From: Pontibacter lucknowensis
GTDB taxonomy: Bacteria > Bacteroidota > Bacteroidia > Cytophagales > Hymenobacteraceae
DNA length: 64,000 bases
Direction: 5' to 3'
NCBI RefSeq assembly: GCF_900156415.1
Contig: NZ_FTNM01000001.1
Span: forward strand, 806,001-870,000
The notes below the pieces were generated by a model, which searched no databases, was not told the origin of the DNA, and worked only from the letters and a program-made list of their open reading frames with translations. Positions 1-64,000 of this stretch are shown one piece after another (positions within the stretch are counted from its first letter, which is position 1; every line of letters starts with the position of its first letter). The position numbers were made by a program, and so were the translations under genes.

Positions 1-1047
1 ATGGCAGCGGCTCACCAGCTCGATGAGCAAGGAAGCCGCAAGCTCAAAGCCCTCTACCGCGTATCAGGCATAAGCCAGCGTTACAGCGTGCTCGAAGACT
101 TCACCCGACAAAACGGAGACTATACCTTCTTCCCCAACACGCATGACCTCGAGCCCTTCCCCACGGTGCAGCAGCGCATGGAGGTATACCGCAAGCACGC
201 CCTCGACCTGTCAGAGCAGGCGGTTCGCAATTGCCTGGCCCAGGTCAGCGATACTACCCTGCAGAGCCTTACCCACCTGATCACCGTGAGCTGCACGGGC
301 ATGTATGCCCCCGGTCTCGATATTGAGCTTGTGGAGCGACTCGAACTGAACTCCTGTGTGCAGCGCACGGCTGTTAATTTCATGGGCTGCTATGCAGCAT
401 TCAATGCTATTAAGCTGGCCGACGCCATCTGCAAGGCTGACCCAAGTGCCAGGGTGATGCTAGTGTGCACCGAGATCTGCACCATCCACTTTCAGAAAAA
501 TCAGGAGCAGGACCATCTGGTGTCGAACGCGCTCTTTGGCGATGGCGCAGCGGCAGTGCTCATGCAGGGGCAGCCTTGTCGGGAGGTAAGCTTGGAGCTG
601 CAGTCTTTCCACTGTGACCTGGCGCCTGCCGGCAAACGCGAAATGGCATGGCACATCGGCGACACAGGTTTTGAGATGACCCTCTCCTCGTATGTTCCGG
701 ATCTGATCAAAAACGGCATCAAACAACTCACAGAACGTTTGCTGCAAGGCCTCCGCACTACCGTTTCGGAGATCAAGCTGTTTGCCATACACCCTGGCGG
801 GCGCCGCATACTCGAGGTGATAGAGCAGGAACTCGGCCTGACACGCGACGACAACCGCTTCGCCTACCGGGTGCTGCACGAGTTCGGCAACATGTCGTCG
901 GCCACGGTACTGTTTGTGCTGAAGGAGCTGATGGCCAGCCTGACCACACAGGAAAAAGATGAACCGGTGCTGAGCTTTGCCTTTGGCCCCGGCCTCACAT
1001 TGGAATCGATGCTATTGAAGGTGCACTATGCTGAAGCAAAGGTCTAA
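1..1047 (+). CDS. Type III polyketide synthase (chalcone/stilbene synthase family), 5' end cut by window
   Basis: Condenses an acyl-CoA starter with malonyl-CoA units to make an alkylpyrone or alkylresorcinol-type product; the exact product cannot be read from sequence. The catalytic triad is visible: Cys130 in FMGCYAAF, His264 in IHPGG and Asn297 in FGNMSS. The His-Asn spacing of 33 matches the family. In plant chalcone synthase the Cys is residue 164, so about 30 N-terminal residues are missing here, and the ATG at position 1 is probably internal with the true start upstream of the window. It overlaps the methyltransferase gene by 20 bases, which suggests an operon and translational coupling. 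Confidence 0.9.
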   Translation: MAAAHQLDEQGSRKLKALYRVSGISQRYSVLEDFTRQNGDYTFFPNTHDLEPFPTVQQRMEVYRKHALDLSEQAVRNCLAQVSDTTLQSLTHLITVSCTGMYAPGLDIELVERLELNSCVQRTAVNFMGCYAAFNAIKLADAICKADPSARVMLVCTEICTIHFQKNQEQDHLVSNALFGDGAAAVLMQGQPCREVSLELQSFHCDLAPAGKREMAWHIGDTGFEMTLSSYVPDLIKNGIKQLTERLLQGLRTTVSEIKLFAIHPGGRRILEVIEQELGLTRDDNRFAYRVLHEFGNMSSATVLFVLKELMASLTTQEKDEPVLSFAFGPGLTLESMLLKVHYAEAKV

Positions 1048-1729
1048 CCAAGCCGAACTGATGGACGACCTCAACTTGTCGGGTGACGAGTTGCGGCGCA
1101 ACCTGGAGGAGCTGGAAGTGATCAACACCTGGCTGGGTGGCTACAAGGTGGTACTCGACGCGCTGGAGCAGCTGCTGGACGGACACAAAGGTCCGCCCCT
1201 TCGATTGGCCGATATCGGCTGCGGCGGTGGCGACACGCTGCGTCACATTGCCAAGTGGGCCCGCCGCAAAAACATTCCGCTGCAGCTCACAGGTATAGAC
1301 GCCAATGACTTTATGGTGCAGTATGCCCGCCAGCGCTGCGGCGGCTTCCCCGAAATAGAACTGGAGCAGCACGATGTATTTTCAGAGCGTTTTCAGCATC
1401 AGCAATACGACATTGTGGTTTGCAGCCTGTTCTGCCATCACTTCACCGATGATCAGCTGGTGCACATGTTCCGGCAGCTGCACCGGCAGGCAGGTATAGC
1501 CGTTATCGTCAACGACCTGCACCGTCACTGGCTGGCCTATCATTCTATTAAATTGCTCACCCGGTTTTTCTCAGATTCCTACCTGGTTAAAAATGACGCA
1601 CCGCTTTCAGTCTGGCGGGCATTCCGGAGAGAGGAATTGCAGCAATTAGTGCAGCAGGCAGGTATAGACAGGTATAGCCTGCGCTGGATGTGGGCTTTTC
1701 GGTGGCAGCTTCTTTTGAAAAAAGCTTAA
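1028..1729 (+). CDS. Class I SAM-dependent methyltransferase, polyketide partner
   Basis: 233 residues. The Rossmann methyltransferase motif I (LADIGCGGGDT) lies near residue 60 after an N-terminal helical region; the motif I acidic residue and glycines bind S-adenosylmethionine. The ATG lies inside the last codons of the type III polyketide synthase. Methyltransferases next to type III synthases usually methylate the polyketide product or take part in flexirubin/alkylresorcinol-type pathways, so the substrate is inferred from position only. Two very small membrane protein genes follow on the same strand, and no oxidoreductase is seen downstream, although these clusters often carry one. Confidence 0.85.
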   Translation: MLKQRSNQAELMDDLNLSGDELRRNLEELEVINTWLGGYKVVLDALEQLLDGHKGPPLRLADIGCGGGDTLRHIAKWARRKNIPLQLTGIDANDFMVQYARQRCGGFPEIELEQHDVFSERFQHQQYDIVVCSLFCHHFTDDQLVHMFRQLHRQAGIAVIVNDLHRHWLAYHSIKLLTRFFSDSYLVKNDAPLSVWRAFRREELQQLVQQAGIDRYSLRWMWAFRWQLLLKKA

Positions 1730-1771
1730 CAATTAGTATCTTAACAAGGTATACAAACCAACTCCCTTATA

Positions 1772-1945
1772 ATGCGACGGATCAACATGCCTTACCTGCT
1801 CTCGGTACTTGTGGCTGCCGCGGCGTTCTACTTCGCCTGGTCCCGCGAGTTTGTCACAAATGTGTGGCTGGCACTGGCATTAATCGCTACGCTGCAACCG
1901 GCTATTTACCTGGTGCTGCGGCACGCCCGCAACAGGTATAGCTGA
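1772..1945 (+). CDS. Small two-helix membrane protein, 57 aa
   Basis: A short open frame starting ATG CGA CGG and ending AGC TGA. It encodes MRRINMPYLLSVLVAAAAFY and a second hydrophobic stretch (VWLALALIATLQPAIYLVL) with basic ends (HARNRYS). Two predicted membrane helices with charged flanks argue for a real gene despite the length. It starts 42 bases after the methyltransferase stop and precedes another tiny membrane protein, so it may belong to the same transcript. No family recognised. Confidence 0.55.
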   Translation: MRRINMPYLLSVLVAAAAFYFAWSREFVTNVWLALALIATLQPAIYLVLRHARNRYS

Positions 1946-1968
1946 ATCGCTCACTTAACCCTTTTGAC

Positions 1969-2181
1969 ATGAACAAAAGCACGCTTAACTTCTGGATCCT
2001 CTTCGTGGTGTCCATCATTATCTCAGCCCTGATCATCTCTATTTTTGTGAAGGTGCTTAAGGCTGTACTGTTTGTGATTCTGGTGCTTGTACTGGCCCCG
2101 ATCATTTATATCGTGCTCAAGCTGATACTGCCTGGTGCAAAAGGTAAGAGCGAAGACGATAAGCTGAAGTCCAGGCCTTAG
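1969..2181 (+). CDS. Small two-helix membrane protein, 70 aa
   Basis: Encodes a 70-residue protein that is almost entirely hydrophobic from residue 8 to 54 (two helices around FWILFVVSIIISALIISIFV and AVLFVILVLVLAPIIYIVL) with a hydrophilic, charged C-terminal tail (KGKSEDDKLKSRP). It lies 23 bases after the preceding small membrane protein gene and ends 2 bases before the stop of the convergent histone-deacetylase-fold gene. Function unknown; it may modulate a membrane enzyme of the polyketide operon. Confidence 0.65.
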   Translation: MNKSTLNFWILFVVSIIISALIISIFVKVLKAVLFVILVLVLAPIIYIVLKLILPGAKGKSEDDKLKSRP

Positions 2182-2183
2182 GT

Positions 2184-3086
2184 TTAGAAAAAGAGCTGCT
2201 GCGCCAGCCGGAAGGTATTGGCGTGCGCCTCTACAATGTGCGCGATCTGTTTGGAGTAGCCCCCGCCCATACTGACCGTGACAGGTATGCGATGGCGTGC
2301 GCAAGCCTCCAGCACCATGCGGTCGCGCTCTTTACAGCCGGCTATGCTCATACCCAGCTTCCCGAGTTTGTCAGTTGCCAGCACATCCACTCCTGACTGA
2401 AAAAACACAAAGCCGGGCTCCTGCTCGTCCAGCAACCGCGGCAGGTGCTCTCCTAATAATTTCAAATAGGTTTTATCATCAGTTCCCTCTGCCAGCGGTA
2501 CATCCAGGTCCGATTGTTCTTTGTGGAAGGGATAGTTATGCCCACCGTGCATGCTGAAGGTAAACACTCGTGGCTCGTTCCTGAAAATCTGTGCCGTGCC
2601 GTTGCCCTGGTGCACGTCCAGATCCACCACCAGCACTTTCTTTATCCCCTTATATTTAAGCAGGTGATTGGCCGCTATGGCTATGTCGTTGAGCAGACAG
2701 AAGCCCTCGCCCCTGTCTGTGAAGGCATGGTGCGTGCCGCCGGCTATGTTCATGCCGATGCCAAACTCCAGCGCAAACAGCGATGCCTGCAGCGTACCAT
2801 TCATGATCACGACCTCCCGCTGCACCAGTTGCTCAGACAATGGAAAACCCGTCTTTCGAATCTCCGACGGACTTAGCTCCAGGTCGCGCAGGCGCTGCCA
2901 ATAGGTGGCGTCGTGGGTGTCAAGAATGTATTGTTCCTGTAGCGGTTCGGGGGCGAAGAGATTGTCTTTCGTAATAGTGCCTTCATAGAGCAGCTGCTCG
3001 GGCAGCAAATCGTACTTGGCCATCGGAAAGCGGTGGCCTTCGGGGAGGGAGTGTGCGAATATTTCGGACCAGGCAATTTTTAGCAT
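2184..3086 (-). CDS. Histone deacetylase-fold zinc amidohydrolase (AcuC/acetylpolyamine amidohydrolase type)
   Basis: 300 residues, full length for the bacterial arginase/deacetylase-fold family that removes acetyl groups from polyamines, lysines or small amides. Visible active site: tandem His119-His120 (GGTHHA), zinc ligands Asp157 and His159 in DLDVHQGNG, Asp239 in GVDVLATDKLG, and the C-terminal SMGGGYS carrying the transition-state Tyr. No membrane segment or signal peptide, so cytoplasmic. It is convergent with the small membrane protein genes and transcribed away from the gene-free region that follows. The natural substrate cannot be told from sequence. Confidence 0.92.
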   Translation of the reverse strand: MLKIAWSEIFAHSLPEGHRFPMAKYDLLPEQLLYEGTITKDNLFAPEPLQEQYILDTHDATYWQRLRDLELSPSEIRKTGFPLSEQLVQREVVIMNGTLQASLFALEFGIGMNIAGGTHHAFTDRGEGFCLLNDIAIAANHLLKYKGIKKVLVVDLDVHQGNGTAQIFRNEPRVFTFSMHGGHNYPFHKEQSDLDVPLAEGTDDKTYLKLLGEHLPRLLDEQEPGFVFFQSGVDVLATDKLGKLGMSIAGCKERDRMVLEACARHRIPVTVSMGGGYSKQIAHIVEAHANTFRLAQQLFF

Positions 3087-3102
3087 AGTGCAAAATTAAC
3101 AT

Positions 3103-3378
3103 TTATACACCGCCACTGGTTTATCCACCGCTTCATTTTCTTTCCCCAATGCACCCTTTTGTCTGCCGACCAGAACCCGTTACAGAGCTACTTTTACAGC
3201 ACCTGCACAAGTCGTTTACACCTGATTTTCAGTGCAATTATCCTCTCACAACATTATGTAAAACACCCTATGCACACAGGTGCATAAATTCATGAAACCC
3301 TATATAATTGCCCACAAATGCGCATTCAGGATGTGGATAAATGTGGATAACTATGTTGATTACGGTGAATTATCCACC
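3103..3378. other. DnaA-box cluster in a 564-base gene-free region: candidate oriC or DnaA-titration site
   Basis: Two exact DnaA boxes (TTATCCACA, read on the minus strand as TGTGGATAA) lie side by side at 3332-3340 and 3342-3350. One-mismatch boxes (TTATCCACC) lie on the plus strand at 3121-3129 and 3370-3378. Weaker two-mismatch matches are at 3103-3111 and 3308-3316. An AT-rich run (CCCTATATAATTG) lies just before the tandem pair. The region 3087-3650 carries no convincing gene. In Bacteroidota oriC is often away from dnaA, so its absence here is no objection; a DnaA-regulated promoter or titration site is the alternative. Confidence 0.55.
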
Positions 3379-3650
3379 ATTTACTGTTAACTCCCTGTTA
3401 ATTTCAGGTAAATTTCATCACCTCGAACACCTGTCTGACAGACGCTACAGGCACGGCTTCACACGGAGCAGTCCAAAAAGAGAGTGCTCCCGACTAAATA
3501 TTATCAGTGCAAAAGCTATACCTAATAATCTGTGCGCAAGGACAATGCAACCTTTGTAACTTATGTAACGATATATAGCAATTCACATATAAAAGTCACA
3601 CTTTAGCATAGGCTATCGTAAACTTTAATAGAAACCAACCAGACAAAACG

Positions 3651-4280
3651 ATGAAAAAATCTATACTACTCCTACTTGCTTTCCTGTTTTCAGTAGGTGC
3701 CTATGCTCAGACCGATTACGGACCATCGGCAGGACAGCAGAATCACAACCTGTTCAGCGGTACCGGAACCAACTCCGGCTTTGGTATAAAAGGCGGTGTG
3801 AATTTCGCCACCCTCCGCGGCAGCGACAAAGACGTGCTGGGCAACTTCAGCGGCCTTACAACTTTCCATGCCGGTGTCTATACCCAGTTTTCGCTTGGCA
3901 ACACCTTTTCTATACAGCCTGAGGCGCTGTACTCCCGAAAGGGCATTGAGCGAAACGACTCCACCTTCCGCTTCGATTACCTGGAGGTACCCATTCTGGC
4001 GGTATTCAATATCACTGAAAATGTGAGCATACATTTTGGTCCGCAGGTAGGCATCCTGATGTCTGCCAAGGAAGAGGACACGGAAGTAAGCATAGAGCCG
4101 CTGAATACCTTTGCCTATGGCGTAGCAGCCGGCGCCGAGGCCCGACTGAGCATTTTCAGACTGGGAGCCCGCTATAACCTGGGGCTGGAGGACCTGCGCA
4201 AAGAAAACAACCAGGGGCAGAAGATAAATCAGGATATAAAGCACGGCGTGTTCCAGGTATACCTGGGCTTTGGCTTTTAA
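3651..4280 (+). CDS. Outer-membrane beta-barrel protein (PorT/OMP_b-brl_2-like)
   Basis: 209 residues with a clear Sec signal peptide (MKKSILLLLAFLFSVGAYAQ, cleavage after AYA). Then comes a GIKGGVNFA start typical of the Bacteroidota barrel family, with alternating amphipathic strands and a final aromatic residue (VYLGFGF), the usual signal for the BAM machinery. Other family landmarks are 'FHAGVYTQFSL' and 'IQPEALYSRKG'. Likely a small 8-strand outer membrane barrel; role unknown. It stands alone, with the DnaA-box region upstream and its own terminator downstream. Confidence 0.85.
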   Translation: MKKSILLLLAFLFSVGAYAQTDYGPSAGQQNHNLFSGTGTNSGFGIKGGVNFATLRGSDKDVLGNFSGLTTFHAGVYTQFSLGNTFSIQPEALYSRKGIERNDSTFRFDYLEVPILAVFNITENVSIHFGPQVGILMSAKEEDTEVSIEPLNTFAYGVAAGAEARLSIFRLGARYNLGLEDLRKENNQGQKINQDIKHGVFQVYLGFGF

Positions 4281-4308
4281 GGGATTACTCACCTCTGATC
4301 TCCTCGAC

Positions 4309-4342
4309 ACAGGGACCTGGCAGCAGGTCCCTGTTTGTTTTT
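4309..4342 (+). terminator. Intrinsic terminator after the beta-barrel gene
   Basis: A 10-base perfect stem ACAGGGACCT / AGGTCCCTGT with a 6-base loop, followed by TTGTTTTT. Confidence 0.85.
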
Positions 4343-4446
4343 AAGCACAGGTATACAGCCTGCTGTTTTCAGCCCTTTGTCTTTGTATGTCGTATTTTAT
4401 AATGCAGAAAACCACCCCTGTGCCAGGAGGCACAGCGCTTACACTT

Positions 4447-5169
4447 ATGAACACGCACAGACTACAACCGCTCTATACCCTACTTTGGGCCTTCCTGGCA
4501 TTTGCTGGCATGGCCTGCGACACTACCGTAAAAACCGATGAAGCAGAAGTGGGCGCTGCCGTTCGGGCTCTCAGCCCCGGCATGCCCGACCAGATATTTG
4601 AGCTGGACACAGCCAAAAGCACCGTTACCTGGATAGGCGCTAAAGTGACAGGACGCCACAATGGCCTCATCCCAATCAGAGAAGGCACGATCACACTGCA
4701 CGATGGCAAGCCCCATGGCGGCAAGGCAGTCTTCGATATGACCAATGTGCGCTCGGATGACAAGTCAATTGACGAGGCAGGAAACAAAAAACTGACAAAG
4801 CACCTGCGCTCCGAGGACTTTTTTGACGTGCAACAGCATCCCATTGCCTCCTTTGTGATCACCTCTATCGTACCTTATGACAGCACGGAGCGCCAGGACG
4901 CCCTTGCCCTTCCCGACAACACAAAACAGCTGCGCATCAAAAACCCGAATCACAAAGTGACAGGGAACCTTACTATTACAGGCATCACCAAGAGCATCAG
5001 CTTTCCTGCCCTTATTGAGTTGGAAGACTCTGTGCTGCGCGCCAAAGCTAATTTCAACATTGACCGCACCCACTGGAAACTTACCTACGGCTCAGACCAG
5101 TCGCTCGGGAACAGGACTATTTACCCATCCGTCAATATTGGACTTGACATAGTGGCTCGCAGGCAATAA
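4447..5169 (+). CDS. YceI-family lipoprotein
   Basis: YceI proteins form a lipocalin-like barrel that binds long isoprenoid or lipid chains in the periplasm. The frame is open from an ATG at 4387, but starting at 4447 puts a lipoprotein signal (LLWAFLAFAGMAC) at the very N-terminus, with lipobox Cys24, so this start is preferred. The YceI domain runs from about residue 46 (FELDTAKSTVTWIGAKVTG) through FDMTNVRSDD, the KHLRSEDFFDVQQHPIASF core motif, the VTGNLTITGITKSI strand pair and IDRTHWKL near the end. Monocistronic in appearance. Confidence 0.9.
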   Translation: MNTHRLQPLYTLLWAFLAFAGMACDTTVKTDEAEVGAAVRALSPGMPDQIFELDTAKSTVTWIGAKVTGRHNGLIPIREGTITLHDGKPHGGKAVFDMTNVRSDDKSIDEAGNKKLTKHLRSEDFFDVQQHPIASFVITSIVPYDSTERQDALALPDNTKQLRIKNPNHKVTGNLTITGITKSISFPALIELEDSVLRAKANFNIDRTHWKLTYGSDQSLGNRTIYPSVNIGLDIVARRQ

Positions 5170-5296
5170 ACTAGCTAACAAACACTTACACCCATAGTTG
5201 CGTTACAGCAATTGTACTGTTCCGACATTTATTACCGCTCAGCTATGCTAAACTCACCCGTAATACGTTCCTACACAAACCATTTGTGAACATATT

Positions 5297-5842
5297 ATGA
5301 GAAAATACCTTTGCCTGTTGCCTCTTTTGCTACTCTGTCTCACGGCCAACGCCCAGGGCAGCGCCATAGCGGCATTTAACTTGAAACAGGCAGAGACGCT
5401 GAAATTCGGCATGTTGGCACTGGGTGTCTGGGCACTTATCAACATACTGATCAGCAGTATCAAACTAACCAAGTCTTCGCGCAACAAGCGTTACTTTTTC
5501 CAGATGAACATTTACTGGAACATCGTCAACATGATCATTGCAGGCGGATCACTCTATTTTATACTCTCAGTTGACTCTAGTGTCCGATCACTATCTGAAA
5601 CGGTTGCTTTCCACTACTGGACGCTCAAGCTGCTATACCTGAGCATTGGCCTGGACTTTGCGTTTCTGATGCTGGCAGCTTACCTGAAAGAACGATCGCT
5701 GAGTTCGCCAAAAGCAGAGCAGTACCTGGGCTATGGGCAGTCTATCACTCTGCAGGGGCTGTTTTTACTGGTGCTCGATATCACGCTGGCTGTACTGCTG
5801 GAAGGCCGGGCTGAGCTGTTACTGTCTCTTATCCAAAACTAA
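5297..5842 (+). CDS. Multi-pass membrane protein of a conserved Bacteroidota family (DUF6992-like)
   Basis: 181 residues. An N-terminal signal-like segment (MRKYLCLLPLLLLCLTANAQ) is followed by four hydrophobic stretches around residues 38-55 (MLALGVWALINILISSI), 74-92, 109-130 and 152-170. The block LGVWALINILISS and the NIYWNIVNMIIAGGSLYF region look like the Bacteroidota DUF6992 family, assigned from memory and therefore moderate confidence. No catalytic motif seen. Followed by a strong bidirectional terminator. Confidence 0.65.
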   Translation: MRKYLCLLPLLLLCLTANAQGSAIAAFNLKQAETLKFGMLALGVWALINILISSIKLTKSSRNKRYFFQMNIYWNIVNMIIAGGSLYFILSVDSSVRSLSETVAFHYWTLKLLYLSIGLDFAFLMLAAYLKERSLSSPKAEQYLGYGQSITLQGLFLLVLDITLAVLLEGRAELLLSLIQN

Positions 5843-5861
5843 AGTTATAAATCTAAAAAAA

Positions 5862-5906
5862 GCCGCTGCGCTATACCCAAACAGGTATGGCGCAGCGGTT
5901 TTTTGT
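5862..5906. terminator. Bidirectional terminator between convergent genes
   Basis: GC-rich stem CCGCTGCGC with the extension TATACC pairing to GGTAT-GGCGCAGCGG, flanked by an A-run on the left and TTTTTT on the right. It serves both the membrane protein gene (+) and the PfpI gene (-). The upper stem is made from the dispersed AGGTATA word. Confidence 0.85.
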
Positions 5907-5923
5907 TATCCCCCGGTGCTTGC

Positions 5924-6481
5924 TTAACGCGGCTCGTGGCGACCCTCTGCAAACTCCTCAATGATCTTTTTATTGAAGGCAGGTATATCGTCCGGGTTGC
6001 GGCTGGTGACCAGGCCATTGTCCACTACCACTTCCTGATCCACCCACTCAGCTCCTGCGTTCTTCAGGTCAGTCTTTAGCGTATGGTAGCTGGTCATTTT
6101 CTTGCCCTGCAACTTGCCGGTTTCGATCAGGGTCCACGGGCCGTGGCAGATGGCAGCTACCGGCTTGCCGCTTTCCATGAACTTACTCACAAAGTTTACC
6201 ACCTTGTCGTTGGCCCGCAGCTTATCGGGACTCATCACACCGCCGGGCAGCAGCAGCCCGTTATAATCGTCAGCGTTCACATTATCGATGGTCTTGTCCA
6301 CTTTGAATTTATCGCCCCAGTCCGTGTGGTCCCAGCCTTTCACTTCACCGTCTTTCAGGGCGATGATGTGGGTCTGGGCACCGGCTTCTTCCAGCGCTTT
6401 TTTGGGTTCGGTGAACTCCACCTGCTCAAATCCGTCGGTTACTACTATTGCTATCTTTTTTCCTTCCAGTTTATTAGCCAT
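5924..6481 (-). CDS. DJ-1/PfpI family protein (type 1 glutamine amidotransferase-like)
   Basis: 185 residues, the usual length for the PfpI/YhbO group of proteases, chaperones and deglycases linked to carbonyl and general stress. The nucleophile elbow AAICHGPW holds Cys112 followed by His113, as in PfpI. The conserved acidic residue lies in the N-terminal DGFEQVEFTEP stretch, and LLPGGVMSPDKLR is the family glycine loop. No signal peptide, so cytoplasmic. Whether it acts as peptidase or deglycase cannot be decided from sequence. Convergent with the preceding membrane protein gene. Confidence 0.92.
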   Translation of the reverse strand: MANKLEGKKIAIVVTDGFEQVEFTEPKKALEEAGAQTHIIALKDGEVKGWDHTDWGDKFKVDKTIDNVNADDYNGLLLPGGVMSPDKLRANDKVVNFVSKFMESGKPVAAICHGPWTLIETGKLQGKKMTSYHTLKTDLKNAGAEWVDQEVVVDNGLVTSRNPDDIPAFNKKIIEEFAEGRHEPR

Positions 6482-6597
6482 TCTAAGTTCGTTTTTTTAG
6501 TTTAACATTCGTATAGTTTATTCAAAACGATTTAGAGGGCAAATTGTTAGAAGGCAGCATGCAGCAATAGCCCTGCTGTGTATTTCGTTATCATTCC

Positions 6598-7095
6598 ATG
6601 ATGAAACATCTGAAGCAATTTATGCTGGCAATGGCCTTTGGCCTGCTGACAAGTACGGCAGCACTGGCACAGGAAGTCACGACCATTAAGTTTGACCAGT
6701 TGCAGGAGTTGCGCCAGTCGCCGCACGACACCCTGTATGTGGTGAACTTCTGGGCCACGTGGTGCAAGCCCTGCATCAAAGAGATGCCTTATTTCGAAGC
6801 TGCCCACGCCAAGTACAAAGACCAGCCGGTGCGTGTGATCCTGGTAAGCATGGATGCCGTGCAGGACAAAGAGAAGCGGGTGATGCCTTTTGTGCAGAAG
6901 CGCAAGCTGCAGTCGCGGCTATACCTGCTTGACGAGCCAGACGGCAACACCTGGATCGACCGCATTGAGCCGAAGTGGTCGGGCGCCATACCTGCCACCA
7001 TGTTCTTCAACAACAAGCGTGGACAGTACGAGTTTATAGAGCGTGAAATCTCGGAGCAGGAGCTACAGGAACTGATCAACAAGTATAAACCATAA
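6598..7095 (+). CDS. Periplasmic thioredoxin-fold protein (TlpA/ResA-like)
   Basis: 165 residues: signal peptide (KHLKQFMLAMAFGLLTSTAALAQ), then a thioredoxin domain with the redox pair Cys56-Cys59 in WATWCKPCIKEMP and the cis-Pro loop at 'GAIPATMFF'. Proteins of this type reduce or isomerise disulfides in the envelope or support cytochrome c maturation. Two adjacent ATG codons start the frame. The stop is 9 bases before a second thioredoxin-fold gene, so the two probably form an operon acting in the same redox process. Confidence 0.9.
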   Translation: MMKHLKQFMLAMAFGLLTSTAALAQEVTTIKFDQLQELRQSPHDTLYVVNFWATWCKPCIKEMPYFEAAHAKYKDQPVRVILVSMDAVQDKEKRVMPFVQKRKLQSRLYLLDEPDGNTWIDRIEPKWSGAIPATMFFNNKRGQYEFIEREISEQELQELINKYKP

Positions 7096-7104
7096 TCTAT
7101 CACT

Positions 7105-7740
7105 ATGAAGAATAACCGAATCCCGCTTCTTTACATGGCATGCCTGCTGTTGGTGGGCGTGCTGATGGCAGCTATACCTGCCTCCAACAACTCCGGCTAC
7201 CAGGTAGGCGATACGGCCCGCGACTTCAAACTGAAGAACGTGGACGGCAAAATGGTTTCGATGAGCGACTACAAAGACGCCAAGGGCTTCATTGTGACGT
7301 TCACCTGCAACACCTGCCCTTACTCTGTGGCGTACGAAGATCGCATCATTGACTTGCACAACAAGTATGCGCCAAAAGGCTATCCGGTGATTGCCATCAA
7401 CCCGAACGATGTACAGTTATCGCCGAAGGACTCTTACAAGCACATGCAGGTGCGCGCAAAAGAGAAGAGCTTCCCGTTCCCATACGTGTATGACGAAACG
7501 CAGGAAATTACCAAAGCCTACGGAGCGACCCGCACGCCACACTTATATGTGGTACAGAAGCAGAAAGACGGCACTTTCAAGGTAGCCTACATTGGCACCA
7601 TAGATGACAACTCTCGCGAGCCAAACAAGGTGCAGAAGAAGTACGCGGAAGCCGCTCTTGACGAACTGGTTGCCGGCAAAGCCGTGAGCCAGCCGAACAC
7701 CAAAGCGATCGGCTGCACCATTAAGTGGCGCCAGGCATAG
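7105..7740 (+). CDS. Thioredoxin-fold AhpC/TSA-like protein, membrane-anchored or secreted
   Basis: 211 residues. An N-terminal hydrophobic segment (LLYMACLLLVGVLMAAIPA) is followed by a redoxin domain beginning GYQVGDTARDFKLKNVDGK. The redox pair is Cys68-Cys71 in TCNTCPYS. The motif TRTPHLYVV carries the cis-Pro, and KVAYIGTIDDNS is typical of the family often labelled thioredoxin family or redoxin. It lies 9 bases after the TlpA-like gene and is probably co-transcribed. Likely a periplasmic thiol-disulfide or peroxide-reducing protein; substrate unknown. Confidence 0.85.
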   Translation: MKNNRIPLLYMACLLLVGVLMAAIPASNNSGYQVGDTARDFKLKNVDGKMVSMSDYKDAKGFIVTFTCNTCPYSVAYEDRIIDLHNKYAPKGYPVIAINPNDVQLSPKDSYKHMQVRAKEKSFPFPYVYDETQEITKAYGATRTPHLYVVQKQKDGTFKVAYIGTIDDNSREPNKVQKKYAEAALDELVAGKAVSQPNTKAIGCTIKWRQA

Positions 7741-7742
7741 TT

Positions 7743-8120
7743 TCAGCTTTCCTTTCTGATATCAACAGGCAATGGCAGCTCGGTCGGTTTGATCGAGCTG
7801 TCTGCTTTTTGAGCCACAGGCAGATCAATTTCCCCTTTCAGGCCGGCAATGCGGGCCTCCACTTCATACTTGTTGTTGTAATAGCCCACCCGCATTGACT
7901 CGCGCAGGTATAGCCACAGGAACCGCAGATAGCCATGCTCCTGAAACTGCCGGATATGGCAGAGTTCGTGCGCCACCCAGCCTTTGTCACGCAGAAAAGA
8001 ATCCCGCTTTACGCCGCTCAGGTGGATCGTTCGGCCCAGCACCATGGCCACATTACTGCTCTTGAGCACCAGGCGGGCGATGCGGGCAAAAGGGGAATTC
8101 TCAACAATTTTGTACTTCAT
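7743..8120 (-). CDS. Small HExxH-motif protein (DUF4157-like)
   Basis: 125 residues using the ATG at 8120. The frame extends further upstream, but MKYKIVENSPFARIARLVL is the natural N-terminus. The zinc-binding motif HELCHIRQF lies near residue 60, followed by a hydrophobic, aromatic stretch (GYLRFLWLYL) and an acidic YEVEAR segment that could supply the third ligand. This pattern resembles the small DUF4157/M48-type peptidase-like proteins, but activity is not assured. Its stop lies 2 bases past the stop of the convergent redoxin gene. Confidence 0.7.
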   Translation of the reverse strand: MKYKIVENSPFARIARLVLKSSNVAMVLGRTIHLSGVKRDSFLRDKGWVAHELCHIRQFQEHGYLRFLWLYLRESMRVGYYNNKYEVEARIAGLKGEIDLPVAQKADSSIKPTELPLPVDIRKES

Positions 8121-8248
8121 TTTTGTAAGCTTATACCTGACACAACAGGTCATTTAGGTTACGTGCCCAGGCTATTATACGGGTAAACAGCTCTGAATAA
8201 AAAGTGAATAGTATGCCTTTCTCCAGTGAACATCAGCTATTTACCATA

Positions 8249-8279
8249 TTGCCAGTCTAGAAAATTGTACTTACTTTTG
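8249..8279 (+). promoter_or_regulatory. Candidate Bacteroidota promoter for the NlpC/P60 gene
   Basis: TTG at 8249-8251, a 20-base spacer, then TACTTTTG at 8272-8279, matching TTTG/TTG-N17-23-TAnnTTTG. Transcription would start near 8286, leaving a leader of about 125 bases before the chosen start. The rest of the spacer 8121-8410 shows nothing else recognisable. Confidence 0.55.
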
Positions 8280-8410
8280 CTCCCTGGTTCGCCATTTTAG
8301 GTTTGACGAACAGGTTGCAGGGTATAAAATGCAATACAAGACCTATACCACTCTACAACCATAAGGTGACAAAGTTTGCTGCTACGGCAGAGCTAAACAT
8401 GCTAAACCCT

Positions 8411-9031
8411 ATGACAAAAACAATCATACTGAGCGTACTGGCCCTGGTATCGATCGCTCTTTCTTTCTTCTACGAAGTAAAAAAGCCTGAGTCGACACCG
8501 GCTGAAACAGAAACGGCCAGCCTCATGCTATACCCGATCCAGACAGGAGAGGACATCGCGAGGGCACTACAACTACAGGTGCCGTCCCACCTGAGCGAAC
8601 CCGTGGATTCGGCCTTCTACCACCGCTACTCCCGCAAACTCGGTCTCAAGCTCGACTACAGCGAAGATAAAGACCTGCTCGAGACCGTAAGCAAATGGAT
8701 CGGCACCCCTTATAGCTATGGCAGCAACTCAAAACGAGGAACCGACTGCTCCGGCTTTGTAACCCGTATCTACAGCGACGTGTACGGCATCGACCTTAGC
8801 CGTAGCTCCCGCTCCATGTTCGACGACGTGACCCGTATCCGCAAAGACAGTGTGCGCACCGGTGATCTTGTCTTTTTCCGTCGCAGTCCCAGGCAGCCGA
8901 TCTTTCATGTGGGCATCTACCTCAAAGACAACAAGTTTGTGCACTCCGCCACAAGCGGTGGCGTTATGATCAGTTCCCTCAAGGAGCCTTATTACCGCAA
9001 CTACTACTACGCTGCCGGCCGGGTTGACTAG
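8411..9031 (+). CDS. NlpC/P60 family cell-wall endopeptidase
   Basis: C40 peptidases cut the D-Glu-diaminopimelate link in peptidoglycan stem peptides. From the ATG at 8411 the protein is 206 residues with a membrane anchor or signal (TIILSVLALVSIALSFFY) at the start; upstream ATGs at 8399 and 8303 would add a hydrophilic leader and are less likely. The catalytic Cys is in RGTDCSGFV (residue 113), the catalytic His in IFHVGIYL (166), and the third polar residue is the His of KFVHSAT (178). The VRTGDLVFF motif is family-typical. Probably acts in the periplasm during wall remodelling. Confidence 0.92.
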   Translation: MTKTIILSVLALVSIALSFFYEVKKPESTPAETETASLMLYPIQTGEDIARALQLQVPSHLSEPVDSAFYHRYSRKLGLKLDYSEDKDLLETVSKWIGTPYSYGSNSKRGTDCSGFVTRIYSDVYGIDLSRSSRSMFDDVTRIRKDSVRTGDLVFFRRSPRQPIFHVGIYLKDNKFVHSATSGGVMISSLKEPYYRNYYYAAGRVD

Positions 9032-9060
9032 AGCTATACCTTGTATCATAGATTTTGAGG

Positions 9061-9089
9061 ACGGGCAGCTATACCAGCGCCCGTTTTTT
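9061..9089 (+). terminator. Terminator after the NlpC/P60 gene
   Basis: Six-base stem ACGGGC / GCCCGT with a 12-base loop containing TATACC, then TTTTTT. Weaker than the other hairpins in the window. Confidence 0.6.
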
Positions 9090-9211
9090 CATTTGCGGTG
9101 TATAACAAAATTACTTGTAGCAGGGTATAGGAAGGTTGTTCGGAGTTGAGCAACTTGCGCCCGATTTGACAAACAGCCGAAGCAGGTGCTATACAAAATC
9201 ACACATACCTT

Positions 9212-9904
9212 ATGACAGATCAGAACACTCAGAATCAGCAACAGCAGAGCCCGGACGGGAAAACCATTTCCCAGAGCCAGCTCTTCAAGAACATACTCAA
9301 AAAGGCAGAGAAGTATCTGGAGCATCCTTCGCAGGTTATCAGACTTTTGAACGACGCCTTCAAGAAAGCCACGGCCAAGAAAAGCTTGGGAACGATTGCG
9401 GGCGAGGTATGGGAAAGCTTCCAGGTTCTCTCGCACATGATCAGATCGGCGGTGAACGGGGAGTACAAAGGCATCCCAAATACAACATTGGTAGGTGGTG
9501 TGGCCGTTATTCTGTACTTCCTGATGCCAATCGACCTGATACCCGACTTTATACCTGTGATCGGTCTTTTGGACGATGCTACCCTATTAGCCTGGTTTAT
9601 GACTAGCATCAAGTCAGAGCTCGACAAATTCAAGGAGTGGGACGAGGATCGCCAGGCCCGGCAGCAGTCGGTGCATACCATGGAGCCGCACCATGCTGAC
9701 AGCTCTTTCGGCACGCCAAAGTACAGCGACCAGGCTGCTGACTCAACAGAGGTGCAGCACAACAGTCCAGCCCACACTTCGCAGGGGCACGGCTCCGAGG
9801 AACCAGGCCATCACGAGCCCATTGTGCGTGCCTCTACCACCGACAGCAGCCGCGTAGCCAAAAACCCACACGATGACATTCCGGAGGGCGGCAACATCCG
9901 TTAG
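9212..9904 (+). CDS. YkvA-family (DUF1232) membrane protein
   Basis: 230 residues. The DUF1232 block is clear around residues 95-130: LPIDLIPDFIP-like sequence (LMPIDLIPDFIPVIGLLDD) preceded by a hydrophobic segment (LVGGVAVILYFL) and followed by LLAWFMTSIKSELDKFKEW. The N-terminus is Gln-rich and the C-terminal third is a low-complexity hydrophilic tail rich in His, Ser, Gln and Glu, longer than usual for the family. The DUF1232 role is unknown; YkvA proteins are small membrane-associated proteins. Monocistronic with a terminator. Confidence 0.85.
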   Translation: MTDQNTQNQQQQSPDGKTISQSQLFKNILKKAEKYLEHPSQVIRLLNDAFKKATAKKSLGTIAGEVWESFQVLSHMIRSAVNGEYKGIPNTTLVGGVAVILYFLMPIDLIPDFIPVIGLLDDATLLAWFMTSIKSELDKFKEWDEDRQARQQSVHTMEPHHADSSFGTPKYSDQAADSTEVQHNSPAHTSQGHGSEEPGHHEPIVRASTTDSSRVAKNPHDDIPEGGNIR

Positions 9905-9930
9905 CCTGCGTCACAGAAAAAACACATGAA

Positions 9931-9957
9931 AAGCTGCCTTTCAAGGCGGCTTTTTTT
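9931..9957 (+). terminator. Terminator after the YkvA gene
   Basis: Stem AAGCTGCCTT / AAGGCGGCTT (one G-T pair), loop TC, then a run of seven T. Confidence 0.85.
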
Positions 9958-10104
9958 ATGCCCCTGGTGCCTCCTGCAAGGGTGCAGCAGCAGGTTAAGT
10001 AACTGCATAACACAGCTTAAAAAAATACATAACGGCTACACAATATAGTACTATTCAAATACAGAAATCTGAAAAAATTTAGAAAAAAGCCGCTTATCTA
10101 TTAG

Positions 10105-10133
10105 TTTCTTCAGGAATTAATTTTCTATATTTG
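10105..10133 (+). promoter_or_regulatory. Candidate promoter for the YgjP-like metallopeptidase gene
   Basis: TATATTTG at 10126-10133 is a perfect TAnnTTTG box; the upstream element is only TTTC at 10105-10108, 17 bases away. It lies in an AT-rich 264-base spacer that holds no other feature. Confidence 0.45.
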
Positions 10134-10168
10134 GACTGATGATTGTGTATTTTTAACTTTTAGCCAAG

Positions 10169-10909
10169 GTGTCTTCATCATTTCTACGACTTACTTCTGT
10201 TAATCTTCACATCGACGGCATTGGGAAGGTTCTGATCGAACGCAGCGACAAAGCCAAGCGTCTTAGCATCAGCGTGCGCCCTATCAAAGGGGTGCGTGTA
10301 GCCGTTCCTCCGCACATCAGCTTCGAAAAAGCCGAGCAGCTTATTTATACCAAGAGCGATTGGATAAAGGAGCACCAGGCCCGCATGAAGCAGCAGGAGG
10401 CCCGCGTGACCATGTACGATGGCAACACTGATTTCAAGACCCGCTGCCATACCCTGCGCCTGCTCACGCATGCCCAGTATACCATGCGCTGCGTGATCGA
10501 GAACGGTTACATCAACGTGTTCTACCCGGCTTATAAGGACGTGCGCGACAACGAAGTGCAGAAGTTTATCCGCAAGTCGATCGAGGAGGCCTACCGCAAA
10601 GAGGCTAAAGCGTATCTGCCAGAGCGTGTCAGGTTCTTTGCCGACAAGTTTGGCTTCGATTACCAGAATGTGTTTATCAAAAACGCCAAGTCACGCTGGG
10701 GAAGCTGCTCACATACCAACAACATCAACCTCAACCTGCACCTGATGCGTCTGCCTGACTCACTTTGCGATTACGTGATCCTGCACGAGCTGGCGCATAC
10801 CATCGAGAAAAATCATGGTCCGGGTTTCTGGGCATTGCTCGACAAGATATGTCCTAACTCCAAGGCACTCGACCAGAAACTGAAAGCTTACCGCATCTCT
10901 ATCTATTAA
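10169..10909 (+). CDS. YgjP-like (DUF45/SprT-related) zinc metallopeptidase domain protein
   Basis: 246 residues; starts with GTG at 10169, as no in-frame ATG precedes the conserved region. The family signature is complete: KSRWGSCS near residue 175, then VILHELAHTIEKNHGPGFW, in which the HELAH pair binds zinc and the later His completes the site. The N-terminal half is the beta-rich DUF45 region (IERSDKAKRLSISVRP). Cytoplasmic. YgjP-type proteins occur widely and are suspected peptidases; the substrate is unknown. Confidence 0.9.
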   Translation: MSSSFLRLTSVNLHIDGIGKVLIERSDKAKRLSISVRPIKGVRVAVPPHISFEKAEQLIYTKSDWIKEHQARMKQQEARVTMYDGNTDFKTRCHTLRLLTHAQYTMRCVIENGYINVFYPAYKDVRDNEVQKFIRKSIEEAYRKEAKAYLPERVRFFADKFGFDYQNVFIKNAKSRWGSCSHTNNINLNLHLMRLPDSLCDYVILHELAHTIEKNHGPGFWALLDKICPNSKALDQKLKAYRISIY

Positions 10910-11018
10910 CCAATTATTGCCTATCGACAGAACGCTTACTACACGCATTATTTTCTGAAAACATACGCACAACGACGGCCACACAGGAACCTGATTCCAC
11001 CTTCAGGGCTGTAGTTTT

Positions 11019-11058
11019 ACCAAATAAAAAGCGGCCGGGGTTTGCACCCCGGCCGCTT
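11019..11058 (-). terminator. Terminator of the RND efflux/ACP operon
   Basis: A 12-base perfect stem AAGCGGCCGGGG / CCCCGGCCGCTT around a 6-base loop. On the minus strand it is followed by TTTTTATTTG, so it serves the minus-strand operon ending with the acyl-carrier-like gene. Confidence 0.9.
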
Positions 11059-11083
11059 CTGTTTATACTATTTATAAATTCGA

Positions 11084-11341
11084 TCAGCTGGCTTTCTGCA
11101 TCGCATGTGATGCTACAAAGTCCACAAAGTCGCCCACCGTGTTGATCGGAACTTCATCCGGAATGGTGATCTGGAAATTTTTTTCCAACTCCAGGATGAT
11201 ATCCACTACATCCACCGTATCAAAGCCGAAATCTTTTTCCAGACGGGCATTTACCTGCAAACGGGCAGGTCTAATCTCCTTGGTTTTGCTAATGATGCGG
11301 ATTACCTCTCGCTCAATAGTCTTGTCTGTTGTTGCAATCAT
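11084..11341 (-). CDS. Acyl carrier protein-like protein lacking the phosphopantetheine serine
   Basis: 85 residues, four-helix carrier-protein pattern (RLEKDFGF, helix II, IILELEKNFQITIPDE). Where carrier proteins have Asp-Ser-Leu, this one has Asp41-Thr42-Val43; the Thr codon ACG is read at 11218-11216. Thr is not a normal acceptor for 4'-phosphopantetheine, so it may not carry acyl groups in the usual way. It starts 4 bases after the stop of the RND permease gene and ends just before the operon terminator, so it is co-transcribed with a drug-efflux pump. It may be a structural partner of the pump or a lipid-sensing subunit (inference). Confidence 0.85.
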   Translation of the reverse strand: MIATTDKTIEREVIRIISKTKEIRPARLQVNARLEKDFGFDTVDVVDIILELEKNFQITIPDEVPINTVGDFVDFVASHAMQKAS

Positions 11342-11345
11342 ATAT

Positions 11346-14300
11346 TTATAGGGTGTATTCTCTTACTACTTTTCCATTTACAGGTACCTCTGTTTCGTCC
11401 TGAGGTATAATTTTCACGCCTCCTGCCGGCTTTCTCTCTCCTTTTACCTTTGCTCTCAGTCTTTCATTGAGCAAGTACATCACCGGCACGATCAGGAGTG
11501 TGATGATAGTCGCAAATCCCAGGCCAAAGATGATCGTCCAGGCCAGCGGTCCCCAGAAGGCGGCACTATCGCCCCCCATAAAGAAGTTCGCTTTGAACTC
11601 CGTGAACAGGGTATAGAAGTTCAGGTTTATACCTAACGCCAAGGGTATCAAGCCTAGTATAGTCGCAGTCGCGGTCAGGAGCACCGGGTTCAGACGGGTC
11701 TTGCCTGCTTCCACGATTGCTTCTTTCAGGTCGCGCCCCTCTTCTATCAGCATGTCGGTGAACTCCACGATCAGGATACCGTTTTTCACCACAATACCCG
11801 CCAGAGCCACGATGCCTACACCGGTCATCACCACTGACACGTCCATCCCAAAGATGGAGAAGCCCAGCAACACGCCGATGATGCTAAAGAGCACTTCAGA
11901 CAGGATGATGAACGGCTTCGAGACGGAGTTGAACTGTGTCACCAGCACCAGGAAGATGATCAGGAAGGCCGCCACCAGGGCAATCATCAGGAAGTTGGCT
12001 GTTTCCTCCTGCTCCTCCTGTTGTCCGCCCATGCTGATCTCAAATCCTTCCGGCGTTTCGAAATTCTGCAGCGAACTTCCGATGCTCTGCACCACCTCGT
12101 TGGCATTGTACCCGTCCAGCACGTTCGACTCCAGCGTTACCACGCGTTTGAGGTTTTTGCGCTTGATACCTCCGTATGAAGTACCGTACTCAATGCTCGC
12201 CAGCGACGAAAGCGGGATCTGGCGTACCTGCCCGCTGTTCATGTCGCGGTAAGTGATGCGCATGTCCAGCAAGGCATCAATGTTCTCGCGATAAGGCTCT
12301 GCATAGCGTACTTGTATCGGGTACTCTTCTTCGTCCAGCTTGAACTTAGAGGCCTCGTCGCCGAAAATGGCCGTGCGCAGTTCCATACCGATCTGCCCGG
12401 TGCTGATGCCTTCGCGGTTGGCACGCTCCCGGTCGATGTTGATGATGATCTCCGGTTTACTGTCTTCCAGGTCGCTGCGGAGTTCTTCTATACCACCAAT
12501 CTGCTGCTGATCAATGTAAGCCTGCACTTGCTTTGACAGCGCCACCAGGCCTTCAAAGTCCTCTCCGGCTATCTCGATGCTGATCGGCTTACCTACCGGC
12601 GGGCCGTTCTGCTCTTTGTCGACCGTGATGTTGGTACCCGGTATACCACGCACCGCTTCGCGTATTTCGTTCATATACTCTTGCGTACTGCGCTCGCCGG
12701 TTCGGTATTGATACTCAACAAAGGCTACGGTAACCTTTCCTAAGTGAGATTGTGCGGTCACGCTGCGGTCGTTCTGGTCGCCGGCACCGATGGCCACATT
12801 GGAAATAACCGATTCAACGTCGCTGTTTTCGGCACCAATCACCCGATAGATGCGCTTCTCCACCTCACGTGTAACCGAGTCAGTCACAAGCTGATCCGTA
12901 CCGACCGGCATGCTAATATAGGTATAGACAAAGTTCGGATCTGAATCCGGGAAGAATACTACTTTAGGTGCTCTTACTGCCGTCAGAAAAAAAGAGAAAA
13001 TAAGTAGTACAAACATGCTCAGGAACATCCACACTGGCCGTCTGCCCATCAGCATCCAGCGCAGCAGGCGCTCGTAGCCGCGCATGAAGCGTGGCAGCGT
13101 TGTGTTTTGGAAACCGTGGATCATGCGACGGAAGACGAAGCGGTTAAGCAGCACCAATACCACCACCAGCATGATCAGGTTGGCCGTGCCATACCAGCCG
13201 GCCATGTACCCCACGATGGCCACCAGTGTGGCACCACCTATCAGTAACCAGAAGTTGCGACGTGCACGCGGTGCGATATCAGCCTCCTGCTCGTGCTCCC
13301 TCTTCATGAAAGAAGCCGCAAACACCGGGTTGATGATAAAGGCTACCAGCAATGACGCCATCAGTGTGACGATAAGCGTGATCGGCAGGTAGAACATGAA
13401 CTTACCTACAATGCCCGGCCAGAAAGCCAGTGGCAGGAAGGGCGCCACCGTAGTCAGTGTACCCGCCAGCACGGGCACAAAAACCTCACCGGCCGCCAGT
13501 TTCGCTGACTTGATAATACCCAGATTGGACTGATGCAAAATGCGGTGCGTGTTCTCAATCACCACAATGGCATCGTCCACCACAATACCCAGTGCCAGCA
13601 GGAACGAGAAGAGCACGATCATGTTGAGCGAGAAGCCCAGCACCGGCATCAGCATAAAGGCGATGAACATGGAGATTGGCACCGACAGACCGACGAAAAT
13701 GGCGTTGGTCGTGCCCATGAAGAACATCAGGATCAGGGTCACCAGCACGAAGCCGATGATGATCGTGTTGATCAGGTCGTTCAGGGTGTGGCGCGTCATC
13801 GTAGACTGATCACCTGTGATGGTCACCTTCAGGTCAGCCGGGAGCACGGTAGCCTGCATCTCCTCCACCATTTCGTGGATGTTGTCAGATGCCTGTATAA
13901 GGTTCTCGCCGCTTCGCTTGATTACGTTGAGCGTAATTACGGGCGCATTGTCCAGACGCGCAAAACTCTCCTGCTCTTCAAACCCTTCTTTTACCTCCGC
14001 GATTTCTTTCAGCTGGATATTTGCGCCGGACAGTGACTTTACCACGATATCCCCAATCTTATTCGGGTCGGTGTACTGGCCCACCACACGCACAGAGCGC
14101 TTCATCTCGCCTACCGATATATTGCCACCCGACACGGTAACGTTTTCAGAAGAAATGGCCCGGGCAATGTCAGCGAAGGTTACCTGTGCCACCTGCATTT
14201 TGTAGAGGTCCACGTTTACCTGCACCTCCTTGTCAAGAGCACCCACCATGTCCACGCGGGTGATCTCGGGCTGCGCTTCGATGCGGTCCTGTATATCCTC

Positions 14301-14780
14301 AGCATACTTTTTCAGGCGGTCGAGGCTGTAGTTGCCTGATACATTGAGGTACATGATCGGGAACTCAGAAAAGTTCACCTCCTGCACATTCGGGTCCTGG
14401 TCGAGGTCGGTCGGCAGGTCAGTGCGGGACTTATCTACAGCATCCTTTACCAGCTGCTTTGCCTCCACCACATCCACGTCGGTGTTGAATTCCACCGTGA
14501 TCATCGAGAAGTCCTGAATAGAATTGGACGTCACCTTCTTCACTCCCGAAATAGCCTTCAGCTGCTTTTCGATGGGGCGGGTAACCAGGTTCTCGATATC
14601 GGCCGGCGACGTGCCCGGGTATACCGTGCCCACAAACACGGTCGGAATCACGATGTCAGGGAAATTCTCTTTCTGGAGCGTGATGTACGAGAAGATACCC
14701 CACACCGAGATGATGAGGGTAATGATGTAGATACTCGTCCTATTATCAATGGACCAATTGGTCGGCTTGAAATATTTCAT
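11346..14780 (-). CDS. RND-family efflux permease (AcrB/MdtB-like)
   Basis: 1144 residues, about 100 longer than AcrB. Inner-membrane, proton-driven pump of a tripartite system. Seen: the first helix (IYIITLIISVWGIFSYITL), the porter start NFPDIVIPTVFV, ENLVTRPIEKQLKAISGVKK, the proton-relay pair in GIVVDDAIVVIENTH (TM4), and the second half repeating the fold (VFFPDSDPNFVYTY, GGIKRKNLKRVVTL, MTGVGIVALAGIVVKNGILIVEF). The segment with REHEQEADIAPRARRNFWLL between TM6 and TM7 includes two extra hydrophobic stretches (IGGATLVAIVGYMAGWYG, LIMLVVVLVLL), which explains the extra length. Encoded between its adaptor and the acyl-carrier-like gene. Confidence 0.95.
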   Translation of the reverse strand: MKYFKPTNWSIDNRTSIYIITLIISVWGIFSYITLQKENFPDIVIPTVFVGTVYPGTSPADIENLVTRPIEKQLKAISGVKKVTSNSIQDFSMITVEFNTDVDVVEAKQLVKDAVDKSRTDLPTDLDQDPNVQEVNFSEFPIMYLNVSGNYSLDRLKKYAEDIQDRIEAQPEITRVDMVGALDKEVQVNVDLYKMQVAQVTFADIARAISSENVTVSGGNISVGEMKRSVRVVGQYTDPNKIGDIVVKSLSGANIQLKEIAEVKEGFEEQESFARLDNAPVITLNVIKRSGENLIQASDNIHEMVEEMQATVLPADLKVTITGDQSTMTRHTLNDLINTIIIGFVLVTLILMFFMGTTNAIFVGLSVPISMFIAFMLMPVLGFSLNMIVLFSFLLALGIVVDDAIVVIENTHRILHQSNLGIIKSAKLAAGEVFVPVLAGTLTTVAPFLPLAFWPGIVGKFMFYLPITLIVTLMASLLVAFIINPVFAASFMKREHEQEADIAPRARRNFWLLIGGATLVAIVGYMAGWYGTANLIMLVVVLVLLNRFVFRRMIHGFQNTTLPRFMRGYERLLRWMLMGRRPVWMFLSMFVLLIFSFFLTAVRAPKVVFFPDSDPNFVYTYISMPVGTDQLVTDSVTREVEKRIYRVIGAENSDVESVISNVAIGAGDQNDRSVTAQSHLGKVTVAFVEYQYRTGERSTQEYMNEIREAVRGIPGTNITVDKEQNGPPVGKPISIEIAGEDFEGLVALSKQVQAYIDQQQIGGIEELRSDLEDSKPEIIINIDRERANREGISTGQIGMELRTAIFGDEASKFKLDEEEYPIQVRYAEPYRENIDALLDMRITYRDMNSGQVRQIPLSSLASIEYGTSYGGIKRKNLKRVVTLESNVLDGYNANEVVQSIGSSLQNFETPEGFEISMGGQQEEQEETANFLMIALVAAFLIIFLVLVTQFNSVSKPFIILSEVLFSIIGVLLGFSIFGMDVSVVMTGVGIVALAGIVVKNGILIVEFTDMLIEEGRDLKEAIVEAGKTRLNPVLLTATATILGLIPLALGINLNFYTLFTEFKANFFMGGDSAAFWGPLAWTIIFGLGFATIITLLIVPVMYLLNERLRAKVKGERKPAGGVKIIPQDETEVPVNGKVVREYTL

Positions 14781-14798
14781 AGTTTGCTGCTTAAAAGA

Positions 14799-15947
14799 TT
14801 ATTGCTGCGCAAGACGCTCCTGGTTGAAAACAACCGGCTGCCCTTCGTTCACACTCTGGTATCCTGCTGTAATGATGTAGTCTTGCGCTGTCAGTCCATT
14901 CAGCACTTCTACCTGCCCCTGGTAGTTCACGCCCGTCTCCACCTCTTTGCGGGTGGCCACATAGCGCTCGCCTTGTTTCTGGGCTACGTACACGTACTGT
15001 GATTTCTCGTCGCGCTGTACCAGGTTGACAGGTATAATGATGGCGTCTTCTTTGCGGTAGTCCTGTATGCGCACCACGGCCACCAGGTTCGGACGCAGCT
15101 CTACGTCCACTTTCTTCGGCCGGAGCTCGATCATGAAGGTGCGGCTGCTCGGGTTGATGAAGCTGCTCACCACATCCACCGTGGCGCTGATCTCCTGGTT
15201 CAGGTCCGGGAAGCGTATCAAAGCTTCGTCGCCTTTGCTGATCTTGGTCAGGTAAGCCTCAGATACCTCTGCCACAATCTTAGAGCCATTGGTGTTGACC
15301 ACCCGGATGATGCCCACCCCCGGCGACACGGCCTCCCCGGCATTCGGAATCACGTTGTCTACCACACCGCTCACCGGAGCTTTCACGTTATATTGGTCAC
15401 GCTGCTGCTGCAGCGTAGCCAGACTGCGCTCCAGGGCCTCTTTGTTATTTTTGGCAGTCAGAAACTGCATCTCAGTGCCAATCTTCTGGTCCCAAAGGTT
15501 TTTCTGGCGTTCGTAGGCCACGTTGGCCAGTTCCAGACGGGTACGCACCTCGGCTATGTTCTGCTCGAGCACCTGCGCATCGATGGTGGCCATGGTCTGC
15601 CCCTTCGTCACCTTGTCACCGCGCTTCACCCGAACGCTTGTCAGCACGCCCGGTACTTTGGCACTAACCAGCACGTTCTGATCGAAGTCTACACGGCCCT
15701 GCACCTCCAGGTAGTGACGGAACGTGTCCTGCTGCACCTGCGCTACGGTTACCGGCACAGTCTTTCTCTCAACTGGTCCGCCCTTGCCTTCTGTCTTTAG
15801 CTCTGCTTCCAGCTGTGCGATCTGCTCCTGCAGCTCCGTTTGCTGTTTCTTCAGTTCTGCCAGTTGCGCTTCTTTGTCGCTGCCCTGGTTACAGGCGGCC
15901 AGGCTAAGGAACAGGGCAAGCGATGAAACTCCAAATATCTTTTTCAT
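14799..15947 (-). CDS. RND efflux periplasmic adaptor (membrane fusion protein), lipoprotein
   Basis: 382 residues. Lipoprotein signal with lipobox LSLAAC (Cys19). A short coiled coil (AELKKQQTELQEQIAQLEAE) follows, then the biotinyl-lipoyl half (GVLTSVRVKRGDKVTKGQ), an alpha hairpin (residues about 110-180), the second lipoyl half (APVSGVVDNVIPNAGEAVSPG) and beta-barrel/membrane-proximal domains. It bridges the RND permease and the TolC-like channel. It ends 18 bases before the permease start and follows the TolC-like gene by 33 bases. Confidence 0.93.
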   Translation of the reverse strand: MKKIFGVSSLALFLSLAACNQGSDKEAQLAELKKQQTELQEQIAQLEAELKTEGKGGPVERKTVPVTVAQVQQDTFRHYLEVQGRVDFDQNVLVSAKVPGVLTSVRVKRGDKVTKGQTMATIDAQVLEQNIAEVRTRLELANVAYERQKNLWDQKIGTEMQFLTAKNNKEALERSLATLQQQRDQYNVKAPVSGVVDNVIPNAGEAVSPGVGIIRVVNTNGSKIVAEVSEAYLTKISKGDEALIRFPDLNQEISATVDVVSSFINPSSRTFMIELRPKKVDVELRPNLVAVVRIQDYRKEDAIIIPVNLVQRDEKSQYVYVAQKQGERYVATRKEVETGVNYQGQVEVLNGLTAQDYIITAGYQSVNEGQPVVFNQERLAQQ

Positions 15948-15980
15948 GATAAGTCGTGTGTTAGTCTTTTTTCAAGTGTT

Positions 15981-17351
15981 TTATTTTATAAGCAGGGTGC
16001 CAGTGGCTTTGTCCAGGTTCACTTTAGCGATCAGGGCATCGTACATGGCGGCGTAGTAATTGGTCTGTGCCTGGCGCAAGTCTGTTTCGGCGGTGACTAC
16101 CTCTAAGTTAGAGCCAACGCCCTCCTGAAACTTGATCTTGGCCACGCGGGCAATCTCCTCAGCCAGTTCCAGGTTCTCGCGCTGCGATGCCAGCACGTCC
16201 AATGAATTGGTCAGGTCGGTAGAGGCTTGTTCCAGCTCCAGGTCTATACCTTGCTCCAGACTCTCAAACCCTAGTTTGGCGTTCTCAAGCGTCAGACGGG
16301 ACTGCTGTACCTGGTAGTGCTTGCGCAGGCCGTCGAAGATCGGCACCTGCAGGCCCAGGCCCACGTAGGCGAAATCGAACCAGTTACGGCTGCGGGTGAT
16401 CTCGCTGAAGTCATTGTTGGCGGCCACGTAACCGTAGCGGCCGTTCAGGTATAGCTTGGGCAGATAGCCAGAACGAATGTTGCGCAGGTTTAGCATGGCG
16501 AGGTCCCGCTGCGTCTCCAGGACAGAGTACTCGATGCGATTGCTATAATTGAAACCGTTTCGATTGGTCTTGGCCATATCAACCTGCACTTCGCTCAGAC
16601 TGTCTGTCAAAATCAGCTGCTCTTTCTGGGGCATTCCCATCTGGAACTTGAGCAGGTCCTCTCCTAAAGTAAGCAAGCGCTCCGTCTTCTGTTTTTCTAC
16701 GTTCAGGTTGTTGTAGGTCACACGAAGGCGGTCCACGTCCAGCTTTTCAGCTACGCCCTGCTCAAACATCACTTGCGTCTGCTTCAGGAGCGTGTCCAGG
16801 CGGTAGAGGTTCTGGTTGAGAAGCTCCATGCGCTCCCGGCTCACCAGCACACTGTAATAGGCCTTGGTCACCTGTTCCACTACATCAATCTCGTTCTGCT
16901 CCGTGGTTTTGCGCGACAGTTCGGTATAAGTCTTGGCGGCTTTCAAACCGATCAGGTATGAGCCATCGAAGAGCAACTGGCTGGCCGTGACGGTAGCATT
17001 GCCAGTATACTGGGGCGTGAACACCACTGGCACGAAGGTGCCTGGCTCCGGCGAATTAGGGTTATCCGGATCCTGAAAAAACTCTGCCGGCAGGAAGCTC
17101 TTTTGCTGTATCACGTTTTTGCCCAAGTCAGCGGCGGCATTGATCTGCGGTAGCCCCATGGCCCGGATCTCTCCTACTTTGGCTTTGTCGATGTCCTGCT
17201 GGTTGCGGGCCATTTTCAGGCTCGCGCGGTTCTGCAGGGCATAATCGATACTCTGTTGCAGACTGAAAGCCTGCGGCGATGCCTGCGCCAGCACCTTGAC
17301 CGGGCTTAGCAAGACGAATAGTGCCAGTAACAGGCTAATGTTTTTTTTCAT
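15981..17351 (-). CDS. TolC-family outer-membrane efflux channel
   Basis: 456 residues with a Sec signal (MKKNISLLLALFVLLSPVKVLAQ). Two structural repeats typical of outer-membrane factor proteins: long helices rich in Ala, Gln, Leu and Asn (SLQQSIDYALQNRASLKMA near the start; LELAEEIARVAKIKFQEGVG near the end) and strand segments such as YLPKLYLNGRYGYVAANND. The repeat ends in VTAETDLRQAQTNYYAAMYD, the classic C-terminal OEP motif. It forms the exit duct of the pump encoded downstream, and lies 20 bases after the TetR gene. Confidence 0.93.
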   Translation of the reverse strand: MKKNISLLLALFVLLSPVKVLAQASPQAFSLQQSIDYALQNRASLKMARNQQDIDKAKVGEIRAMGLPQINAAADLGKNVIQQKSFLPAEFFQDPDNPNSPEPGTFVPVVFTPQYTGNATVTASQLLFDGSYLIGLKAAKTYTELSRKTTEQNEIDVVEQVTKAYYSVLVSRERMELLNQNLYRLDTLLKQTQVMFEQGVAEKLDVDRLRVTYNNLNVEKQKTERLLTLGEDLLKFQMGMPQKEQLILTDSLSEVQVDMAKTNRNGFNYSNRIEYSVLETQRDLAMLNLRNIRSGYLPKLYLNGRYGYVAANNDFSEITRSRNWFDFAYVGLGLQVPIFDGLRKHYQVQQSRLTLENAKLGFESLEQGIDLELEQASTDLTNSLDVLASQRENLELAEEIARVAKIKFQEGVGSNLEVVTAETDLRQAQTNYYAAMYDALIAKVNLDKATGTLLIK

Positions 17352-17371
17352 AATCGGAGAGTTGTAGTCAG

Positions 17372-18010
17372 TTATTCTTCTTCTGTGATTTGCTTGTAGT
17401 CATTGATCATCTTGTGCCCCTTGAGCGTGGCGATACCGAGCATGAAGTACTCGAGGCTGGCCGTTTGCACATGCAGCAGCTCAAATTGGAAGCGGGGGAA
17501 AAGGGTTTCGTCAAAAGGCACCTCGATCTGGGCGAGTCGCAGGCGGGCGATTACCTCCACGTCCAGGTCCTGACGGAACAAGCCTTCAGAAATGCCGCGC
17601 CTGAGGTTATCTTTAATCCGGTGAAGGAAGTCATGGTTCTTATACTCCTGCCACTTTTGCCAGGCGTTGGCGTGGTACTTCTGCAGGTCGAAGAAGATGC
17701 CGGGGTGAATGCTGGCGAAGACTTGACGGGTGGTCTTCATGATCGAAAAAAGTTCTTCGATGGCATTGGGCGCCTCCTGCCTGCATCGCTCACAGTCCGC
17801 ATCCACCGAACTCAGGTATGAGTTGATAGCCCAGTACACAATCTCGTCTTTGTTGCTGAACCACTTGTAAATGGTTTTTTTGGACATAGAGAGGTGCTGC
17901 GCAATGTCATCCATAGAGGACCCCTTGATGCCGCGGCGACAGAAAAGCTTAAATGCCTCTGTTGCAATCTTATCTTTAACCGATAGCTGTACTGTCGTTT
18001 CCATTTTCAT
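17372..18010 (-). CDS. TetR-family repressor of the efflux operon
   Basis: 212 residues (210 if the second ATG at 18004 is used). The N-terminal helix-turn-helix is clear: IATEAFKLFCRRGIKGSSMD, then DIAQHLSMSKKTIYKWFSNKDEI. The C-terminal ligand domain carries a Cys pair (CERCRQE) near residue 75, which may matter for sensing. First gene of the five-gene minus-strand operon TetR-TolC-adaptor-RND-ACP. An inverted repeat overlapping its promoter is a likely self-operator, giving ligand-dependent derepression of the whole pump (inference). Confidence 0.92.
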   Translation of the reverse strand: MKMETTVQLSVKDKIATEAFKLFCRRGIKGSSMDDIAQHLSMSKKTIYKWFSNKDEIVYWAINSYLSSVDADCERCRQEAPNAIEELFSIMKTTRQVFASIHPGIFFDLQKYHANAWQKWQEYKNHDFLHRIKDNLRRGISEGLFRQDLDVEVIARLRLAQIEVPFDETLFPRFQFELLHVQTASLEYFMLGIATLKGHKMINDYKQITEEE

Positions 18011-18020
18011 AATTCCGAGG

Positions 18021-18057
18021 CAAAACTACGGAAACGTTTTTTATCCCAAAAGTTTCC
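18021..18057 (-). promoter_or_regulatory. Promoter and candidate TetR operator of the efflux operon
   Basis: On the minus strand: TTTTG (18051-18047), an 18-base spacer, then TAGTTTTG (18028-18021), an excellent match to the Bacteroidota promoter. The inverted repeat GGAAAC ... GTTTCC (18030-18035 and 18052-18057), with inner AAAA/TTTT symmetry, covers the upstream element and spacer, so a bound repressor would block polymerase. The -7 box is only 10 bases before the first ATG. Confidence 0.7.
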
Positions 18058-18273
18058 ACAAGTGTTTAACAGAATTATTTAGTAAGTGTTCAGACTTTCC
18101 GGGCAAGCTCAAAACAGCTTTGAGCGAGACAAATGTGAGAGCTTTTTCGGTTTGAGAAAAACTATTTAGACGAATAGGGCAAATGCTGATTCAGACGCTG
18201 CTATTTTGACTTCAAACAGCCAGAAGCACATTCCTGATCAGATAAATCCAAATACTGGCATGTACAAAGGCGA

Positions 18274-19017
18274 CTATATACCTAGTACTGTCCGCAGTCG
18301 GGCATAGCCACTCTTGCTCAGGGGAATACGCTCACCGTTGCGCAGCAGTGCCACGTGGCTGTCCTTCTCGAAGGGCTCGATGCGGGTGAGCTGCGACAGA
18401 GCCATGATATAGGAGCGATGCACCCGCACAAACTGCTTCGGATCAAGCGCTTTTTCGTAATAGCCCATCGTCTTTTTCTTAAGGAAAACGCCGTCGCGGG
18501 TATGGATTTTCACATAATCGTCGTAGGCCTCCAGGTATAGCACATCGGCCACTGGTATGATGCGGATGTTGTTGCCGGCTCTTACTACAATGCGATGCTG
18601 TTCTTCAGGTTGCTTGCCAGTAGCCTCCTCCAGCGCACTTGAGGCGGGTATAGCCTGTGCTGCTGCCTGGCTCTGCAGCCATTTGCGTATGGCGGCATCG
18701 AAGCGTTCTTTGCTGAAGGGCTTGAGCAGGTAGTCTACGGCATTAGTCTCAAAGGCCTTGATGGCGTACTCGTCAAAGGCGGTGGTAAAGATGACACCGG
18801 GGGCTTGCTCCACCAGCTCCAGCATCTCAAAGCCGTTGATCTTAGGCATCTGGATGTCAAGAAAGATCAGATCGGGCTGATGCTGCATGATGGCTTTCAC
18901 ACCCTCGAAGCCGTCCCCGCACTCCTGCACCACCTCCAGCTCAGGGTAGGCTTGCAGGTACTCGGCCACCATGCTGCGGGCCAACGGTTCATCATCTATT
19001 ATCAGGCATTTTTTCAT
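18274..19017 (-). CDS. LytTR-family response regulator
   Basis: 247 residues from the ATG at 19017; the open frame reaches 19170, but the receiver domain begins exactly at MKKCLIIDDEP, so the longer start is rejected. Receiver: acidic pair in IIDDEP, phospho-acceptor Asp54 in LIFLDIQMP, Thr/Ala switch GVIFTTAFDEYA, Lys in LLKPFSKERF. A Gln/Ala/Glu-rich linker leads to a C-terminal LytTR DNA-binding domain (RIIPVADVLYLEAYDDYVKI, RVHRSYIMAL). The start lies inside the end of the kinase gene (26-base overlap), so the pair is translationally coupled. Confidence 0.94.
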   Translation of the reverse strand: MKKCLIIDDEPLARSMVAEYLQAYPELEVVQECGDGFEGVKAIMQHQPDLIFLDIQMPKINGFEMLELVEQAPGVIFTTAFDEYAIKAFETNAVDYLLKPFSKERFDAAIRKWLQSQAAAQAIPASSALEEATGKQPEEQHRIVVRAGNNIRIIPVADVLYLEAYDDYVKIHTRDGVFLKKKTMGYYEKALDPKQFVRVHRSYIMALSQLTRIEPFEKDSHVALLRNGERIPLSKSGYARLRTVLGI

Positions 19018-20050
19018 AGTGTTGGGGTATCTTGATGGTGGTTGTAAACTGATGGTCTTGTTGAGAGGTGCGCAGCAAGTCCTGCCGGGCGTAGAGCAGG
19101 TATAGCCTGCGCTGAATGGAGTCGAGTCCGAAGCCGGTGCCTTTGCGGGGCTGGCTTGTGGCTGGGTCATAGGGGTTCTGGGTGGTGATGGTCAGGTAGC
19201 CGTCCGCGGTAGTAGCCTTTACCTTGATAGTCGTCTCCCCCACCGTGTCGTAGAGTCCGAACTTGATGGCGTTTTCCACGACGGGCTGCAGCAGCAGGGC
19301 GGGCAGCTTCATGCTTTGACTTTCATCGGTGGCCTCTACCGCTACCTGTAGTCGATGCCCGAAGCGCACTTTTTCAATGTCCAGGTATAGCTGCAATTGC
19401 TTTAGCTCCTCTGCCAGGGGCACCAGCTGGCTGTTGTCCTTGCGCAAGGTGCCGCGCAAGAAGTCTGACAGCTGCTGCACCATGGTGCGGGCTTGCTCCG
19501 GCCGACTCACTACCAGGGCACTGATGGAGTTGAGGCTATTGAACAAAAAATGCGGCTGCAACTGCTGGCGCAGGTTATAGAGCTCGGCTTCGCGGGCCAG
19601 CTTCTCGGTGGCGGCTTTGCGCTTCTCAGCCTCCTGCAGTTGACGGGTATAGAACCACAGCCAGGTCAGGAGTAGCATAAGCAAGAGCATCAGCCAGCCA
19701 AATGCGATGCGCATCGGCAAGGTTTTATCGACAAAAGCCAGGTATGCGGTGGCTTCTGGCTGCATCTGACCCATTATAAAGTCAAACAGCAAGGTGCATA
19801 TACCTGCCAAACCCAGACTCCAGCCCAGCAGAAATGCTCCCTGACGGATGCTCGGCTGATAGAATCGCAGGCCTGTACCTACAGCAAATCCACCCACAGC
19901 CAGTAGCACGTTCATCAGCAGGGCATCTGTCAGTATCAGGTTCAGGGCAAAGCCGGTTTGCCAAAGCACCAATACCAGCACCACCGACCAAAGCAAGGCC
20001 CAGCCCAGATAGAGCAGCATCAGCCGTACCTGCGATGCAACCCCCTCCAT
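18992..20050 (-). CDS. LytS-type sensor histidine kinase (His_kinase/HATPase)
   Basis: 352 residues. The N-terminal half holds four hydrophobic helices (residues about 8-30, 38-60, 72-92, 112-134), then a short coiled coil (EAEKRKAATEKLAREAEL). The phospho-acceptor is His167 in QLQPHFLFNSLNSI, followed by ALLLQPVVENAIKFGL (N box) and GTGFGLDSIQRRL (G box). No extracellular sensor domain, so the signal is probably read within the membrane. It begins at the stop of the LiaF-like gene (TAATG shares one base), which points to that protein as its partner. Confidence 0.94.
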   Translation of the reverse strand: MEGVASQVRLMLLYLGWALLWSVVLVLVLWQTGFALNLILTDALLMNVLLAVGGFAVGTGLRFYQPSIRQGAFLLGWSLGLAGICTLLFDFIMGQMQPEATAYLAFVDKTLPMRIAFGWLMLLLMLLLTWLWFYTRQLQEAEKRKAATEKLAREAELYNLRQQLQPHFLFNSLNSISALVVSRPEQARTMVQQLSDFLRGTLRKDNSQLVPLAEELKQLQLYLDIEKVRFGHRLQVAVEATDESQSMKLPALLLQPVVENAIKFGLYDTVGETTIKVKATTADGYLTITTQNPYDPATSQPRKGTGFGLDSIQRRLYLLYARQDLLRTSQQDHQFTTTIKIPQHYEKMPDNR

Positions 20051-20898
20051 TAGTAACTCTTGATGTTGAGTCCGCCAAAGAGGGTGGTGCCTTTCAGGAT
20101 GAGCACCTTATTGGGGTCATAGCCCTGTGGCATGGCAGGTCGCTTGTCGTCGATGCCGCCCAGGATGGCCACCATTTCGTCGGACTTGATTTGCCAGTGT
20201 GGGGGCACGATGAGGGTGGTTCCCCCAAAGATCTGGGTTGCCTCCAGCACGATCGGGTGTTGTATGTCGGCCTGCATCAGGTTCAGCTCCGTGCCTCCGA
20301 ACACGCTCACCACTTCGCCGCCCTTGAAGTTCTTAGAGACGATGTTTTTTTTTATGCCTCCGAGTATCGCCACACTGTCCAGTTGATCTTCAGGCCCTCC
20401 TGCCGTATAACCCTGGTTACCGTCATATCCGCTGGAGGTATAAGCTTCGTTGCCGGTGTAGTCGGTGTAGCCACCAGGATAGGCGCCGTTCACAGGGTCG
20501 GTATAGTATCCGGGAGTGTCTTCTGGTCTGGGGTTGGGGCCAGGGCCCACCTGGTTTTCCCAAGGGTTGCGCTTCTTTGGTTTCATGATCAGCCACAGCC
20601 CCAGACCGATGATCAGGATGGGCCAGAAGTACAGCTTCAGGTTAATATCGAGAAAGAAGTGCCTGTCAAGCAGAAACACGCCACCGATCACAATCAGCAC
20701 CAGCCAGCTTGGTTTCTGGAAGGAATGCTTAAAGCCCAGAAACAGGCCCAGCGCGATCAGGAACATAGGCCAGGAAAACACCCAGCTTGGCAAAAAGAAG
20801 ACGCCCATCTTGGCTGTTAGCAACAGCACCCCTACCATCAGGAGAAAAACGCCGGCCATTTTGCCGGAACCACCTCTATTATATTCTTGATTTTTCAT
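20050..20898 (-). CDS. LiaF-like membrane protein, probable cell-envelope stress sensor partner
   Basis: 282 residues. Four hydrophobic helices between residues 13 and 105 (VFLLMVGVLLLTAKMGVFFL; FSWPMFLIALGLFLGF; WLVLIVIGGVFLL; LYFWPILIIGLGLWLI). A Pro/Gly/Tyr-rich linker follows, then a beta-helix-like C-terminal domain with repeated hydrophobic-Gly-Gly turns (VAILGGIKKN, VSVFGGTELN, QIFGGTTLIV, VAILGGIDDK, GTTLFGGLNI), the mark of LiaF/DUF5668-type proteins. In Firmicutes LiaF inhibits a kinase that senses cell-wall antibiotics; the same role here is inferred from fold and coupling to the LytS kinase gene. Confidence 0.85.
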   Translation of the reverse strand: MKNQEYNRGGSGKMAGVFLLMVGVLLLTAKMGVFFLPSWVFSWPMFLIALGLFLGFKHSFQKPSWLVLIVIGGVFLLDRHFFLDINLKLYFWPILIIGLGLWLIMKPKKRNPWENQVGPGPNPRPEDTPGYYTDPVNGAYPGGYTDYTGNEAYTSSGYDGNQGYTAGGPEDQLDSVAILGGIKKNIVSKNFKGGEVVSVFGGTELNLMQADIQHPIVLEATQIFGGTTLIVPPHWQIKSDEMVAILGGIDDKRPAMPQGYDPNKVLILKGTTLFGGLNIKSY

Positions 20899-20930
20899 GG
20901 TTTTATTTCGTTTAGTTTTAAGATCTGTAC

Positions 20931-20957
20931 CAAAGGTATAAGATGCCCTTGCTCAAT
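20931..20957 (-). promoter_or_regulatory. Candidate promoter of the LiaF-LytS-LytR operon
   Basis: On the minus strand TACCTTTG (20938-20931) fits TAnnTTTG, with a TTG element about 16 bases upstream (near 20956). Leader of about 25 bases to the LiaF-like ATG at 20898. Here the dispersed word (TATACCT) coincides with the -7 box. Confidence 0.45.
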
Positions 20958-21068
20958 TCAATGGCTATTAGGTTACCCCCGGACAGAAGTCGGTAAACGG
21001 CCGGTTGGCGTCGGTAAACCAAGTTAGGTTTTATTCACCGAATGGCAAGGTATAGCAAAGCGCCTTAT

Positions 21069-21102
21069 TTTGCCTTTCACATTTCGCAAATTATTATCTT
21101 TG
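21069..21102 (+). promoter_or_regulatory. Promoter of pheS, probably giving a leaderless mRNA
   Basis: TTTG at 21069-21072, a 22-base spacer, then TATCTTTG at 21095-21102. Only six bases separate the -7 box from the ATG at 21109, so transcription should start at or within one or two bases of the start codon. Confidence 0.65.
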
Positions 21103-21108
21103 CATACT

Positions 21109-22137
21109 ATGGTTGAGAATATACAGAGAGTAGCACAAGAGATAGAGGCCGCGCAACTGACAAGCGCAGCCGAGTTGGAGCAATTCAGAATCGCTTACAT
21201 TGGCCGCAAAGGCGCTATAGCCGCCCTTTTTGACGACCTCAAATCAGTGGCGCCCGAGCAGCGCCGCCAGGTAGGTCAGGAGCTAAACCAGCTCAAGAAC
21301 CGCGCCCAAACCCGTTTTGACGAAGCACAGGAACAGCTGGCCAACGCGAACACTGGTTCTGAGGCTGAAAACGCTTTTGACTTTACGCTACCTCCTATAC
21401 CTAACACTTTGGGCACCCGCCATCCGCTTTCGCTGGTACGTGCCGAGATCGTGCGCATTTTCGAGCGCATTGGCTTCAATGTGGCTGACGGACCGGAGAT
21501 CGAGGACGACTGGCACAACTTTACGGCGCTGAACTTCCCGGAGAACCACCCTGCCCGCGAAATGCAGGACACTTTCTTCTTGAGCGAAGATCGTGACAAG
21601 CTGTTGCGTACCCATACCTCCAACGTGCAGGTGCGCCTGATGGAGAACAACCAGCCACCGCTGCGCAGCATCATGCCGGGTCGCGTATACCGCAACGAGG
21701 CCATTTCAGCCCGTGCGCACATGGTATTCCAGCAAGTGGAGGGCCTGTACGTAAACAAAGGCGTGAGCTTCAAAGACCTGAAAGAGACTTTGTATTACTT
21801 CGCCAAGGAGATGTTCGGACAGGACACCAAGATCCGTTTCCGCCCCTCGTTCTTCCCGTTCACGGAGCCGAGCGCAGAGATTGATATCTCCTGCCTGATC
21901 TGCAAAGGCGAGGGCTGTAACATCTGTAAGCAATCAGGTTGGGTAGAGATCGGCGGTGCCGGCATGGTAGACCCGAACGTGCTTAGCAACTGCGGCATCG
22001 ATCCGGAGGTATACTCAGGTTTTGCCTTCGGTATGGGCATCGAGCGCATCACCATGCTCCGCTACCAGATCCGTGACCTGCGCCTGTTCACCGAAAACGA
22101 CGTACGCTTCCTGCGGCAGTTCAAGGGGGTTATTTAA
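21109..22137 (+). CDS. pheS: Phenylalanine-tRNA ligase alpha subunit
   Basis: 342 residues from the ATG at 21109; the upstream ATG at 21070 lies in the promoter, so the shorter form is chosen. Charges tRNA-Phe as an alpha2-beta2 enzyme. Seen: the N-terminal coiled coil (residues 1-85), the YIGRKGAIAALFDDL motif, then the class II catalytic core with HPLSLVRAEIVRIFERIGF, the motif 2 region RVYRNEAISARAHMVFQQVEG, FRPSFFPFTEPSAEI, a Cys-rich insertion (CLICKGEGCNICKQSGW) and motif 3 GFAFGMGIERITMLRYQI. The beta subunit is not in this window. Confidence 0.96.
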   Translation: MVENIQRVAQEIEAAQLTSAAELEQFRIAYIGRKGAIAALFDDLKSVAPEQRRQVGQELNQLKNRAQTRFDEAQEQLANANTGSEAENAFDFTLPPIPNTLGTRHPLSLVRAEIVRIFERIGFNVADGPEIEDDWHNFTALNFPENHPAREMQDTFFLSEDRDKLLRTHTSNVQVRLMENNQPPLRSIMPGRVYRNEAISARAHMVFQQVEGLYVNKGVSFKDLKETLYYFAKEMFGQDTKIRFRPSFFPFTEPSAEIDISCLICKGEGCNICKQSGWVEIGGAGMVDPNVLSNCGIDPEVYSGFAFGMGIERITMLRYQIRDLRLFTENDVRFLRQFKGVI

Positions 22138-22158
22138 TTCTGAATGAGTGATTGAGCA

Positions 22159-22211
22159 AATGAGTGAATGTTTTGTTTTAAAATATGGCAGAACATTCAC
22201 TCATTCTTTTT
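22159..22211 (+). terminator. Terminator between pheS and the hydroxyacyl-CoA dehydrogenase gene
   Basis: Inverted repeat AATGAGTGAATGTT / AACATTCACTCATT (14 bases) around an AT-rich loop, followed by CTTTTT. The stem is AT-rich but long. Confidence 0.7.
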
Positions 22212-22228
22212 AACAGACAACCAAGGCT

Positions 22229-23086
22229 ATGAAATTTGAGAACATCAAAACGATAGGTATAGTAGGTGCCGGTACCATGGGGCAGGGTATTGCGCAGATC
22301 TGTGCGCAGGCAGGGTACAAAACCATTCTGTTCGACATCAATGCGCAGGTGCTCAGGAAAGCCGAAGCTATCACCGTTAAAAACCTCGATAAAGGGATAG
22401 AGCGCGGCAAGCTGACGGAAGCTGACAAACAGGCGGCCCTGGAGAACTTATCTTACACCGGTGATACGCTGCAGCTGAGCTGCGACGTTATCATTGAGGC
22501 TGTGGTAGAGCGCCTGGAGGTGAAGCAGAGCATTTTCAAAGATCTGGATGCCGTGAATACGCCTGATACGATCTTTGCCTCCAATACCTCGTCTATACCT
22601 ATTACCCGCATCGCGGCAGGTATACCGCACCCGGAGCGGGTAGTGGGCATGCACTTCTTCAACCCGGCCCATATCATGAAGCTGGTGGAAGTGATCTCAG
22701 GAGCGGCCACTTCTCTGGAAGTAGCTGATACTATCCGTCAATTGGCCCTGAAGCTGGAGAAGAAGCCTGTAATGGCTAAAGACGCTCCTGGTTTTATTGT
22801 GAACCGGGTGGCTCGCCACTTTTATGTAGAGGGGCTCAAGCTGCTCGAAGAAGGTGTGACTGATGCTAAAGGTATAGATCGGCTCATGCAGGCCAGCGGC
22901 TTTAAGATGGGCCCCTTTGAACTGATGGACCTGATCGGCGTAGACACCAATTACTCTGTTACCTCCTCCATGTTTGAGGCTTTCCATTATGATCCGAAAT
23001 TCAGACCGAGCCGCATACAGCAGCAGAAAGTGGACGCCGGCCACCATGGCCGCAAGTCTGGCAAAGGCTTCTACGACTATCAGTAA
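22229..23086 (+). CDS. 3-hydroxybutyryl/3-hydroxyacyl-CoA dehydrogenase
   Basis: 285 residues, the standard length of the stand-alone enzyme (Hbd/PaaH type) that interconverts 3-hydroxyacyl-CoA and 3-oxoacyl-CoA with NAD(H). The NAD motif GIVGAGTMGQGIAQI lies at residues 10-24. The catalytic His is in RVVGMHFFNPAHIMKLVE, and VKDAPGFIVNRV-like sequence (AKDAPGFIVNRVARHF) and GPFELMDLIGVD mark the C-terminal domain. Used in beta-oxidation or aromatic/butyrate routes. Its last 41 bases overlap the start of a lipoprotein gene in another frame. Confidence 0.95.
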   Translation: MKFENIKTIGIVGAGTMGQGIAQICAQAGYKTILFDINAQVLRKAEAITVKNLDKGIERGKLTEADKQAALENLSYTGDTLQLSCDVIIEAVVERLEVKQSIFKDLDAVNTPDTIFASNTSSIPITRIAAGIPHPERVVGMHFFNPAHIMKLVEVISGAATSLEVADTIRQLALKLEKKPVMAKDAPGFIVNRVARHFYVEGLKLLEEGVTDAKGIDRLMQASGFKMGPFELMDLIGVDTNYSVTSSMFEAFHYDPKFRPSRIQQQKVDAGHHGRKSGKGFYDYQ

Positions 23087-23498
23087 GCTCCTTTGCCTGC
23101 TGGCGTTGCTGCTGCTTACTTCCTGTGGCAGCGATAACCCAGGCCCAGGTATACCCAATGTACCTGTAAGCGAGCAGATCAATGTAAACAGCCAGCTGTA
23201 TACGCGCCTGCGCCAGGATGGGGGCTATGTATACCTGAACTCCGGTTACAAGGGCATCATTGTGATCCGGCAGCATGCGAACCTATACCTGGCTTTTGAA
23301 CGAGCCTGCCCCTATGACCCTACTGCGACTGCACCTTGCGGCCAGGTGGAGGCAGACCAGTCCAACCTGTTTATTGTGGACACTTGCTGCGGATCCCAGT
23401 TCAATTTTCAGGGAGGTGTGAATGCAGGTCCTGCTGTGTATGGCCTCCGACAATACCGCACCGTACTGAATGGCTCTCTGCTCTCCATTTTTAATTAA
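23046..23498 (+). CDS. Rieske-fold-like lipoprotein without the usual His ligands
   Basis: 150 residues from the ATG at 23046, which places a lipoprotein signal with lipobox LLTSC (Cys27) at the N-terminus; the frame's upstream ATG at 22974 is deep inside the dehydrogenase gene and is rejected. The body resembles small Rieske (2Fe-2S) proteins: a beta-rich segment, CPY at 88-90, and TCCGSQFNFQGG near 113-123, followed by LRQYRTVLNG. The expected CxH and CxxH ligands read C-P-Tyr and D-T-C-Cys, so a normal cluster looks unlikely. Four Cys remain (88, 98, 114, 115). Confidence 0.7.
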   Translation: MAASLAKASTTISKLLCLLALLLLTSCGSDNPGPGIPNVPVSEQINVNSQLYTRLRQDGGYVYLNSGYKGIIVIRQHANLYLAFERACPYDPTATAPCGQVEADQSNLFIVDTCCGSQFNFQGGVNAGPAVYGLRQYRTVLNGSLLSIFN

Positions 23499-23634
23499 AT
23501 TTTTCGGATTGATTCACAACCATTTACAACTTACTCGAAATATTTTTTAGCCCAGCACTTGCGTAGTAAGCTTAGGCGCCGTAATATTGCACCATCATTC
23601 GACGGTAGAGACCGTCACTGAACATAAATAAGAT

Positions 23635-23708
23635 TCCTCCTTAGCTCAGTTGGTTAGAGCACCTGACTGTTAATCAGGGGGTCCCTGGTTCGAGCCCAGG
23701 AGGGGGAG
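23635..23708 (+). tRNA. tRNA-Asn (anticodon GTT)
   Basis: 74 bases. Acceptor stem TCCTCCT pairs with AGGGGGA (one G-T pair), discriminator G at 23708, no CCA encoded. D arm TAGCTCAGTTGGTTAGAGCA, anticodon stem CCTGA/TCAGG with loop CTGTTAA (anticodon GTT at 23669-23671), and T loop GGTTCGAGCCC. A terminator follows directly. Confidence 0.97.
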
Positions 23709-23711
23709 CTT

Positions 23712-23754
23712 AAAAAAAGCCACTTACGAATAAAATCGTTAAGTGGCTTTTTTT
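23712..23754. terminator. Bidirectional terminator between tRNA-Asn and the AI-2E permease gene
   Basis: Stem AAAAAAAGCCACTTA / TAAGTGGCTTTTTTT with a 13-base loop; the T-runs on both strands serve the tRNA (+) and the convergent permease gene (-), whose stop codon it touches. Confidence 0.9.
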
Positions 23755-24784
23755 ATTTCTCTTTAACTTCAGCTTCTAGCACGTCTTTTACATACAACTC
23801 CTGCACGATCACCATCAGCACGGCTAATATCGGGGCAGCCAATAGCAGTCCTAGCGCCCCTAGCAGCAAACCAAGCAACACCTGAAAGAACAGCAGCAGG
23901 GCCGGTGGCAGGTCTACTGTCTTCTTGAAAATGATGGGAGTCAGCACATAACTCTCCACCATCTGAATGCCGCCATAGATCAGAATCACATACAGCGCCA
24001 TCTGCCCTCCTTCCATCAGACCGACGAGCACAGCAGGCACCCCTGCCAGCCATGGGCCAATGTTGGGCACAAACGCGAAAAGAAAAGCGATGAAGGCCAA
24101 AGCGAATGCCAGGGGTAACCCGATCAGACTATAGCCAATGGCGGTACTGATACCAATCATAGACATAGCCAGCAGCATAGCCACCAGCCATCCCCGTAGG
24201 GTACTGTAGCACTTATCCAGCACCTCCAGTATTCGTGTCCGCTTATGGACAGGGAACAGCTTCACCAGCCCATGTGTGTAGAGGGTCGGACTGGCGGCCA
24301 GGAACAAGGCTGTGATGACGACTATTACAAGATCGGCCAGGAACCCGAGTGTCGTATAAAAAGCGCCGGTAACCTGCGAGAAAAGATTCTCTTGTTTCGA
24401 GAGAGCACCTTCAAAGTTTTCAGGTAGCTTCTCCGCGACCCGCTCTCCCCAGCCTCGCTCACCCAGCCAGTTTCTCAGTTGCTCAATGGACTTAGGCAAG
24501 GTTTCCCGCATCTCGCCTACCTGCTCTGCTATAGTGGGTGCCAACAACCAAAAGGCCCCTATGATCAGACCGAAGAAAAGCAGCACGGACAGCAGTAGTG
24601 CCACCCACCGCTTCATTCCCGTTTTTTGGACAATCCACTCTGCCATACCACTGAAGAGCACGGCAAGCAGAATGCCTGAAAAGACCAGCAGAAAAAAGTA
24701 ACCTTGGCTTATTAAAAGGTAAGCGATAAGAACCATTAAGACCCCTGCCGCAAACCGCTTAATGAAATTATAGAAATCTAGCAT
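23753..24784 (-). CDS. AI-2E transporter family (PerM/YhhT-like) permease
   Basis: 343 residues. About eight hydrophobic helices: two or three at the N-terminus (GVLMVLIAYLLISQGYFFLL, VALLLSVLLFFGLIIGAF), a soluble middle (residues about 80-140, SIEQLRNWLGERGWGERVAEK), then FLADLVIVVITALFLAASP, LRGWLVAMLLAMSMIGISTAIGY, ALAFIAFLFAFVPNIGPWLA (family motif) and YVLTPIIFKKTVDLPPALLL. The family includes AI-2 exporters and Na+/H+ antiporter-like proteins; the substrate is not readable. Single gene. Confidence 0.9.
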   Translation of the reverse strand: MLDFYNFIKRFAAGVLMVLIAYLLISQGYFFLLVFSGILLAVLFSGMAEWIVQKTGMKRWVALLLSVLLFFGLIIGAFWLLAPTIAEQVGEMRETLPKSIEQLRNWLGERGWGERVAEKLPENFEGALSKQENLFSQVTGAFYTTLGFLADLVIVVITALFLAASPTLYTHGLVKLFPVHKRTRILEVLDKCYSTLRGWLVAMLLAMSMIGISTAIGYSLIGLPLAFALAFIAFLFAFVPNIGPWLAGVPAVLVGLMEGGQMALYVILIYGGIQMVESYVLTPIIFKKTVDLPPALLLFFQVLLGLLLGALGLLLAAPILAVLMVIVQELYVKDVLEAEVKEK

Positions 24785-24929
24785 TAAGGAATTGACTCTT
24801 TATAAACATGAAAACACTTTCATGTGTTTACTCATACAGGGGGCCTTAGGTTAAGAAGCAGTCAGCAGCTTCCACAGCACCTCCCCCCTTATAAGCCAAC
24901 CTTTTACTTAAAAAGCAAGTATCTGATAT

Positions 24930-24977
24930 ATATGACAATTTCGTCATATTACCGCAACCGCACTCTCTATAAGAGTG
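24930..24977. promoter_or_regulatory. Two perfect inverted repeats upstream of a small lipoprotein gene
   Basis: ATATGAC-AATTTC-GTCATAT (arms 24930-24936 and 24943-24949) and CACTCT-CTATA-AGAGTG (24961-24966 and 24972-24977). They lie 37-84 bases before the ATG at 25014, where an operator and a 5' leader hairpin would be expected. A third palindrome, CATGAAA-ACAC-TTTCATG, is at 24807-24824. No binding protein can be named. Confidence 0.45.
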
Positions 24978-25013
24978 TTAGGCGCTGCGCTATAACCTAA
25001 ACAAAATAAGACT

Positions 25014-25184
25014 ATGAAAAATATAAGACTATACCTCCCCGTCCTTTTCGTCCTGATGGCAGTTACCATGAGTAGTTGCGAATTGATAGGAGACATCTTC
25101 AAAGCCGGTATGTGGACCGCGCTCATCATCATCGTTCTGATTGTGGCCCTGGTAGGCTGGCTGTTCAGCAGATTCAGACGATAA
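25014..25184 (+). CDS. Small lipoprotein with one membrane helix, 56 aa
   Basis: A 56-residue frame with a lipoprotein signal (LPVLFVLMAVTMSSC, lipobox Cys22), then ELIGDIFKAGMWT and a single hydrophobic helix (ALIIIVLIVALVGWLF) ending in SRFRR. Short proteins of this layout (CELIGDIFKAGMW followed by a helix) recur in Bacteroidota, where they are sometimes given the misleading label phosphatidate cytidylyltransferase; the protein is far too small for that. The terminator 20 bases downstream and inverted repeats upstream support an independent, regulated gene. Confidence 0.75.
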   Translation: MKNIRLYLPVLFVLMAVTMSSCELIGDIFKAGMWTALIIIVLIVALVGWLFSRFRR

Positions 25185-25203
25185 ACGCAATACCTAACAA
25201 AAG

Positions 25204-25230
25204 AAAAGGGAGCCAATCGGCTCCCTTTTT
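25204..25230 (+). terminator. Terminator after the small lipoprotein gene
   Basis: Stem AAAAGGGAGCC / GGCTCCCTTTT with loop AATC and a T-run; also usable by the convergent hydroxylase gene because of the A-run on its left. Confidence 0.9.
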
Positions 25231-25247
25231 GATTTCGATGGACTGCT

Positions 25248-25862
25248 CTATTTTGAATTAGTGCGTTTCGGCATCGTTCCCAGTATGTAGTCCCAGAGCG
25301 GAGAAGATACACCGTAAGCCACGTTCGGGTCTTTGTAGTGGTGAATACTATGGTGAATCCAAAGCTGCTTCAGGAAGTTCTTAGGCGGTGCGTATGCGTG
25401 CACGGCATAATGCACGAACAGGTATAGCGCATAACCAAACAGCAGCCCGGCCACTACACCGAATACAAACTGCCCGAAGATCAGCTTGAACACAAAGAAA
25501 AAGAACGAGGCGATGAACAAGCTGACAATCGGCGGCATAGCCAGGCGCTCTTTGTCTTTCGGGTACTCGTGGTGATTGCCGTGAAAGGTATACTGAATGC
25601 GCTCCTTCATCGGCGTATCGGTATCCATATGGAACACGAAGCGGTGCGCGCAGTATTCGATCAGTGAGAAGATAAGCCAGCCCAGCAGAAAGAAGCCGAT
25701 CGCCTCCAGCACATTAATAAAGCTATACGTGATGCCATAGTAAATCAGCCCGATGGCAATGACGATAAAAATAGAAATAGGCAGTGCAATGTGTGTACGT
25801 GTCAGTCTTTCCAGCACAGGATTCTGGAATATCTGGGCTTGTCCTTTGTGATTGGGTTTCAT
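25248..25862 (-). CDS. Fatty acid hydroxylase (sterol desaturase superfamily, FA2H/Scs7-like)
   Basis: 204 residues. Integral membrane di-iron hydroxylase that likely adds a 2-hydroxyl to fatty acids of sphingolipids or other lipids. The His boxes are complete and in order: HRFVFHMD, FHGNHHEYP, HYAVHAY and HHSIHHY, with YGVSSPLWDYILGT at the C-terminus. Hydrophobic helices flank the boxes (IALPISIFIVIAIGLIYYGI; AIGFFLLGWLIFSLI; VSLFIASFFFFVFKLIFG; VVAGLLFGYALYLFV). Monocistronic on the minus strand. Confidence 0.9.
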   Translation of the reverse strand: MKPNHKGQAQIFQNPVLERLTRTHIALPISIFIVIAIGLIYYGITYSFINVLEAIGFFLLGWLIFSLIEYCAHRFVFHMDTDTPMKERIQYTFHGNHHEYPKDKERLAMPPIVSLFIASFFFFVFKLIFGQFVFGVVAGLLFGYALYLFVHYAVHAYAPPKNFLKQLWIHHSIHHYKDPNVAYGVSSPLWDYILGTMPKRTNSK

Positions 25863-25969
25863 AGTCAGATTTTGCTAAAAACGGATTTTTACCGCAAAAT
25901 TAGTTAAATATTAGGTATCCCGTATGTATTTATCCGCTGCAACACATAAGCGGAAACGAGGAGTTTTTG

Positions 25970-26485
25970 TTATGGTTTAACTAACGATTCTAACCGTCCA
26001 ATGTTATACCTTTTTCCCGATACCGTATACTTAGCCTGCTTGTAGAATACCAGACGTTCAGCTAATGTTTTGACTATGAAATCCTTTAGCTCTTCTTCGC
26101 TTTTCTGAGCCAGCAAGGGACGCTGGCTCAGGTTTGTCAAAAGCAGTCGTTGCGTGAGTTCTTCAGACGGCACGTCCAGAAAAATGCTCGTGCCGTGCTG
26201 GTTGATAAATGCCATGTTGTCGAAGAAGCAGGGTGTGCCGCCGCCAGTAGCCACCACAGCTTGCTCAAATTCCTGCACCACCGACTCCATCGCCTGCCGT
26301 TCCTTCTGTCGAAAGCCCTCCTGCCCCCCTGCGGCAAACAGCTGCGCAATGCTGCAGCCTTCCCTTTGCTCAAGGTACTCGTCGAGGTCCACGAAGGTAT
26401 AGCCCAGCCGCTCAGCCAGCTGTCGACCCAAAGTGGTCTTGCCAGCCCCCATCATACCGATCAGGAAAATGCGTTGCGTGCTCAA
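25970..26485 (-). CDS. aroK: Shikimate kinase
   Basis: 171 residues; phosphorylates shikimate at O3 in chorismate/aromatic amino acid synthesis. Walker A GMMGAGKTT lies at residues 10-18, the shikimate-binding DLDEYLEQREG at about 33-43, the glycine loop VVATGGGTPCF near 78, and LSQRPLL in the lid region. The start codon is TTG at 26485; the next ATG is inside the P-loop (GMMGAGK) and would destroy it, so TTG is chosen. It lies 18 bases after the BT_3928-like gene stop, so the two may be co-transcribed. Confidence 0.95.
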   Translation of the reverse strand: MSTQRIFLIGMMGAGKTTLGRQLAERLGYTFVDLDEYLEQREGCSIAQLFAAGGQEGFRQKERQAMESVVQEFEQAVVATGGGTPCFFDNMAFINQHGTSIFLDVPSEELTQRLLLTNLSQRPLLAQKSEEELKDFIVKTLAERLVFYKQAKYTVSGKRYNIGRLESLVKP

Positions 26486-26503
26486 AGCTAAGGTATAGTG
26501 CTT

Positions 26504-27595
26504 TTACAGCAAGCTCACCAGCTCCGACACATCTGGTGTGTCGTTGTGGTGCCACATGCCTTTTACGGTGCCGTCCTGCAGCAGCATGGTGCCGGGGTTG
26601 GCACGCATCATGGTTTTGAGTACAGTGCCGTCGCCGAAGAAGTACGGAGCAGCCAGACCCACCTCGTGGCGGAAGGCCTCAAACTCCTGACGGCCGGAGG
26701 AAGTGATGACTACAGGCGTTATACCCTGTTGCTCGGCTTCCTGCACCAGCTTGCTTATTTCCTCGATGTTGCTGCGATTGGCTTTCTCTACATTGTGCAC
26801 GATCACCAGCAGCTTGTTGCCGCTGAGGATTTCCTGCGTAAAGTCACCCTGATCGTTCCATACGTTGAAGTCGGTGATCTTCGGACCATCCTCCGGATTC
26901 ACCGCTACCATCTCCTTGAAGGTATAGGCTTCATCCATCGGGTACTCCTCAAACTCCTCCTCTTCTCCATCTTTCACCATCACATACTTGTAGCGTAGCG
27001 GTGCTGAAGGTTTCATCAGGGCCGGAATGTTATTGCCTATTTTATAAGCGCGGAAATCGACATAAGGCAGATGCTCATAAGCGTACCAGCCGATGCCAAC
27101 CGAAATTAAAGCGGTAAGGGCTGTTACGGCCGCTCCTACTTTAGGCTGCACCAGTGGCTGCAGGTGTCTGCGGTAAAAGAGCAGCCACACAATCATCACC
27201 AGCAGCACGATGTCTTTGGTGAACGACTCCCAGGGCGTGAGCTTGATGGCATCGCCGAAGCAGCCGCAGTCGGTTACTTTGTTGAAGTAGGCCGAGTAGA
27301 AGGTGAGGAAGGTGAAGAAAACGATCATGGCCAGCAGCAGCCATAGTACCTCTTTGAGCTTCCAGCGGATAAGCAGCGCCACACCCAGCACGATCTCAGC
27401 CGCACTCAGGAAGATGGAAAGAAACAGCGCCGCCGGCACCAGTGATAGAAATACGGGTGAAATATCGTGGGCGAATACTTCAAAGTACTCCTCCAGTTTA
27501 ATGGCTGTACCTACCGGATCGTTGATCTTGATCAGGCCCGAGAAAATAAACAGGACTCCTACAAAAAGCCAGAAAAATTTGGTGATGTATCGCAT
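26504..27595 (-). CDS. DoxX-like membrane protein with C-terminal thioredoxin-like region (BT_3928 family)
   Basis: 363 residues. N-terminal four-helix DoxX/MauE-type domain: FWLFVGVLFIFSGLIKINDP, FLSLVPAALFLSIFLSAAEI, VLWLLLAMIVFFTFLTFYSAY followed by the signature VTDCGCFGDAIKLTPWESF, then DIVLLVMIVWLLF. After a fifth helix (residues about 160-180) comes a periplasmic domain (about 185-363) with a thioredoxin-like order: LVIVHNVEKANR, ISKLVQEAEQQGITPVVIT, APYFFGDGTVLKTMMRANPG, TMLLQDGTVKGMWH. No CxxC in that domain. Probably envelope redox or electron transfer; function unproven. Confidence 0.88.
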   Translation of the reverse strand: MRYITKFFWLFVGVLFIFSGLIKINDPVGTAIKLEEYFEVFAHDISPVFLSLVPAALFLSIFLSAAEIVLGVALLIRWKLKEVLWLLLAMIVFFTFLTFYSAYFNKVTDCGCFGDAIKLTPWESFTKDIVLLVMIVWLLFYRRHLQPLVQPKVGAAVTALTALISVGIGWYAYEHLPYVDFRAYKIGNNIPALMKPSAPLRYKYVMVKDGEEEEFEEYPMDEAYTFKEMVAVNPEDGPKITDFNVWNDQGDFTQEILSGNKLLVIVHNVEKANRSNIEEISKLVQEAEQQGITPVVITSSGRQEFEAFRHEVGLAAPYFFGDGTVLKTMMRANPGTMLLQDGTVKGMWHHNDTPDVSELVSLL

Positions 27596-27683
27596 TTGAG
27601 TTTGAGAGTTTAAGAGTTTGGGAGTTTAGGGAATCACAATAACCGGATCACCCGCACACCCCGCTATCTTCCATTTCAGCGTT

Positions 27684-27799
27684 TTGTCATTCCGAACACG
27701 CCCGAGACGTGAGTCGAAGGGGGCGAGCGTAGCTCAGAGAAATCTGAAACTGTCTCACATAACAGAGCTTCAGATCTCTCCTATCGTCAAGATGACATA
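27684..27799. repeat. REP/MITE-like intergenic palindromic repeat
   Basis: In the spacer 27596-27822. It begins TTGTCATTCCGAACACG and ends CGTCAAGATGACATA, so its termini are near-complementary TGTCATT / GATGACA. An internal inverted pair, GAGAAATCTGAA and TTCAGATCTCTC, flanks a short loop. The sequence 'TGTCATTCCGA...GAAATCT...AGATCTCTC...TCAAGATGACA' is the style of dispersed non-coding repeats found in many Bacteroidota genomes. Only one copy is in this window. Confidence 0.6.
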
Positions 27800-27822
27800 C
27801 TTGTGTGCATCTAATTTATACC

Positions 27823-28377
27823 TTACTTCACCGTTTCCGCAAACCCCGACTTAATCAGCGCGAACACGGCGTAGTTGATCATGTCGCGGTAGTTGGCTTC
27901 TACGCCTTCCGAAATCAGGGTCTGGCCTTCGTTGTCTTCGATCTGCTTGGTGCGGTAGAGCTTCATCAGGATAATGTCAGTGATGGAACTCACACGCATG
28001 TCGCGCCAGGCCTCGCCGTAGTCGTGGTTTTTGGCGTTGAGCAGTTTGATGTTCTCTTCAATGTGCTCTGTGTACATACGCTCCACCTCCTCTGCCGAAA
28101 GCGTTAGCTCGTCACTCTCCTGCAGGCCCAGTTGCATCAAGGCGATCACGCAGTAGTTGATGATGCCCACAAACTCGTCCCGGATATCGTCCTCCACCAT
28201 TTGCCTGCCCTTCTCCTGTATGGAGCGGATGCGCTGCGCCTTGATAAAGATCTGGTCGGTGATGGACGGCAGTCGCAGCACGCGCCAGGCGGTGCCGTAG
28301 TCTTTGGTCTTCTTGACGAAGGTATCTTTGCAGCGGTTTACTACCTGATTATATTCCTGGAGTGTTTGACTAATCAA
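27823..28377 (-). CDS. DUF1599 protein (nucleotide modification-associated domain 1 type)
   Basis: 184 residues from the TTG at 28377. The frame is open further upstream into folP, but that part is not family-like. Two copies of the domain are visible: CKDTFVKKTKDYGTAWRVLR-LPSITDQIFIKAQRIRSIQ in the first half and LLNAKNHDYGEAWRDMRVSS-ITDIILMKLYRTKQI in the second, each followed by an acidic/hydrophobic helix (INYCVIALMQLGL; INYAVFALIKSGF). The family occurs across Bacteroidota next to folate or cdaA genes; related domains are linked to nucleotide modification. Role unknown. Confidence 0.85.
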   Translation of the reverse strand: MISQTLQEYNQVVNRCKDTFVKKTKDYGTAWRVLRLPSITDQIFIKAQRIRSIQEKGRQMVEDDIRDEFVGIINYCVIALMQLGLQESDELTLSAEEVERMYTEHIEENIKLLNAKNHDYGEAWRDMRVSSITDIILMKLYRTKQIEDNEGQTLISEGVEANYRDMINYAVFALIKSGFAETVK

Positions 28378-28419
28378 CTTTTTAGCTTTAATTTTAAACG
28401 ATTGACAGATACGCCAACA

Positions 28420-29277
28420 TTGGAATCGAAAGATAAGTTTTTTCGAAAGAAAAGTACACTTAACTGCCGCGGAAAAATCCTTTCGCTGGATAAGCCGCTG
28501 GTCATGGGCATCCTCAATGTTACACCTGACTCTTTCTATGCAGGCAGCCGCCTGAGCTCTCCCGACGAAGTTGTTCAACGAGCCAAAAGCATGCTGGAAG
28601 ACGGAGCTGACATTCTTGACCTGGGAGGTTACTCTTCCCGGCCGGGCGCTGCGGATGTTTCAACAGCCGAAGAACTGGATAGAGTTATACCTGCCATTGA
28701 GGCCATCATGCAGGCTTTTCCGGGAGCTGTGATTTCCGTGGATACCTTCCGGGCCGAAGTAGCTGAGGCCAGTGTAAAGGCGGGTGCTTCCATCATCAAC
28801 GATATTTCGGGCGGCAACCTCGACGAGGCCATGTTCGAAACGGTGGCGCGAATGCAGGTGCCTTACATCCTGATGCACATGCGCGGCACGCCGCAGACCA
28901 TGAACAGCCTCACGGACTACCAAGACCTTGTGCTGGATGTGCTGGACGAGCTGCAGGTCAAGGTGGCGCAGTTAAAAAGCTTAGGTGTGAACGACATCAT
29001 CTTAGACCCTGGCTTTGGTTTTGCCAAGACTGTGGATCAGAACTTTGAGCTAATGCACCGACTTGAGGAACTACGTGTACTTGAGCTACCGTTATTAGTG
29101 GGAGTATCCCGCAAGTCCATGACCTACAAATACCTGGGCATTGACCAATCTGAAGCACTGGCCGGCACAATAGCACTCAATACCATCGCGTTAGGAAAAG
29201 GTGCCGACATTTTGCGGGTGCACGACGTAAAAGAAACAAAACAGACTATCCAACTATACACGAAAGTAACGCATTGA
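28420..29277 (+). CDS. folP: Dihydropteroate synthase
   Basis: 285 residues from a TTG at 28420 (TTG at 28402 is an alternative; no ATG is near). Joins 6-hydroxymethyl-dihydropterin pyrophosphate with p-aminobenzoate in folate synthesis, the sulfonamide target. Family motifs: LVMGILNVTPDSFY near residue 29, LDLGGYSSRPGA, ISVDTFRAEVA, IINDISGGN, YILMHMRGTP, DIILDPGFGFAKT, LLVGVSRKSM and ILRVHDVKET. Divergent from DUF1599 with only about 40 bases between the start codons. Overlaps cdaA by 4 bases. Confidence 0.95.
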   Translation: MESKDKFFRKKSTLNCRGKILSLDKPLVMGILNVTPDSFYAGSRLSSPDEVVQRAKSMLEDGADILDLGGYSSRPGAADVSTAEELDRVIPAIEAIMQAFPGAVISVDTFRAEVAEASVKAGASIINDISGGNLDEAMFETVARMQVPYILMHMRGTPQTMNSLTDYQDLVLDVLDELQVKVAQLKSLGVNDIILDPGFGFAKTVDQNFELMHRLEELRVLELPLLVGVSRKSMTYKYLGIDQSEALAGTIALNTIALGKGADILRVHDVKETKQTIQLYTKVTH

Positions 29278-30122
29278 TTCCTTTATTTACAGTAGGCTTT
29301 TTGGAAATTGAGCTGCTGGATGTGCTTGACATCCTGCTCGTCACGGTATTGCTTTACCAGCTCTATAAACTTCTGACTGGTAGTGTGGCGCTTAAGATTT
29401 TCCTGGGCCTGCTCTCCGTATACCTGCTATACCTGGTGGTAAGGGCCGCAGGCATGGAGCTCCTCAGCATCATCCTCGGCCAGTTTATGGGAGTGGGTGT
29501 ACTCGCAGCCATCATTGTATTCCAGCCCGAGATCCGGCGTTTCCTTTTGCTGATCGGCAAAACCACCGCCTTCAACAATGACCGACTTTTCCGTGGTTTC
29601 CCATGGCGACGCGATCAGGTGGAGAAGCTCAGCCTCACTCCCTTTATTGAAGCCTCTAAATCACTTGCCGCCAAAAATACCGGTGCACTGATCGTATTTG
29701 CCAAAAGCTCCGAATTGAAATACTACGCTGAATCGGGTGACCTGATCGATGCCGTGATCTCCAAGCGACTGTTGATGTCGATCTTTAACAAGACGAGTCC
29801 GCTGCACGATGGCGCTGTGATCATTTCGGGCAATCGCATCAAAGCGGCCCGTTGCATTTTGCCTGTAACGGAGAACAACGAGATACCCGCCTCCATGGGT
29901 CTTCGACACCGTGCTGCCATCGGCCTTACGGAAGTAACCGACAGTGTGGTGCTGGTCGTATCCGAAGAAACAGGCCAGATCGCGCTGGTACGCAATGCCG
30001 AGGTATTCCGCAACCTTTCCTCTGCCGACCTGCGCGTGAAACTCAACCAGTTCCTGTTCGACACAGACCAGAAGCCAGCCGCTGTTCCAGCTCCTGCAGA
30101 GAAATCGGTGAGTGCAGCGTAA
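29274..30122 (+). CDS. cdaA: Diadenylate cyclase (CdaA-type), c-di-AMP synthase
   Basis: 282 residues. Makes cyclic di-AMP from two ATP; controls potassium, osmotic and wall balance in bacteria that use it. Three N-terminal membrane helices (residues about 12-32, 38-56, 62-84), then the DAC domain with DGA at 179-181 (SPLHDGAVII) and RHR at 211-213 (MGLRHRAAIG), both essential in the family. The start is TTG at 29274 inside the folP stop (TTGA, 4-base overlap), giving tight coupling. The folP-cdaA pairing recalls the glmM-cdaA linkage in Firmicutes but ties the messenger to folate here. Confidence 0.95.
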   Translation: MIPLFTVGFLEIELLDVLDILLVTVLLYQLYKLLTGSVALKIFLGLLSVYLLYLVVRAAGMELLSIILGQFMGVGVLAAIIVFQPEIRRFLLLIGKTTAFNNDRLFRGFPWRRDQVEKLSLTPFIEASKSLAAKNTGALIVFAKSSELKYYAESGDLIDAVISKRLLMSIFNKTSPLHDGAVIISGNRIKAARCILPVTENNEIPASMGLRHRAAIGLTEVTDSVVLVVSEETGQIALVRNAEVFRNLSSADLRVKLNQFLFDTDQKPAAVPAPAEKSVSAA

Positions 30123-30144
30123 GGTATAAGCCTATAACGATAGC

Positions 30145-30174
30145 AAAGCCAGTCCTTGGGGACTGGCTTTTTTT
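30145..30174 (+). terminator. Terminator after cdaA
   Basis: Stem AAAGCCAGTCC / GGACTGGCTTT, loop TTGG, then T-run. The remaining spacer to 30415 holds only a 12-base palindrome GGAAATATTTCC at 30252-30263 of unknown meaning. Confidence 0.9.
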
Positions 30175-30415
30175 ATTGCCATGGGCTCAGAAGCTATACC
30201 TGTTACGTACCTGCAGCCAGGGTTACATGGTGGGCACGCACCACAAAGTGTGGAAATATTTCCCCATCACCCTGTGCTCTTCCACAGTTTGCGAAACCCA
30301 TACAAAACACACAACCAGTTAATAAACAGTGCATTATGCAATTTAAATGGTTCTGGCACGGTTATGCCAATAGGGCTATGCGCAACAAATGTTAATCGAA
30401 CTAAACTAACATAAC

Positions 30416-30760
30416 ATGAAAAAAGCAACTTTTTTAGCAGCCGCCATTGCCTTACTTGGTTTTACATCTATCGATGCGAACGCACAAGCTACACAGGCTG
30501 CTGAGCAAGCACAGACGCAAACTCAGAACGACAATAGAGAAAAAGTTACCAAAGATCAGCTTCCAGCCCCTGTAAAGGCGGTATTGGATCACGAAGCTTA
30601 CAAAGAGTGGACTGTAGGCGATATCTACAAAGTGAAGCCAGCTGAAGGTGACGCGAACGCAAAAGTTGTTTACGAAATCGCCCTGACAAACAAAGAAGGC
30701 CAGACTGGCACGATCACCCTTGATGAACAAGGCCAGGACGCTTCTAAAGAACAAGAATAG
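30416..30760 (+). CDS. Small secreted protein, 114 aa
   Basis: Signal peptide (KKATFLAAAIALLGFTSIDANAQ), then a Gln/Thr/Glu-rich spacer, then a compact region REKVTKDQLPAPVKAVLDHE, AYKEWTVGDIYKVKP, VVYEIALTNKEGQTGTITLDE. The order 'V...LP..VK..L....Y..W.V.......Y.I...' resembles short PepSY-like periplasmic proteins of Bacteroidota, but the similarity is weak. Soluble periplasmic or secreted; function unknown. Own terminator. Confidence 0.7.
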   Translation: MKKATFLAAAIALLGFTSIDANAQATQAAEQAQTQTQNDNREKVTKDQLPAPVKAVLDHEAYKEWTVGDIYKVKPAEGDANAKVVYEIALTNKEGQTGTITLDEQGQDASKEQE

Positions 30761-30802
30761 CCAAAGCGTACTTAAAGAAACTATACTTAGAACTATGGAA
30801 AA

Positions 30803-30828
30803 GGGCCTCCGCTAAGCGGAGGCTTTTT
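30803..30828 (+). terminator. Terminator after the small secreted protein gene
   Basis: Stem GCCTCCGC / GCGGAGGC with a 3-base loop (TAA) and TTTTTT; it sits between convergent genes. Confidence 0.9.
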
Positions 30829-30833
30829 TGCGT

Positions 30834-31052
30834 CTATGCTTTTTCTCTTCTTTTCCAGAATACCCAGTAGGCCAACAGGCCAAAAACGGGCACTACCCAG
30901 AGCACGACCATCCAGAGCAAGCGCTCCGTTAGGTTATAATTTGTCTTAAAGATCAGGTGCAGCAGCGAGAGCACCACCAGTATATAGTAGGCAGCTACCA
31001 GCAGGAAGATAGAGCCAAAGAAAGGGTCGTTTCCGATAAAACAGAAGAACAT
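30834..31052 (-). CDS. Small PLDc_N-type membrane protein, 72 aa
   Basis: Two helices (GSIFLLVAAYYILVVLSLLHLI and LLWMVVLWVVPVFGLLAYWVFW) ending in a basic tail KRREKA. The second helix has the Trp-hydrophobic-Pro-Val-Phe-Gly-Leu pattern of the PLDc_N domain (the N-terminal membrane part of cardiolipin synthases), here found alone. Stand-alone PLDc_N proteins are common in Bacteroidota; their role is unknown. Confidence 0.8.
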   Translation of the reverse strand: MFFCFIGNDPFFGSIFLLVAAYYILVVLSLLHLIFKTNYNLTERLLWMVVLWVVPVFGLLAYWVFWKRREKA

Positions 31053-31083
31053 AAAGTTAGCTTAATGTTGAGAAGGGTTCGAC

Positions 31084-31374
31084 TTACCCGAAAAGGATCT
31101 GACTGACAAACCAGGCCAGATAAGCCAGTGCCGGGGCGCATAGCAGCAGTACCATACCCAGGTTCACGCGTACCCACTGCGGGTTGAGCATCATACTCAG
31201 GTAGGCTTCCGCTGAAAGCAGAATAGAAAAGTAAAACGTGATCTGGAGCAGTGTACCCGTCAGGTTTACCTCACCCCGTATACCTGCCGTGACATAAGCC
31301 AGAAATGAAATAACCAGCCAGGCCAGCACGGTGCCGAGCAGCAACTGACCAGCCTTTATTTTGACATTATTCAT
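31084..31374 (-). CDS. Small membrane protein, 96 aa
   Basis: The frame is open from 31527 but would then run through the kbl 3' end and its terminator; the ATG at 31374 (MNNVKIKAGQLLLGTVLAWL) is the natural start. Three hydrophobic stretches: LLLGTVLAWLVISFLAYV, LLQITFYFSILLSAEAYLSM and LGMVLLLCAPALAYLAWFV. No family recognised. It sits between kbl and the PLDc_N-type gene on the same strand, separated from kbl by a terminator. Confidence 0.6.
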   Translation of the reverse strand: MNNVKIKAGQLLLGTVLAWLVISFLAYVTAGIRGEVNLTGTLLQITFYFSILLSAEAYLSMMLNPQWVRVNLGMVLLLCAPALAYLAWFVSQILFG

Positions 31375-31412
31375 AGGTAGAGCAGGTATTTGGATCCTGA
31401 TAATGACAAGGT

Positions 31413-31451
31413 AATAAAAAACAGCCACTCCCCCAACGGAAGCGGCTGTTT
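31413..31451 (-). terminator. Terminator of kbl
   Basis: On the minus strand AAACAGCC...GGCTGTTT with a 17-base interior, followed by TTTTATTAC. Confidence 0.75.
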
Positions 31452-31475
31452 CTATACCTTGATATAGTTGCAATC

Positions 31476-32672
31476 TTACTTGATCACGCCAAGCTCGCGA
31501 CCAACCTCTGTGAATGCGGCGATACACTTGTCGATGTGAACGCGGTCGTGCACCGCGGAAAGCTGCACACGGATACGGGCTTGCCCTTTTGGAACAACCG
31601 GATAGTAAAATCCGATCACGTAAATGCCTTTGTCGAGCATGCGGGCCGCGAACTCCTGCGCCAGCGGTGCATCGTATAGCATTACAGGCACAATCGGGTG
31701 GTCGCCCGGCTTGATGTCGAAGCCAGCGGCTGTGATTTGCTCACGGAAGTACTTTGTGTTCCACTCCAGTTTGTCGCGCAGTTCAGTAGTAGAGCTAAGC
31801 ATATCGAGTACCGCAATGGAAGCACCCACGATAGATGGAGCCAGTGAGTTAGAGAACAGGTACGGACGGGAGCGCTGACGTAGCATGTCTATGATCTCTT
31901 TCTTGCCAGACGTGAAACCGCCCATGGCACCGCCCAGTGCTTTGCCTAGCGTACCGGTGATGATGTCCACTTTGTCCATCACGTTGTGGTACTCGTGCGT
32001 ACCACGGCCCGTTTTGCCCATAAAGCCTGTAGAGTGCGAATCGTCTACCATCAGCACAGCCTGGTACTTATCAGCCAACTCCACGATCTGGTCGAGTTGC
32101 GCCACTGTACCATCCATAGAGAAGGCCCCATCTGTTACGATGATGCGGTGCTTGGTGCCGGCATTCACGGCCTCCTGCAGCTTTGCCTCCAGGTCTTCCA
32201 TGTTGTTGTGCTCGTAGCGGAAACGCTGGGCTTTGCACAGACGAATACCGTCGATGATAGAAGCGTGGTTCAGCGCATCCGATATAATCGCCGACTCGGC
32301 ATCGAACAAAGGTTCGAACACACCACCGTTCGCATCGAAAGCCGCTGCGTAAAGAATGGTGTCTTCGGTGCCCAGGAATTCAGACAGCTTTTGCTCCAGC
32401 TCTTTGTGGATATCCTGCGTGCCGCAGATAAAGCGTACAGAGCTCATGCCATAACCGTGCGTATCGATAGCATGCTTGGCTGCCTCGATCACCTTTGGGT
32501 GAGCCGACAGGCCCAGGTAGTTATTGGCGCAGAAGTTCAGCACATGCTGCATCTGAGTCGTATCGATATCAGCTCCCTGCGGAGTGGTGATGATACGTTC
32601 CTGCTTATACAAACCAGCTTCCTTGATCTCGGCTAGCTGTTTTTCCAAATCTGGTTTTAAGGTTTCGTACAT
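31476..32672 (-). CDS. kbl: Glycine C-acetyltransferase (2-amino-3-ketobutyrate CoA ligase)
   Basis: 398 residues, the usual length. A PLP enzyme that cleaves 2-amino-3-ketobutyrate with CoA to glycine and acetyl-CoA, the second step of threonine breakdown. Motifs: [18 protein letters not shown] (residues 45-62), [42 protein letters not shown], and the PLP Lys244 in [17 protein letters not shown] threonine-3-dehydrogenase-type gene lies 1.8 kb to the right in divergent orientation, which supports this role over serine palmitoyltransferase or 8-amino-7-oxononanoate synthase. Confidence 0.94.
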
Positions 32673-32731
32673 GGGTTATCTTCGTTAAGCTGTTACTTGT
32701 TTTATTTTAATCGGGCAGGTATAGCACCTGC

Positions 32732-34084
32732 TTATTCCTCTGTTCTGGGCGGCGGACGGCGGATAATGGGCCGTGGTCGCGGTGGTTTCGGCTTTTCCGG
32801 TTGCGGCTCAGGTATAAGCGGCTCTCCAGTTGCTGCCTCAGGCTTGTCCGTTGCTGGCTTACCTCCCTCCTGCTGCTCTTCTGCTTTTGGCTCTGATTCT
32901 GCTGCAGGAGCCGGCGGTGTCGGCCGCCTGATGATCGGGCGCGGACGAGGCGGTTTGGCTGGCGGCGCAGCACTTGGTTCGGCTTCCGGTGTATTTTGCT
33001 CTGCTCCTGTTGTTGGTGCCTCTGGCACTGCACCTGCTGCTGGTGATTTCGCTGCTGATTCTTCCGATGATACGTTTGCAGTAGCGTCAGGTATAGCAGT
33101 GTCGTCCGCTGCAGGTCTTGCTTCCTCTGACTTCGCTTCCGGAGCAGCCGGTTTGGTTAAGGCAGCCGGGCGTTTGATGACAGGCCGTGGCCTTGGCGGT
33201 TTCGGAGCATCTTCGGCAGCAGGCTGTGGCGGGTTATCCGTGCCTGCTGGTGCTGTCTCTGCAGCCGCTGGTTTATCTTCTGTACCTGGAGCCAGCTGTT
33301 CTTCCGCAGCCTTTTGCAAGGCAGTTGGCCTTTTGATCACTGGCCTTGGGCGTGGTGGCTTTGAAGCTTCTGCAGCTGCTTCGTTTGCAGGTGCTATACC
33401 TTCGGCTGGCTTTTCCGGAGCAGGTTGCGCTTCTCCTTGTATCGGCTTTTGCAACGCGGCAGGCCGTTTAATCACAGGCCTCGGACGGGCAGCAGGCTTG
33501 ACAGATTCAGCTGCTGCTTCTGAAGTAGCGGAAAGCTCAGGTATAGCTTTGGTATCCTGCTCCTGGTTAGTTGGCTGATCTTCTGGTTTTGCAAGGGCGG
33601 CCGGGCGCTTGATCACTGGTCTGGCACGTGGTACTGGTGGTTTAGCGGCCTCTTCTGCCGGTTTATTTGCAGTTGTGGCTTCCTCTCCTTCTACAGGTGG
33701 TTTTAAGGCAGCAGGGCGCCGCACCACGGGCCTTGGCTTAGGAGCTGCAGCAGGTATAACTGGCTTTTCCTCAATTGTTTCCTGTGGAACATCAGGTGCG
33801 ACAGGTATAGCGGCAGGGCTTTCGGCTTCAGGCTTTGGAACTGGACCGGCAGCTCGTCGGGCTGCCGGTCGTGGAGCAGCCGTAGTGGCCGGCTTCGGCA
33901 CGTCCTCTTCACGCAGGTGGTAGCGCAGCCGTACATTGTTGAGCACCATTTTCACGGCCACATAGAAGCTGTTGGGATGCATTTGCGCATACATGCTCTC
34001 CCAGGCCTGGTACCGGGCCGGGTCCTCTGTAGCAAAGGCTTCCTTGTTTATCCGCTTTTTTACGAGGTACTCTTCAAACGTCAT
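32732..34084 (-). CDS. Pro/Ala/Arg-rich repeat protein with a short conserved N-terminal domain
   Basis: 450 residues. Residues 1-65 are ordered (MTFEEYLVKKRINKEAF, RYQAWESMYAQMHPNSFYVA, KMVLNNVRLRYHL). The rest is low-complexity, built from at least seven copies of the cationic unit R-P-[VI]-[VI]-[KR]-R-P-[AT]-[AL] (RPVVRRPAAL, RPVIKRPAAL four times with one RPVIKRPTAL, RPIIRRP twice), spaced by 40-60 residue acidic Ala/Pro/Glu linkers. No signal peptide or membrane segment, so probably cytoplasmic and disordered. It may bind nucleic acid, membrane lipid or a protein partner through the repeated basic patches. Function unknown. Confidence 0.8.
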   Translation of the reverse strand: MTFEEYLVKKRINKEAFATEDPARYQAWESMYAQMHPNSFYVAVKMVLNNVRLRYHLREEDVPKPATTAAPRPAARRAAGPVPKPEAESPAAIPVAPDVPQETIEEKPVIPAAAPKPRPVVRRPAALKPPVEGEEATTANKPAEEAAKPPVPRARPVIKRPAALAKPEDQPTNQEQDTKAIPELSATSEAAAESVKPAARPRPVIKRPAALQKPIQGEAQPAPEKPAEGIAPANEAAAEASKPPRPRPVIKRPTALQKAAEEQLAPGTEDKPAAAETAPAGTDNPPQPAAEDAPKPPRPRPVIKRPAALTKPAAPEAKSEEARPAADDTAIPDATANVSSEESAAKSPAAGAVPEAPTTGAEQNTPEAEPSAAPPAKPPRPRPIIRRPTPPAPAAESEPKAEEQQEGGKPATDKPEAATGEPLIPEPQPEKPKPPRPRPIIRRPPPRTEE

Positions 34085-34361
34085 AGTGCGCTGACCGTGT
34101 GCTATACCTGCAAAGGTACGGAAACAGGCCTGAATCGTGTTTAATATTCGCTTTATAGGCCTGCCATACTCATTGCAGCGGCCTTTTGCTCAACAAATAT
34201 AAGAAAATCGCACTCCTGAAACAGGCTGGCATTATTTCTATTTTACCATTGCATTACTTAATCATTAAATCTGCAAGCGGCTATTTCAGTACCCAATCAG
34301 CCGCTATACCTTTGGTTCGTGGTGAAAGTATTAGGTTAAGATTAATTTAGTGAGCATGAAG

Positions 34362-34386
34362 CGCTTGCCTTTGGCAGGCGTTTTCT
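34362..34386 (+). promoter_or_regulatory. Leader hairpin with T-run upstream of the threonine dehydrogenase gene
   Basis: Stem CGCTTGCC / GGCAGGCG (one G-T pair), loop TTT, then TTTTCT. It lies 117 bases before the tdh ATG and downstream of a TACCTTTG box (34307-34314), so it could be an attenuator or the end of a short RNA. The 418-base spacer 34085-34502 shows no gene. Confidence 0.45.
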
Positions 34387-34502
34387 ATTTAAACCTGTCC
34401 CCTTCCTCAATGCGCTTATACTCAGGAGCATTGGGATTCTTGTTCTTATCCTTTCAGGATTGCCCTGAAATCGGTTACTTTGTACAAAAATTTACTCTGA
34501 CT

Positions 34503-35480
34503 ATGGCAAACACAAGTGACACGGTATTGGTGATTGGCGCCTGCGGACAACTTGGCTCTGAACTCACCCTGGAGCTCCGCAACATGTATGGCGGTTCTAA
34601 TGTAGTGGCAGCCGATATCGCGGCTCCTAAGCAGGCTGACCTCCGCGACTCAGGCCCATTTGAGAAGGTGGATGTACTGGACACAAACGTACTGGCCGAA
34701 CTGGCCTCCAAATATAAATTCAAGCAGATCTACCACTTGGCAGCGGTGCTATCCGCCACAGGTGAGCGCAACCCTAAGTTCGCCTGGAAACTGAACATGG
34801 AAGGACTGTTCAATGTGCTGGACCTGTCGCTGGAGCACAAGGTGCAGAAGGTATACTGGCCAAGCTCTATTGCCGTGTTCGGCCCGAACACCCCGCGCCA
34901 GAACACGCCCCAGAATACTGTGATGGACCCTAACACTGTATATGGCGTGAGCAAGCAGGCAGGCGAGCGCTGGTGCGAGTACTACTTCCAGAAGTATGGC
35001 CTCGATGTGCGCAGCCTCCGCTACCCTGGCCTGATCGGCTACAAGGCTCTGCCGGGTGGTGGCACCACCGACTACGCCGTGGACATTTACCACAAAGCCT
35101 TGGAAGGCGAGACATACGAGTGCTTCCTGAGCGAAGACACCTACTTGCCGATGATGTACATGCCGGATGCTTTGAAGGCAACGCTGGACCTGATGCACGC
35201 GCCGGCTGAGCAGGTAAAGATCCGTGACTCTTACAACCTGAGCGCAATGAGCTTCTCTCCGAAAGAGATCACCGAATCGATCCGCAAGTTTATACCTGAA
35301 TTCGATACTACGTACAAGCCCGACTACCGTCAGCAGATCGCTGACTCGTGGCCGCAGAGCATCGACGACAGCACTGCCCAGCAGGACTGGGGCTGGAAAC
35401 CTGCCTACGACCTCGATGCCATGACTGAGGACATGCTGCTGAACCTCAAGAAGATGAAAGAAGAGCAAACCCTTGCCTAG
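34503..35480 (+). CDS. NAD-dependent epimerase/dehydratase-type L-threonine 3-dehydrogenase
   Basis: 325 residues from the ATG at 34503; the frame continues upstream to 34350 but the Rossmann motif begins right after this start (TVLVIGACGQLGSELT). The protein is of the short-chain extended type, with catalytic YGVSK (residues about 143-147) and preceding Ser in WPSSIAVFGP, and ends DDSTAQQDWGWKPAYDLDAM, all typical of bacterial SDR threonine dehydrogenases. It oxidises threonine to 2-amino-3-ketobutyrate, the substrate of Kbl encoded nearby. A UDP-sugar epimerase is the alternative, but the kbl neighbour argues against it. Confidence 0.9.
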   Translation: MANTSDTVLVIGACGQLGSELTLELRNMYGGSNVVAADIAAPKQADLRDSGPFEKVDVLDTNVLAELASKYKFKQIYHLAAVLSATGERNPKFAWKLNMEGLFNVLDLSLEHKVQKVYWPSSIAVFGPNTPRQNTPQNTVMDPNTVYGVSKQAGERWCEYYFQKYGLDVRSLRYPGLIGYKALPGGGTTDYAVDIYHKALEGETYECFLSEDTYLPMMYMPDALKATLDLMHAPAEQVKIRDSYNLSAMSFSPKEITESIRKFIPEFDTTYKPDYRQQIADSWPQSIDDSTAQQDWGWKPAYDLDAMTEDMLLNLKKMKEEQTLA

Positions 35481-35590
35481 GTATAGGTCTCTGATTTGAT
35501 AGAAAGGGGACTTACGAACGGAGGACTGATCCGGCCATTGAGCTTTAAGTGAGATCTTCCTGAAGTCTTATAATACGATATGAATAACCG

Positions 35591-35624
35591 AAAACGGGTG
35601 GTGCAAAAGCACCACCCGTTTTTT
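35591..35624 (+). terminator. Terminator after the threonine dehydrogenase gene
   Basis: Perfect 14-base stem AAAACGGGTGGTGC / GCACCACCCGTTTT with loop AAAA, then T-run. The remaining spacer to 35768 is AT-rich and holds no gene. Confidence 0.95.
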
Positions 35625-35768
35625 ATTTAAAAATCAACATCCTGTATACCAGTCAGCTACATTTGAGCACCTCTATTCAGAACAATTTTTATTCATACTT
35701 ATACCTTAAACTATTCAACATGGCATAATATTTGGTTTCGGCTATATATACTTAACCAAATCATCTAT

Positions 35769-36440
35769 ATGAAACTAAAACTACTAGCCCTTTCCTGCTG
35801 CCTGGCCGCGGCTTTCACAGCGCAGGCGCAGATTGTGGTGGATACCCCATCTGAAAGCAAAACTTATAAGCCAACTACTGGCGACATTACTACTGAAGTC
35901 AGTGTCAATCTGGAATATGGCACGTTCCTGAACGGTGGCCAGCTGCGCGTCCGTAAGTTTACGGCCGAAAATAAGGCGCTGCGACTAGGCACCAGTCTGG
36001 ACTACACCTATAGCAAAATGGATGCTGAGGTCTATAGCTCTACTTTCGGCATTAGCCTGGTACCAGGTATAGAAAGGCACTTTGGCGGCACAAACAGGCT
36101 TTCGCCTTATATCGGAGTTGAGTTGCCGATTGGTTTCAGAACATCGAAGTATGAAACGGACCACTACACTGTAAAGGGATCGACAGCTTATAACAGTTCA
36201 GCGGATCGAGCCAATTTCAACATAGGCTTGAACGGTCTGGCAGGTGTCGACTATTATGTTGCGCCACGTTTTTACGTGGGATTCGAACTTGGTGCAGGCG
36301 TGCGCTATAACAAATACAACGACATTGAAACCACCTTCAAAAGAGATTTACCTAACTCTTCGCAGGAACTGGAAGGCTATCACAGCATCAGCTTCTCCCC
36401 TTTCTCAACCGGAGGCATACGCCTTGGTTTTGTATTTTAA
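35769..36440 (+). CDS. Outer-membrane beta-barrel protein
   Basis: 223 residues. Signal peptide (MKLKLLALSCCLAAAFTAQAQ) followed by a barrel-like pattern of alternating hydrophobic strands: TEVSVNLEYGTFLNGGQLRV, LRLGTSLDYTYSKMD, PYIGVELPIGFRTSKYE, NFNIGLNGLAGVDYYVAPRF, YVGFELGAGVRYNKY and the terminal GGIRLGFVF ending in Phe. Similar in size and pattern to the barrel encoded at 3.7 kb, but sequence identity looks low. Role unknown. Confidence 0.8.
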   Translation: MKLKLLALSCCLAAAFTAQAQIVVDTPSESKTYKPTTGDITTEVSVNLEYGTFLNGGQLRVRKFTAENKALRLGTSLDYTYSKMDAEVYSSTFGISLVPGIERHFGGTNRLSPYIGVELPIGFRTSKYETDHYTVKGSTAYNSSADRANFNIGLNGLAGVDYYVAPRFYVGFELGAGVRYNKYNDIETTFKRDLPNSSQELEGYHSISFSPFSTGGIRLGFVF

Positions 36441-36472
36441 TAAAAATTAAAGATTAGCTACACTTATACAAT

Positions 36473-36504
36473 CAGCCGCCAGCATCTTGTTGGCGGCTGT
36501 TTTC
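36473..36504 (+). terminator. Terminator after the beta-barrel gene
   Basis: Stem CAGCCGCCA / TGGCGGCTG, 9-base loop, then TTTTCTT. Confidence 0.85.
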
Positions 36505-36604
36505 TTATTCAGCAGTTAACCTATATTTTGCACAAAACGTCTATAAGTTACAGAAGCATAGTCGCAGGGCCTGGCAAGCATGCGACGACCCAAAACACAA
36601 GATC

Positions 36605-36946
36605 ATGACTGTAACTGATATAAATGACGATAAGCTAAGGCAGCTGATATTTGAAAAAGAAAGAGTAATCGTAAAATTCACTGACCCGGCTTGCCCGGTC
36701 TGCAAACAGCTTTCCCCTTCTTTTCGAAAGTTCTCCACGGAACCACAATACAGCAGCATCACCTTTGCGCGCATGAGCGCCAGCGAGAATCCAGTATCCA
36801 GTCAGGAGGTCAAGCTCACGGGCACGCCATTTTTCGCTTCTTACCTAAAAGGAACAATTCAGGAGTGCGGCATTGTTGACACCGAAGAAGGCATTCGCGC
36901 TATGCTGTCCCGGCTTTTACAACCAGCTAGTCCGGAAACCAGATAA
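36605..36946 (+). CDS. Thioredoxin-like protein, 113 aa
   Basis: Small cytoplasmic thioredoxin-fold protein without signal peptide. The redox pair is Cys30-Cys33 in DPACPVCKQL, the cis-Pro is in LTGTPFFASYL, and an extra Cys occurs near residue 89 (QECGIVD). It is shorter and more divergent than housekeeping thioredoxin (no WCGPC), so probably a specialised disulfide reductase. Alone on its transcript as far as seen. Confidence 0.8.
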   Translation: MTVTDINDDKLRQLIFEKERVIVKFTDPACPVCKQLSPSFRKFSTEPQYSSITFARMSASENPVSSQEVKLTGTPFFASYLKGTIQECGIVDTEEGIRAMLSRLLQPASPETR

Positions 36947-37019
36947 TAACACATCGGGTCGAGCACGGACAATGGACAAATGCCCTTAACTTGCGCCATA
37001 ATTTAGAAGGCTATACCGC

Positions 37020-38474
37020 GTGTTCCGACTCACTACCCTACAGCTTGTTTTTATTTTGTTTGTACTCAACAGCCTGCTTGCATTTCAGGCATGCTCCAGT
37101 ACTGCTCGCCTGAACACTACTGCCCCAGCGGCTACTGTGTCAAATGCGCCTGTTTATAAGCCGAAGCTCTCCTCTGTCAGTATACCTGTTTCCATCCCAT
37201 TGGCTACTATCGAAGACAAGCTGAACCAGGAAATCCAGGGCGCCCTTTACAAAGATGACAACCTGGACGATGACAACCTGATGGTGACCGTGCTCAAGAA
37301 GGGCCGCATGACCATCCGGGCCGATAAGGACAAACTCTACTTTAGTGTGCCGCTGCAGGTATACGCCAAGGGGCGCTGGCAGTGGGAGCCCTGCAAGGCC
37401 TGCCCGTCGTTCAGCAAGACCGAGGCTACTTCTTTCGACATGGTCGTGCGCACTGAGAGCCGCTTTGGCCTGACCGATGACTACAAAGTAAACACCATTA
37501 CCAGCGGCAATTTTGAGTGGGGCGATACCAAGCCTTATATCAACCTGGGTCCGCTTAAGATCGGCTTGGCCCGTTTTATAGAGCCCGCCATGAAGCAGCA
37601 GATGAACACCATCGCCCGCCAGCTGGACAAAGAAATCCAAAGCCGTCTGAACCTGCGCCAGTACGTAGCCAACACCTGGGTGCAGCTGCAGCAGCCTGTG
37701 AAGCTGGACGACAACCTCAATGCCTGGCTCACCGTGAATCCGCAAGAGGTGCGCATGGCTCCGCTATACGCTCAGAACGGCAGTTTGCATACCCGCATCG
37801 GCATCAGCTCTTTTATACAGGTGAGCACTGACGGCAAGCCACAAACAGAAGTAAACAAGAACCTGCCCCGCCTGATCATCGACAGCAGAATGAGTGACGA
37901 CATTCAGATTGGTCTGACCGCTACCGTCCCTTATGCCCATGCAAGCAGTCTGATGCAGCAGCAAGTAGCTAACCAAACCTATACCTTCGACGAGGGCAAA
38001 AGCCAGCTTACCGTAAAAGACGCCGCCATCACCCCAAGTGGCGAGCAGTTGGTACTGATGCTGGACGTGGACGGCAAAACAAAGGCCGGGCTCTTCACTA
38101 AAAAACTGGTAGGCAAGCTATACCTGCGCGGCACACCTTACTACGATGCCCAAACTGCCTCTATCAGGCTGCGTGACGTGGACTATGACCTCGACACCAG
38201 GGACATGCTGTTGAATACGGCCAATTGGCTGGCCAAGAACAAGTTCAAGGAGATGATTCAAAGCCAGGTGAACATACCGGTGCAAAGCCAGCTGACTGAT
38301 GTGCGCAACATGCTGCAGCATACGCTGAACCAGTCAGGTCGCTTGCACGAGTCGGTACTGCTGCGTGGGGCTGTCAGTGAGTTGGCGCTTGAGAATATTT
38401 ACCTGGGTCCTACAGGTATACAGGCTGTTGTCAATGCCAGAGGTAGCCTTACCGCCACGATTGATAAGCTATAG
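37020..38474 (+). CDS. DUF4403 family lipoprotein
   Basis: 484 residues, start GTG at 37020. Lipoprotein signal FILFVLNSLLAFQACSS with lipobox Cys25. The DUF4403 body shows SVSIPVSIPLATIEDKLNQEI at the start, WQWEPCKACPSFSKTEATSF, KINLGP-like (INLGPLKIGLARFIEPAMKQQ), an IQSRLNLRQYVANTWVQLQQPVKL helix, and late blocks FTKKLVGKLYLRGTPYYDA and RLRDVDYDLDTRDMLLNTANWL. The repeated layout of two similar halves fits a lipid-binding BPI/SMP-like tube, but this is inference. Envelope protein; likely periplasmic side of a membrane. Confidence 0.85.
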   Translation: MFRLTTLQLVFILFVLNSLLAFQACSSTARLNTTAPAATVSNAPVYKPKLSSVSIPVSIPLATIEDKLNQEIQGALYKDDNLDDDNLMVTVLKKGRMTIRADKDKLYFSVPLQVYAKGRWQWEPCKACPSFSKTEATSFDMVVRTESRFGLTDDYKVNTITSGNFEWGDTKPYINLGPLKIGLARFIEPAMKQQMNTIARQLDKEIQSRLNLRQYVANTWVQLQQPVKLDDNLNAWLTVNPQEVRMAPLYAQNGSLHTRIGISSFIQVSTDGKPQTEVNKNLPRLIIDSRMSDDIQIGLTATVPYAHASSLMQQQVANQTYTFDEGKSQLTVKDAAITPSGEQLVLMLDVDGKTKAGLFTKKLVGKLYLRGTPYYDAQTASIRLRDVDYDLDTRDMLLNTANWLAKNKFKEMIQSQVNIPVQSQLTDVRNMLQHTLNQSGRLHESVLLRGAVSELALENIYLGPTGIQAVVNARGSLTATIDKL

Positions 38475-38521
38475 CATTTCCAACCTAACATTTCCCGCTG
38501 TCGTATCAAAAAGCTATCCTG

Positions 38522-39526
38522 ATGCAGACAAGCGATATGACAAAATCTTTAACAGACATTATATTCCCTCTTGTAAAGAATACCTTCAGCGGGTTTCTGG
38601 ACAACGGTTCTCTTATGTTGGCTGCGGCACTGGCCTTCAATGCCATTTTCTCAATCCCTCCTCTGCTGGTCATCATCATACAGGCCGCCGGGTACTTCCT
38701 TGGCGAGAAGGCCGTTTCAGGTGAGCTTTCCAGCCAGATTTCAGAAGCTATCGGGCCCAATGCCGCCGAATCCATTGAGACCATCGTACAGAATGCGGCT
38801 TTGAGCGAAGGAGGCGGCATAGCCTTCTGGATAGGTATAGGCACGCTTATCTTCGCATCCACTACGTTTTTTGCTACGTTGCAGGAGTCGCTGAACAGGG
38901 TGTGGAACGTGAAACCGAAGCCGACAAACGGCATCGTGAAGATGCTAAAGGTGCGCCTGTTCTCGTTTGGCATTGTGCTGAGCATCGCCCTGCTGATGCT
39001 GGTGTCGCTCCTGCTGAGTGCCGTCATTTCGATCCTGAGCGACTACCTCCGCGAGATCTTCGACAGCTACCTGCAGTTTATCTCGCCTGATGTACTGTAT
39101 TTCCTCATCAAGGCCATGGACTTTGTCCTGTCGGTTGCCATTATAACGGCCCTGTTCTCACTTATTTTCAAGTACCTGCCCGATGCCTTTATCAAATGGA
39201 AAGATGTGTGGGTGGGCGCTTTGATCACGGCACTGCTGTTCACCATTGGCAAATTCCTTATCAGCTGGTTCATCAGCACCAGCGACCCGGGCTCAGCCTA
39301 TGGTGCTGCCGGCTCCATTATCGTGATTTTAGTATGGATCTACTACTCGTCGTTGATTGTGCTGTTCGGAGCGGAGTTCACCCAACAGTATGCCGCTGAG
39401 TTTGGCCAGGAGATACGACCCAAGGAGCATGCGGTGCTGTTCAGAGAGCAGGAGATCACCAATAACCCGCACGACATATCCAGCGGCAGACCAAGGCCGG
39501 AAGGCAGGTTCAACAAAGCCAGCTGA
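38522..39526 (+). CDS. YihY/virulence factor BrkB family membrane protein
   Basis: 334 residues, inner-membrane. About six to seven helices: MLAAALAFNAIFSIPPLLVI, IAFWIGIGTLIFASTTFFATL (with the family motif LQESLNRVWNVKPK), LFSFGIVLSIALLMLVSLLL, DFVLSVAIITALFSLIFKYLP, WVGALITALLFTIGKFLISW, and YGAAGSIIVILVWIYYSSLI-LFGAEFT, the last a strong family signature. Once called ribonuclease BN, now regarded as a possible transporter. It starts 48 bases after the DUF4403 stop, so possibly one transcript. Strong terminator follows. Confidence 0.93.
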   Translation: MQTSDMTKSLTDIIFPLVKNTFSGFLDNGSLMLAAALAFNAIFSIPPLLVIIIQAAGYFLGEKAVSGELSSQISEAIGPNAAESIETIVQNAALSEGGGIAFWIGIGTLIFASTTFFATLQESLNRVWNVKPKPTNGIVKMLKVRLFSFGIVLSIALLMLVSLLLSAVISILSDYLREIFDSYLQFISPDVLYFLIKAMDFVLSVAIITALFSLIFKYLPDAFIKWKDVWVGALITALLFTIGKFLISWFISTSDPGSAYGAAGSIIVILVWIYYSSLIVLFGAEFTQQYAAEFGQEIRPKEHAVLFREQEITNNPHDISSGRPRPEGRFNKAS

Positions 39527-39540
39527 CATAAACCCAAGTA

Positions 39541-39584
39541 AAGCAAAAGGCCCCTGCTACAGGTATAGCAGGGGCCTTTTGCTT
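39541..39584. terminator. Bidirectional terminator between the YihY gene and rlmN
   Basis: A perfect 19-base stem AAGCAAAAGGCCCCTGCTA / TAGCAGGGGCCTTTTGCTT. The loop is CAGGTA, so the dispersed decamer CAGGTATAGC spans loop and stem at 39560-39569. Confidence 0.95.
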
Positions 39585-39600
39585 TATCGTTAGCCTAAAC

Positions 39601-40677
39601 TTAAGCAGCGGGCTGTTTCTCTTTTACGGCAAGCTGGCCGCAGGCAGCGTCAATGTCTTTGCCACGGCTGCGGCGCACGTTTACCTGCACGCCACGGTCG
39701 GCGAGGTAGTAAATGAAGTTCTGCCAGCGTTCTTCGTCAGTATTTTTGTAGTCGGCGTTCTCAATCGGGTTATACTCGATCAGGTTGATCTTGCAAGGTA
39801 TAACTTTGGAGAAGCGATACAGCTCTTCCGCATCCTGCAGCGTGTCATTGAAGTTCTGGAACACGATGTACTCATACGTCACCTTGCGGCCTGTCACTTC
39901 ATGGAAGTGCTTCAGAGCATCGGTCAGTGCCTCCAGTGAGTTCGTCTCGTTGATCGGCATGATCTGGTTGCGCTTCTCGTCGTTGGCGGCGTGCAGCGAC
40001 AGCGCCAGGTTGGCTTTCACGCCATCATCAGCCATTTTCTTGATCATCTTGGCTATACCTGCCGTGCTCACTGTGATGCGGCGTGCTGCCATACCCAGGC
40101 CATCGTGCGCCGTGATGCGCTCGATGCTCTTCATCACGTTGGCATAGTTGAGCATCGGCTCCCCCATACCCATGTACACGATGTTGGTAAGCGGCTGGCC
40201 ATACTGCTGCATGCTCTGCTCGTTAATGCGCACTACCTGATCGTAGATCTCGGCGGCATCGAGGTTACGCACGCGGTCCATGTAGCCGGTGGCGCAGAAC
40301 TTGCAGGTAAGCGAGCACCCTACCTGGCTACTCACGCAGGCAGTTTTGCGCTCTTCGTGGGGTATCAGTACACCCTCCACGATGTTATTATCGTGCAGTT
40401 TGAAAGCAGATTTGATGGTGCCATCGTTGCTGAGCTGCTTGGTGGCTACCTGCACCGCGTTAATGGCAAAGTGCTGGTCCAGCTTTTCGCGCAGGGCCAG
40501 GCTCACGTTATTCATCTCCTCAAACGACTGCGCCGAGTGCTTCCAGATCCACTCATAGACCTGCTTGGCACGGAACGCTTTCTCGCCCTGCTCCACAAGC
40601 CATGCCTTCAAGTCGTCGAGCGACAGCTTTCGGATGTCTTTTTTATTTAAAACGGGTATATCTGCAATCAAATTCAT
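39601..40677 (-). CDS. rlmN: Dual-specificity RNA methyltransferase RlmN
   Basis: 358 residues. A radical SAM enzyme that adds a C2 methyl to A2503 of 23S rRNA and A37 of some tRNAs. The cluster motif is Cys121, Cys125, Cys128 in GCSLTCKFCATGY; the methyl-carrying cysteine pair is Cys114 (KTACVSSQVG) and the Cys of DAACGQLA near the C-terminus. Other blocks: NIVYMGMGEPMLNY and RITVSTAGIAKMIKK. The -7 box TAATTTTG ends 4 bases before the ATG, suggesting a leaderless message. The thioesterase gene lies 21 bases upstream on the same strand. Confidence 0.96.
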   Translation of the reverse strand: MNLIADIPVLNKKDIRKLSLDDLKAWLVEQGEKAFRAKQVYEWIWKHSAQSFEEMNNVSLALREKLDQHFAINAVQVATKQLSNDGTIKSAFKLHDNNIVEGVLIPHEERKTACVSSQVGCSLTCKFCATGYMDRVRNLDAAEIYDQVVRINEQSMQQYGQPLTNIVYMGMGEPMLNYANVMKSIERITAHDGLGMAARRITVSTAGIAKMIKKMADDGVKANLALSLHAANDEKRNQIMPINETNSLEALTDALKHFHEVTGRKVTYEYIVFQNFNDTLQDAEELYRFSKVIPCKINLIEYNPIENADYKNTDEERWQNFIYYLADRGVQVNVRRSRGKDIDAACGQLAVKEKQPAA

Positions 40678-40681
40678 ACCA

Positions 40682-40689
40682 CAAAATTA
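40682..40689 (-). promoter_or_regulatory. Candidate -7 box of rlmN
   Basis: TAATTTTG on the minus strand fits TAnnTTTG, with a TTG about 23 bases upstream inside the thioesterase gene end. It ends 4 bases from the ATG, which implies a leaderless message if used. Confidence 0.5.
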
Positions 40690-40698
40690 CAAAAATAC

Positions 40699-41127
40699 TT
40701 AGGCTTTAGTTTCAATCCGGGCTTTTACTTCGTTGGGCAGGGCCATTAATTTTCGTTCCTGGTAGTTAAAGCAGAGCATACCCGTCTTGGCACGGGCAAC
40801 TTCCTTGCCGTTTTGGTTGAGCACATGGTAGGTAATATCGAAGCCATACTTGTGCACATCGTCAAATGCCAGCCGCAGCGTGAGTACATCACCGTAGAAG
40901 CCCTCGCCCTTGTACTCAATGGCAACATCGGCCATGATCAGGCTGGCACCGCCCATATCGAGCTCGGTGTAGCCGAAGTGCCTGAGCAATTGCAGGCGTG
41001 CCTCGTGCAGAATAGAGAGCAACGCATCGTTGCCCAGATGGGCGCCATAGTTGAGATCAGTAATGCGCACAGGTATAGTTGCCTCGAAGGACACATGTTC
41101 AGGTATAGCTACTTTGATGCGGGGCAT
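40699..41127 (-). CDS. Acyl-CoA thioesterase (4HBT hot-dog fold)
   Basis: 142 residues, single hot-dog domain. The active-site segment RITDLNYGAHLGNDALLSILHEAR has the Asn-Tyr-Gly-x-His-x-x-Asn pattern of the 4-hydroxybenzoyl-CoA thioesterase family, followed by ADVAIEYKGEGFYGDVL and a strand/turn region (YGFDITYHVLNQNGKEVARAKTGMLCF). Hydrolyses an acyl-CoA; chain length not readable. It precedes rlmN on the same strand. Confidence 0.9.
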   Translation of the reverse strand: MPRIKVAIPEHVSFEATIPVRITDLNYGAHLGNDALLSILHEARLQLLRHFGYTELDMGGASLIMADVAIEYKGEGFYGDVLTLRLAFDDVHKYGFDITYHVLNQNGKEVARAKTGMLCFNYQERKLMALPNEVKARIETKA

Positions 41128-41441
41128 GTTTTAAATTGTTGATGGTTGAATTGTTAAATTGCTGATGGTTTTATACCCTCTATTGAGAGAGGTCGCTATT
41201 CAAAGCCATCTATTCCAAAACGACGAATATGCTCTTCGGGGTATCCATGTCCCGAAGCTTCATGAGGGCAAGGATGTCCGGATCAACTGCGCAGTTTGAG
41301 AGTTAGGCCGTTAAATGGTTTAGTGCGTCAATCATTCTTAATCAGCCATTACCGCTATTGATTCCAAATTAGTCATTCCTCACTATTCCTTAATCATTAT
41401 TCCCCAACCATTGCTTACATTTGTAAAGTAAATAAATAATC
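41128..41441. promoter_or_regulatory. Gene-free spacer with a candidate mnmD promoter
   Basis: A 314-base divergent spacer. TACATTTG at 41417-41424 fits the -7 box and lies 17 bases before the mnmD ATG; no clear -33 element was found. The left part has an imperfect direct repeat (TTGCTGATGGTT / TTGTTGATGGTT). Nothing else seen. Confidence 0.4.
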
Positions 41442-42119
41442 ATGCATCTCGAAATCAGGCAGACCAAAGACGGCTCCAACACCTTGTACGTGCCCGAACT
41501 GAACGAGCACTACCACTCGGTGCATGGTGCTTTGCAGGAGTCGCAGCATGTCTTCATTAAGCACGGCCTGGAGCATGTGCTCAATCTCCGCAAAGACATC
41601 AAGATTCTGGAGGTAGGTTTTGGCACCGGCCTCAACGCCATCCTCACTTACCCTTTCGCGCTGGCTCAGAAGGCTTTCATCCAATACGATACACTGGAGA
41701 AGTTTCCGCTGGAAATGAAGGTGGTAGAGCAACTGCAGTTTGATAAAGTAATTCTGAACCCCGAGCTGCACGATGCATTTCTGGAACTTCACAAAGCTCC
41801 CTGGAACGAGCCGGTTGACGTAATTCCATACTTTACGCTGCAGAAGATCCACGAAACGCTGGAGGAGTTTGTGCCACCGCGTGCTTATTACGACCTGATC
41901 TATTTCGACGCCTTCGCTCCCGAGAAGCAGCCTGAGCTCTGGTCTGATAAGATGTTTGATAAGTTATTCCAGGCTACCCGCCCTGGTGGTGTGTTGGTTA
42001 CTTACTGCGCAAAGGGCTCCTTTAAGCGAAGCCTGAAAGCAGCTGGTTACGAAGTAGAGGCACTCCCAGGCCCTCCGGGCAAGCGTGAAATGACACGCGG
42101 CTTCAAACCGGTGGAGTAA
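41442..42119 (+). CDS. mnmD: tRNA 5-(aminomethyl)-2-thiouridine-34 methyltransferase (MnmD)
   Basis: 225 residues: the methyltransferase domain that in E. coli is fused in MnmC but in Bacteroidota stands alone. It methylates the wobble uridine of tRNA after MnmE/G. Motif I is KILEVGFGTGLNAIL, motif IV YDLIYFDAFAPEKQPELW (the DUF752 signature DAFAP), and the end PGPPGKREMTRGFKP is strongly conserved. Followed 52 bases later by the glutathione peroxidase gene on the same strand. Confidence 0.95.
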   Translation: MHLEIRQTKDGSNTLYVPELNEHYHSVHGALQESQHVFIKHGLEHVLNLRKDIKILEVGFGTGLNAILTYPFALAQKAFIQYDTLEKFPLEMKVVEQLQFDKVILNPELHDAFLELHKAPWNEPVDVIPYFTLQKIHETLEEFVPPRAYYDLIYFDAFAPEKQPELWSDKMFDKLFQATRPGGVLVTYCAKGSFKRSLKAAGYEVEALPGPPGKREMTRGFKPVE

Positions 42120-42171
42120 AACCTTTTCGCTTATTTTCGGTTGAGGTATAGCAAATACTTAAAACGAAGTA

Positions 42172-42714
42172 ATGATGAGCATGTCAAATCAAAATAGCCC
42201 CTTCTATAACCTGTCAGCGACCTCTTTGCAGGGCAAAGAGGTCAATATGGAGAACTTCAAAGGCAAAGTCGTGCTGGTGGTGAACACTGCCAGTAACTGC
42301 GGTTTTACGCCACAGTACGAAGGTCTGGAGGAGCTCTATAGAAAGTACAAGGACGATGGCCTGGTGGTGCTGGGCTTCCCCTGCAATCAGTTCGGAAATC
42401 AGGAGCCGGGAGGAAAAGAAGAGATTGAACAGGGTTGCCTGGTGAACTACGGCGTGAGCTTCCCCATGATGGAGAAAGTGGATGTGAACGGTCGTAATGC
42501 CCATCCGGTATTCCAATACCTGAAGTCAGAGCTTGGAGGACTGTTGGGCAGCCGTGTGAAATGGAACTTCACTAAATTCCTGATTGATGCCAACGGAAAT
42601 CCGGTGAAACGCTATGCTCCGATCACCAAACCCGAGAAGATAACACCGGATATAGAGCGCTTGCTTCATAAAACAGAAGTAACACCTGACAAGCCAGCGC
42701 AAGCTAACAAATAG
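42172..42714 (+). CDS. Glutathione peroxidase-family (thiol) peroxidase
   Basis: 180 residues. The peroxidatic residue is Cys43 in NTASNCGFTPQY (Cys, not selenocysteine), with the Gln and Trp of the tetrad in FPCNQFGNQEPG and VKWNFTKFL. The resolving Cys is probably the one in EQGCLVNYGV. Bacterial members usually use thioredoxin; with bacillithiol likely made in this organism, the reductant is uncertain. No signal peptide. Two starts (ATGATG) are possible. Confidence 0.95.
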   Translation: MMSMSNQNSPFYNLSATSLQGKEVNMENFKGKVVLVVNTASNCGFTPQYEGLEELYRKYKDDGLVVLGFPCNQFGNQEPGGKEEIEQGCLVNYGVSFPMMEKVDVNGRNAHPVFQYLKSELGGLLGSRVKWNFTKFLIDANGNPVKRYAPITKPEKITPDIERLLHKTEVTPDKPAQANK

Positions 42715-42985
42715 TATATCAAGGGGTTACAGACCATCCTAAATGTGAAACTTAAATGCCTCCACAGGTATAGAATCCCATTTACTTCAACTTTGATTTA
42801 TCACAAGTGCCTTCTTATTAAGAAATTACAGCAAAGTTTTATCTTAATAAAGTATAATTCAAGCACTTGCATAAACCATTCAGCATTTTTTTTAATTGTT
42901 ATACTTCAAAAATTGTTTTATTTCTGGAATTAAGTCTTATTTTGCATTGTCTTAGAGCAATGAAAGCAAATCAACAGGAAGCAAA

Positions 42986-43291
42986 ATGAAGAAATTATTA
43001 CAGAAAGTGGTGAAGCCTTTCCAGGCGAAGTACGAAGTGGTTTGTACGACTTACCAGGTTATACCTGGCCTGCCAGTGAACAAGAACGAATCCAGACACC
43101 AGTTTGAACGCGGCGCAGTAGTAGAAGCCCGTGATTTTTACACAAAAGTGGTGAGCTCAGACATGACCCGCACCATGGCACCTGTTGAAGTGCAGCTGCG
43201 CAAAATCTACCTTGGTGGCAAGACAATTGAACAGGCTGAATTCGGTCCTGTAGCTCAGCTTCGCCAGGTGGTAAATGGCAAGAAGAAATAA
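42986..43291 (+). CDS. Small basic protein, 101 aa, unknown family
   Basis: Basic, soluble, no signal peptide: starts KKLLQKVVKPFQAKYEVVCT, then YQVIPGLPVNKNESRHQFERGA, VVEARDFYTKVVSSDMTR, LRKIYLGGKTIEQAEFGPVAQL and a KKK end. The 271-base AT-rich spacer before it holds no other gene. Strong terminator immediately after, so it is an independent expressed gene. No function can be given. Confidence 0.65.
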   Translation: MKKLLQKVVKPFQAKYEVVCTTYQVIPGLPVNKNESRHQFERGAVVEARDFYTKVVSSDMTRTMAPVEVQLRKIYLGGKTIEQAEFGPVAQLRQVVNGKKK

Positions 43292-43302
43292 GGCTCCAGA
43301 GA

Positions 43303-43356
43303 GCCGCAAACAAAAAGCCCCGCTACAGTGATGCAGCGGGGCTTTTTGTTTGCGGC
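43303..43356. terminator. Very long palindromic terminator
   Basis: A 22-base perfect stem starting GCCGCAAACAAAAAGCCCCG, with a 10-base loop, the GC core followed by TTTTTG; the strongest hairpin in the window, symmetrical for both strands. Confidence 0.9.
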
Positions 43357-43413
43357 TTATATAACGTTCTGATCTCAGTTGACACCAACCAAGCTCAGGC
43401 AGCACTGCGCATA

Positions 43414-44004
43414 CTAACTATGCAACGCTGATGCTTCCGGCCACACCCCGTCGGGCGTTATGGCAAAGTCAAGCGGTACATCATAGACATTTGAGTCGGC
43501 TATGCGCTCCACAGGCGGCTCCAGCGACAGCCCTACCTTCACAACATCTGGTCGGCAGTCAGCCAGAAAACGGTCATAAAAGCCTTTGCCATACCCTACC
43601 CGATGCCCTTGCTTATCGAAAGCCAGCAAAGGGATCAGCACCAGATCTACTTCGCGGGCGTGGACGATCTCGGCATCCTGCGGCTCAGGTATACCCCAGG
43701 CATTTTCTACGAGCACTGACTCTTCCGTTAGCTGATGGTGTGAAAGCGTATGCTGCCCGGCATCCGTTACGGGCACTACTACGCGCACCTCAGGGCACTC
43801 CAGCCGTAACCGCTCAATGATGGGCCATGTGTTCACCTCGTTGTTTTTGATAATCGGCAGAAACACGTGCACGGTCTGACCTGCCTGGAGAGGAAAGTGC
43901 TGGAAAAACAAGTCGGCTATACGCTGGCTCCGCACAGCCACCTCGTCGACGGACAGGGCACGGCGCCGTTGCAGCATGGTTTTTCGCAGCTCGGCTTTGT
44001 GCAT
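43414..44004 (-). CDS. 5-formyltetrahydrofolate cyclo-ligase
   Basis: 196 residues. Converts 5-formyl-THF to 5,10-methenyl-THF with ATP. Family landmarks are MLQRRRALS at the N-terminus, VHVFLPIIKNNEVNTWPII, and the signature LIPLLAFDKQGHRVGYGKGFYDRFL, followed by VGLSLEPPVERI. The ATG shares one base with the stop of bshC (TAATG), so the two are co-translated. Confidence 0.94.
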   Translation of the reverse strand: MHKAELRKTMLQRRRALSVDEVAVRSQRIADLFFQHFPLQAGQTVHVFLPIIKNNEVNTWPIIERLRLECPEVRVVVPVTDAGQHTLSHHQLTEESVLVENAWGIPEPQDAEIVHAREVDLVLIPLLAFDKQGHRVGYGKGFYDRFLADCRPDVVKVGLSLEPPVERIADSNVYDVPLDFAITPDGVWPEASALHS

Positions 44005-45566
44005 TACTCCTCCTCCAATATTGTGAACTTAAACTCCAGTGGGTCAAAAGCCTCTACCAGTGCAGGTATAAAGTTCGGGTGATTGGTCTGGTAAGAGAGC
44101 AGGTTGTCCTGACGCTCCTGCAGGCTGCCGTTCGGGAAGAGTTTGTCCTTCAGGTTTTCAAGTTGTTTGAAGGTCTGCTCGTGCTTGCTGTCGCGTGCTT
44201 TGGAAAGCTTTTTCTCGAGCATTTGCAATGAATTGTGCGCTTTCTGCTGTTCAGCCGCCACTGCCCTTACCAAGGTTGGGTCAATTCCTTCGGCCAGCGC
44301 TTCTACTTGTTTAAACGCTTTGGCTACAGCCTCACGCTGCGTTTCCAGGTTAATCTCCTCTTCGTGTAGCTGCGACGAGAGTTTCTTCTTCAGTTCCTGA
44401 TAATCCTGGAACAGGTCGATTGGTTCAAGACCCAGTTTGTGCATGCGGTTGGCGTTCGGCTTGCTGATGTACAGGGCCGAGTTTCGCAGCATGATGATCG
44501 GGAAGGTTACCTGGTGTGCTTCAAACACTTTACAAAGCTGAAACCAATACGCCACCTCTGCTCCACCGCCAATGTATGCCAGGTTGGGCAGCACCATTTC
44601 TTCGAAGAGCGGGCGAAGGATCACATTCGGGCTAAAACGTTCCGGGTGCTGCTGTGCCTCCTGCAGCATTTCTTGCTCTGTAAAGCTCAAGTCAGTGTTG
44701 AGTACCTTATACCTGTCGCCTTCCTGCACAATGCGTTCGCGCATGCCGTCCTGCAGGTAAAACAGGTTGATCTCACGTGAAAACACCTGCGGTTTGTAGC
44801 CTAGCTGCTCTAATTGCGAGTTTGTCGCTTCCACCAGCTTATTAGACAGCTGCTCGGTCACTTCCTTCTCCACTACAGGTATAAGCGCCTTCTTCAGCTC
44901 TTTGTGATCACCGTCGATGCTTACCAGACCATACTCGCCAAACAGGGCATGTGTGATGGCAAGGGTTGCGTCGGCCAGTGTCTTGCTGTTGCGGTAAGCG
45001 TCTTCAAATATCGGGAAAGCCTCCGGCAACTCTTCCAGTACCTTGTCGAGTCCGTTTGTTGCGAATCGGCCCACGGCACCGGTCTGTTCAGACTCCCAGG
45101 TATAGCGCTTACCAAACAGGTTGAAGTGGTTGATCTCCGCGAAGTCGTGGTCTTCAGTGGCCATCCAGTATACCGGCACGAAGTTGTAATCCGGGTAAGC
45201 TGCCTGTAACTGGCGACAGGTGTTGATGGCCGTCACGATCTTATACACAAAGTAAAGTGGCCCTGTGAAGATGTTGAGCTGGTGCCCTGTGGTGACGGTA
45301 TAGGTGTTGGGCTGCTGTAACAGCTCCAGGTTTTGCTGCACAACTGGGTGGATATCTGCTAAAGAAACATACTGCTCCTGTAGCGCCTGATATAAGGTGT
45401 GGCGTTGGGCTACCGAGAACTGCTTCTCCCTGATCTGTTCGCTAAAAGCCTCCAGCGTCGGGAAGCGGTGATAGAACGTCTTTAGCTTTTCGCTTTGTGA
45501 CAGGTAATCGGCTATCGTCTGGGAGAAAGCGCCAGTAGCGGCATAGTCTACTTTGGTGATTTTCAT
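44004..45566 (-). CDS. bshC: Bacillithiol biosynthesis cysteine-adding enzyme BshC
   Basis: 520 residues from the ATG at 45566 (MKITKVDYAATGAFSQTIADY); an ATG at 45581 is a possible longer start. Adds cysteine to GlcN-malate as the last step of bacillithiol synthesis. The Rossmann signature TVTTGHQLNIFTGPLYFVYK, the nucleotide-binding VPVYWMATEDHDFAEINHF and the coiled-coil region (residues about 380-450, KLSSQLHEEEINLETQREA) match the family. Suggests this organism uses bacillithiol as its main low-molecular thiol. Confidence 0.95.
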   Translation of the reverse strand: MKITKVDYAATGAFSQTIADYLSQSEKLKTFYHRFPTLEAFSEQIREKQFSVAQRHTLYQALQEQYVSLADIHPVVQQNLELLQQPNTYTVTTGHQLNIFTGPLYFVYKIVTAINTCRQLQAAYPDYNFVPVYWMATEDHDFAEINHFNLFGKRYTWESEQTGAVGRFATNGLDKVLEELPEAFPIFEDAYRNSKTLADATLAITHALFGEYGLVSIDGDHKELKKALIPVVEKEVTEQLSNKLVEATNSQLEQLGYKPQVFSREINLFYLQDGMRERIVQEGDRYKVLNTDLSFTEQEMLQEAQQHPERFSPNVILRPLFEEMVLPNLAYIGGGAEVAYWFQLCKVFEAHQVTFPIIMLRNSALYISKPNANRMHKLGLEPIDLFQDYQELKKKLSSQLHEEEINLETQREAVAKAFKQVEALAEGIDPTLVRAVAAEQQKAHNSLQMLEKKLSKARDSKHEQTFKQLENLKDKLFPNGSLQERQDNLLSYQTNHPNFIPALVEAFDPLEFKFTILEEE

Positions 45567-45832
45567 ATCAGTTACTTCCATCTGCTCTGTTTTGTGGCTT
45601 TATGCTGTGTGGCTATACCTGGAGGGTATAACAAACACGTTCACCTATGTTGCGCCACAAAGTACGTGTTTTTTATTTTCGATCTATAGCTGATACGATA
45701 GAAAACAGGTATAGGCGGGCGGAATCTGAATTTAGGCACTCACCGCTCTCGCTCCAAAAGCTTTCATAGCAAGGGCTTTAGTGGACAAACTAAAGGTATA
45801 AAGTCCGTATACTTAGCTAAAAATCAAACGAT

Positions 45833-46213
45833 ATGGGATTATTGAACGGATTAATGGGTCATGCATCAGCTGTGCCTGTCGAAAAACTCACAAAAGAATT
45901 TCAGCCCATCCTGCTCGATGATGAGCAGATTGAAAAGGCTTTCCGCCTGATTCGGGACATGCTGGTGTTCACGAACAAGCGACTGATCGTAGTGAATAAG
46001 CAGGGTATAACGGGTTCTAAAATTGAATACCAAAGTGTGCCTTATGCCAGCATCAAGATGTTCTCAAAAGAGAGCGCCGGCATGCTTGACTTCGATGCCG
46101 AATTGAAGATCTGGCTGACAGGTGAAGCGTCGCCCACTATCAAGCAGGAATTCCGCAAAGGCGATAATGTGAATGAGGCTTACAAAGTGCTAAGCAGGTA
46201 TGTGCTGAAATAA
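45833..46213 (+). CDS. Bacterial PH-domain protein (YvbH/bPH_1-like), 126 aa
   Basis: Single bacterial pleckstrin-homology domain, no signal peptide. Typical elements: LLDDEQIEKAFRLIRDMLVFTNKRLIVV (residues 29-55), ITGSKIEYQSVPYASIKMF, then AELKIWLTGEASPTIKQEF. These domains assemble into rings, and some occur in envelope-stress systems. Convergent with a hypothetical gene one base away. Exact role unknown. Confidence 0.88.
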   Translation: MGLLNGLMGHASAVPVEKLTKEFQPILLDDEQIEKAFRLIRDMLVFTNKRLIVVNKQGITGSKIEYQSVPYASIKMFSKESAGMLDFDAELKIWLTGEASPTIKQEFRKGDNVNEAYKVLSRYVLK

Positions 46214-46214
46214 A

Positions 46215-46610
46215 CTAGAGTGAATTGAGCCAGCCCTCAGCATTTTCGGCTGTTTCAAATCCATTCGCAATTCCATCCCGCACCATCTGGATGGCCCTGT
46301 CAGTGGAGAGCCGACTGAAGTAGTCTTGCGAATAAACAGCGGCATGGTATTGCAAACCAGCCTGCTCGGCACGTGGGTGCCAGTCATACGCCAGCCAATC
46401 TGTTAAATCCACCCATAGTCCTTGCACGTCGTAGTGGTTGTCGAGCAGTTTGTGGCAGCGCTCTTTTTGCAGGAAAAACAGAATCTGCTCATATCCCTGT
46501 TTGATGACCTCGCTGGTAAAGGCGCCATGCCAGGTAGCTGCAATGTAATCTTCCACCGCATTATACTCGAGTGTAAGGGAATCAGTAGTGAGTAATTTGA
46601 TGTGCCGCAT
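46215..46610 (-). CDS. SpoIIAA/STAS-like hypothetical protein, 131 aa
   Basis: From the ATG at 46610 (MRHIKLLTTDSLTLEYNAV); the frame runs upstream to 46685 but that stretch is basic and unlike a normal start. Mixed alpha/beta content: ATWHGAFTSEVIKQGYEQIL, CHKLLDNHYDVQGLWVDLTDWLAYDW, GLQYHAAVYSQDYFSRLSTD, NGFETAENAEGWL. The final FETAENAEGWL block and general order resemble Bacteroidota STAS-like signalling proteins. No function assigned. Confidence 0.65.
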   Translation of the reverse strand: MRHIKLLTTDSLTLEYNAVEDYIAATWHGAFTSEVIKQGYEQILFFLQKERCHKLLDNHYDVQGLWVDLTDWLAYDWHPRAEQAGLQYHAAVYSQDYFSRLSTDRAIQMVRDGIANGFETAENAEGWLNSL

Positions 46611-46701
46611 ATAGGTGGGAAAAGATTTGCAGCGTCTAAAACTGCTCCTTGAACTATATTTAGGTTTCTGAATACCATAATACATAATTCCGGGCTATAA
46701 A

Positions 46702-46749
46702 CAAAAAAGGAAATTCCCTGTTGGCCGTAGCTCACAGGGAATTTCCTTT
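46702..46749 (-). terminator. Terminator between rimO and the STAS-like gene
   Basis: A 16-base perfect stem AAAGGAAATTCCCTGT / ACAGGGAATTTCCTTT with a 12-base loop; on the minus strand followed by TTTTGTTT. Confidence 0.85.
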
Positions 46750-46801
46750 GATGATGGTTATTCGCAGCCTCGGGTTTTTAACGCCCGACCTTTCACTTTC
46801 T

Positions 46802-48115
46802 TTAAAGCACCACCTCTCCGTATAGATCGAAGTCAGAGGCATCCGTGATTTTCACATTGGCGAAGTCTCCCAGACGCACATACTGGCTATCGGCTAGCAC
46901 AAGCACTTCGTTGTCTACCTCCGGTGAGTCATACTGCGTACGGCCCACGAAGTAGCCGCTTTCTTTGCGGTCGAACAGTACTTTGTAGGTCTTGCCAACC
47001 TTCTCTTCGTTCAGTTCTACTGATATACCTTGCTGTAGCTCCATGATGGCGTCGGCACGCCCCTGTTTCACCTCGTCCGGCACATTATCCTCTAAGGTAT
47101 GGGAATGGGTGTTTTCTTCGTGTGAGTAGGTAAAGATGCCCAGACGCTCAAAACGGGTTTCTTCTACCCAGTCGTAAAGCTCTTGAAAATCCTGGTCCGT
47201 TTCGCCCGGGTGGCCTGCTATCAGTGTCGTACGCAAAGCAATGTCTGGTACACGCTGACGAATCTGGTCAACCAGCTCAATAGTGCGACGCTTGCTGATA
47301 CCGCGGCGCATGGTCTTGAGCATGTTGTCGGAGATATGCTGCAGCGGCATGTCCAGGTACTTGCAGATATTCTCGCGCTCGTTCATCACGTCGAACACCT
47401 CCATCGGGAACTGCGACGGATAAGCGTACTGCATCCGGATCCAATCTATACCTTCCACATCCGACAGGTTGCGAAGCAGGTCGGCCAGCTTGCGCTCGCC
47501 ATAGTGCTGCAAGCCATAGTAAGTCAGGTCCTGTGCAATCAGCACCAACTCTTTTGTGCCCATGCTAGCCAGTCGCTTCGCCTCTTTTACAAGGTCTTCG
47601 ATCGGACGGTCTACGTGCTTGCCGCGCATCAAAGGGATCGCACAGAAAGAGCAAGGGCGGTTGCAGCCCTCGGCTATCTTAAAGTAAGCAAAGTGCGAAG
47701 GCGTCGTGATGAGTCGTTCGCCGATGAGCTCGTGCTTGTAGTCAGCCTCCAGTTTTTTGAGAAGCTGCGGCATTTCAAGCGTACCGAAGTAAGCGTCCAC
47801 CTGCGGAATCTCTGCTTCCAGCGAGTCCTTGTAGCGCTGCGACAGACAGCCTGTTACGTACAGCTTGTCGATCTGTCCCATCTCTTTGGCCTCGGCGTAG
47901 CGCAGTATGGTATCGATGGACTCCTGCTTGGCGTTGTCGATAAAGCCGCAGGTATTCACGATGATGATATTTGAATCGTCCTTCTCAGACTCGTGCGATA
48001 CGTCAAACTCGTTTGCCCGCAACTGCCCCATCAGCACTTCCGAATCCACCAGGTTTTTAGAACAACCCAGTGTGATCACGTTTACCTTATCTTTCTTTAA
48101 ACTTCTTACTTTCAC
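46802..48115 (-). CDS. rimO: Ribosomal protein S12 methylthiotransferase RimO
   Basis: 437 residues. A radical SAM methylthiotransferase that modifies Asp88 of ribosomal protein S12. N-terminal UPF0004 domain with cluster Cys in ITLGCSKNLVDSE, NTCGFIDNA and TGCLSQRY. Radical SAM motif GCNRPCSFCAIPLMRG. C-terminal TRAM domain near KTYKVLFDRKESGYFVGRTQYDSPEVDNEV. The motif set with LGCSKNLVDSE is RimO, not MiaB. It lies with ftsY, DUF4295 and L33 in a Bacteroidota-conserved ribosome/translation neighbourhood. Confidence 0.96.
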   Translation of the reverse strand: MKVRSLKKDKVNVITLGCSKNLVDSEVLMGQLRANEFDVSHESEKDDSNIIIVNTCGFIDNAKQESIDTILRYAEAKEMGQIDKLYVTGCLSQRYKDSLEAEIPQVDAYFGTLEMPQLLKKLEADYKHELIGERLITTPSHFAYFKIAEGCNRPCSFCAIPLMRGKHVDRPIEDLVKEAKRLASMGTKELVLIAQDLTYYGLQHYGERKLADLLRNLSDVEGIDWIRMQYAYPSQFPMEVFDVMNERENICKYLDMPLQHISDNMLKTMRRGISKRRTIELVDQIRQRVPDIALRTTLIAGHPGETDQDFQELYDWVEETRFERLGIFTYSHEENTHSHTLEDNVPDEVKQGRADAIMELQQGISVELNEEKVGKTYKVLFDRKESGYFVGRTQYDSPEVDNEVLVLADSQYVRLGDFANVKITDASDFDLYGEVVL

Positions 48116-48319
48116 TTATCTATGTATTAGCGCGATAATTCCCAATTACTCAAAACCATTGCGGCTGCGCATTAGTTCGATTGGGCAAATGAACTGCAAA
48201 AGTACAACATGTTTGGGTAATAAAAGAACGGCCCACCTGTACAGCGGGCTGATTTGTTATTTTCAGGAAACAAGAGGCTTTCGGATTATGATGAAAGCAG
48301 CCGAATTACTCTCGGGAGC

Positions 48320-48835
48320 CTAATAAAATGCGTCGTAATTCACTAAAAACTCTACTTCCGTCACTTCACCTTCTTTCACCTCCACCGGAAAGATGTTCAT
48401 ATCGCCGTCAAGCAGGTTGGCAAATAGTCCGTCTGTCTCTTTTGTGAACAGGCTATACCTGCCAGGCTCCAGACTAATGGCAAAGTTGCCATTTGCGTCT
48501 GTCTTCACCTGCTTAATTAAATTGGTCTTAATCGCGGTGTGGAATACACCGTCCTTGGATGTGGTTTGAGAACTGTTGGTCAGTTCGTAAATGTATACGG
48601 TGCGCTCCACGCCTTTTCTTCCACTGGATGGTGGTGCATCCGGGGAGGGCATTTGGTTGCCTGCCTCCCATAGAATCTGCCCCCGTATACCTTGCTTGAT
48701 CTGCATCTGCTGGCCTGTTTGCGTTTTCAACTCCTGCTGCGTGTCCTGCGCTTCTCCCTCCTGCCCCGATGTACCTTGGGTACCGTTACACGTGGTCAGC
48801 AACAGCGACAGCCCTATCAGCAGCAATTTCCCCAT
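48320..48835 (-). CDS. Lipoprotein with a carboxypeptidase-regulatory/SpaA-like domain
   Basis: 171 residues. Lipoprotein signal with lipobox LLTTC (Cys16), a Gln/Glu/Thr-rich linker (residues about 18-50), then a beta-sandwich domain with IRGQILWEAGNQMPSPD, RTVYIYELTNSSQ, VKTDANGNFAISLEPGRYSLF and PVEVKEGEVTEVEFLVNY, which is the typical cna-B/regulatory-like order. Between rimO and ftsY on the same strand. Surface or periplasmic; function unknown. Confidence 0.75.
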   Translation of the reverse strand: MGKLLLIGLSLLLTTCNGTQGTSGQEGEAQDTQQELKTQTGQQMQIKQGIRGQILWEAGNQMPSPDAPPSSGRKGVERTVYIYELTNSSQTTSKDGVFHTAIKTNLIKQVKTDANGNFAISLEPGRYSLFTKETDGLFANLLDGDMNIFPVEVKEGEVTEVEFLVNYDAFY

Positions 48836-48853
48836 ACAGGCAACAGCTAATTT

Positions 48854-49813
48854 CTATTTGCGGGAGAAAAACGACTCCACGAACTGGTTCTTGTCGAACA
48901 GTTGCAGATCTTCTATCTTCTCTCCTACCCCGATGTATTTCACCGGAATCTTGAACTCGTCAGAAATACCGATCACCACACCGCCTTTGGCCGTTCCGTC
49001 CAGCTTGGTAATGGCCAGTGCGGTCACGTCAGTGGCTTTGGTGAACTCACGCGCTTGCAGCAGGGCGTTCTGCCCCGTGCTACCGTCGAGTACCAGCAGT
49101 ACCTCATGCGGCGTGTCGGCTGTGATCTTCTGCATTACGCGTTTGATCTTCGACAGTTCGTTCATCAGGCCCACTTTGTTGTGCAGTCGGCCGGCCGTGT
49201 CGATGATCACGACGTCAGCACCCGTATCCACACCTTTCTTTACGGCATCATAGGCCACAGAGGCTGGGTCGGTGTTCATGCCATGCGAAATAACCGGCAC
49301 CCCCACACGCTCACCCCAGATGATCAGCTGATCTACGGCGGCGGCACGGAAGGTATCGGCGGCACCGAGTACGACTTTCTTGCCTGCTTTGTGAAACTGG
49401 GAGGCCAGTTTGCCGATGGTGGTGGTTTTACCCACACCATTTACACCTACCACCATGATTACGTAAGGCTTGATGCCTGCCGGCAAGTCGAAGTTAGCGC
49501 CGTCACCGGCACGGTTCTCCTCAAGCAATGCGGCAATCTCCTCACGCAGGATCTTGTCGAGCTCGCTGGTGCTCACGTACTTGTCGCGGGCCACACGCTT
49601 CTCGATGCGGTCGATGATCTTCACCGTTGTCTCTACCCCTACGTCCGCATGTACCAGAATTTCCTCCAGCTCGTCGAGCACTTCCACGTCTACCGTGGAT
49701 TTGCCCACAACTGCTTTGCTCAATTGCCCGAAAAAGCTGGTTTTGGTTTTCTCTAGACCTTTGTCGAGCGATTCTTTCTTCTGCTCTTTGCTGAAAAAGT
49801 CAAAAATTCCCAT
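48854..49813 (-). CDS. ftsY: Signal recognition particle receptor FtsY
   Basis: 319 residues, short form without the acidic A domain (starts MGIFDFFSKEQKKESL). SRP GTPase that docks the SRP-ribosome complex to the membrane. Motifs: G1 VGVNGVGKTTTIGKLA, ADTFRAAAVDQL, G3 VIIDTAGRLHNK, G4 TKLDGTAKGG, and the C-terminal GVGEKIEDLQLFDKNQFV. Separated from DUF4295 by a terminator and followed by the lipoprotein gene. Confidence 0.97.
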   Translation of the reverse strand: MGIFDFFSKEQKKESLDKGLEKTKTSFFGQLSKAVVGKSTVDVEVLDELEEILVHADVGVETTVKIIDRIEKRVARDKYVSTSELDKILREEIAALLEENRAGDGANFDLPAGIKPYVIMVVGVNGVGKTTTIGKLASQFHKAGKKVVLGAADTFRAAAVDQLIIWGERVGVPVISHGMNTDPASVAYDAVKKGVDTGADVVIIDTAGRLHNKVGLMNELSKIKRVMQKITADTPHEVLLVLDGSTGQNALLQAREFTKATDVTALAITKLDGTAKGGVVIGISDEFKIPVKYIGVGEKIEDLQLFDKNQFVESFFSRK

Positions 49814-49864
49814 TTGCGTGTTTTGTAGGGTGAGACGATCTCGGTGTGATACGGTAATATACTA

Positions 49865-49890
49865 AAAAAGTCCCGGTAAAGGGACTTTTT
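49865..49890 (-). terminator. Terminator of the rpmG-DUF4295 transcript
   Basis: Stem AAAAAGTCCC / GGGACTTTTT with a 6-base loop, between DUF4295 and ftsY on the minus strand. Confidence 0.85.
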
Positions 49891-49927
49891 CATGTATTCT
49901 ATCTATGTATAAGTAGAGTAGGCTTAA

Positions 49928-50080
49928 TTACTTCTTAAGGAACTCCTGTACTTTGTCAACAGGCACCATCTCTTCTTTAAAGCTGTAAGCACCAGTTTTT
50001 GGAGACTTAACGGCTTTGATCACTTTTGCCCAATCTTTACCTGTAGCGGTCTTTAGGGTTGCAACTACCTTCTTAGCCAT
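49928..50080 (-). CDS. DUF4295 protein, 50 aa
   Basis: Frame from the ATG at 50080: starts MAKKVVATLKTATGKDWAKV, continues IKAVKSPKTGAYSFKEEMV, and ends DKVQEFLKK. Small, basic and strongly conserved in Bacteroidota next to rpmG and ftsY; a ribosome-associated role is suspected from position and basic character, but unproven. Two bases separate it from rpmG. Confidence 0.88.
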   Translation of the reverse strand: MAKKVVATLKTATGKDWAKVIKAVKSPKTGAYSFKEEMVPVDKVQEFLKK

Positions 50081-50082
50081 GG

Positions 50083-50271
50083 TTATTTAATTTCTTTATG
50101 TACAGTTACTTTTTTCAACACAGGATTATACTTCTTAAGCTCTAAACGCTCAGCAGTATTCTTTCTGTTTTTGGTAGTGATGTACCTTGAAGTTCCAGGC
50201 ATGCCAGTCGCTTTATGCTCTGTGCACTCCATAATTACCTGGATTCTATTACCTTTTGCTTTTTTAGCCAT
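50083..50271 (-). CDS. rpmG: 50S ribosomal protein L33
   Basis: 62 residues: [20 protein letters not shown] and [20 protein letters not shown] are family hallmarks. It lacks the paired CxxC zinc motifs (only one Cys), so it is the zinc-free form. It leads the rpmG-DUF4295 transcript. L28 lies beyond an intervening peptidase gene. Confidence 0.97.
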
Positions 50272-50404
50272 CTCAACAGTAAATTTTTATTTAGGACTGC
50301 AAATATACAAGCTTAAATCTCTAATTACAAACAAAGTATAAATTTTTCTGCAGAAGCTTTTTAACTAAGCGCTCTGCTGCTTCTATACCTCTTCTAAAAT
50401 GCTT

Positions 50405-52021
50405 CTAATCGAGCGTTGGCAGTTTGAAACCGTCCAATGCGCTCGGCTGGGCCATTGTTTTCTCAATTTCCTCTATTGTGCGGGGCGCCTGCTTCGACAG
50501 ATTTTCCCAGCCTTTATCAGTGATTAGGATATCATCTTCGATGCGCACGCCGATCCCCCACCACTTCTTGTCACATGGACTTCCTTCCGGAATATAAATG
50601 CCTGGCTCGACCGTAATCACCGTGTTAGCCTGGAAAGGTCCGTAGCTACCGCGGTCGTGCACATCGAGGCCCAGGTAGTGCGAGGTACCGTGCGGGAAGT
50701 AGCGCTGTACTTCTTCCCTTTTCTTAATGATGCCTAGCTTTAGAAGGCCGTCGGCTATCACAGCTTCAGCAGCCTGATGAGGGGCATTGAAAGCGTTGCC
50801 TACCTTGCACTGCTGAAAGCCCGCTTCCTGCGCCTTGAGTACCAACTCGTAAATGGCACGCTGCTCTTTGCTGAACTTCCCGTTGGCAGGTATCGTGCGC
50901 GTCACGTCGGCGGTATAGCCCAGGTACTCCGCCCCCACATCCATCAGCACCAGTTCGCTGCCAGGTATAGCCGGCTTGGAACTGGAGATATAATGCAGCA
51001 CACAACCGTTGTTGCCGGCCCCAACTATGCTGGGGTAGCCCACATGCTGTGCTCCGTATTTCTTGAACACGAACTCGTGTATACCTTGTATTTCCATTTC
51101 GGACATACCCGGCTTCATGGCTTTCATCACTTCGATTTGCCCCACTGCTGACATGCTCGTTGCTTTACGAAGCAAGTTGATCTCGGCTTCGGTTTTCACT
51201 TCTCGCATGGCGTCCAGCACCTGGTCGAGCGTGAAAGCGTCTAGCTTCTGCTTAGGGGTAGCAGCCACGGCTTTGGTGCGGGCACGCATGTCTTTCGCCT
51301 GCAGATAGCCTTGCAATGCCTGATCTGCTTCCAGATTTGGCTCTTGCTGCATCGCTTCCTGAATGTAGGCTACTACTCCTTCGGACTGCGCCAATCCATG
51401 CTCCCGCACAATGCCATACAGCATGCTGCGTGTCGCGCTGAAATTGGCCGGGTACTTTACCTTGGACTTGAACTGGCCAAGCAGACTGTACAGATCAGCT
51501 TCATCCGCTGCGTCGTCGCGCACATCATGCGGCAGGCTTTTGATCAGGATCTGCTGCAGATTGGCAGTGTCGAACTTAAAGGAATCAAAATCGGTATTTG
51601 CCAGTGTGGCTATACCTAATTCTTTGGCCGCCCCCTCTACGCCCTGCCGTTTGCCATTCCATAGTTCATGCATCTCATCATTGGGCTGCACAAACAGTAC
51701 TTCCTGTACCTGCTTACCATTCACGCTCTGCGGACTCTGGAAAAGCAACAGCACGGCGTTCGGCTCCTTATACCCTGTCAGGTAGTAGAAATCCGGATCG
51801 GGATGGTAATAATAGTCCACGTCGTTTGCACGGTTGCGCACGGGACTGGCAAAAAGAACGGCAACGGAGCGAGGGGGCAGCTGTTGCCGCAGTACCTCTC
51901 TCCGTTGCCGGTGAAACTCTTTATCTAAAGTATCAGATGGCTTTCCCGAGCCTGCATGCGGTTGCGCTACTGCCGTAATCGACAGCCAGCATAACAGTGC
52001 ACACAGCCGGAAGGCTGCCAT
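50405..52021 (-). CDS. Xaa-Pro aminopeptidase (aminopeptidase P), secreted
   Basis: 538 residues; removes an N-terminal residue before proline. It has a signal peptide (AAFRLCALLCWLSITAVAQ), unusual for cytosolic PepP, so the enzyme probably works in the periplasm. N-terminal AMP_N domain (PPRSVAVLFASPVRNRANDV, YYHPDPDFYYLTGYKEPNAV), then the pita-bread metallopeptidase: LMDVGAEYLGYTADVTRTIP (two Asp), FPHGTSHYLGLDVHDRG (His), ITVEPGIYIPEG and GVRIEDDILIT (Glu). Its ATG shares a base with the rpmB stop (TAATG), so it is translated with L28. Confidence 0.93.
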   Translation of the reverse strand: MAAFRLCALLCWLSITAVAQPHAGSGKPSDTLDKEFHRQRREVLRQQLPPRSVAVLFASPVRNRANDVDYYYHPDPDFYYLTGYKEPNAVLLLFQSPQSVNGKQVQEVLFVQPNDEMHELWNGKRQGVEGAAKELGIATLANTDFDSFKFDTANLQQILIKSLPHDVRDDAADEADLYSLLGQFKSKVKYPANFSATRSMLYGIVREHGLAQSEGVVAYIQEAMQQEPNLEADQALQGYLQAKDMRARTKAVAATPKQKLDAFTLDQVLDAMREVKTEAEINLLRKATSMSAVGQIEVMKAMKPGMSEMEIQGIHEFVFKKYGAQHVGYPSIVGAGNNGCVLHYISSSKPAIPGSELVLMDVGAEYLGYTADVTRTIPANGKFSKEQRAIYELVLKAQEAGFQQCKVGNAFNAPHQAAEAVIADGLLKLGIIKKREEVQRYFPHGTSHYLGLDVHDRGSYGPFQANTVITVEPGIYIPEGSPCDKKWWGIGVRIEDDILITDKGWENLSKQAPRTIEEIEKTMAQPSALDGFKLPTLD

Positions 52022-52260
52022 TAGTACATAATGAAGCCTTGCTCTACTGCTTTCTTCAGAACGGCAGAAATACCGTTTTTGTTGATTGTTCTCAATGCTG
52101 AAGTGGATACTTTAAGGGTTACCCAAGCATCTTCTTCAGGGATGTAGAAACGCTTCTTCTGAAGGTTCGGATAGAACTTACGCTTTGTCTTATTGTTAGC
52201 GTGAGAAACGTTATTTCCTACTTGTACTCTCTTTCCGGTTAAATCGCAAACTCGTGCCAT
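52021..52260 (-). CDS. rpmB: 50S ribosomal protein L28
   Basis: 79 residues: [38 protein letters not shown] and the end [18 protein letters not shown] match L28. Its stop overlaps the start of the aminopeptidase P gene, where rpmG would be the expected neighbour. Confidence 0.97.
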
Positions 52261-52393
52261 CTTGTATTTTCTTCTAAATTATTTCAATAGGGGTGCAAAT
52301 ATCTGCAAAAAGATACAGAAATTCAAAAGCATAGCAGATATTTTTAACAAAACCCGCTGCAAGCCAACTACAAAGGCTTTTTAACAGCATGCC

Positions 52394-52591
52394 TTATACC
52401 TTGTCTTCGCCTTTCAGGCCCGTTTCTTTCTTCTTTTTGGTGAAGCCGTAAGGGCAGTTCCGGCAGGCATTCTTGCAGCAATAGCCTCGTTTGAGCAGGT
52501 ACTTGGCCGTTAGTACCATCAGTCCACGCTCAAAATAAAAATCCTCGCCTTCTTTCAGATCGCTCACGCTATACTCCTTATAAAGCGACAA
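52394..52591 (-). CDS. DUF5522 Cys-rich protein, 65 aa
   Basis: Short protein with a conserved Cys cluster RGYCCKNACRNCPYGF in the second half, preceded by GEDFYFERGLMVLTAKYLLK. This is the DUF5522 signature found in many bacteria and also in eukaryotic relatives. The Cys pattern suggests metal binding. The Lys-rich tail (KKKKETG) follows. Function unknown; single gene on the minus strand. Confidence 0.88.
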   Translation of the reverse strand: MSLYKEYSVSDLKEGEDFYFERGLMVLTAKYLLKRGYCCKNACRNCPYGFTKKKKETGLKGEDKV

Positions 52592-52710
52592 ATATCGGCA
52601 TTTCGGGTACGTTTACCAAATAGCCCCTTCATTATACCTTGTAGCGGCAGTGTATTTCGTTCTATCAAAGATGGCCGTGTCTCAATGTGTAATCCTTACC
52701 CTGCAAGCCT

Positions 52711-53013
52711 ATGACCCATTTCCAAAACCTGACCGAAGCTGTGAGTACCATGCGTGCAAGGGGCTTTGTCAACACGTTTACTATTCAGCATCAGCGGGTT
52801 TACTGCTCTGAGCAGAGCTGTGAACTCTCCCCCAATCAGCTTACTTTGCTGGAGCGGCATACCGTGCCCTCTTCCACCTCACAAAGCGGACAGCAAGAGG
52901 TATACGGATTCCGGACGGATAACAACCTGCTCGGCATCATGACAGACATCTATGCCGAGTACGACGCCGATGAATTCCATTCTGTTTTCAGGCAGTGCCG
53001 GCAGACCGAATAA
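52711..53013 (+). CDS. Small conserved hypothetical protein, 100 aa
   Basis: MTHFQNLTEAVSTMRARGFV begins a compact soluble domain, with QHQRVYCSEQSCELSPNQLTL, VYGFRTDNNLLGIMTDIYAEYDA and EFHSVFRQ. Proteins of this layout (an N-terminal 'L...L..RGY', a middle with Cys, a final strand-helix) recur in Bacteroidota and are sometimes labelled phosphoribosylpyrophosphate synthetase; the size rules out that enzyme. Divergent from DUF5522. Function unknown. Confidence 0.65.
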   Translation: MTHFQNLTEAVSTMRARGFVNTFTIQHQRVYCSEQSCELSPNQLTLLERHTVPSSTSQSGQQEVYGFRTDNNLLGIMTDIYAEYDADEFHSVFRQCRQTE

Positions 53014-53161
53014 GCTCCTTTTCCGGCTAAAGGTATAATTCAGGCTGTTTTTGCTATATTTACAACCTATATACAGAATCCCGTAAATATAGGTGCGGCA
53101 CTACAGCTTATGGCGTAGCGCTGCCCAACAGTACGGACACAGCTTTTTTAACACATAAACT

Positions 53162-54403
53162 ATGAGCACGCTATCCATCACCTCCAGCCAGCAGGCTATC
53201 GAAACCGAAGAAAAGTACGGCGCCCACAACTACCACCCGCTGCCGGTGGTGTTGAACAAAGGCGATGGCGTATACCTGTGGGACGTGGAGGGCAAACGCT
53301 ATTTTGACTTCCTGTCGGCCTACAGTGCCGTAAACCAGGGCCACTGCCATCCGCGCATCATCAACGCCCTGATCGAGCAGGCCCAGCAACTCACGCTGAC
53401 TTCCCGTGCCTTCTACAACGACAAACTAGGTATAGCCGAGAAGTACATCTGTGAGCTGTTTGGTTACGACAAATCGCTTTACATGAACTCTGGTGCCGAA
53501 GCCGTAGAAACGGCCATCAAGCTTGCCCGCAAATGGGCTTATCTGAAGAAAGGCATCGCCTCTCACAACGCTGAGATCATCGTGGTAGAGCGCAACTTCC
53601 ATGGCCGTACGACAGGCATCATCTCCTTCTCCACTGACCCGGATTCTACGAAAGGCTTTGGGCCGTACATGCCAGGCTTCAAGGTGATTCCTTACAATGA
53701 TCTCGATGCGCTGGAAACAGCCCTGAAAGAAAACCCGAACGTGTGCGGTTTCCTGGTGGAGCCGATTCAGGGCGAAGCAGGTGTAGTGGTACCGCAGGAC
53801 GGGTATATGGCTAAGGCGCATGCGCTTTGCAAAGAGTACAATGTGCTGCTCATGGCTGATGAGATCCAGACAGGTATAGCACGCACCGGTAAACTGCTTG
53901 CCACTTACTACGACGATGTAAAAGCGGATATTCTGATTCTTGGCAAGGCACTTTCAGGTGGTGTGCTGCCGGTATCCTGTGTACTGGCCAACGACGATAT
54001 CATGCTGTGCATCCAGCCAGGTGAGCACGGCTCTACCTTTGGCGGCAACCCATTGGCGGCTGCAGTGGCCATTGCAGCATTGGAGGTGATCAAAGAAGAA
54101 AACCTAATAGAGAATGCCTACAAGTTGGGTGAAGTGTTCCGCGACCGCATGAACAAGTTAAAAGCTAAGCGTCCGGAAGTGGTAACGCTGGTAAGAGGTC
54201 GCGGTTTGCTCAACGCCATCGTGATCGAGCCTTCAGCCGATGGCCGCACCGCTTGGGACGTATGCGTGGAGCTGAAGGAGAACGGCCTGCTTGCCAAGCC
54301 AACCCACGGCGATATCATCCGCTTCGCACCACCGCTGGTGATGACAGAAGAGCAACTGCATGAGTGCTGTGATATCATTGAAAAGGTAATCATGAACTTC
54401 TAA
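53162..54403 (+). CDS. rocD: Ornithine aminotransferase
   Basis: 413 residues. PLP aminotransferase of class III converting ornithine and 2-oxoglutarate to glutamate semialdehyde and glutamate. Motifs: [71 protein letters not shown], the PLP Lys262 in [15 protein letters not shown] and [13 protein letters not shown]. The AYSAVNQGH motif marks ornithine rather than acetylornithine aminotransferase. Monocistronic, with a terminator. Confidence 0.95.
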
Positions 54404-54426
54404 GAGAAGGTATAGCTAAAACATAT

Positions 54427-54460
54427 AAAAGGCGAGGCTGTAGTGGCTTCGCCTTTTTTT
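54427..54460 (+). terminator. Terminator after rocD
   Basis: Stem AAAAGGCGA / TCGCCTTTT with a loop and T-run; an AGGTATAGC copy lies between the stop and the stem. Confidence 0.8.
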
Positions 54461-54526
54461 ATCTGCGCCAACCATGCTCGTCTGCCCGAAATTTGGTAGC
54501 TTTAGAATAGCAACAGCTTTGAAAAC

Positions 54527-54784
54527 ATGACACAACAAGAACAGTCCAGACCTATCGTTATCTTCTCCGGCGACTTCCACCGGGCGGCTGTCATCAAAAA
54601 CATGCTCGAGAACCATGGCATTTATGTGTTCATGCAAAATGAGCACATGGGCAGTATTGCGCCTTTTCAAGTAGCTTCCGGCGGTTTTAACCCGGTTAAG
54701 TTAATTATCTCTGGTCATGATGAAGAGGAGGCTAAAAAGCTACTGGAGAATTTTGACCGGGACGGAACAGAGGGCATAGAGTAG
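54527..54784 (+). CDS. DUF2007 putative signal-transducing protein, 85 aa
   Basis: Small ferredoxin-like-fold protein: RPIVIFSGDFHRAAVIKNML, ENHGIYVFMQNEHMGSI, FNPVKLIISGHDEEEAKKLL. The pattern 'A..K..LE..GI.......' is the DUF2007 hallmark. Cytoplasmic. Role unknown; stands between rocD and hemB. Confidence 0.85.
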   Translation: MTQQEQSRPIVIFSGDFHRAAVIKNMLENHGIYVFMQNEHMGSIAPFQVASGGFNPVKLIISGHDEEEAKKLLENFDRDGTEGIE

Positions 54785-54860
54785 CATTTCACTTTGCCAA
54801 GCATAAGCCGTACCTTTGCCGTATACCTATGTTGAAGCATTTTAGAGCAATCGCTATACT

Positions 54861-55835
54861 ATGATCACCAAAAGACCAAGACGAAACCGCTATAACGAAG
54901 TCATCCGCAGCATGGTGCAGGAAACTGCCCTGGAACTGAACGACTTCATCTTCCCGCTTTTCATCATCGAGGGGCAAAACCAGAAAGTAGAAGTGGCCTC
55001 GATGCCGGGCATTAACCGCTACTCCATTGACACTTTGCTCGATGAAGTGGCCAGCTGCGTCGATCTGGGCATCAAAGCCTTCGCCCCTTTCCCGAGCATC
55101 CCTGAAAGTTTGAAGGACAAGTACGCCAAAGAAAGCGAGAACCCGGAGGGCCTGTTCCCTAGAGCTATCCGTGAAATCAAGAGGAACTTCCCGGACGTGG
55201 TGCTGATGACCGACGTGGCCATGGACCCTTATAGCTCCGACGGGCACGACGGCATTGTGATAAACGGTGAGATCGTAAACGATGAGACGCTGGAAGTACT
55301 CGGCAAAATGGCGCTCACGCAGGCACAGGCAGGTGCCGACATCGTAGGTCCTTCCGATATGATGGACGGTCGTGTAGGCCACATCCGCCGCGTGCTCGAC
55401 GAGAACGGTTTCCACAAGGTGGGCATCATGAGCTATACTGCCAAGTATGCGAGTGCCTTCTACGGTCCATTCCGCGACGCCCTGGACTCTGCCCCGAAAA
55501 TGGGCGACAAGAAAACCTACCAGATGAACCCGGCCAACAGCCGTGAAGCTCTGATTGAAGCCGCCCTGGACACCGAAGAAGGAGCCGACTACCTGATGGT
55601 AAAGCCCGCTCTAGCCTACCTCGACATCATCAAGCTGCTGCGCGACAACTCACACCTGCCGATAGCAGCCTACAACGTGAGCGGGGAGTATGCCATGGTG
55701 AAAGCCGCCGGCCTGAAGGGCTGGATCGACGGGGAGAAAGCCATGCTAGAGAGTTTGCTGAGCATCAAGCGGGCAGGCGCTGACATCATCCTGTCATACT
55801 TTGCTAAGGATTTTGCCAAGTACCTCCAAAAGTAA
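54861..55835 (+). CDS. hemB: Delta-aminolevulinic acid dehydratase (porphobilinogen synthase)
   Basis: 324 residues. Condenses two 5-aminolevulinate into porphobilinogen for haem. Schiff-base lysines: Lys195 in SYTAKYASAFYGPFRDA and Lys248 in YLMVKPALAYLDI. The catalytic-zinc cysteine motif found in zinc-dependent enzymes is replaced: MTDVAMDPYSSDGHDG (Ala120, Asp122, Asp130), so this is the Mg/K type. A TACCTTTG box at 54811-54818 is a possible promoter, but the spacing to the nearest TTTG is short. Confidence 0.96.
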   Translation: MITKRPRRNRYNEVIRSMVQETALELNDFIFPLFIIEGQNQKVEVASMPGINRYSIDTLLDEVASCVDLGIKAFAPFPSIPESLKDKYAKESENPEGLFPRAIREIKRNFPDVVLMTDVAMDPYSSDGHDGIVINGEIVNDETLEVLGKMALTQAQAGADIVGPSDMMDGRVGHIRRVLDENGFHKVGIMSYTAKYASAFYGPFRDALDSAPKMGDKKTYQMNPANSREALIEAALDTEEGADYLMVKPALAYLDIIKLLRDNSHLPIAAYNVSGEYAMVKAAGLKGWIDGEKAMLESLLSIKRAGADIILSYFAKDFAKYLQK

Positions 55836-55852
55836 ACAAGTCATATCCACGA

Positions 55853-55897
55853 CAAAACAAAGCGCCTTGGGCTCACAGCTCAGGGCGCTTTGTTTTG
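55853..55897 (+). terminator. Terminator after hemB
   Basis: Stem AAAACAAAGCGCC / GGGCGCTTTGTTTT with an inner pairing GGGCT / AGCTC; strong. Confidence 0.9.
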
Positions 55898-56037
55898 AAA
55901 GCAGCCGGCATTAACACAGGTCCTGGCACCTCTCCAAACCAATGTTTCACCAAATAAAGTATTCACGCTGAACCAGTTTGGCGTTCGCGCACTTTTAGTT
56001 ATATTGGTGGTTCTAAACTTCTACCTACTACTACTTT

Positions 56038-59000
56038 ATGAGAGGATTGAGCCTTTGGCTGATGGCTGCGGCACTTGCAACGACTTCTGTTAGCTTTGCG
56101 CAGCAGAGTAGCTCGGTGCCTGTGCGCGCTAATGTGCAGGAGCTGGGCCGCATTGCGGCAGCTGAAGACAAAAGTTACCGGACAAAGCGTGCCGAAGCCA
56201 TTGCGCTTGCCAAGCGAAATGGCTGGGAAATTGAAAAGACTTACAAGGACGGTACCCACATATCCTTACAGAGCCTTGATGAACTGGGCATGCCGGTTTA
56301 CTACATCACCTACAACAACAACGCCGCCATCACAACCCGCACAAACCAGCTTTGGACAGGCGGCAAGCTGGGACTTAACCTCAGTGGGGCGAGCAACAGC
56401 GTCACGGACAAAATGGGGATCTGGGACGGTGGCCTGGTACGCGAGTCGCATGTGGAGCTGCGCGGCCGGATAGAGCAGAAAGACAAACCCTCCAAACTGA
56501 ATGATCATGCCACCCACGTGGCCGGCACCCTCATTGCCAGCGGACAGAGCCTGATGGCCAAAGGCATGGCGCACGGGGTAAAAAAGCTGCACGCTTACGA
56601 TTTTAATAACAGTCCTTCCGAAATGGCCGAGGCTGCGCAAGCCAATATGCTGGTTTCGAACCACTCCTATGGCACCATAGCCGGCTGGCGTTATAATAGT
56701 GAACGCAAAGGCACCGATGAGGATCCGTACTGGGAATGGTGGGGCACTCCTCAGGTAAGCGAAACAGAGGACTACAAGTTTGGCTACTATGACGAAACTG
56801 CTGTCAGCTGGGACCGCATTGCCTACAACGCACCTTATTTTCTGATTGTGAAGTCAGGTGGTAACAACCGGCAGGAGCCTGGTCCCGCTGTGGGCAAGCC
56901 TTACATGCAGCGCAACTCCAACGGCAACTTTACACTGGTGGCACAGCGCCCGGGCAACATCAGCAGCAACAACGGCTATGATGGCATCGCCACTTACGGC
57001 ACTGCCAAGAATATACTTACTGTGGGTGCCGTAAACAGCCTCCCAAACGGCTACAACCAGCCTTCCGATGTCAAGATTACCAGCTTCAGCAGCTTTGGCC
57101 CTACTGATGATGGTCGTATTAAGCCTGACCTGGTAGGTGGCGGAGAAAGAATTCTTTCTACAACCAGTGCCAGCGACAATTCTTACAAAGCTCTGAGCGG
57201 CACCTCCATGGCAGCCCCCAACATTTCAGGTTCCCTGCTGCTCCTGCAGGAGCACTATGCCAACCTGAACAACGGGAAGTTCATGCGTGCCGCCACACTC
57301 AAAGGCTTGGCCATTCATACGGCTGACGAGGCCGGCGATGCTCCAGGACCTGACTACATGCATGGTTGGGGGCTTCTGAACGCCAGTCGCGCCGCTACCA
57401 TGATCAGCAACACCCAGAACACGCACCTGATACAGGAGCGCAATCTGGAGCAAGGTAAAACTTATACGCTGGAGGTAGTGGCATCCGGCACGGGACCACT
57501 GGTGGCCACCATTTCCTGGACCGACCCGGAAGGAGCTGCCCATTCCATGTATAGCGCCCTGAATAACCGCAGTCCGCGCCTGATTAATGACCTGGATATA
57601 CGCGTCACGAACCGCGGCAATACGATTATGCCCTGGGTATTAAACCCCAATGCTCCCGAACTGCCCGCAGTCCAAGGCGACAACTTGGTAGACAATGTAG
57701 AGCAGGTGCTTATACCTAACGCTATACCTGGCGAGACCTACACCATTACCGTATCGCACAAGCGCACGCTTCAGAAAGGGCCTCAGGAATATTCCCTGCT
57801 GGTGAGCGGAATGGGCGGCACAGCCTATTGTGCAAGCACTCCGACTTCGGAGGCAGGTTCACGCATCAGCAAAATTGTCTTTGACGGCATTACAACTTCT
57901 TTTGAAGGATGCGCCACCTACCGCTTGCAGGAGGAAATGCTGCTATCCTTTGAGCCGGGGCAAACTAAAACGGTGTCGTTTGAACTGGGCACCTGCGGCG
58001 CCAATGCCAGCAAGGCTGCCAAGGTGTACGTGGACTGGAACGGCAATGGCAGCTTCGAAGATCAGGGCGAGGAAGCTGCTGCTTCTGGTGTTACCAACGG
58101 TGTCGGGATGTTCAATGCCAACATTTCAGCCCCCTCTTTTCTACAACCTGGCTACATGACCCGACTGCGCGTCGTGTTGGTTGAAACCTCCACTCCGGCA
58201 GGCATAAGCTCTTGTGGCACTTACACCCGCGGCGAAACGCAGGACTATATCATTCAGATCACAAAGCCTTCCACAGATGTTGCCCTGGAGCAGGTAATGC
58301 CGGTGGGTTCATCGCTCTGCGCCGGCACAAATCAGCAGTTCCTGGTCACAATCCGCAATAATGGGCTCCGCGATCAGAAAAATATCCCAGTGACACTAGA
58401 GGTATACCGTAGTGGTTCCAAGGTAGCTGCCATGACAACGGTTTACACCAAAATGCTAAAATCCTTTGCCACAGATGAGGTCTTGCTGACAGCCGATTTT
58501 CAGACAGAGGCTGGCGCTACTTATGAACTGATTGCTTCGGCAGGCACCACCAGTGATGCTGTACCAGAGAATAACACTCTGAGCAAGACCTACGGGGTAG
58601 GTGGCAACACTACCGTGGCACAAGCAGTGGCGACTCGCTGCGGCGACCAGCCAAGCTATACCCTGACCGGCACTGGCGATGGCACCATCTTCTGGTACAA
58701 CACGGCAAGCGGAGGCACCCCCATCGCTGCGGGCAACTCAACCAGTATCGCAACGAGCAGTGTTAACGGCACGCTCTATGCCTCCCTCAATGATTTCTCG
58801 GCCACTGTTGGACCAGCGACCAAGAAGTTTGCAACAGGCGGGGGGTATAACCAGTTTACGCCGGATGTGATCGTAGACGCCAAGGCTCCTATGCTGCTGG
58901 AAAGCGCCCGTCTGTATATCGGCAACCCCGGCAAAATCACGTTTACAGCCTACAACAGTAATGGTTCTCCTGTTTCGAGCCGGACCATTACTGTGGAGGC

Positions 59001-59799
59001 TACCCGCTCCAGCCCTGCCCCGGGCGTGCAGGAGGATGACCCAAATGATCAGGGCGAGGTATACTACCTTGGACTGGAGCTTCCTGAGGCTGGCACATAC
59101 AACATCGCAATCACGTATGACCATGCGAATGGGGCCACCATCTACAGAAACAATGCCGGCGTAACGGGTTATCCATTTGGCGTAAGCAATGTGTTCACTA
59201 TTACCGGTACCACGGCCAACCCGGGGGCGCTAAGCTATTACTATTACTTTTATGACCTGAAGGTGCGCGCTCTCGGCTGTATTAGTCCAAGGGTAGCTGT
59301 TCCGGTTGAGAATGGCTCTCCACTCCCGACGCCGGTGATTTCACGCCAGGGCCTAAGCCTGCAGTCAAGTGCAGCGGACGGCAACCAGTGGTACCTGAAC
59401 AGCCAGCCTATACCTGGTGCCACTGAGCAGACCTATACCCCAACAGAAAGCGGGGACTATAGCGTGCAGGCACAGTGGAAGGGCTGCGTTTCTACACGAT
59501 CGCAGATCTATACCTTCGCCTATCAGGCTAATGGCCGTGAACTGAAGAAGGAGTTGGTAGCCTCGCCTAATCCAAGTACCGGCGTATTTAAGGTGCAATT
59601 TGAGACGGCGCAGCAGGAGGATTTGTACCTGAACGTGACCGACATGCTGGGCAACCTGATCTATACCCGTAAAGTGGCTGGCTTCAATGGTTTCTATGAA
59701 GCAAACATCGACCTCTCGGCAAGATCCTCTGGCATTTACCTGCTCCGCGTGAAGTTCGGTAATCAGGCCTTTACCCAAAAGCTCGTCTTACAGCGCTAA
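56038..59799 (+). CDS. Secreted S8 (subtilisin-like) protease with T9SS sorting domain
   Basis: 1253 residues. Signal peptide 1-21, then a short N-terminal region, the S8 domain (about 110-470) with catalytic Asp130 (MGIWDGGLV), His157 (NDHATHVAGT) and Ser390 (SGTSMAAPN). Then beta-sandwich domains: a P-like region (YTLEVVASGTGPLVATISWT), a GEVED-type domain (KVYVDWNGNGSFEDQGEEA), a CARDB-like domain, Ig-like 'FWYNTASGG' and 'NQWYLNSQPIPGATEQTY' units, and a C-terminal type A T9SS sorting domain (ASPNPSTGVFKVQF, GIYLLRVKFG). Exported across the outer membrane; probably degrades extracellular protein. Confidence 0.93.
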   Translation: MRGLSLWLMAAALATTSVSFAQQSSSVPVRANVQELGRIAAAEDKSYRTKRAEAIALAKRNGWEIEKTYKDGTHISLQSLDELGMPVYYITYNNNAAITTRTNQLWTGGKLGLNLSGASNSVTDKMGIWDGGLVRESHVELRGRIEQKDKPSKLNDHATHVAGTLIASGQSLMAKGMAHGVKKLHAYDFNNSPSEMAEAAQANMLVSNHSYGTIAGWRYNSERKGTDEDPYWEWWGTPQVSETEDYKFGYYDETAVSWDRIAYNAPYFLIVKSGGNNRQEPGPAVGKPYMQRNSNGNFTLVAQRPGNISSNNGYDGIATYGTAKNILTVGAVNSLPNGYNQPSDVKITSFSSFGPTDDGRIKPDLVGGGERILSTTSASDNSYKALSGTSMAAPNISGSLLLLQEHYANLNNGKFMRAATLKGLAIHTADEAGDAPGPDYMHGWGLLNASRAATMISNTQNTHLIQERNLEQGKTYTLEVVASGTGPLVATISWTDPEGAAHSMYSALNNRSPRLINDLDIRVTNRGNTIMPWVLNPNAPELPAVQGDNLVDNVEQVLIPNAIPGETYTITVSHKRTLQKGPQEYSLLVSGMGGTAYCASTPTSEAGSRISKIVFDGITTSFEGCATYRLQEEMLLSFEPGQTKTVSFELGTCGANASKAAKVYVDWNGNGSFEDQGEEAAASGVTNGVGMFNANISAPSFLQPGYMTRLRVVLVETSTPAGISSCGTYTRGETQDYIIQITKPSTDVALEQVMPVGSSLCAGTNQQFLVTIRNNGLRDQKNIPVTLEVYRSGSKVAAMTTVYTKMLKSFATDEVLLTADFQTEAGATYELIASAGTTSDAVPENNTLSKTYGVGGNTTVAQAVATRCGDQPSYTLTGTGDGTIFWYNTASGGTPIAAGNSTSIATSSVNGTLYASLNDFSATVGPATKKFATGGGYNQFTPDVIVDAKAPMLLESARLYIGNPGKITFTAYNSNGSPVSSRTITVEATRSSPAPGVQEDDPNDQGEVYYLGLELPEAGTYNIAITYDHANGATIYRNNAGVTGYPFGVSNVFTITGTTANPGALSYYYYFYDLKVRALGCISPRVAVPVENGSPLPTPVISRQGLSLQSSAADGNQWYLNSQPIPGATEQTYTPTESGDYSVQAQWKGCVSTRSQIYTFAYQANGRELKKELVASPNPSTGVFKVQFETAQQEDLYLNVTDMLGNLIYTRKVAGFNGFYEANIDLSARSSGIYLLRVKFGNQAFTQKLVLQR

Positions 59800-59818
59800 T
59801 AAGCAGCGAGCAATCAGA

Positions 59819-59850
59819 AGAGCCCTGGCTTAACAGCCAGGGCTTTTTTT
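59819..59850 (+). terminator. Terminator after the S8 protease gene
   Basis: Stem AGCCCTGGCT / AGCCAGGGCT with loop TAAC and a T-run. Confidence 0.95.
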
Positions 59851-60363
59851 ATGTTAAAAGTTAATTGCCAATAAGAACAATCTATACTACTGATGAATCC
59901 GAAACTTAAAACTAGATCGTTCCGGCTACATTTCCCTTCTCCTCCTTAGCTATCAGATTAATTTCATCAAACCCTTCATCTGATAGAGACACTTCAAAGC
60001 AATTTTAAAATGGGGCCTTCATATGTTTCACAAAAAGGGTACAGCTTTTTACTTTCACCTCCCATATCATGGAGTTAGAATAACATTAGATACTGTTTGC
60101 TAATTAAAAGATCTAAACACTGTTACAACACAGATTATAAATAATATTCCTCGTATTATTTATAAACAACCCAAGCCAAAATCTGAACTATTTTCTCCGT
60201 TTTGAGCTCTCGAATACTCAATTACTTTCTTCTTTCTAAAGCCTCCTTACTACCCCACATAATTAAGAAGAAAGAATCGCTCTACATGCGATAGCACAAC
60301 TTGACCCCACCTTGCTTTCGATCTATTCCCATAGATTGTTACTAAAGCTTTAACACAGGGACA
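59851..60363. promoter_or_regulatory. AT-rich 513-base spacer with a 12-base inverted repeat
   Basis: Arms TTATAAATAATA (60135-60146) and TATTATTTATAA (60154-60165) around TTCCTCG. The whole spacer is clearly AT-richer than neighbouring regions and has no gene. The repeat lies about 200 bases before the lyase ATG and could be an operator or an RNA hairpin. No T9SS-type or Bacteroidota promoter box was pinned down with confidence. Confidence 0.5.
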
Positions 60364-62301
60364 ATGCTTAAAATCACATCTATTCTTTACTGCTTACTGT
60401 TAATTTCATTTAATGCGTTCGCTCAGACCAGTCTTGTTCCTTTTGGCTCTTCTTGGCGATACCTCGATAACGGCACCAATCAAAATACAAACTGGCGCAC
60501 TGTGGCCTTTAAGGACACCAAGTGGAAAACAGCCAATGGGAAATTTGGCTATGGTATAAGTGATGCTGCTACTGTGATAAGCTTCGGATCAAATCCCAGC
60601 AAGAAGTATATCACCACTTATTTCCGTAAAAGCATTTCCATAACTGATCCTGCCATTTACTCTTCCTTTACTATCAATGTGAAAAGAGATGACGGAGCAG
60701 TAGTTTATGTAAATGGCAAGGAAGTGCACCGGAGCAACATGCCTACAGGTAACGTTGCTTTTACCACATTAGCTAAAGAGGCGGCTGATAGTGGAACTGT
60801 TCCCCAATCATTCTCCATTAGCCCCTCAGCTTTTTATAAAGGCACTAATGTAATTGCAGTGGAAATCCATCAGGCGCAGGCAAACACACCGGACATGGCC
60901 TTTGATTTAGAACTTATAGCCCATGCAGTTCCGACACCAACAGATCAAATCCCTCCTACAGTAACAAGTATCAACAGGCAAAACCCAACCACCGAAGTCA
61001 CCAGCGCTTCTAACCTAAGCTTTAGGGTAACTTTTTCTGAGAAAGTAGCAGGTGTGGATGCGGCTGACTTTACGGCCACCACCTCCGGTACTGTGAGCGG
61101 GACTGTGACATCAACCGCAGCCGTGGGCACTGCCGGCAATACTTATGACCTGACAGTTGGTACTGTTTCTGGTGAAGGAACTTTGCGTTTGGACCTGCAG
61201 GAAACCGGTACGGGCATTATGGATGTTGCGGGTAATGTTATCAATGGCGGCTACACCGGCGGGCAGAGCTATTCAATCCAACAGCCCGCCTTAGAGCAGC
61301 CCAAAGTCCTATATTATGAAGGATTTGAAAGCGGAGTTGGTTTCACTGGCATGAATATTCAAACCAGTACTACTTATGGGTTCAATGTGGTAGGTAACCC
61401 GACTTATCAGGACCTAAAAGTTGGGCGCTGGGAATTGAGAGCAGGAGACCCACCCGCCTCTAACGGTACCCGAGCAGAGGTACTTTTCTCTGAGGACTTG
61501 GCACAGCAGGAAACTTGGCACTCATTTGTGGGCTACTTCCCTTCTGAAGACAACTTAATCGACACTGATGACGAGGCTTTCAACCAGTGGCATCAGGGAA
61601 GCAGTTTCGGGCGGCCCATGATGACATTCCGTACTGAAAATGGTCGCTTTGAAGTGCTAAGGCGTTCTCCAGATGGAAGCAAAACGCACTACTACATCAT
61701 GGGGTCCATTATTTATGATCAATGGGTGCACTTTGTAATCCACATCAAGCAGCATCTGACTGATGGGGTCATGCAGGTCTGGATAAATGGTGAACTCAAG
61801 ATGGACTACCAGGGCCCTACTATGTTTGATGGTCCTATTGGCAGATGGAAAATGGGTATTTACAAAAGCAGTTGGAATAATGGGTCCTCAACTAATTCTA
61901 TAAAACGTGTATGGTATGTTGATGAGGTCAGAGTAGGCAATGCCACATCAACTTACGAGAGCATCAAACCCGCTTTAGGTAATAATCTTAAACTACTCAC
62001 AACTACTAAGACTGATAACCTGAGCTATAAAATCAATGACCTACAATCGGATACTGAACAAACAGACGATGTAGAGGTATATCCCACCCTTGCGAAGAGG
62101 GGCTCTACAGTCATTTTGAAAACAAGCGGTGTTACGGTAAATGTAGCTCAAGTATCGGATGTTACAGGGCGACTTTTCCACGAGCAAAGCTTTACTGGCC
62201 TCACCTCAATTGAAACAGGTAATCTACCCAATGGGCTTTATTTCATAAGTCTGGCAGGAGAAAACCACCGTAAAAAACATAAATTCATAATCACTGATTA
62301 G
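60364..62301 (+). CDS. Secreted polysaccharide-lyase-like protein (heparin-lyase-I fold) with T9SS sorting domain
   Basis: 645 residues. Signal peptide (LKITSILYCLLLISFNAFAQ), an N-terminal beta-sandwich that looks carbohydrate-binding (residues about 25-185, DDGAVVYVNGKEVHRSNMP), an Ig-like stretch (NLSFRVTFSEKVAGVDAADF), a lyase-like jelly roll from about 320 (YYEGFESGVGFTG, RAEVLFSEDLAQQETWHSF, EAFNQWHQGSSFGRP, WVHFVIHIKQHLTDGVMQVW, RWKMGIYKSSW) typical of PF14099-type lyases, and a sorting domain (FISLAGENHRKKHKFIITD). AT-rich codons unlike its neighbours hint at transfer. Substrate unknown (uronate-containing glycan likely). Confidence 0.8.
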   Translation: MLKITSILYCLLLISFNAFAQTSLVPFGSSWRYLDNGTNQNTNWRTVAFKDTKWKTANGKFGYGISDAATVISFGSNPSKKYITTYFRKSISITDPAIYSSFTINVKRDDGAVVYVNGKEVHRSNMPTGNVAFTTLAKEAADSGTVPQSFSISPSAFYKGTNVIAVEIHQAQANTPDMAFDLELIAHAVPTPTDQIPPTVTSINRQNPTTEVTSASNLSFRVTFSEKVAGVDAADFTATTSGTVSGTVTSTAAVGTAGNTYDLTVGTVSGEGTLRLDLQETGTGIMDVAGNVINGGYTGGQSYSIQQPALEQPKVLYYEGFESGVGFTGMNIQTSTTYGFNVVGNPTYQDLKVGRWELRAGDPPASNGTRAEVLFSEDLAQQETWHSFVGYFPSEDNLIDTDDEAFNQWHQGSSFGRPMMTFRTENGRFEVLRRSPDGSKTHYYIMGSIIYDQWVHFVIHIKQHLTDGVMQVWINGELKMDYQGPTMFDGPIGRWKMGIYKSSWNNGSSTNSIKRVWYVDEVRVGNATSTYESIKPALGNNLKLLTTTKTDNLSYKINDLQSDTEQTDDVEVYPTLAKRGSTVILKTSGVTVNVAQVSDVTGRLFHEQSFTGLTSIETGNLPNGLYFISLAGENHRKKHKFIITD

Positions 62302-62411
62302 TTTTCAATAATGAAACCTGATTATTGAGGCAGCTTATACTTCTCTAGGAGCTAGACCAACTTTGCTTATCCGGTGGTATTCCCTATCTTCAGCCAAACA
62401 AAACAGAAACT

Positions 62412-63035
62412 ATGAAGAGATTACTACTCGCTATCGGTGTGGCATTCATGTTCGCCTCCTGCGCCCAGCAACCACAGGCCAGCAGCATAACGAACACTAC
62501 TGCCGAGACTACCACTACGCAACAGGAAACGGTTACGGCCCCGCAATCACCTGTAACGGCTACGCAGCAGGCTTTCTTTTCTCAGTTAAGCAAGCTGTGC
62601 GGTAAGAGCTTCAGAGGCAAGGCTGTGTTCCCGGCCGATGGCAAAGACCCATTTGCAGGCAAAGAACTGACCATGCACGTGCGTGAGTGCTCCGACCAGG
62701 TTATCCGTGTCCCGTTCCACGTGGGTGAAGACAAATCCAGAACGTGGGTATTCACTAAAATGGAGGAAGGCTTACAACTCAAGCATGACCACCGACACGA
62801 AGACGGCACCCCAGACGAAGTGACCATGTACGGCGGCATTGCCATGGATACTGACGACGCAACCACCATGCGTTTCCCGGCCGACGCTTTCACCGCCCAG
62901 CTTATACCTGCGGCCTCCACCAACGAGTGGAATGTGGTCCTGAGTCCCGACGGACGCACGTTCAGCTACATACTCAAGCGCGATAACCAACTCCGCTTTC
63001 AGGCCGACTTCGACCTGACCCAACCGATCAACTAA
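62412..63035 (+). CDS. Lipoprotein of unknown function, 207 aa
   Basis: Lipoprotein signal AIGVAFMFASC (Cys17), a Thr/Gln/Ala-rich linker to about residue 55, then a soluble domain: FFSQLSKLCGKSFRGKAVFP, PFAGKELTMHVRECSDQVIR, VPFHVGEDKSRTWVFTKMEE, LQLKHDHRHEDGTPDEVTMY, then FTAQLIPAASTNEWNVVL and SYILKRDNQLRF. The order looks like a Bacteroidota family of secreted proteins of unknown role. Two Cys in the domain might form a disulfide. Gene stands alone. Confidence 0.75.
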   Translation: MKRLLLAIGVAFMFASCAQQPQASSITNTTAETTTTQQETVTAPQSPVTATQQAFFSQLSKLCGKSFRGKAVFPADGKDPFAGKELTMHVRECSDQVIRVPFHVGEDKSRTWVFTKMEEGLQLKHDHRHEDGTPDEVTMYGGIAMDTDDATTMRFPADAFTAQLIPAASTNEWNVVLSPDGRTFSYILKRDNQLRFQADFDLTQPIN

Positions 63036-63060
63036 CCTATACCTGCCATACCTTAAAGCA

Positions 63061-63099
63061 AGAAGGCCCGAAGCTACTACAGCTCCAGGCCTTCTTTTT
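63061..63099. terminator. Terminator between convergent genes
   Basis: Stem AGAAGGCC / GGCCTTCT with inner AGCT/AGCT pairing and a TTTTT tail on the plus strand. Confidence 0.75.
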
Positions 63100-63113
63100 G
63101 GAGTATCTCATTC

Positions 63114-64000
63114 CTAGGACTTAGAGAACTGCTTCTTCAACACCTGGTAGTCGATAAAGTACAGTACCCTTACCGAAAGACTATTGGTCTGCGGCCCGGT
63201 GATGGTGCGGGTAAAGTTTTCGTGGTAGCGGGGCACGATGTCGCCCTGGCTTTCCAAAATGGCGTTCTTCCACATTATGCTGATCTCGCTGCCCGGCGCA
63301 AACCACCACGAGTAGATCATATCGATGTTGAAGGCGTTATAATTGATGTTGTGGTTTGGAAGTTCGTTTTCAGGGAAATAGCCGCCATTCGGATAGCTGC
63401 TGGTTAACAATTCCCCTTTGTTTCCGAGCTCGAAGAAACGGTTATACTCTGCCTTGGACCAGTAGTGCCGCGCCCGCAGCGACAGCGACATGCGGTTGTT
63501 GAAGATATAAGAGCTGGTGAGGGTGTTGTCTACCGTATTCACGTCACGCAGACCGAAGATAATGTCGTGCTGCTTTCCTGCTTCCGTGCTTCGGGTAAGA
63601 TGGTTGGCATAGCCCATGTCGTCGCGATTGCTGTTGCGGCTATACCTGTAGATGAACATCAGCTTGTCATTCACCCGGAAGCGTGGCGAAACGGAGTAGC
63701 CTAAATTCTGGCGCTTGTGCTCGTCAAACGTACGGTAGCTGAAGTCCACATCCAGGGCCAGTCGCTTGCGGTAGTCCGACGAGATCCAGCCGCCAATACT
63801 GCGGTTCACCGGAAAGGTATAGTAGCGACCTGCTACCCGTGGCTCGAAGAAGTCATAGGTCTTCACTGGTTCCAAATTAAAGTTGGTGCCCACACTCAGA
63901 AAATTGCGGAAAGTGCCGCTCACCCTGCCATAGATCACAAAGTTCTGAAAATCGTCGGGCTTATACCGGCGGCTGTAGGTGGCTCCCAATTGGGTATTCA
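63114..64000 (-). CDS. DUF5916-type outer-membrane protein, C-terminal part (5' end cut by window)
   Basis: The frame is open to the window edge; about 295 residues are visible and no start is needed inside it. Barrel-like alternation dominates: FQNFVIYGRVSGTFRNFLSV, GGWISSDYRKRLALDVDFSY, FRVNDKLMFIYRYSRNSNRD, NRMSLSLRARHYWSKAEY, IDMIYSWWFAPGSEISIMWK, ending in SLSVRVLYFIDYQVLKKQF, which is the C-terminal hallmark of DUF5916 proteins (about 800+ residues, with an N-terminal CBM9-like domain, not in this window). Likely an outer-membrane barrel; substrate unknown. Confidence 0.82.
   Translation of the reverse strand, partial: NTQLGATYSRRYKPDDFQNFVIYGRVSGTFRNFLSVGTNFNLEPVKTYDFFEPRVAGRYYTFPVNRSIGGWISSDYRKRLALDVDFSYRTFDEHKRQNLGYSVSPRFRVNDKLMFIYRYSRNSNRDDMGYANHLTRSTEAGKQHDIIFGLRDVNTVDNTLTSSYIFNNRMSLSLRARHYWSKAEYNRFFELGNKGELLTSSYPNGGYFPENELPNHNINYNAFNIDMIYSWWFAPGSEISIMWKNAILESQGDIVPRYHENFTRTITGPQTNSLSVRVLYFIDYQVLKKQFSKS

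Follow-up and report, generated by a model that had tools for sequence, protein, structure and literature searches.

That an acyl carrier protein (ACP) can bind a pump of the RND superfamily is already known from the mycobacterial pair AcpM and MmpL5. Cryo-EM of MmpL5 with AcpM places the contacts of the carrier at D40, E46, E52, D53 and D61 (PMC11633376, PMC12346298), the Asp of the DSL motif being among these acidic contacts (PMC11633376, PMC12501195, PMC12346298), and the surface that receives AcpM is the basic cytoplasmic helix Ialpha2 and the C-terminus of MmpL5 (PMC12501195). Within MmpS5L5 the phosphopantetheine arm of holo-AcpM is reported to bridge protomers (PMC12501195), and AcpM on MmpL5 was first taken as a fortuitous co-purified protein (PMC11633376). 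The association was found by cryo-EM in 2024-2025. A dedicated ACP paralogue encoded with a pump and lacking the prosthetic Ser was not found described in the open-licence PubMed Central papers searched, and nothing on point was found there on ACPs without Ser or on the pairing of such a carrier with a pump.

The carrier gene, its operon and its fold

The window, that is the whole stretch of 64,000 nucleotides of Pontibacter lucknowensis that was analysed, contains an operon lying entirely on the minus strand in the order TetR, TolC, adaptor, RND and carrier, with the carrier last. Its features are as follows.

11084..11341, minus strand: carrier-like protein without the prosthetic Ser, 85 aa, D41-T42-V43 (open reading frame and translation)
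11216..11218, minus strand: codon 42 (Thr), the phosphopantetheine Ser position of ordinary ACPs (sequence)
11027..11060, minus strand: terminator-like stem-loop of 15 pairs, starting 23 bases past the carrier stop
11346..14780, minus strand: RND permease of AcrB type, here RND1, 1144 aa (PF00873, E 2.7e-200)
14799..15947, minus strand: RND periplasmic adaptor, or membrane fusion protein (HlyD_D23; TIGR01730 above cut-off)
15981..17351, minus strand: TolC-type outer membrane efflux protein, TolC/OEP (PF02321)
17372..18010, minus strand: TetR-family regulator, the first gene of the operon (PF00440)

The carrier reading frame runs from an ATG at 11341 to the end of its stop at 11084, and exactly 4 bases (11342-11345) lie between the RND1 stop and that ATG. 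The stem-loop at 11060-11027 on the minus strand is probably the end of the operon; a scan of the region found 10 terminator-like sites where 7.3 were expected, and so only the length of the 15-pair stem is notable. An earlier note on this DNA had read an Asp-Thr-Val at the DSL site of an ACP-like protein, and had placed its gene last in a TetR-TolC-adaptor-RND operon, 4 bases after the permease. The open reading frames and Pfam confirm that placement, Thr at residue 42 bears out the motif, and the ACP-like identity is borne out by the PF00550 match and AlphaFold2/Foldseek results given below.

Two other features of the window may be recorded. A type III polyketide synthase (chalcone/stilbene-synthase-like) followed by a methyltransferase is found by Pfam at window positions 1-1729, 9 kb from the carrier, and no sign of a link between these genes and the carrier was seen. 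The RND1 permease (11346-14780) has an additional hydrophobic stretch between TM6 and TM7, at about residues 531-547, and its orthologues elsewhere in the order are of a length similar to that of the permease with this extra stretch.

The ACP fold of the carrier is shown by profile comparison together with predicted structure. The protein scores 26.5 bits against PF00550, above the cut-off of 20.8, and 54.7 bits against the NCBIfam ACP model TIGR00517, under its cut-off of 70.45, and the AlphaFold2 model has four helices at a pLDDT of 83.7. Among the 50 Foldseek matches listed for that model all are ACP entries or ACP-containing complexes by title, and they include AcpM chains of mycobacterial MmpS5L5 (9rfu_H) and of EmbC complexes. 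Where ACPs read Asp-Ser-Leu the carrier has Asp41-Thr42-Val43. The prosthetic Ser expected of a member of the ACP family is thus replaced by Thr in the carrier and is present in just 1 of 158 relatives, and the hydroxyl that would have to be conserved in a Thr-modified carrier is lost in 53 of the 158, which have neither Thr nor Ser; the residues at this site support a carrier fold that would have no means of the usual acylation.

Searching the genome of P. lucknowensis with the carrier protein returns three ACP-like genes, the carrier included. The second is another carrier, of 80 aa and with Asp-Ile-Val at the site, lying 84 bases behind a different RND permease (RND2) in an operon of MarR-like, TolC, adaptor and RND genes (RND identified by Pfam, the rest from the sequence itself); over the compared part RND1 and RND2 share about 27% identity. 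The third, also read from sequence, is an ordinary DSL AcpP beside fabF, which scores E 7.9e-8 in this search.

Carriers in Hymenobacteraceae and ACP-like genes beyond it

A carrier match at E <=3.4e-18, far beyond the 7.9e-8 of the AcpP just mentioned, is present in 200 of 200 Hymenobacteraceae genomes, part of these matches having been read. The set used for comparison was reduced from 191 matches to 180 by collapse of identical DNA, and then to 158 by removal of 22 DSL proteins classed as ordinary ACPs; all 22 read DSL, but DSL was the criterion by which they were separated. The 158 come from loci chosen by carrier score or by hand among the matches, and many are near relatives. A second and overlapping set consists of genus-assigned loci, for which 80 of 184 relatives were kept, from the Hymenobacteraceae genera Pontibacter, Rufibacter, Sabulibacter, Botryobacter, Adhaeribacter and Hymenobacter.

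At the site of the Ser the 158 distinct relatives have Thr in 104, Ile in 27, Val in 7, Leu in 7, Pro in 4, Asn in 3, Gln in 2, Glu in 2, Met in 1 and Ser in 1; in the overlapping genus-assigned set, of which 79 of 80 loci are readable, there are 67 Thr, 6 Val, 3 Pro, 2 Ile and 1 Met, with no Ser. Even in proteins 94-98% identical to the query carrier (L007-L013) the site is Val or Met. Since the position varies across nine other residues, neither Thr nor a nucleophile is needed at position 42, and as read from the alignment it is the loss of Ser, and not the Thr, that is conserved in Hymenobacteraceae carriers. The residues about it behave quite differently, the entropy being 1.73 bits at site 42 as against 0.20 at D41, 0.14 at V46 and 0 at D44, I49, E53 and D62. 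Invariant or nearly so among the 158 are D41, D44, V46, I49, E53, I60, P61, D62 and D71, and apart from site 42 the docking face of helix II is strongly conserved, with its acidic residues retained at Asp41 (153/158), Asp47 (148/158), Glu53 (158/158) and Asp62 (158/158); these same acidic residues are common to ordinary AcpP. Purifying selection on the carrier is shown by a dN/dS with a median of 0.07 and a maximum of 0.29 over 467 pairs.

In 144 of the 158 (107 RND1, 37 RND2) the carrier follows a same-strand RND permease at a distance of at most 400 bases, the gap being at most 150 bases in 118 of these and at most 20 bases in 47, although many of the 144 loci represent one inherited arrangement. 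One further upstream RND sequence (L115/L256) is a relic, was not classed as RND1 or RND2 and was left out of the 144. In four more loci (L072, L073, L182, L183) the order is RND2, TetR, carrier, with one extra reading frame between RND2 and TetR in L073, and in the overlapping genus-assigned set RND is upstream in 75 of 79 readable loci. The carrier is thus placed behind two different RND permeases. A chance neighbourhood of carrier and RND was considered and rejected, with an RND permease preceding 144 of 158 distinct relatives. Parsimony on the carriers gives 2 changes of RND1/RND2 linkage; a single clade of RND2-linked carriers is, however, compatible with the AU test (p = 0.364), and for this reason independent recruitment to RND2 within Hymenobacteraceae is not claimed as shown.

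The tie of a non-acylable carrier fold to RND operons that the earlier note saw in one genome therefore holds across Hymenobacteraceae, and the search it proposed for this variant beside RND genes elsewhere finds the RND gene directly before the carrier gene in those 144 of 158. The conservation of Thr42 that it wished to see checked did not appear (Thr in 104 of 158), and a special role for that Thr is unsupported, with Ile, Val, Leu, Pro, Asn, Gln, Glu and Met found in its stead. It had held that the idea would fall if Thr42 were not conserved, or if relatives with Ser lacked a link to RND genes: the Thr is indeed not conserved, and within the 158 no Ser relative without such a link occurs, the sole Ser carrier, L073 (FDSVDLV), adjoining the TetR gene in an RND2 locus. 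For its suggestion of a lipid sensor no evidence was found.

Carriers also occur away from pumps. In 9 of the 158 no RND gene is present in the stretch read, and a tenth has the RND relic only. Two of the nine (L066, L068) precede a MarR-like and TolC operon, which in one case extends to an adaptor and RND2 (L196); two more, L022 of Pontibacter harenae and L121 of Rufibacter immobilis, are at the former RND1 locus; L084 and L174 stand alone. In the other three (L077, L082, L178) a calcineurin-like phosphoesterase, read from sequence, is beside the carrier, paired with an uncharacterised exported protein, and the same pair is seen in two Hymenobacteraceae genera. The carrier is intact while the adjacent RND1 operon is gone in P. 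harenae, R. immobilis, R. psychrotolerans and Rufibacter sp. XAAS-G3-1 (the loci of these three Rufibacter and P. harenae being L256 4034-4312, L195, L257 and L186/L197), with a degenerate RND1 fragment remaining in XAAS-G3-1 (L256); these four account for the exceptions to upstream RND in the genus-assigned set. The missing operon would lie between the carrier and either pheS (read from sequence) or TetR. Whole-genome search did not find RND1 in R. immobilis or in P. harenae, whose assembly is 87% complete. P. harenae keeps a TetR gene (59% identical to that of the window) and the carrier without TolC, adaptor and RND, and its RND2 has no carrier alongside; in R. immobilis the carrier is kept but has no neighbouring regulator gene. 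Nothing else speaks as strongly against a role with the adjacent pump alone as these losses of the pump with the carrier kept.

Outside the family, a search of the order with the carrier profile (A2) covered 118 genomes, 109 of them from other families, and among the 21 loci read there (L093-L113) none held an A2-type carrier, all being DSL; the same search of the class, where 292 of 295 genomes lay outside Hymenobacteraceae, added 27 new loci that were read (L314-L340), again with no A2-type carrier and all with ordinary DSL ACPs. RND1 orthologues are found in 54 of 59 genomes of the order, four Hymenobacteraceae members included, and up to 1.5 kb downstream of 26 complete orthologues from other families no A2-type carrier is present. 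One weak match upstream of an RND1 orthologue led to a separate group (f9), and among 20 wider RND1 regions an ACP-like gene lies inside the operon in 2, three regions (L350, L354, L357) ending early upstream at the contig end.

In 5 of 5 genomes of the f9 genus the TolC and adaptor genes are separated by an ACP-like gene (78-87 aa), and RND1 comes next; the site is Lys in three and Ser (in TSP) in two. The f5 genus has its ACP-like gene, of 77-83 aa, before TetR and TolC; this was seen in 3 genomes, the site residue is Tyr or Phe, the protein has no Pfam match, and RND1 follows in both genomes read that far. Ser is thus missing in 6 of 8 operon-linked ACP-like proteins from two other families. 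The AcpP profile is a better match for both groups (E 2e-11 for f9 and 2e-9 for f5) than the Hymenobacteraceae carriers are; the profiles are shallow, and this closer match suggests that these genes may have arisen separately from the carriers of Hymenobacteraceae. Two further f9-group members in other genera sit elsewhere, one beside an ABC exporter. In L376 (3-1746, minus strand) a Ser-less ACP-like gene immediately precedes the gene for an ABC exporter (PF00664/PF00005). Other families have further ACP-like genes, some with Ser, next to genes for TolC or TetR: those of L400, L402 and L404 have an SSL motif, with Ser at the site, and in L402 (437-1524) and L404 (873-1749), of family f4, a TetR gene is followed directly by the SSL gene. 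No RND is within the short stretch read of L402 and L404, and an efflux operon could adjoin beyond it.

What the carrier may do

The reading placed first, which we hold tentatively and short of calling probable, is that in Hymenobacteraceae the ACP of fatty-acid synthesis was duplicated and one copy, having lost the Ser, turned into an arm-free protein dedicated to assisting RND efflux pumps; it stands ahead of a mimic or decoy of AcpP, which itself stands ahead of a partner of the operon regulator. The retained acidic face (D41, D47, E53, D62) would dock on the basic segment of the permease before TM7 and/or on its C-terminus, by analogy the site where holo-AcpM docks on mycobacterial MmpL5, and the docked carrier might stabilise or tune the pump, or keep ordinary acyl-AcpP off it. 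Having no arm it would not deliver lipid in the usual way, and so its role would be structural or regulatory; a pump subunit is plausible. The adjacency to RND, the two carriers behind two different pumps in the genome of P. lucknowensis, the conserved docking face with a variable site 42, the purifying selection, the precedent of AcpM on MmpL5, the basic charge of the permease before TM7 and the ACP-like genes in the orthologous operon of two other families support an accessory of the pump. The same reading is weakened by the four genomes that keep the carrier after pump loss, by the docking residues being also those of ordinary ACPs, by the two operon-linked proteins of other families that keep Ser in TSP, by the bridging role reported for the arm in MmpS5L5, which an arm-less protein could not take over, and by the lack of an RND1 mark specific to the pairing and of a carrier beside RND2 of P. 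harenae. On the pump side the RND1 segment before TM7 has a net charge of +7, and its median is +4 in carrier-linked and carrier-less orthologues alike. Comparison of 105 family RND1 proteins, nearly all partial and with the N-terminal part left out, with 26 from other families showed that residues specific to the family do not cluster in the cytoplasmic loops covered, and carrier-specific marks in the permease were accordingly set aside, nothing being clustered and the same basic charge occurring without a carrier. A wider proposal, possible though rather doubtful, is that ACP duplicates were recruited more than once (in the RND1/RND2 operons of Hymenobacteraceae and in two other families) as arm-free accessories of tripartite pumps, with the docking face kept and the chemistry dropped.

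An unlikely but serious alternative is that the carrier, arm-less, binds the partners of AcpP (the enzymes of fatty-acid, phospholipid and lipid A synthesis, or AcpS) and inhibits or tunes them, its co-expression with the operon adjusting the envelope upon efflux induction. The docking face shared with AcpP would suit such a decoy, as would retention of the carrier in four genomes after loss of the adjacent pump and the copies with no RND neighbour (L077, L082, L178, L084, L174), but it leaves unexplained why copies lie behind RND1 as well as RND2 and why other families have such genes in their RND1 operons. Furthermore residues 1-36 are net basic in the carrier (+4) as against -5 in AcpP, and so any mimicry of AcpP would not extend over the whole surface.

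It is quite unlikely that the carrier acts on the TetR (or MarR-like) repressor of the operon, as a ligand or co-regulator that reports the state of lipid or of the pump. TetR and carrier do stay together in P. harenae without the TolC, adaptor and RND genes, the RND2-TetR-carrier order recurs in L072, L073, L182 and L183, and ACP-like genes are found just before TetR in one other family and, with the SSL motif, adjoining TetR in another. However, in the group-2 operons read (L194, L201) the regulator gene, going by sequence, is MarR-like and not TetR, the R. immobilis carrier has no regulator alongside, and in the window, L194 and L199-L202 the carrier is the gene most distant from the regulator.

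ACP genes beside RND-superfamily exporters occur in biosynthetic clusters, which is what would recommend the very improbable reading that the gene is left over from a cluster for lipid or polyketide export and is now of little use; no example of such neighbours was found in the open-licence papers searched, and this reading meets with purifying selection on the carrier, a strong match in 200 of 200 Hymenobacteraceae genomes and no ketosynthase-like gene noticed by eye in the operons read. That the protein is a working carrier bearing phosphopantetheine or another group on Thr42 is scarcely credible: Thr is the commonest residue at the site (104/158), but its place is taken elsewhere by Val, Met, Pro, Ile, Leu, Asn, Gln or Glu, and within the near-identical L007-L013 by Val and Met, and Thr as an attachment site is rejected on account of this free replacement.

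Comparison with known systems

Small proteins serving an RND pump are known in AcrZ and YajC. These are membrane proteins, whereas the carrier is a predicted soluble ACP fold. The ACP fold as a structural subunit is known from EmbC-AcpM and mitochondrial complex I, both among the Foldseek matches listed, and the ACPs of both are working carriers elsewhere; EmbB-AcpM is reportedly the subject of a paper. AcpP has the same fold and the same docking face as the carrier and is probably its ancestor by duplication (profile-profile E 6e-18). It differs in that the carrier lacks the Ser and is away from fatty-acid synthesis genes in the operon loci read, and in net charge, carriers having a median of -2 (range -8 to 6) and five AcpPs -8 to -14.

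The whole suggests that the ACP shape has been reused to serve or tune an efflux pump in Pontibacter and its relatives. If this is true, a family that encodes a dedicated Ser-less ACP-like protein with its pumps would part docking from lipid chemistry, the question of what an ACP does on a pump would become directly testable in harmless soil and water bacteria, and a much-studied class of drug efflux pump would gain a new kind of component.

In AcpM and MmpL5 the likeness lies in an ACP fold with acidic residues directed toward the cytoplasmic face of an RND-superfamily pump (PMC11633376, PMC12501195), to which the carrier would dock in a similar manner. When matched by offset from the DSL motif, D40, V45, E46, E52 and D61 of AcpM correspond to D41, V46, D47, E53 and D62 of the carrier. 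The carrier is encoded with a tripartite AcrB-type pump and its binding there is putative, unlike that of AcpM, which has been seen on MmpL5. AcpM is not known to be encoded with MmpL5. It serves mycolate synthesis as a working ACP and is present as the holo form in MmpS5L5, whereas the carrier is a dedicated Ser-less paralogue; since in MmpS5L5 the arm is reported to sit between the protomers, an arm-free carrier must in that respect differ from AcpM in its mode of action.
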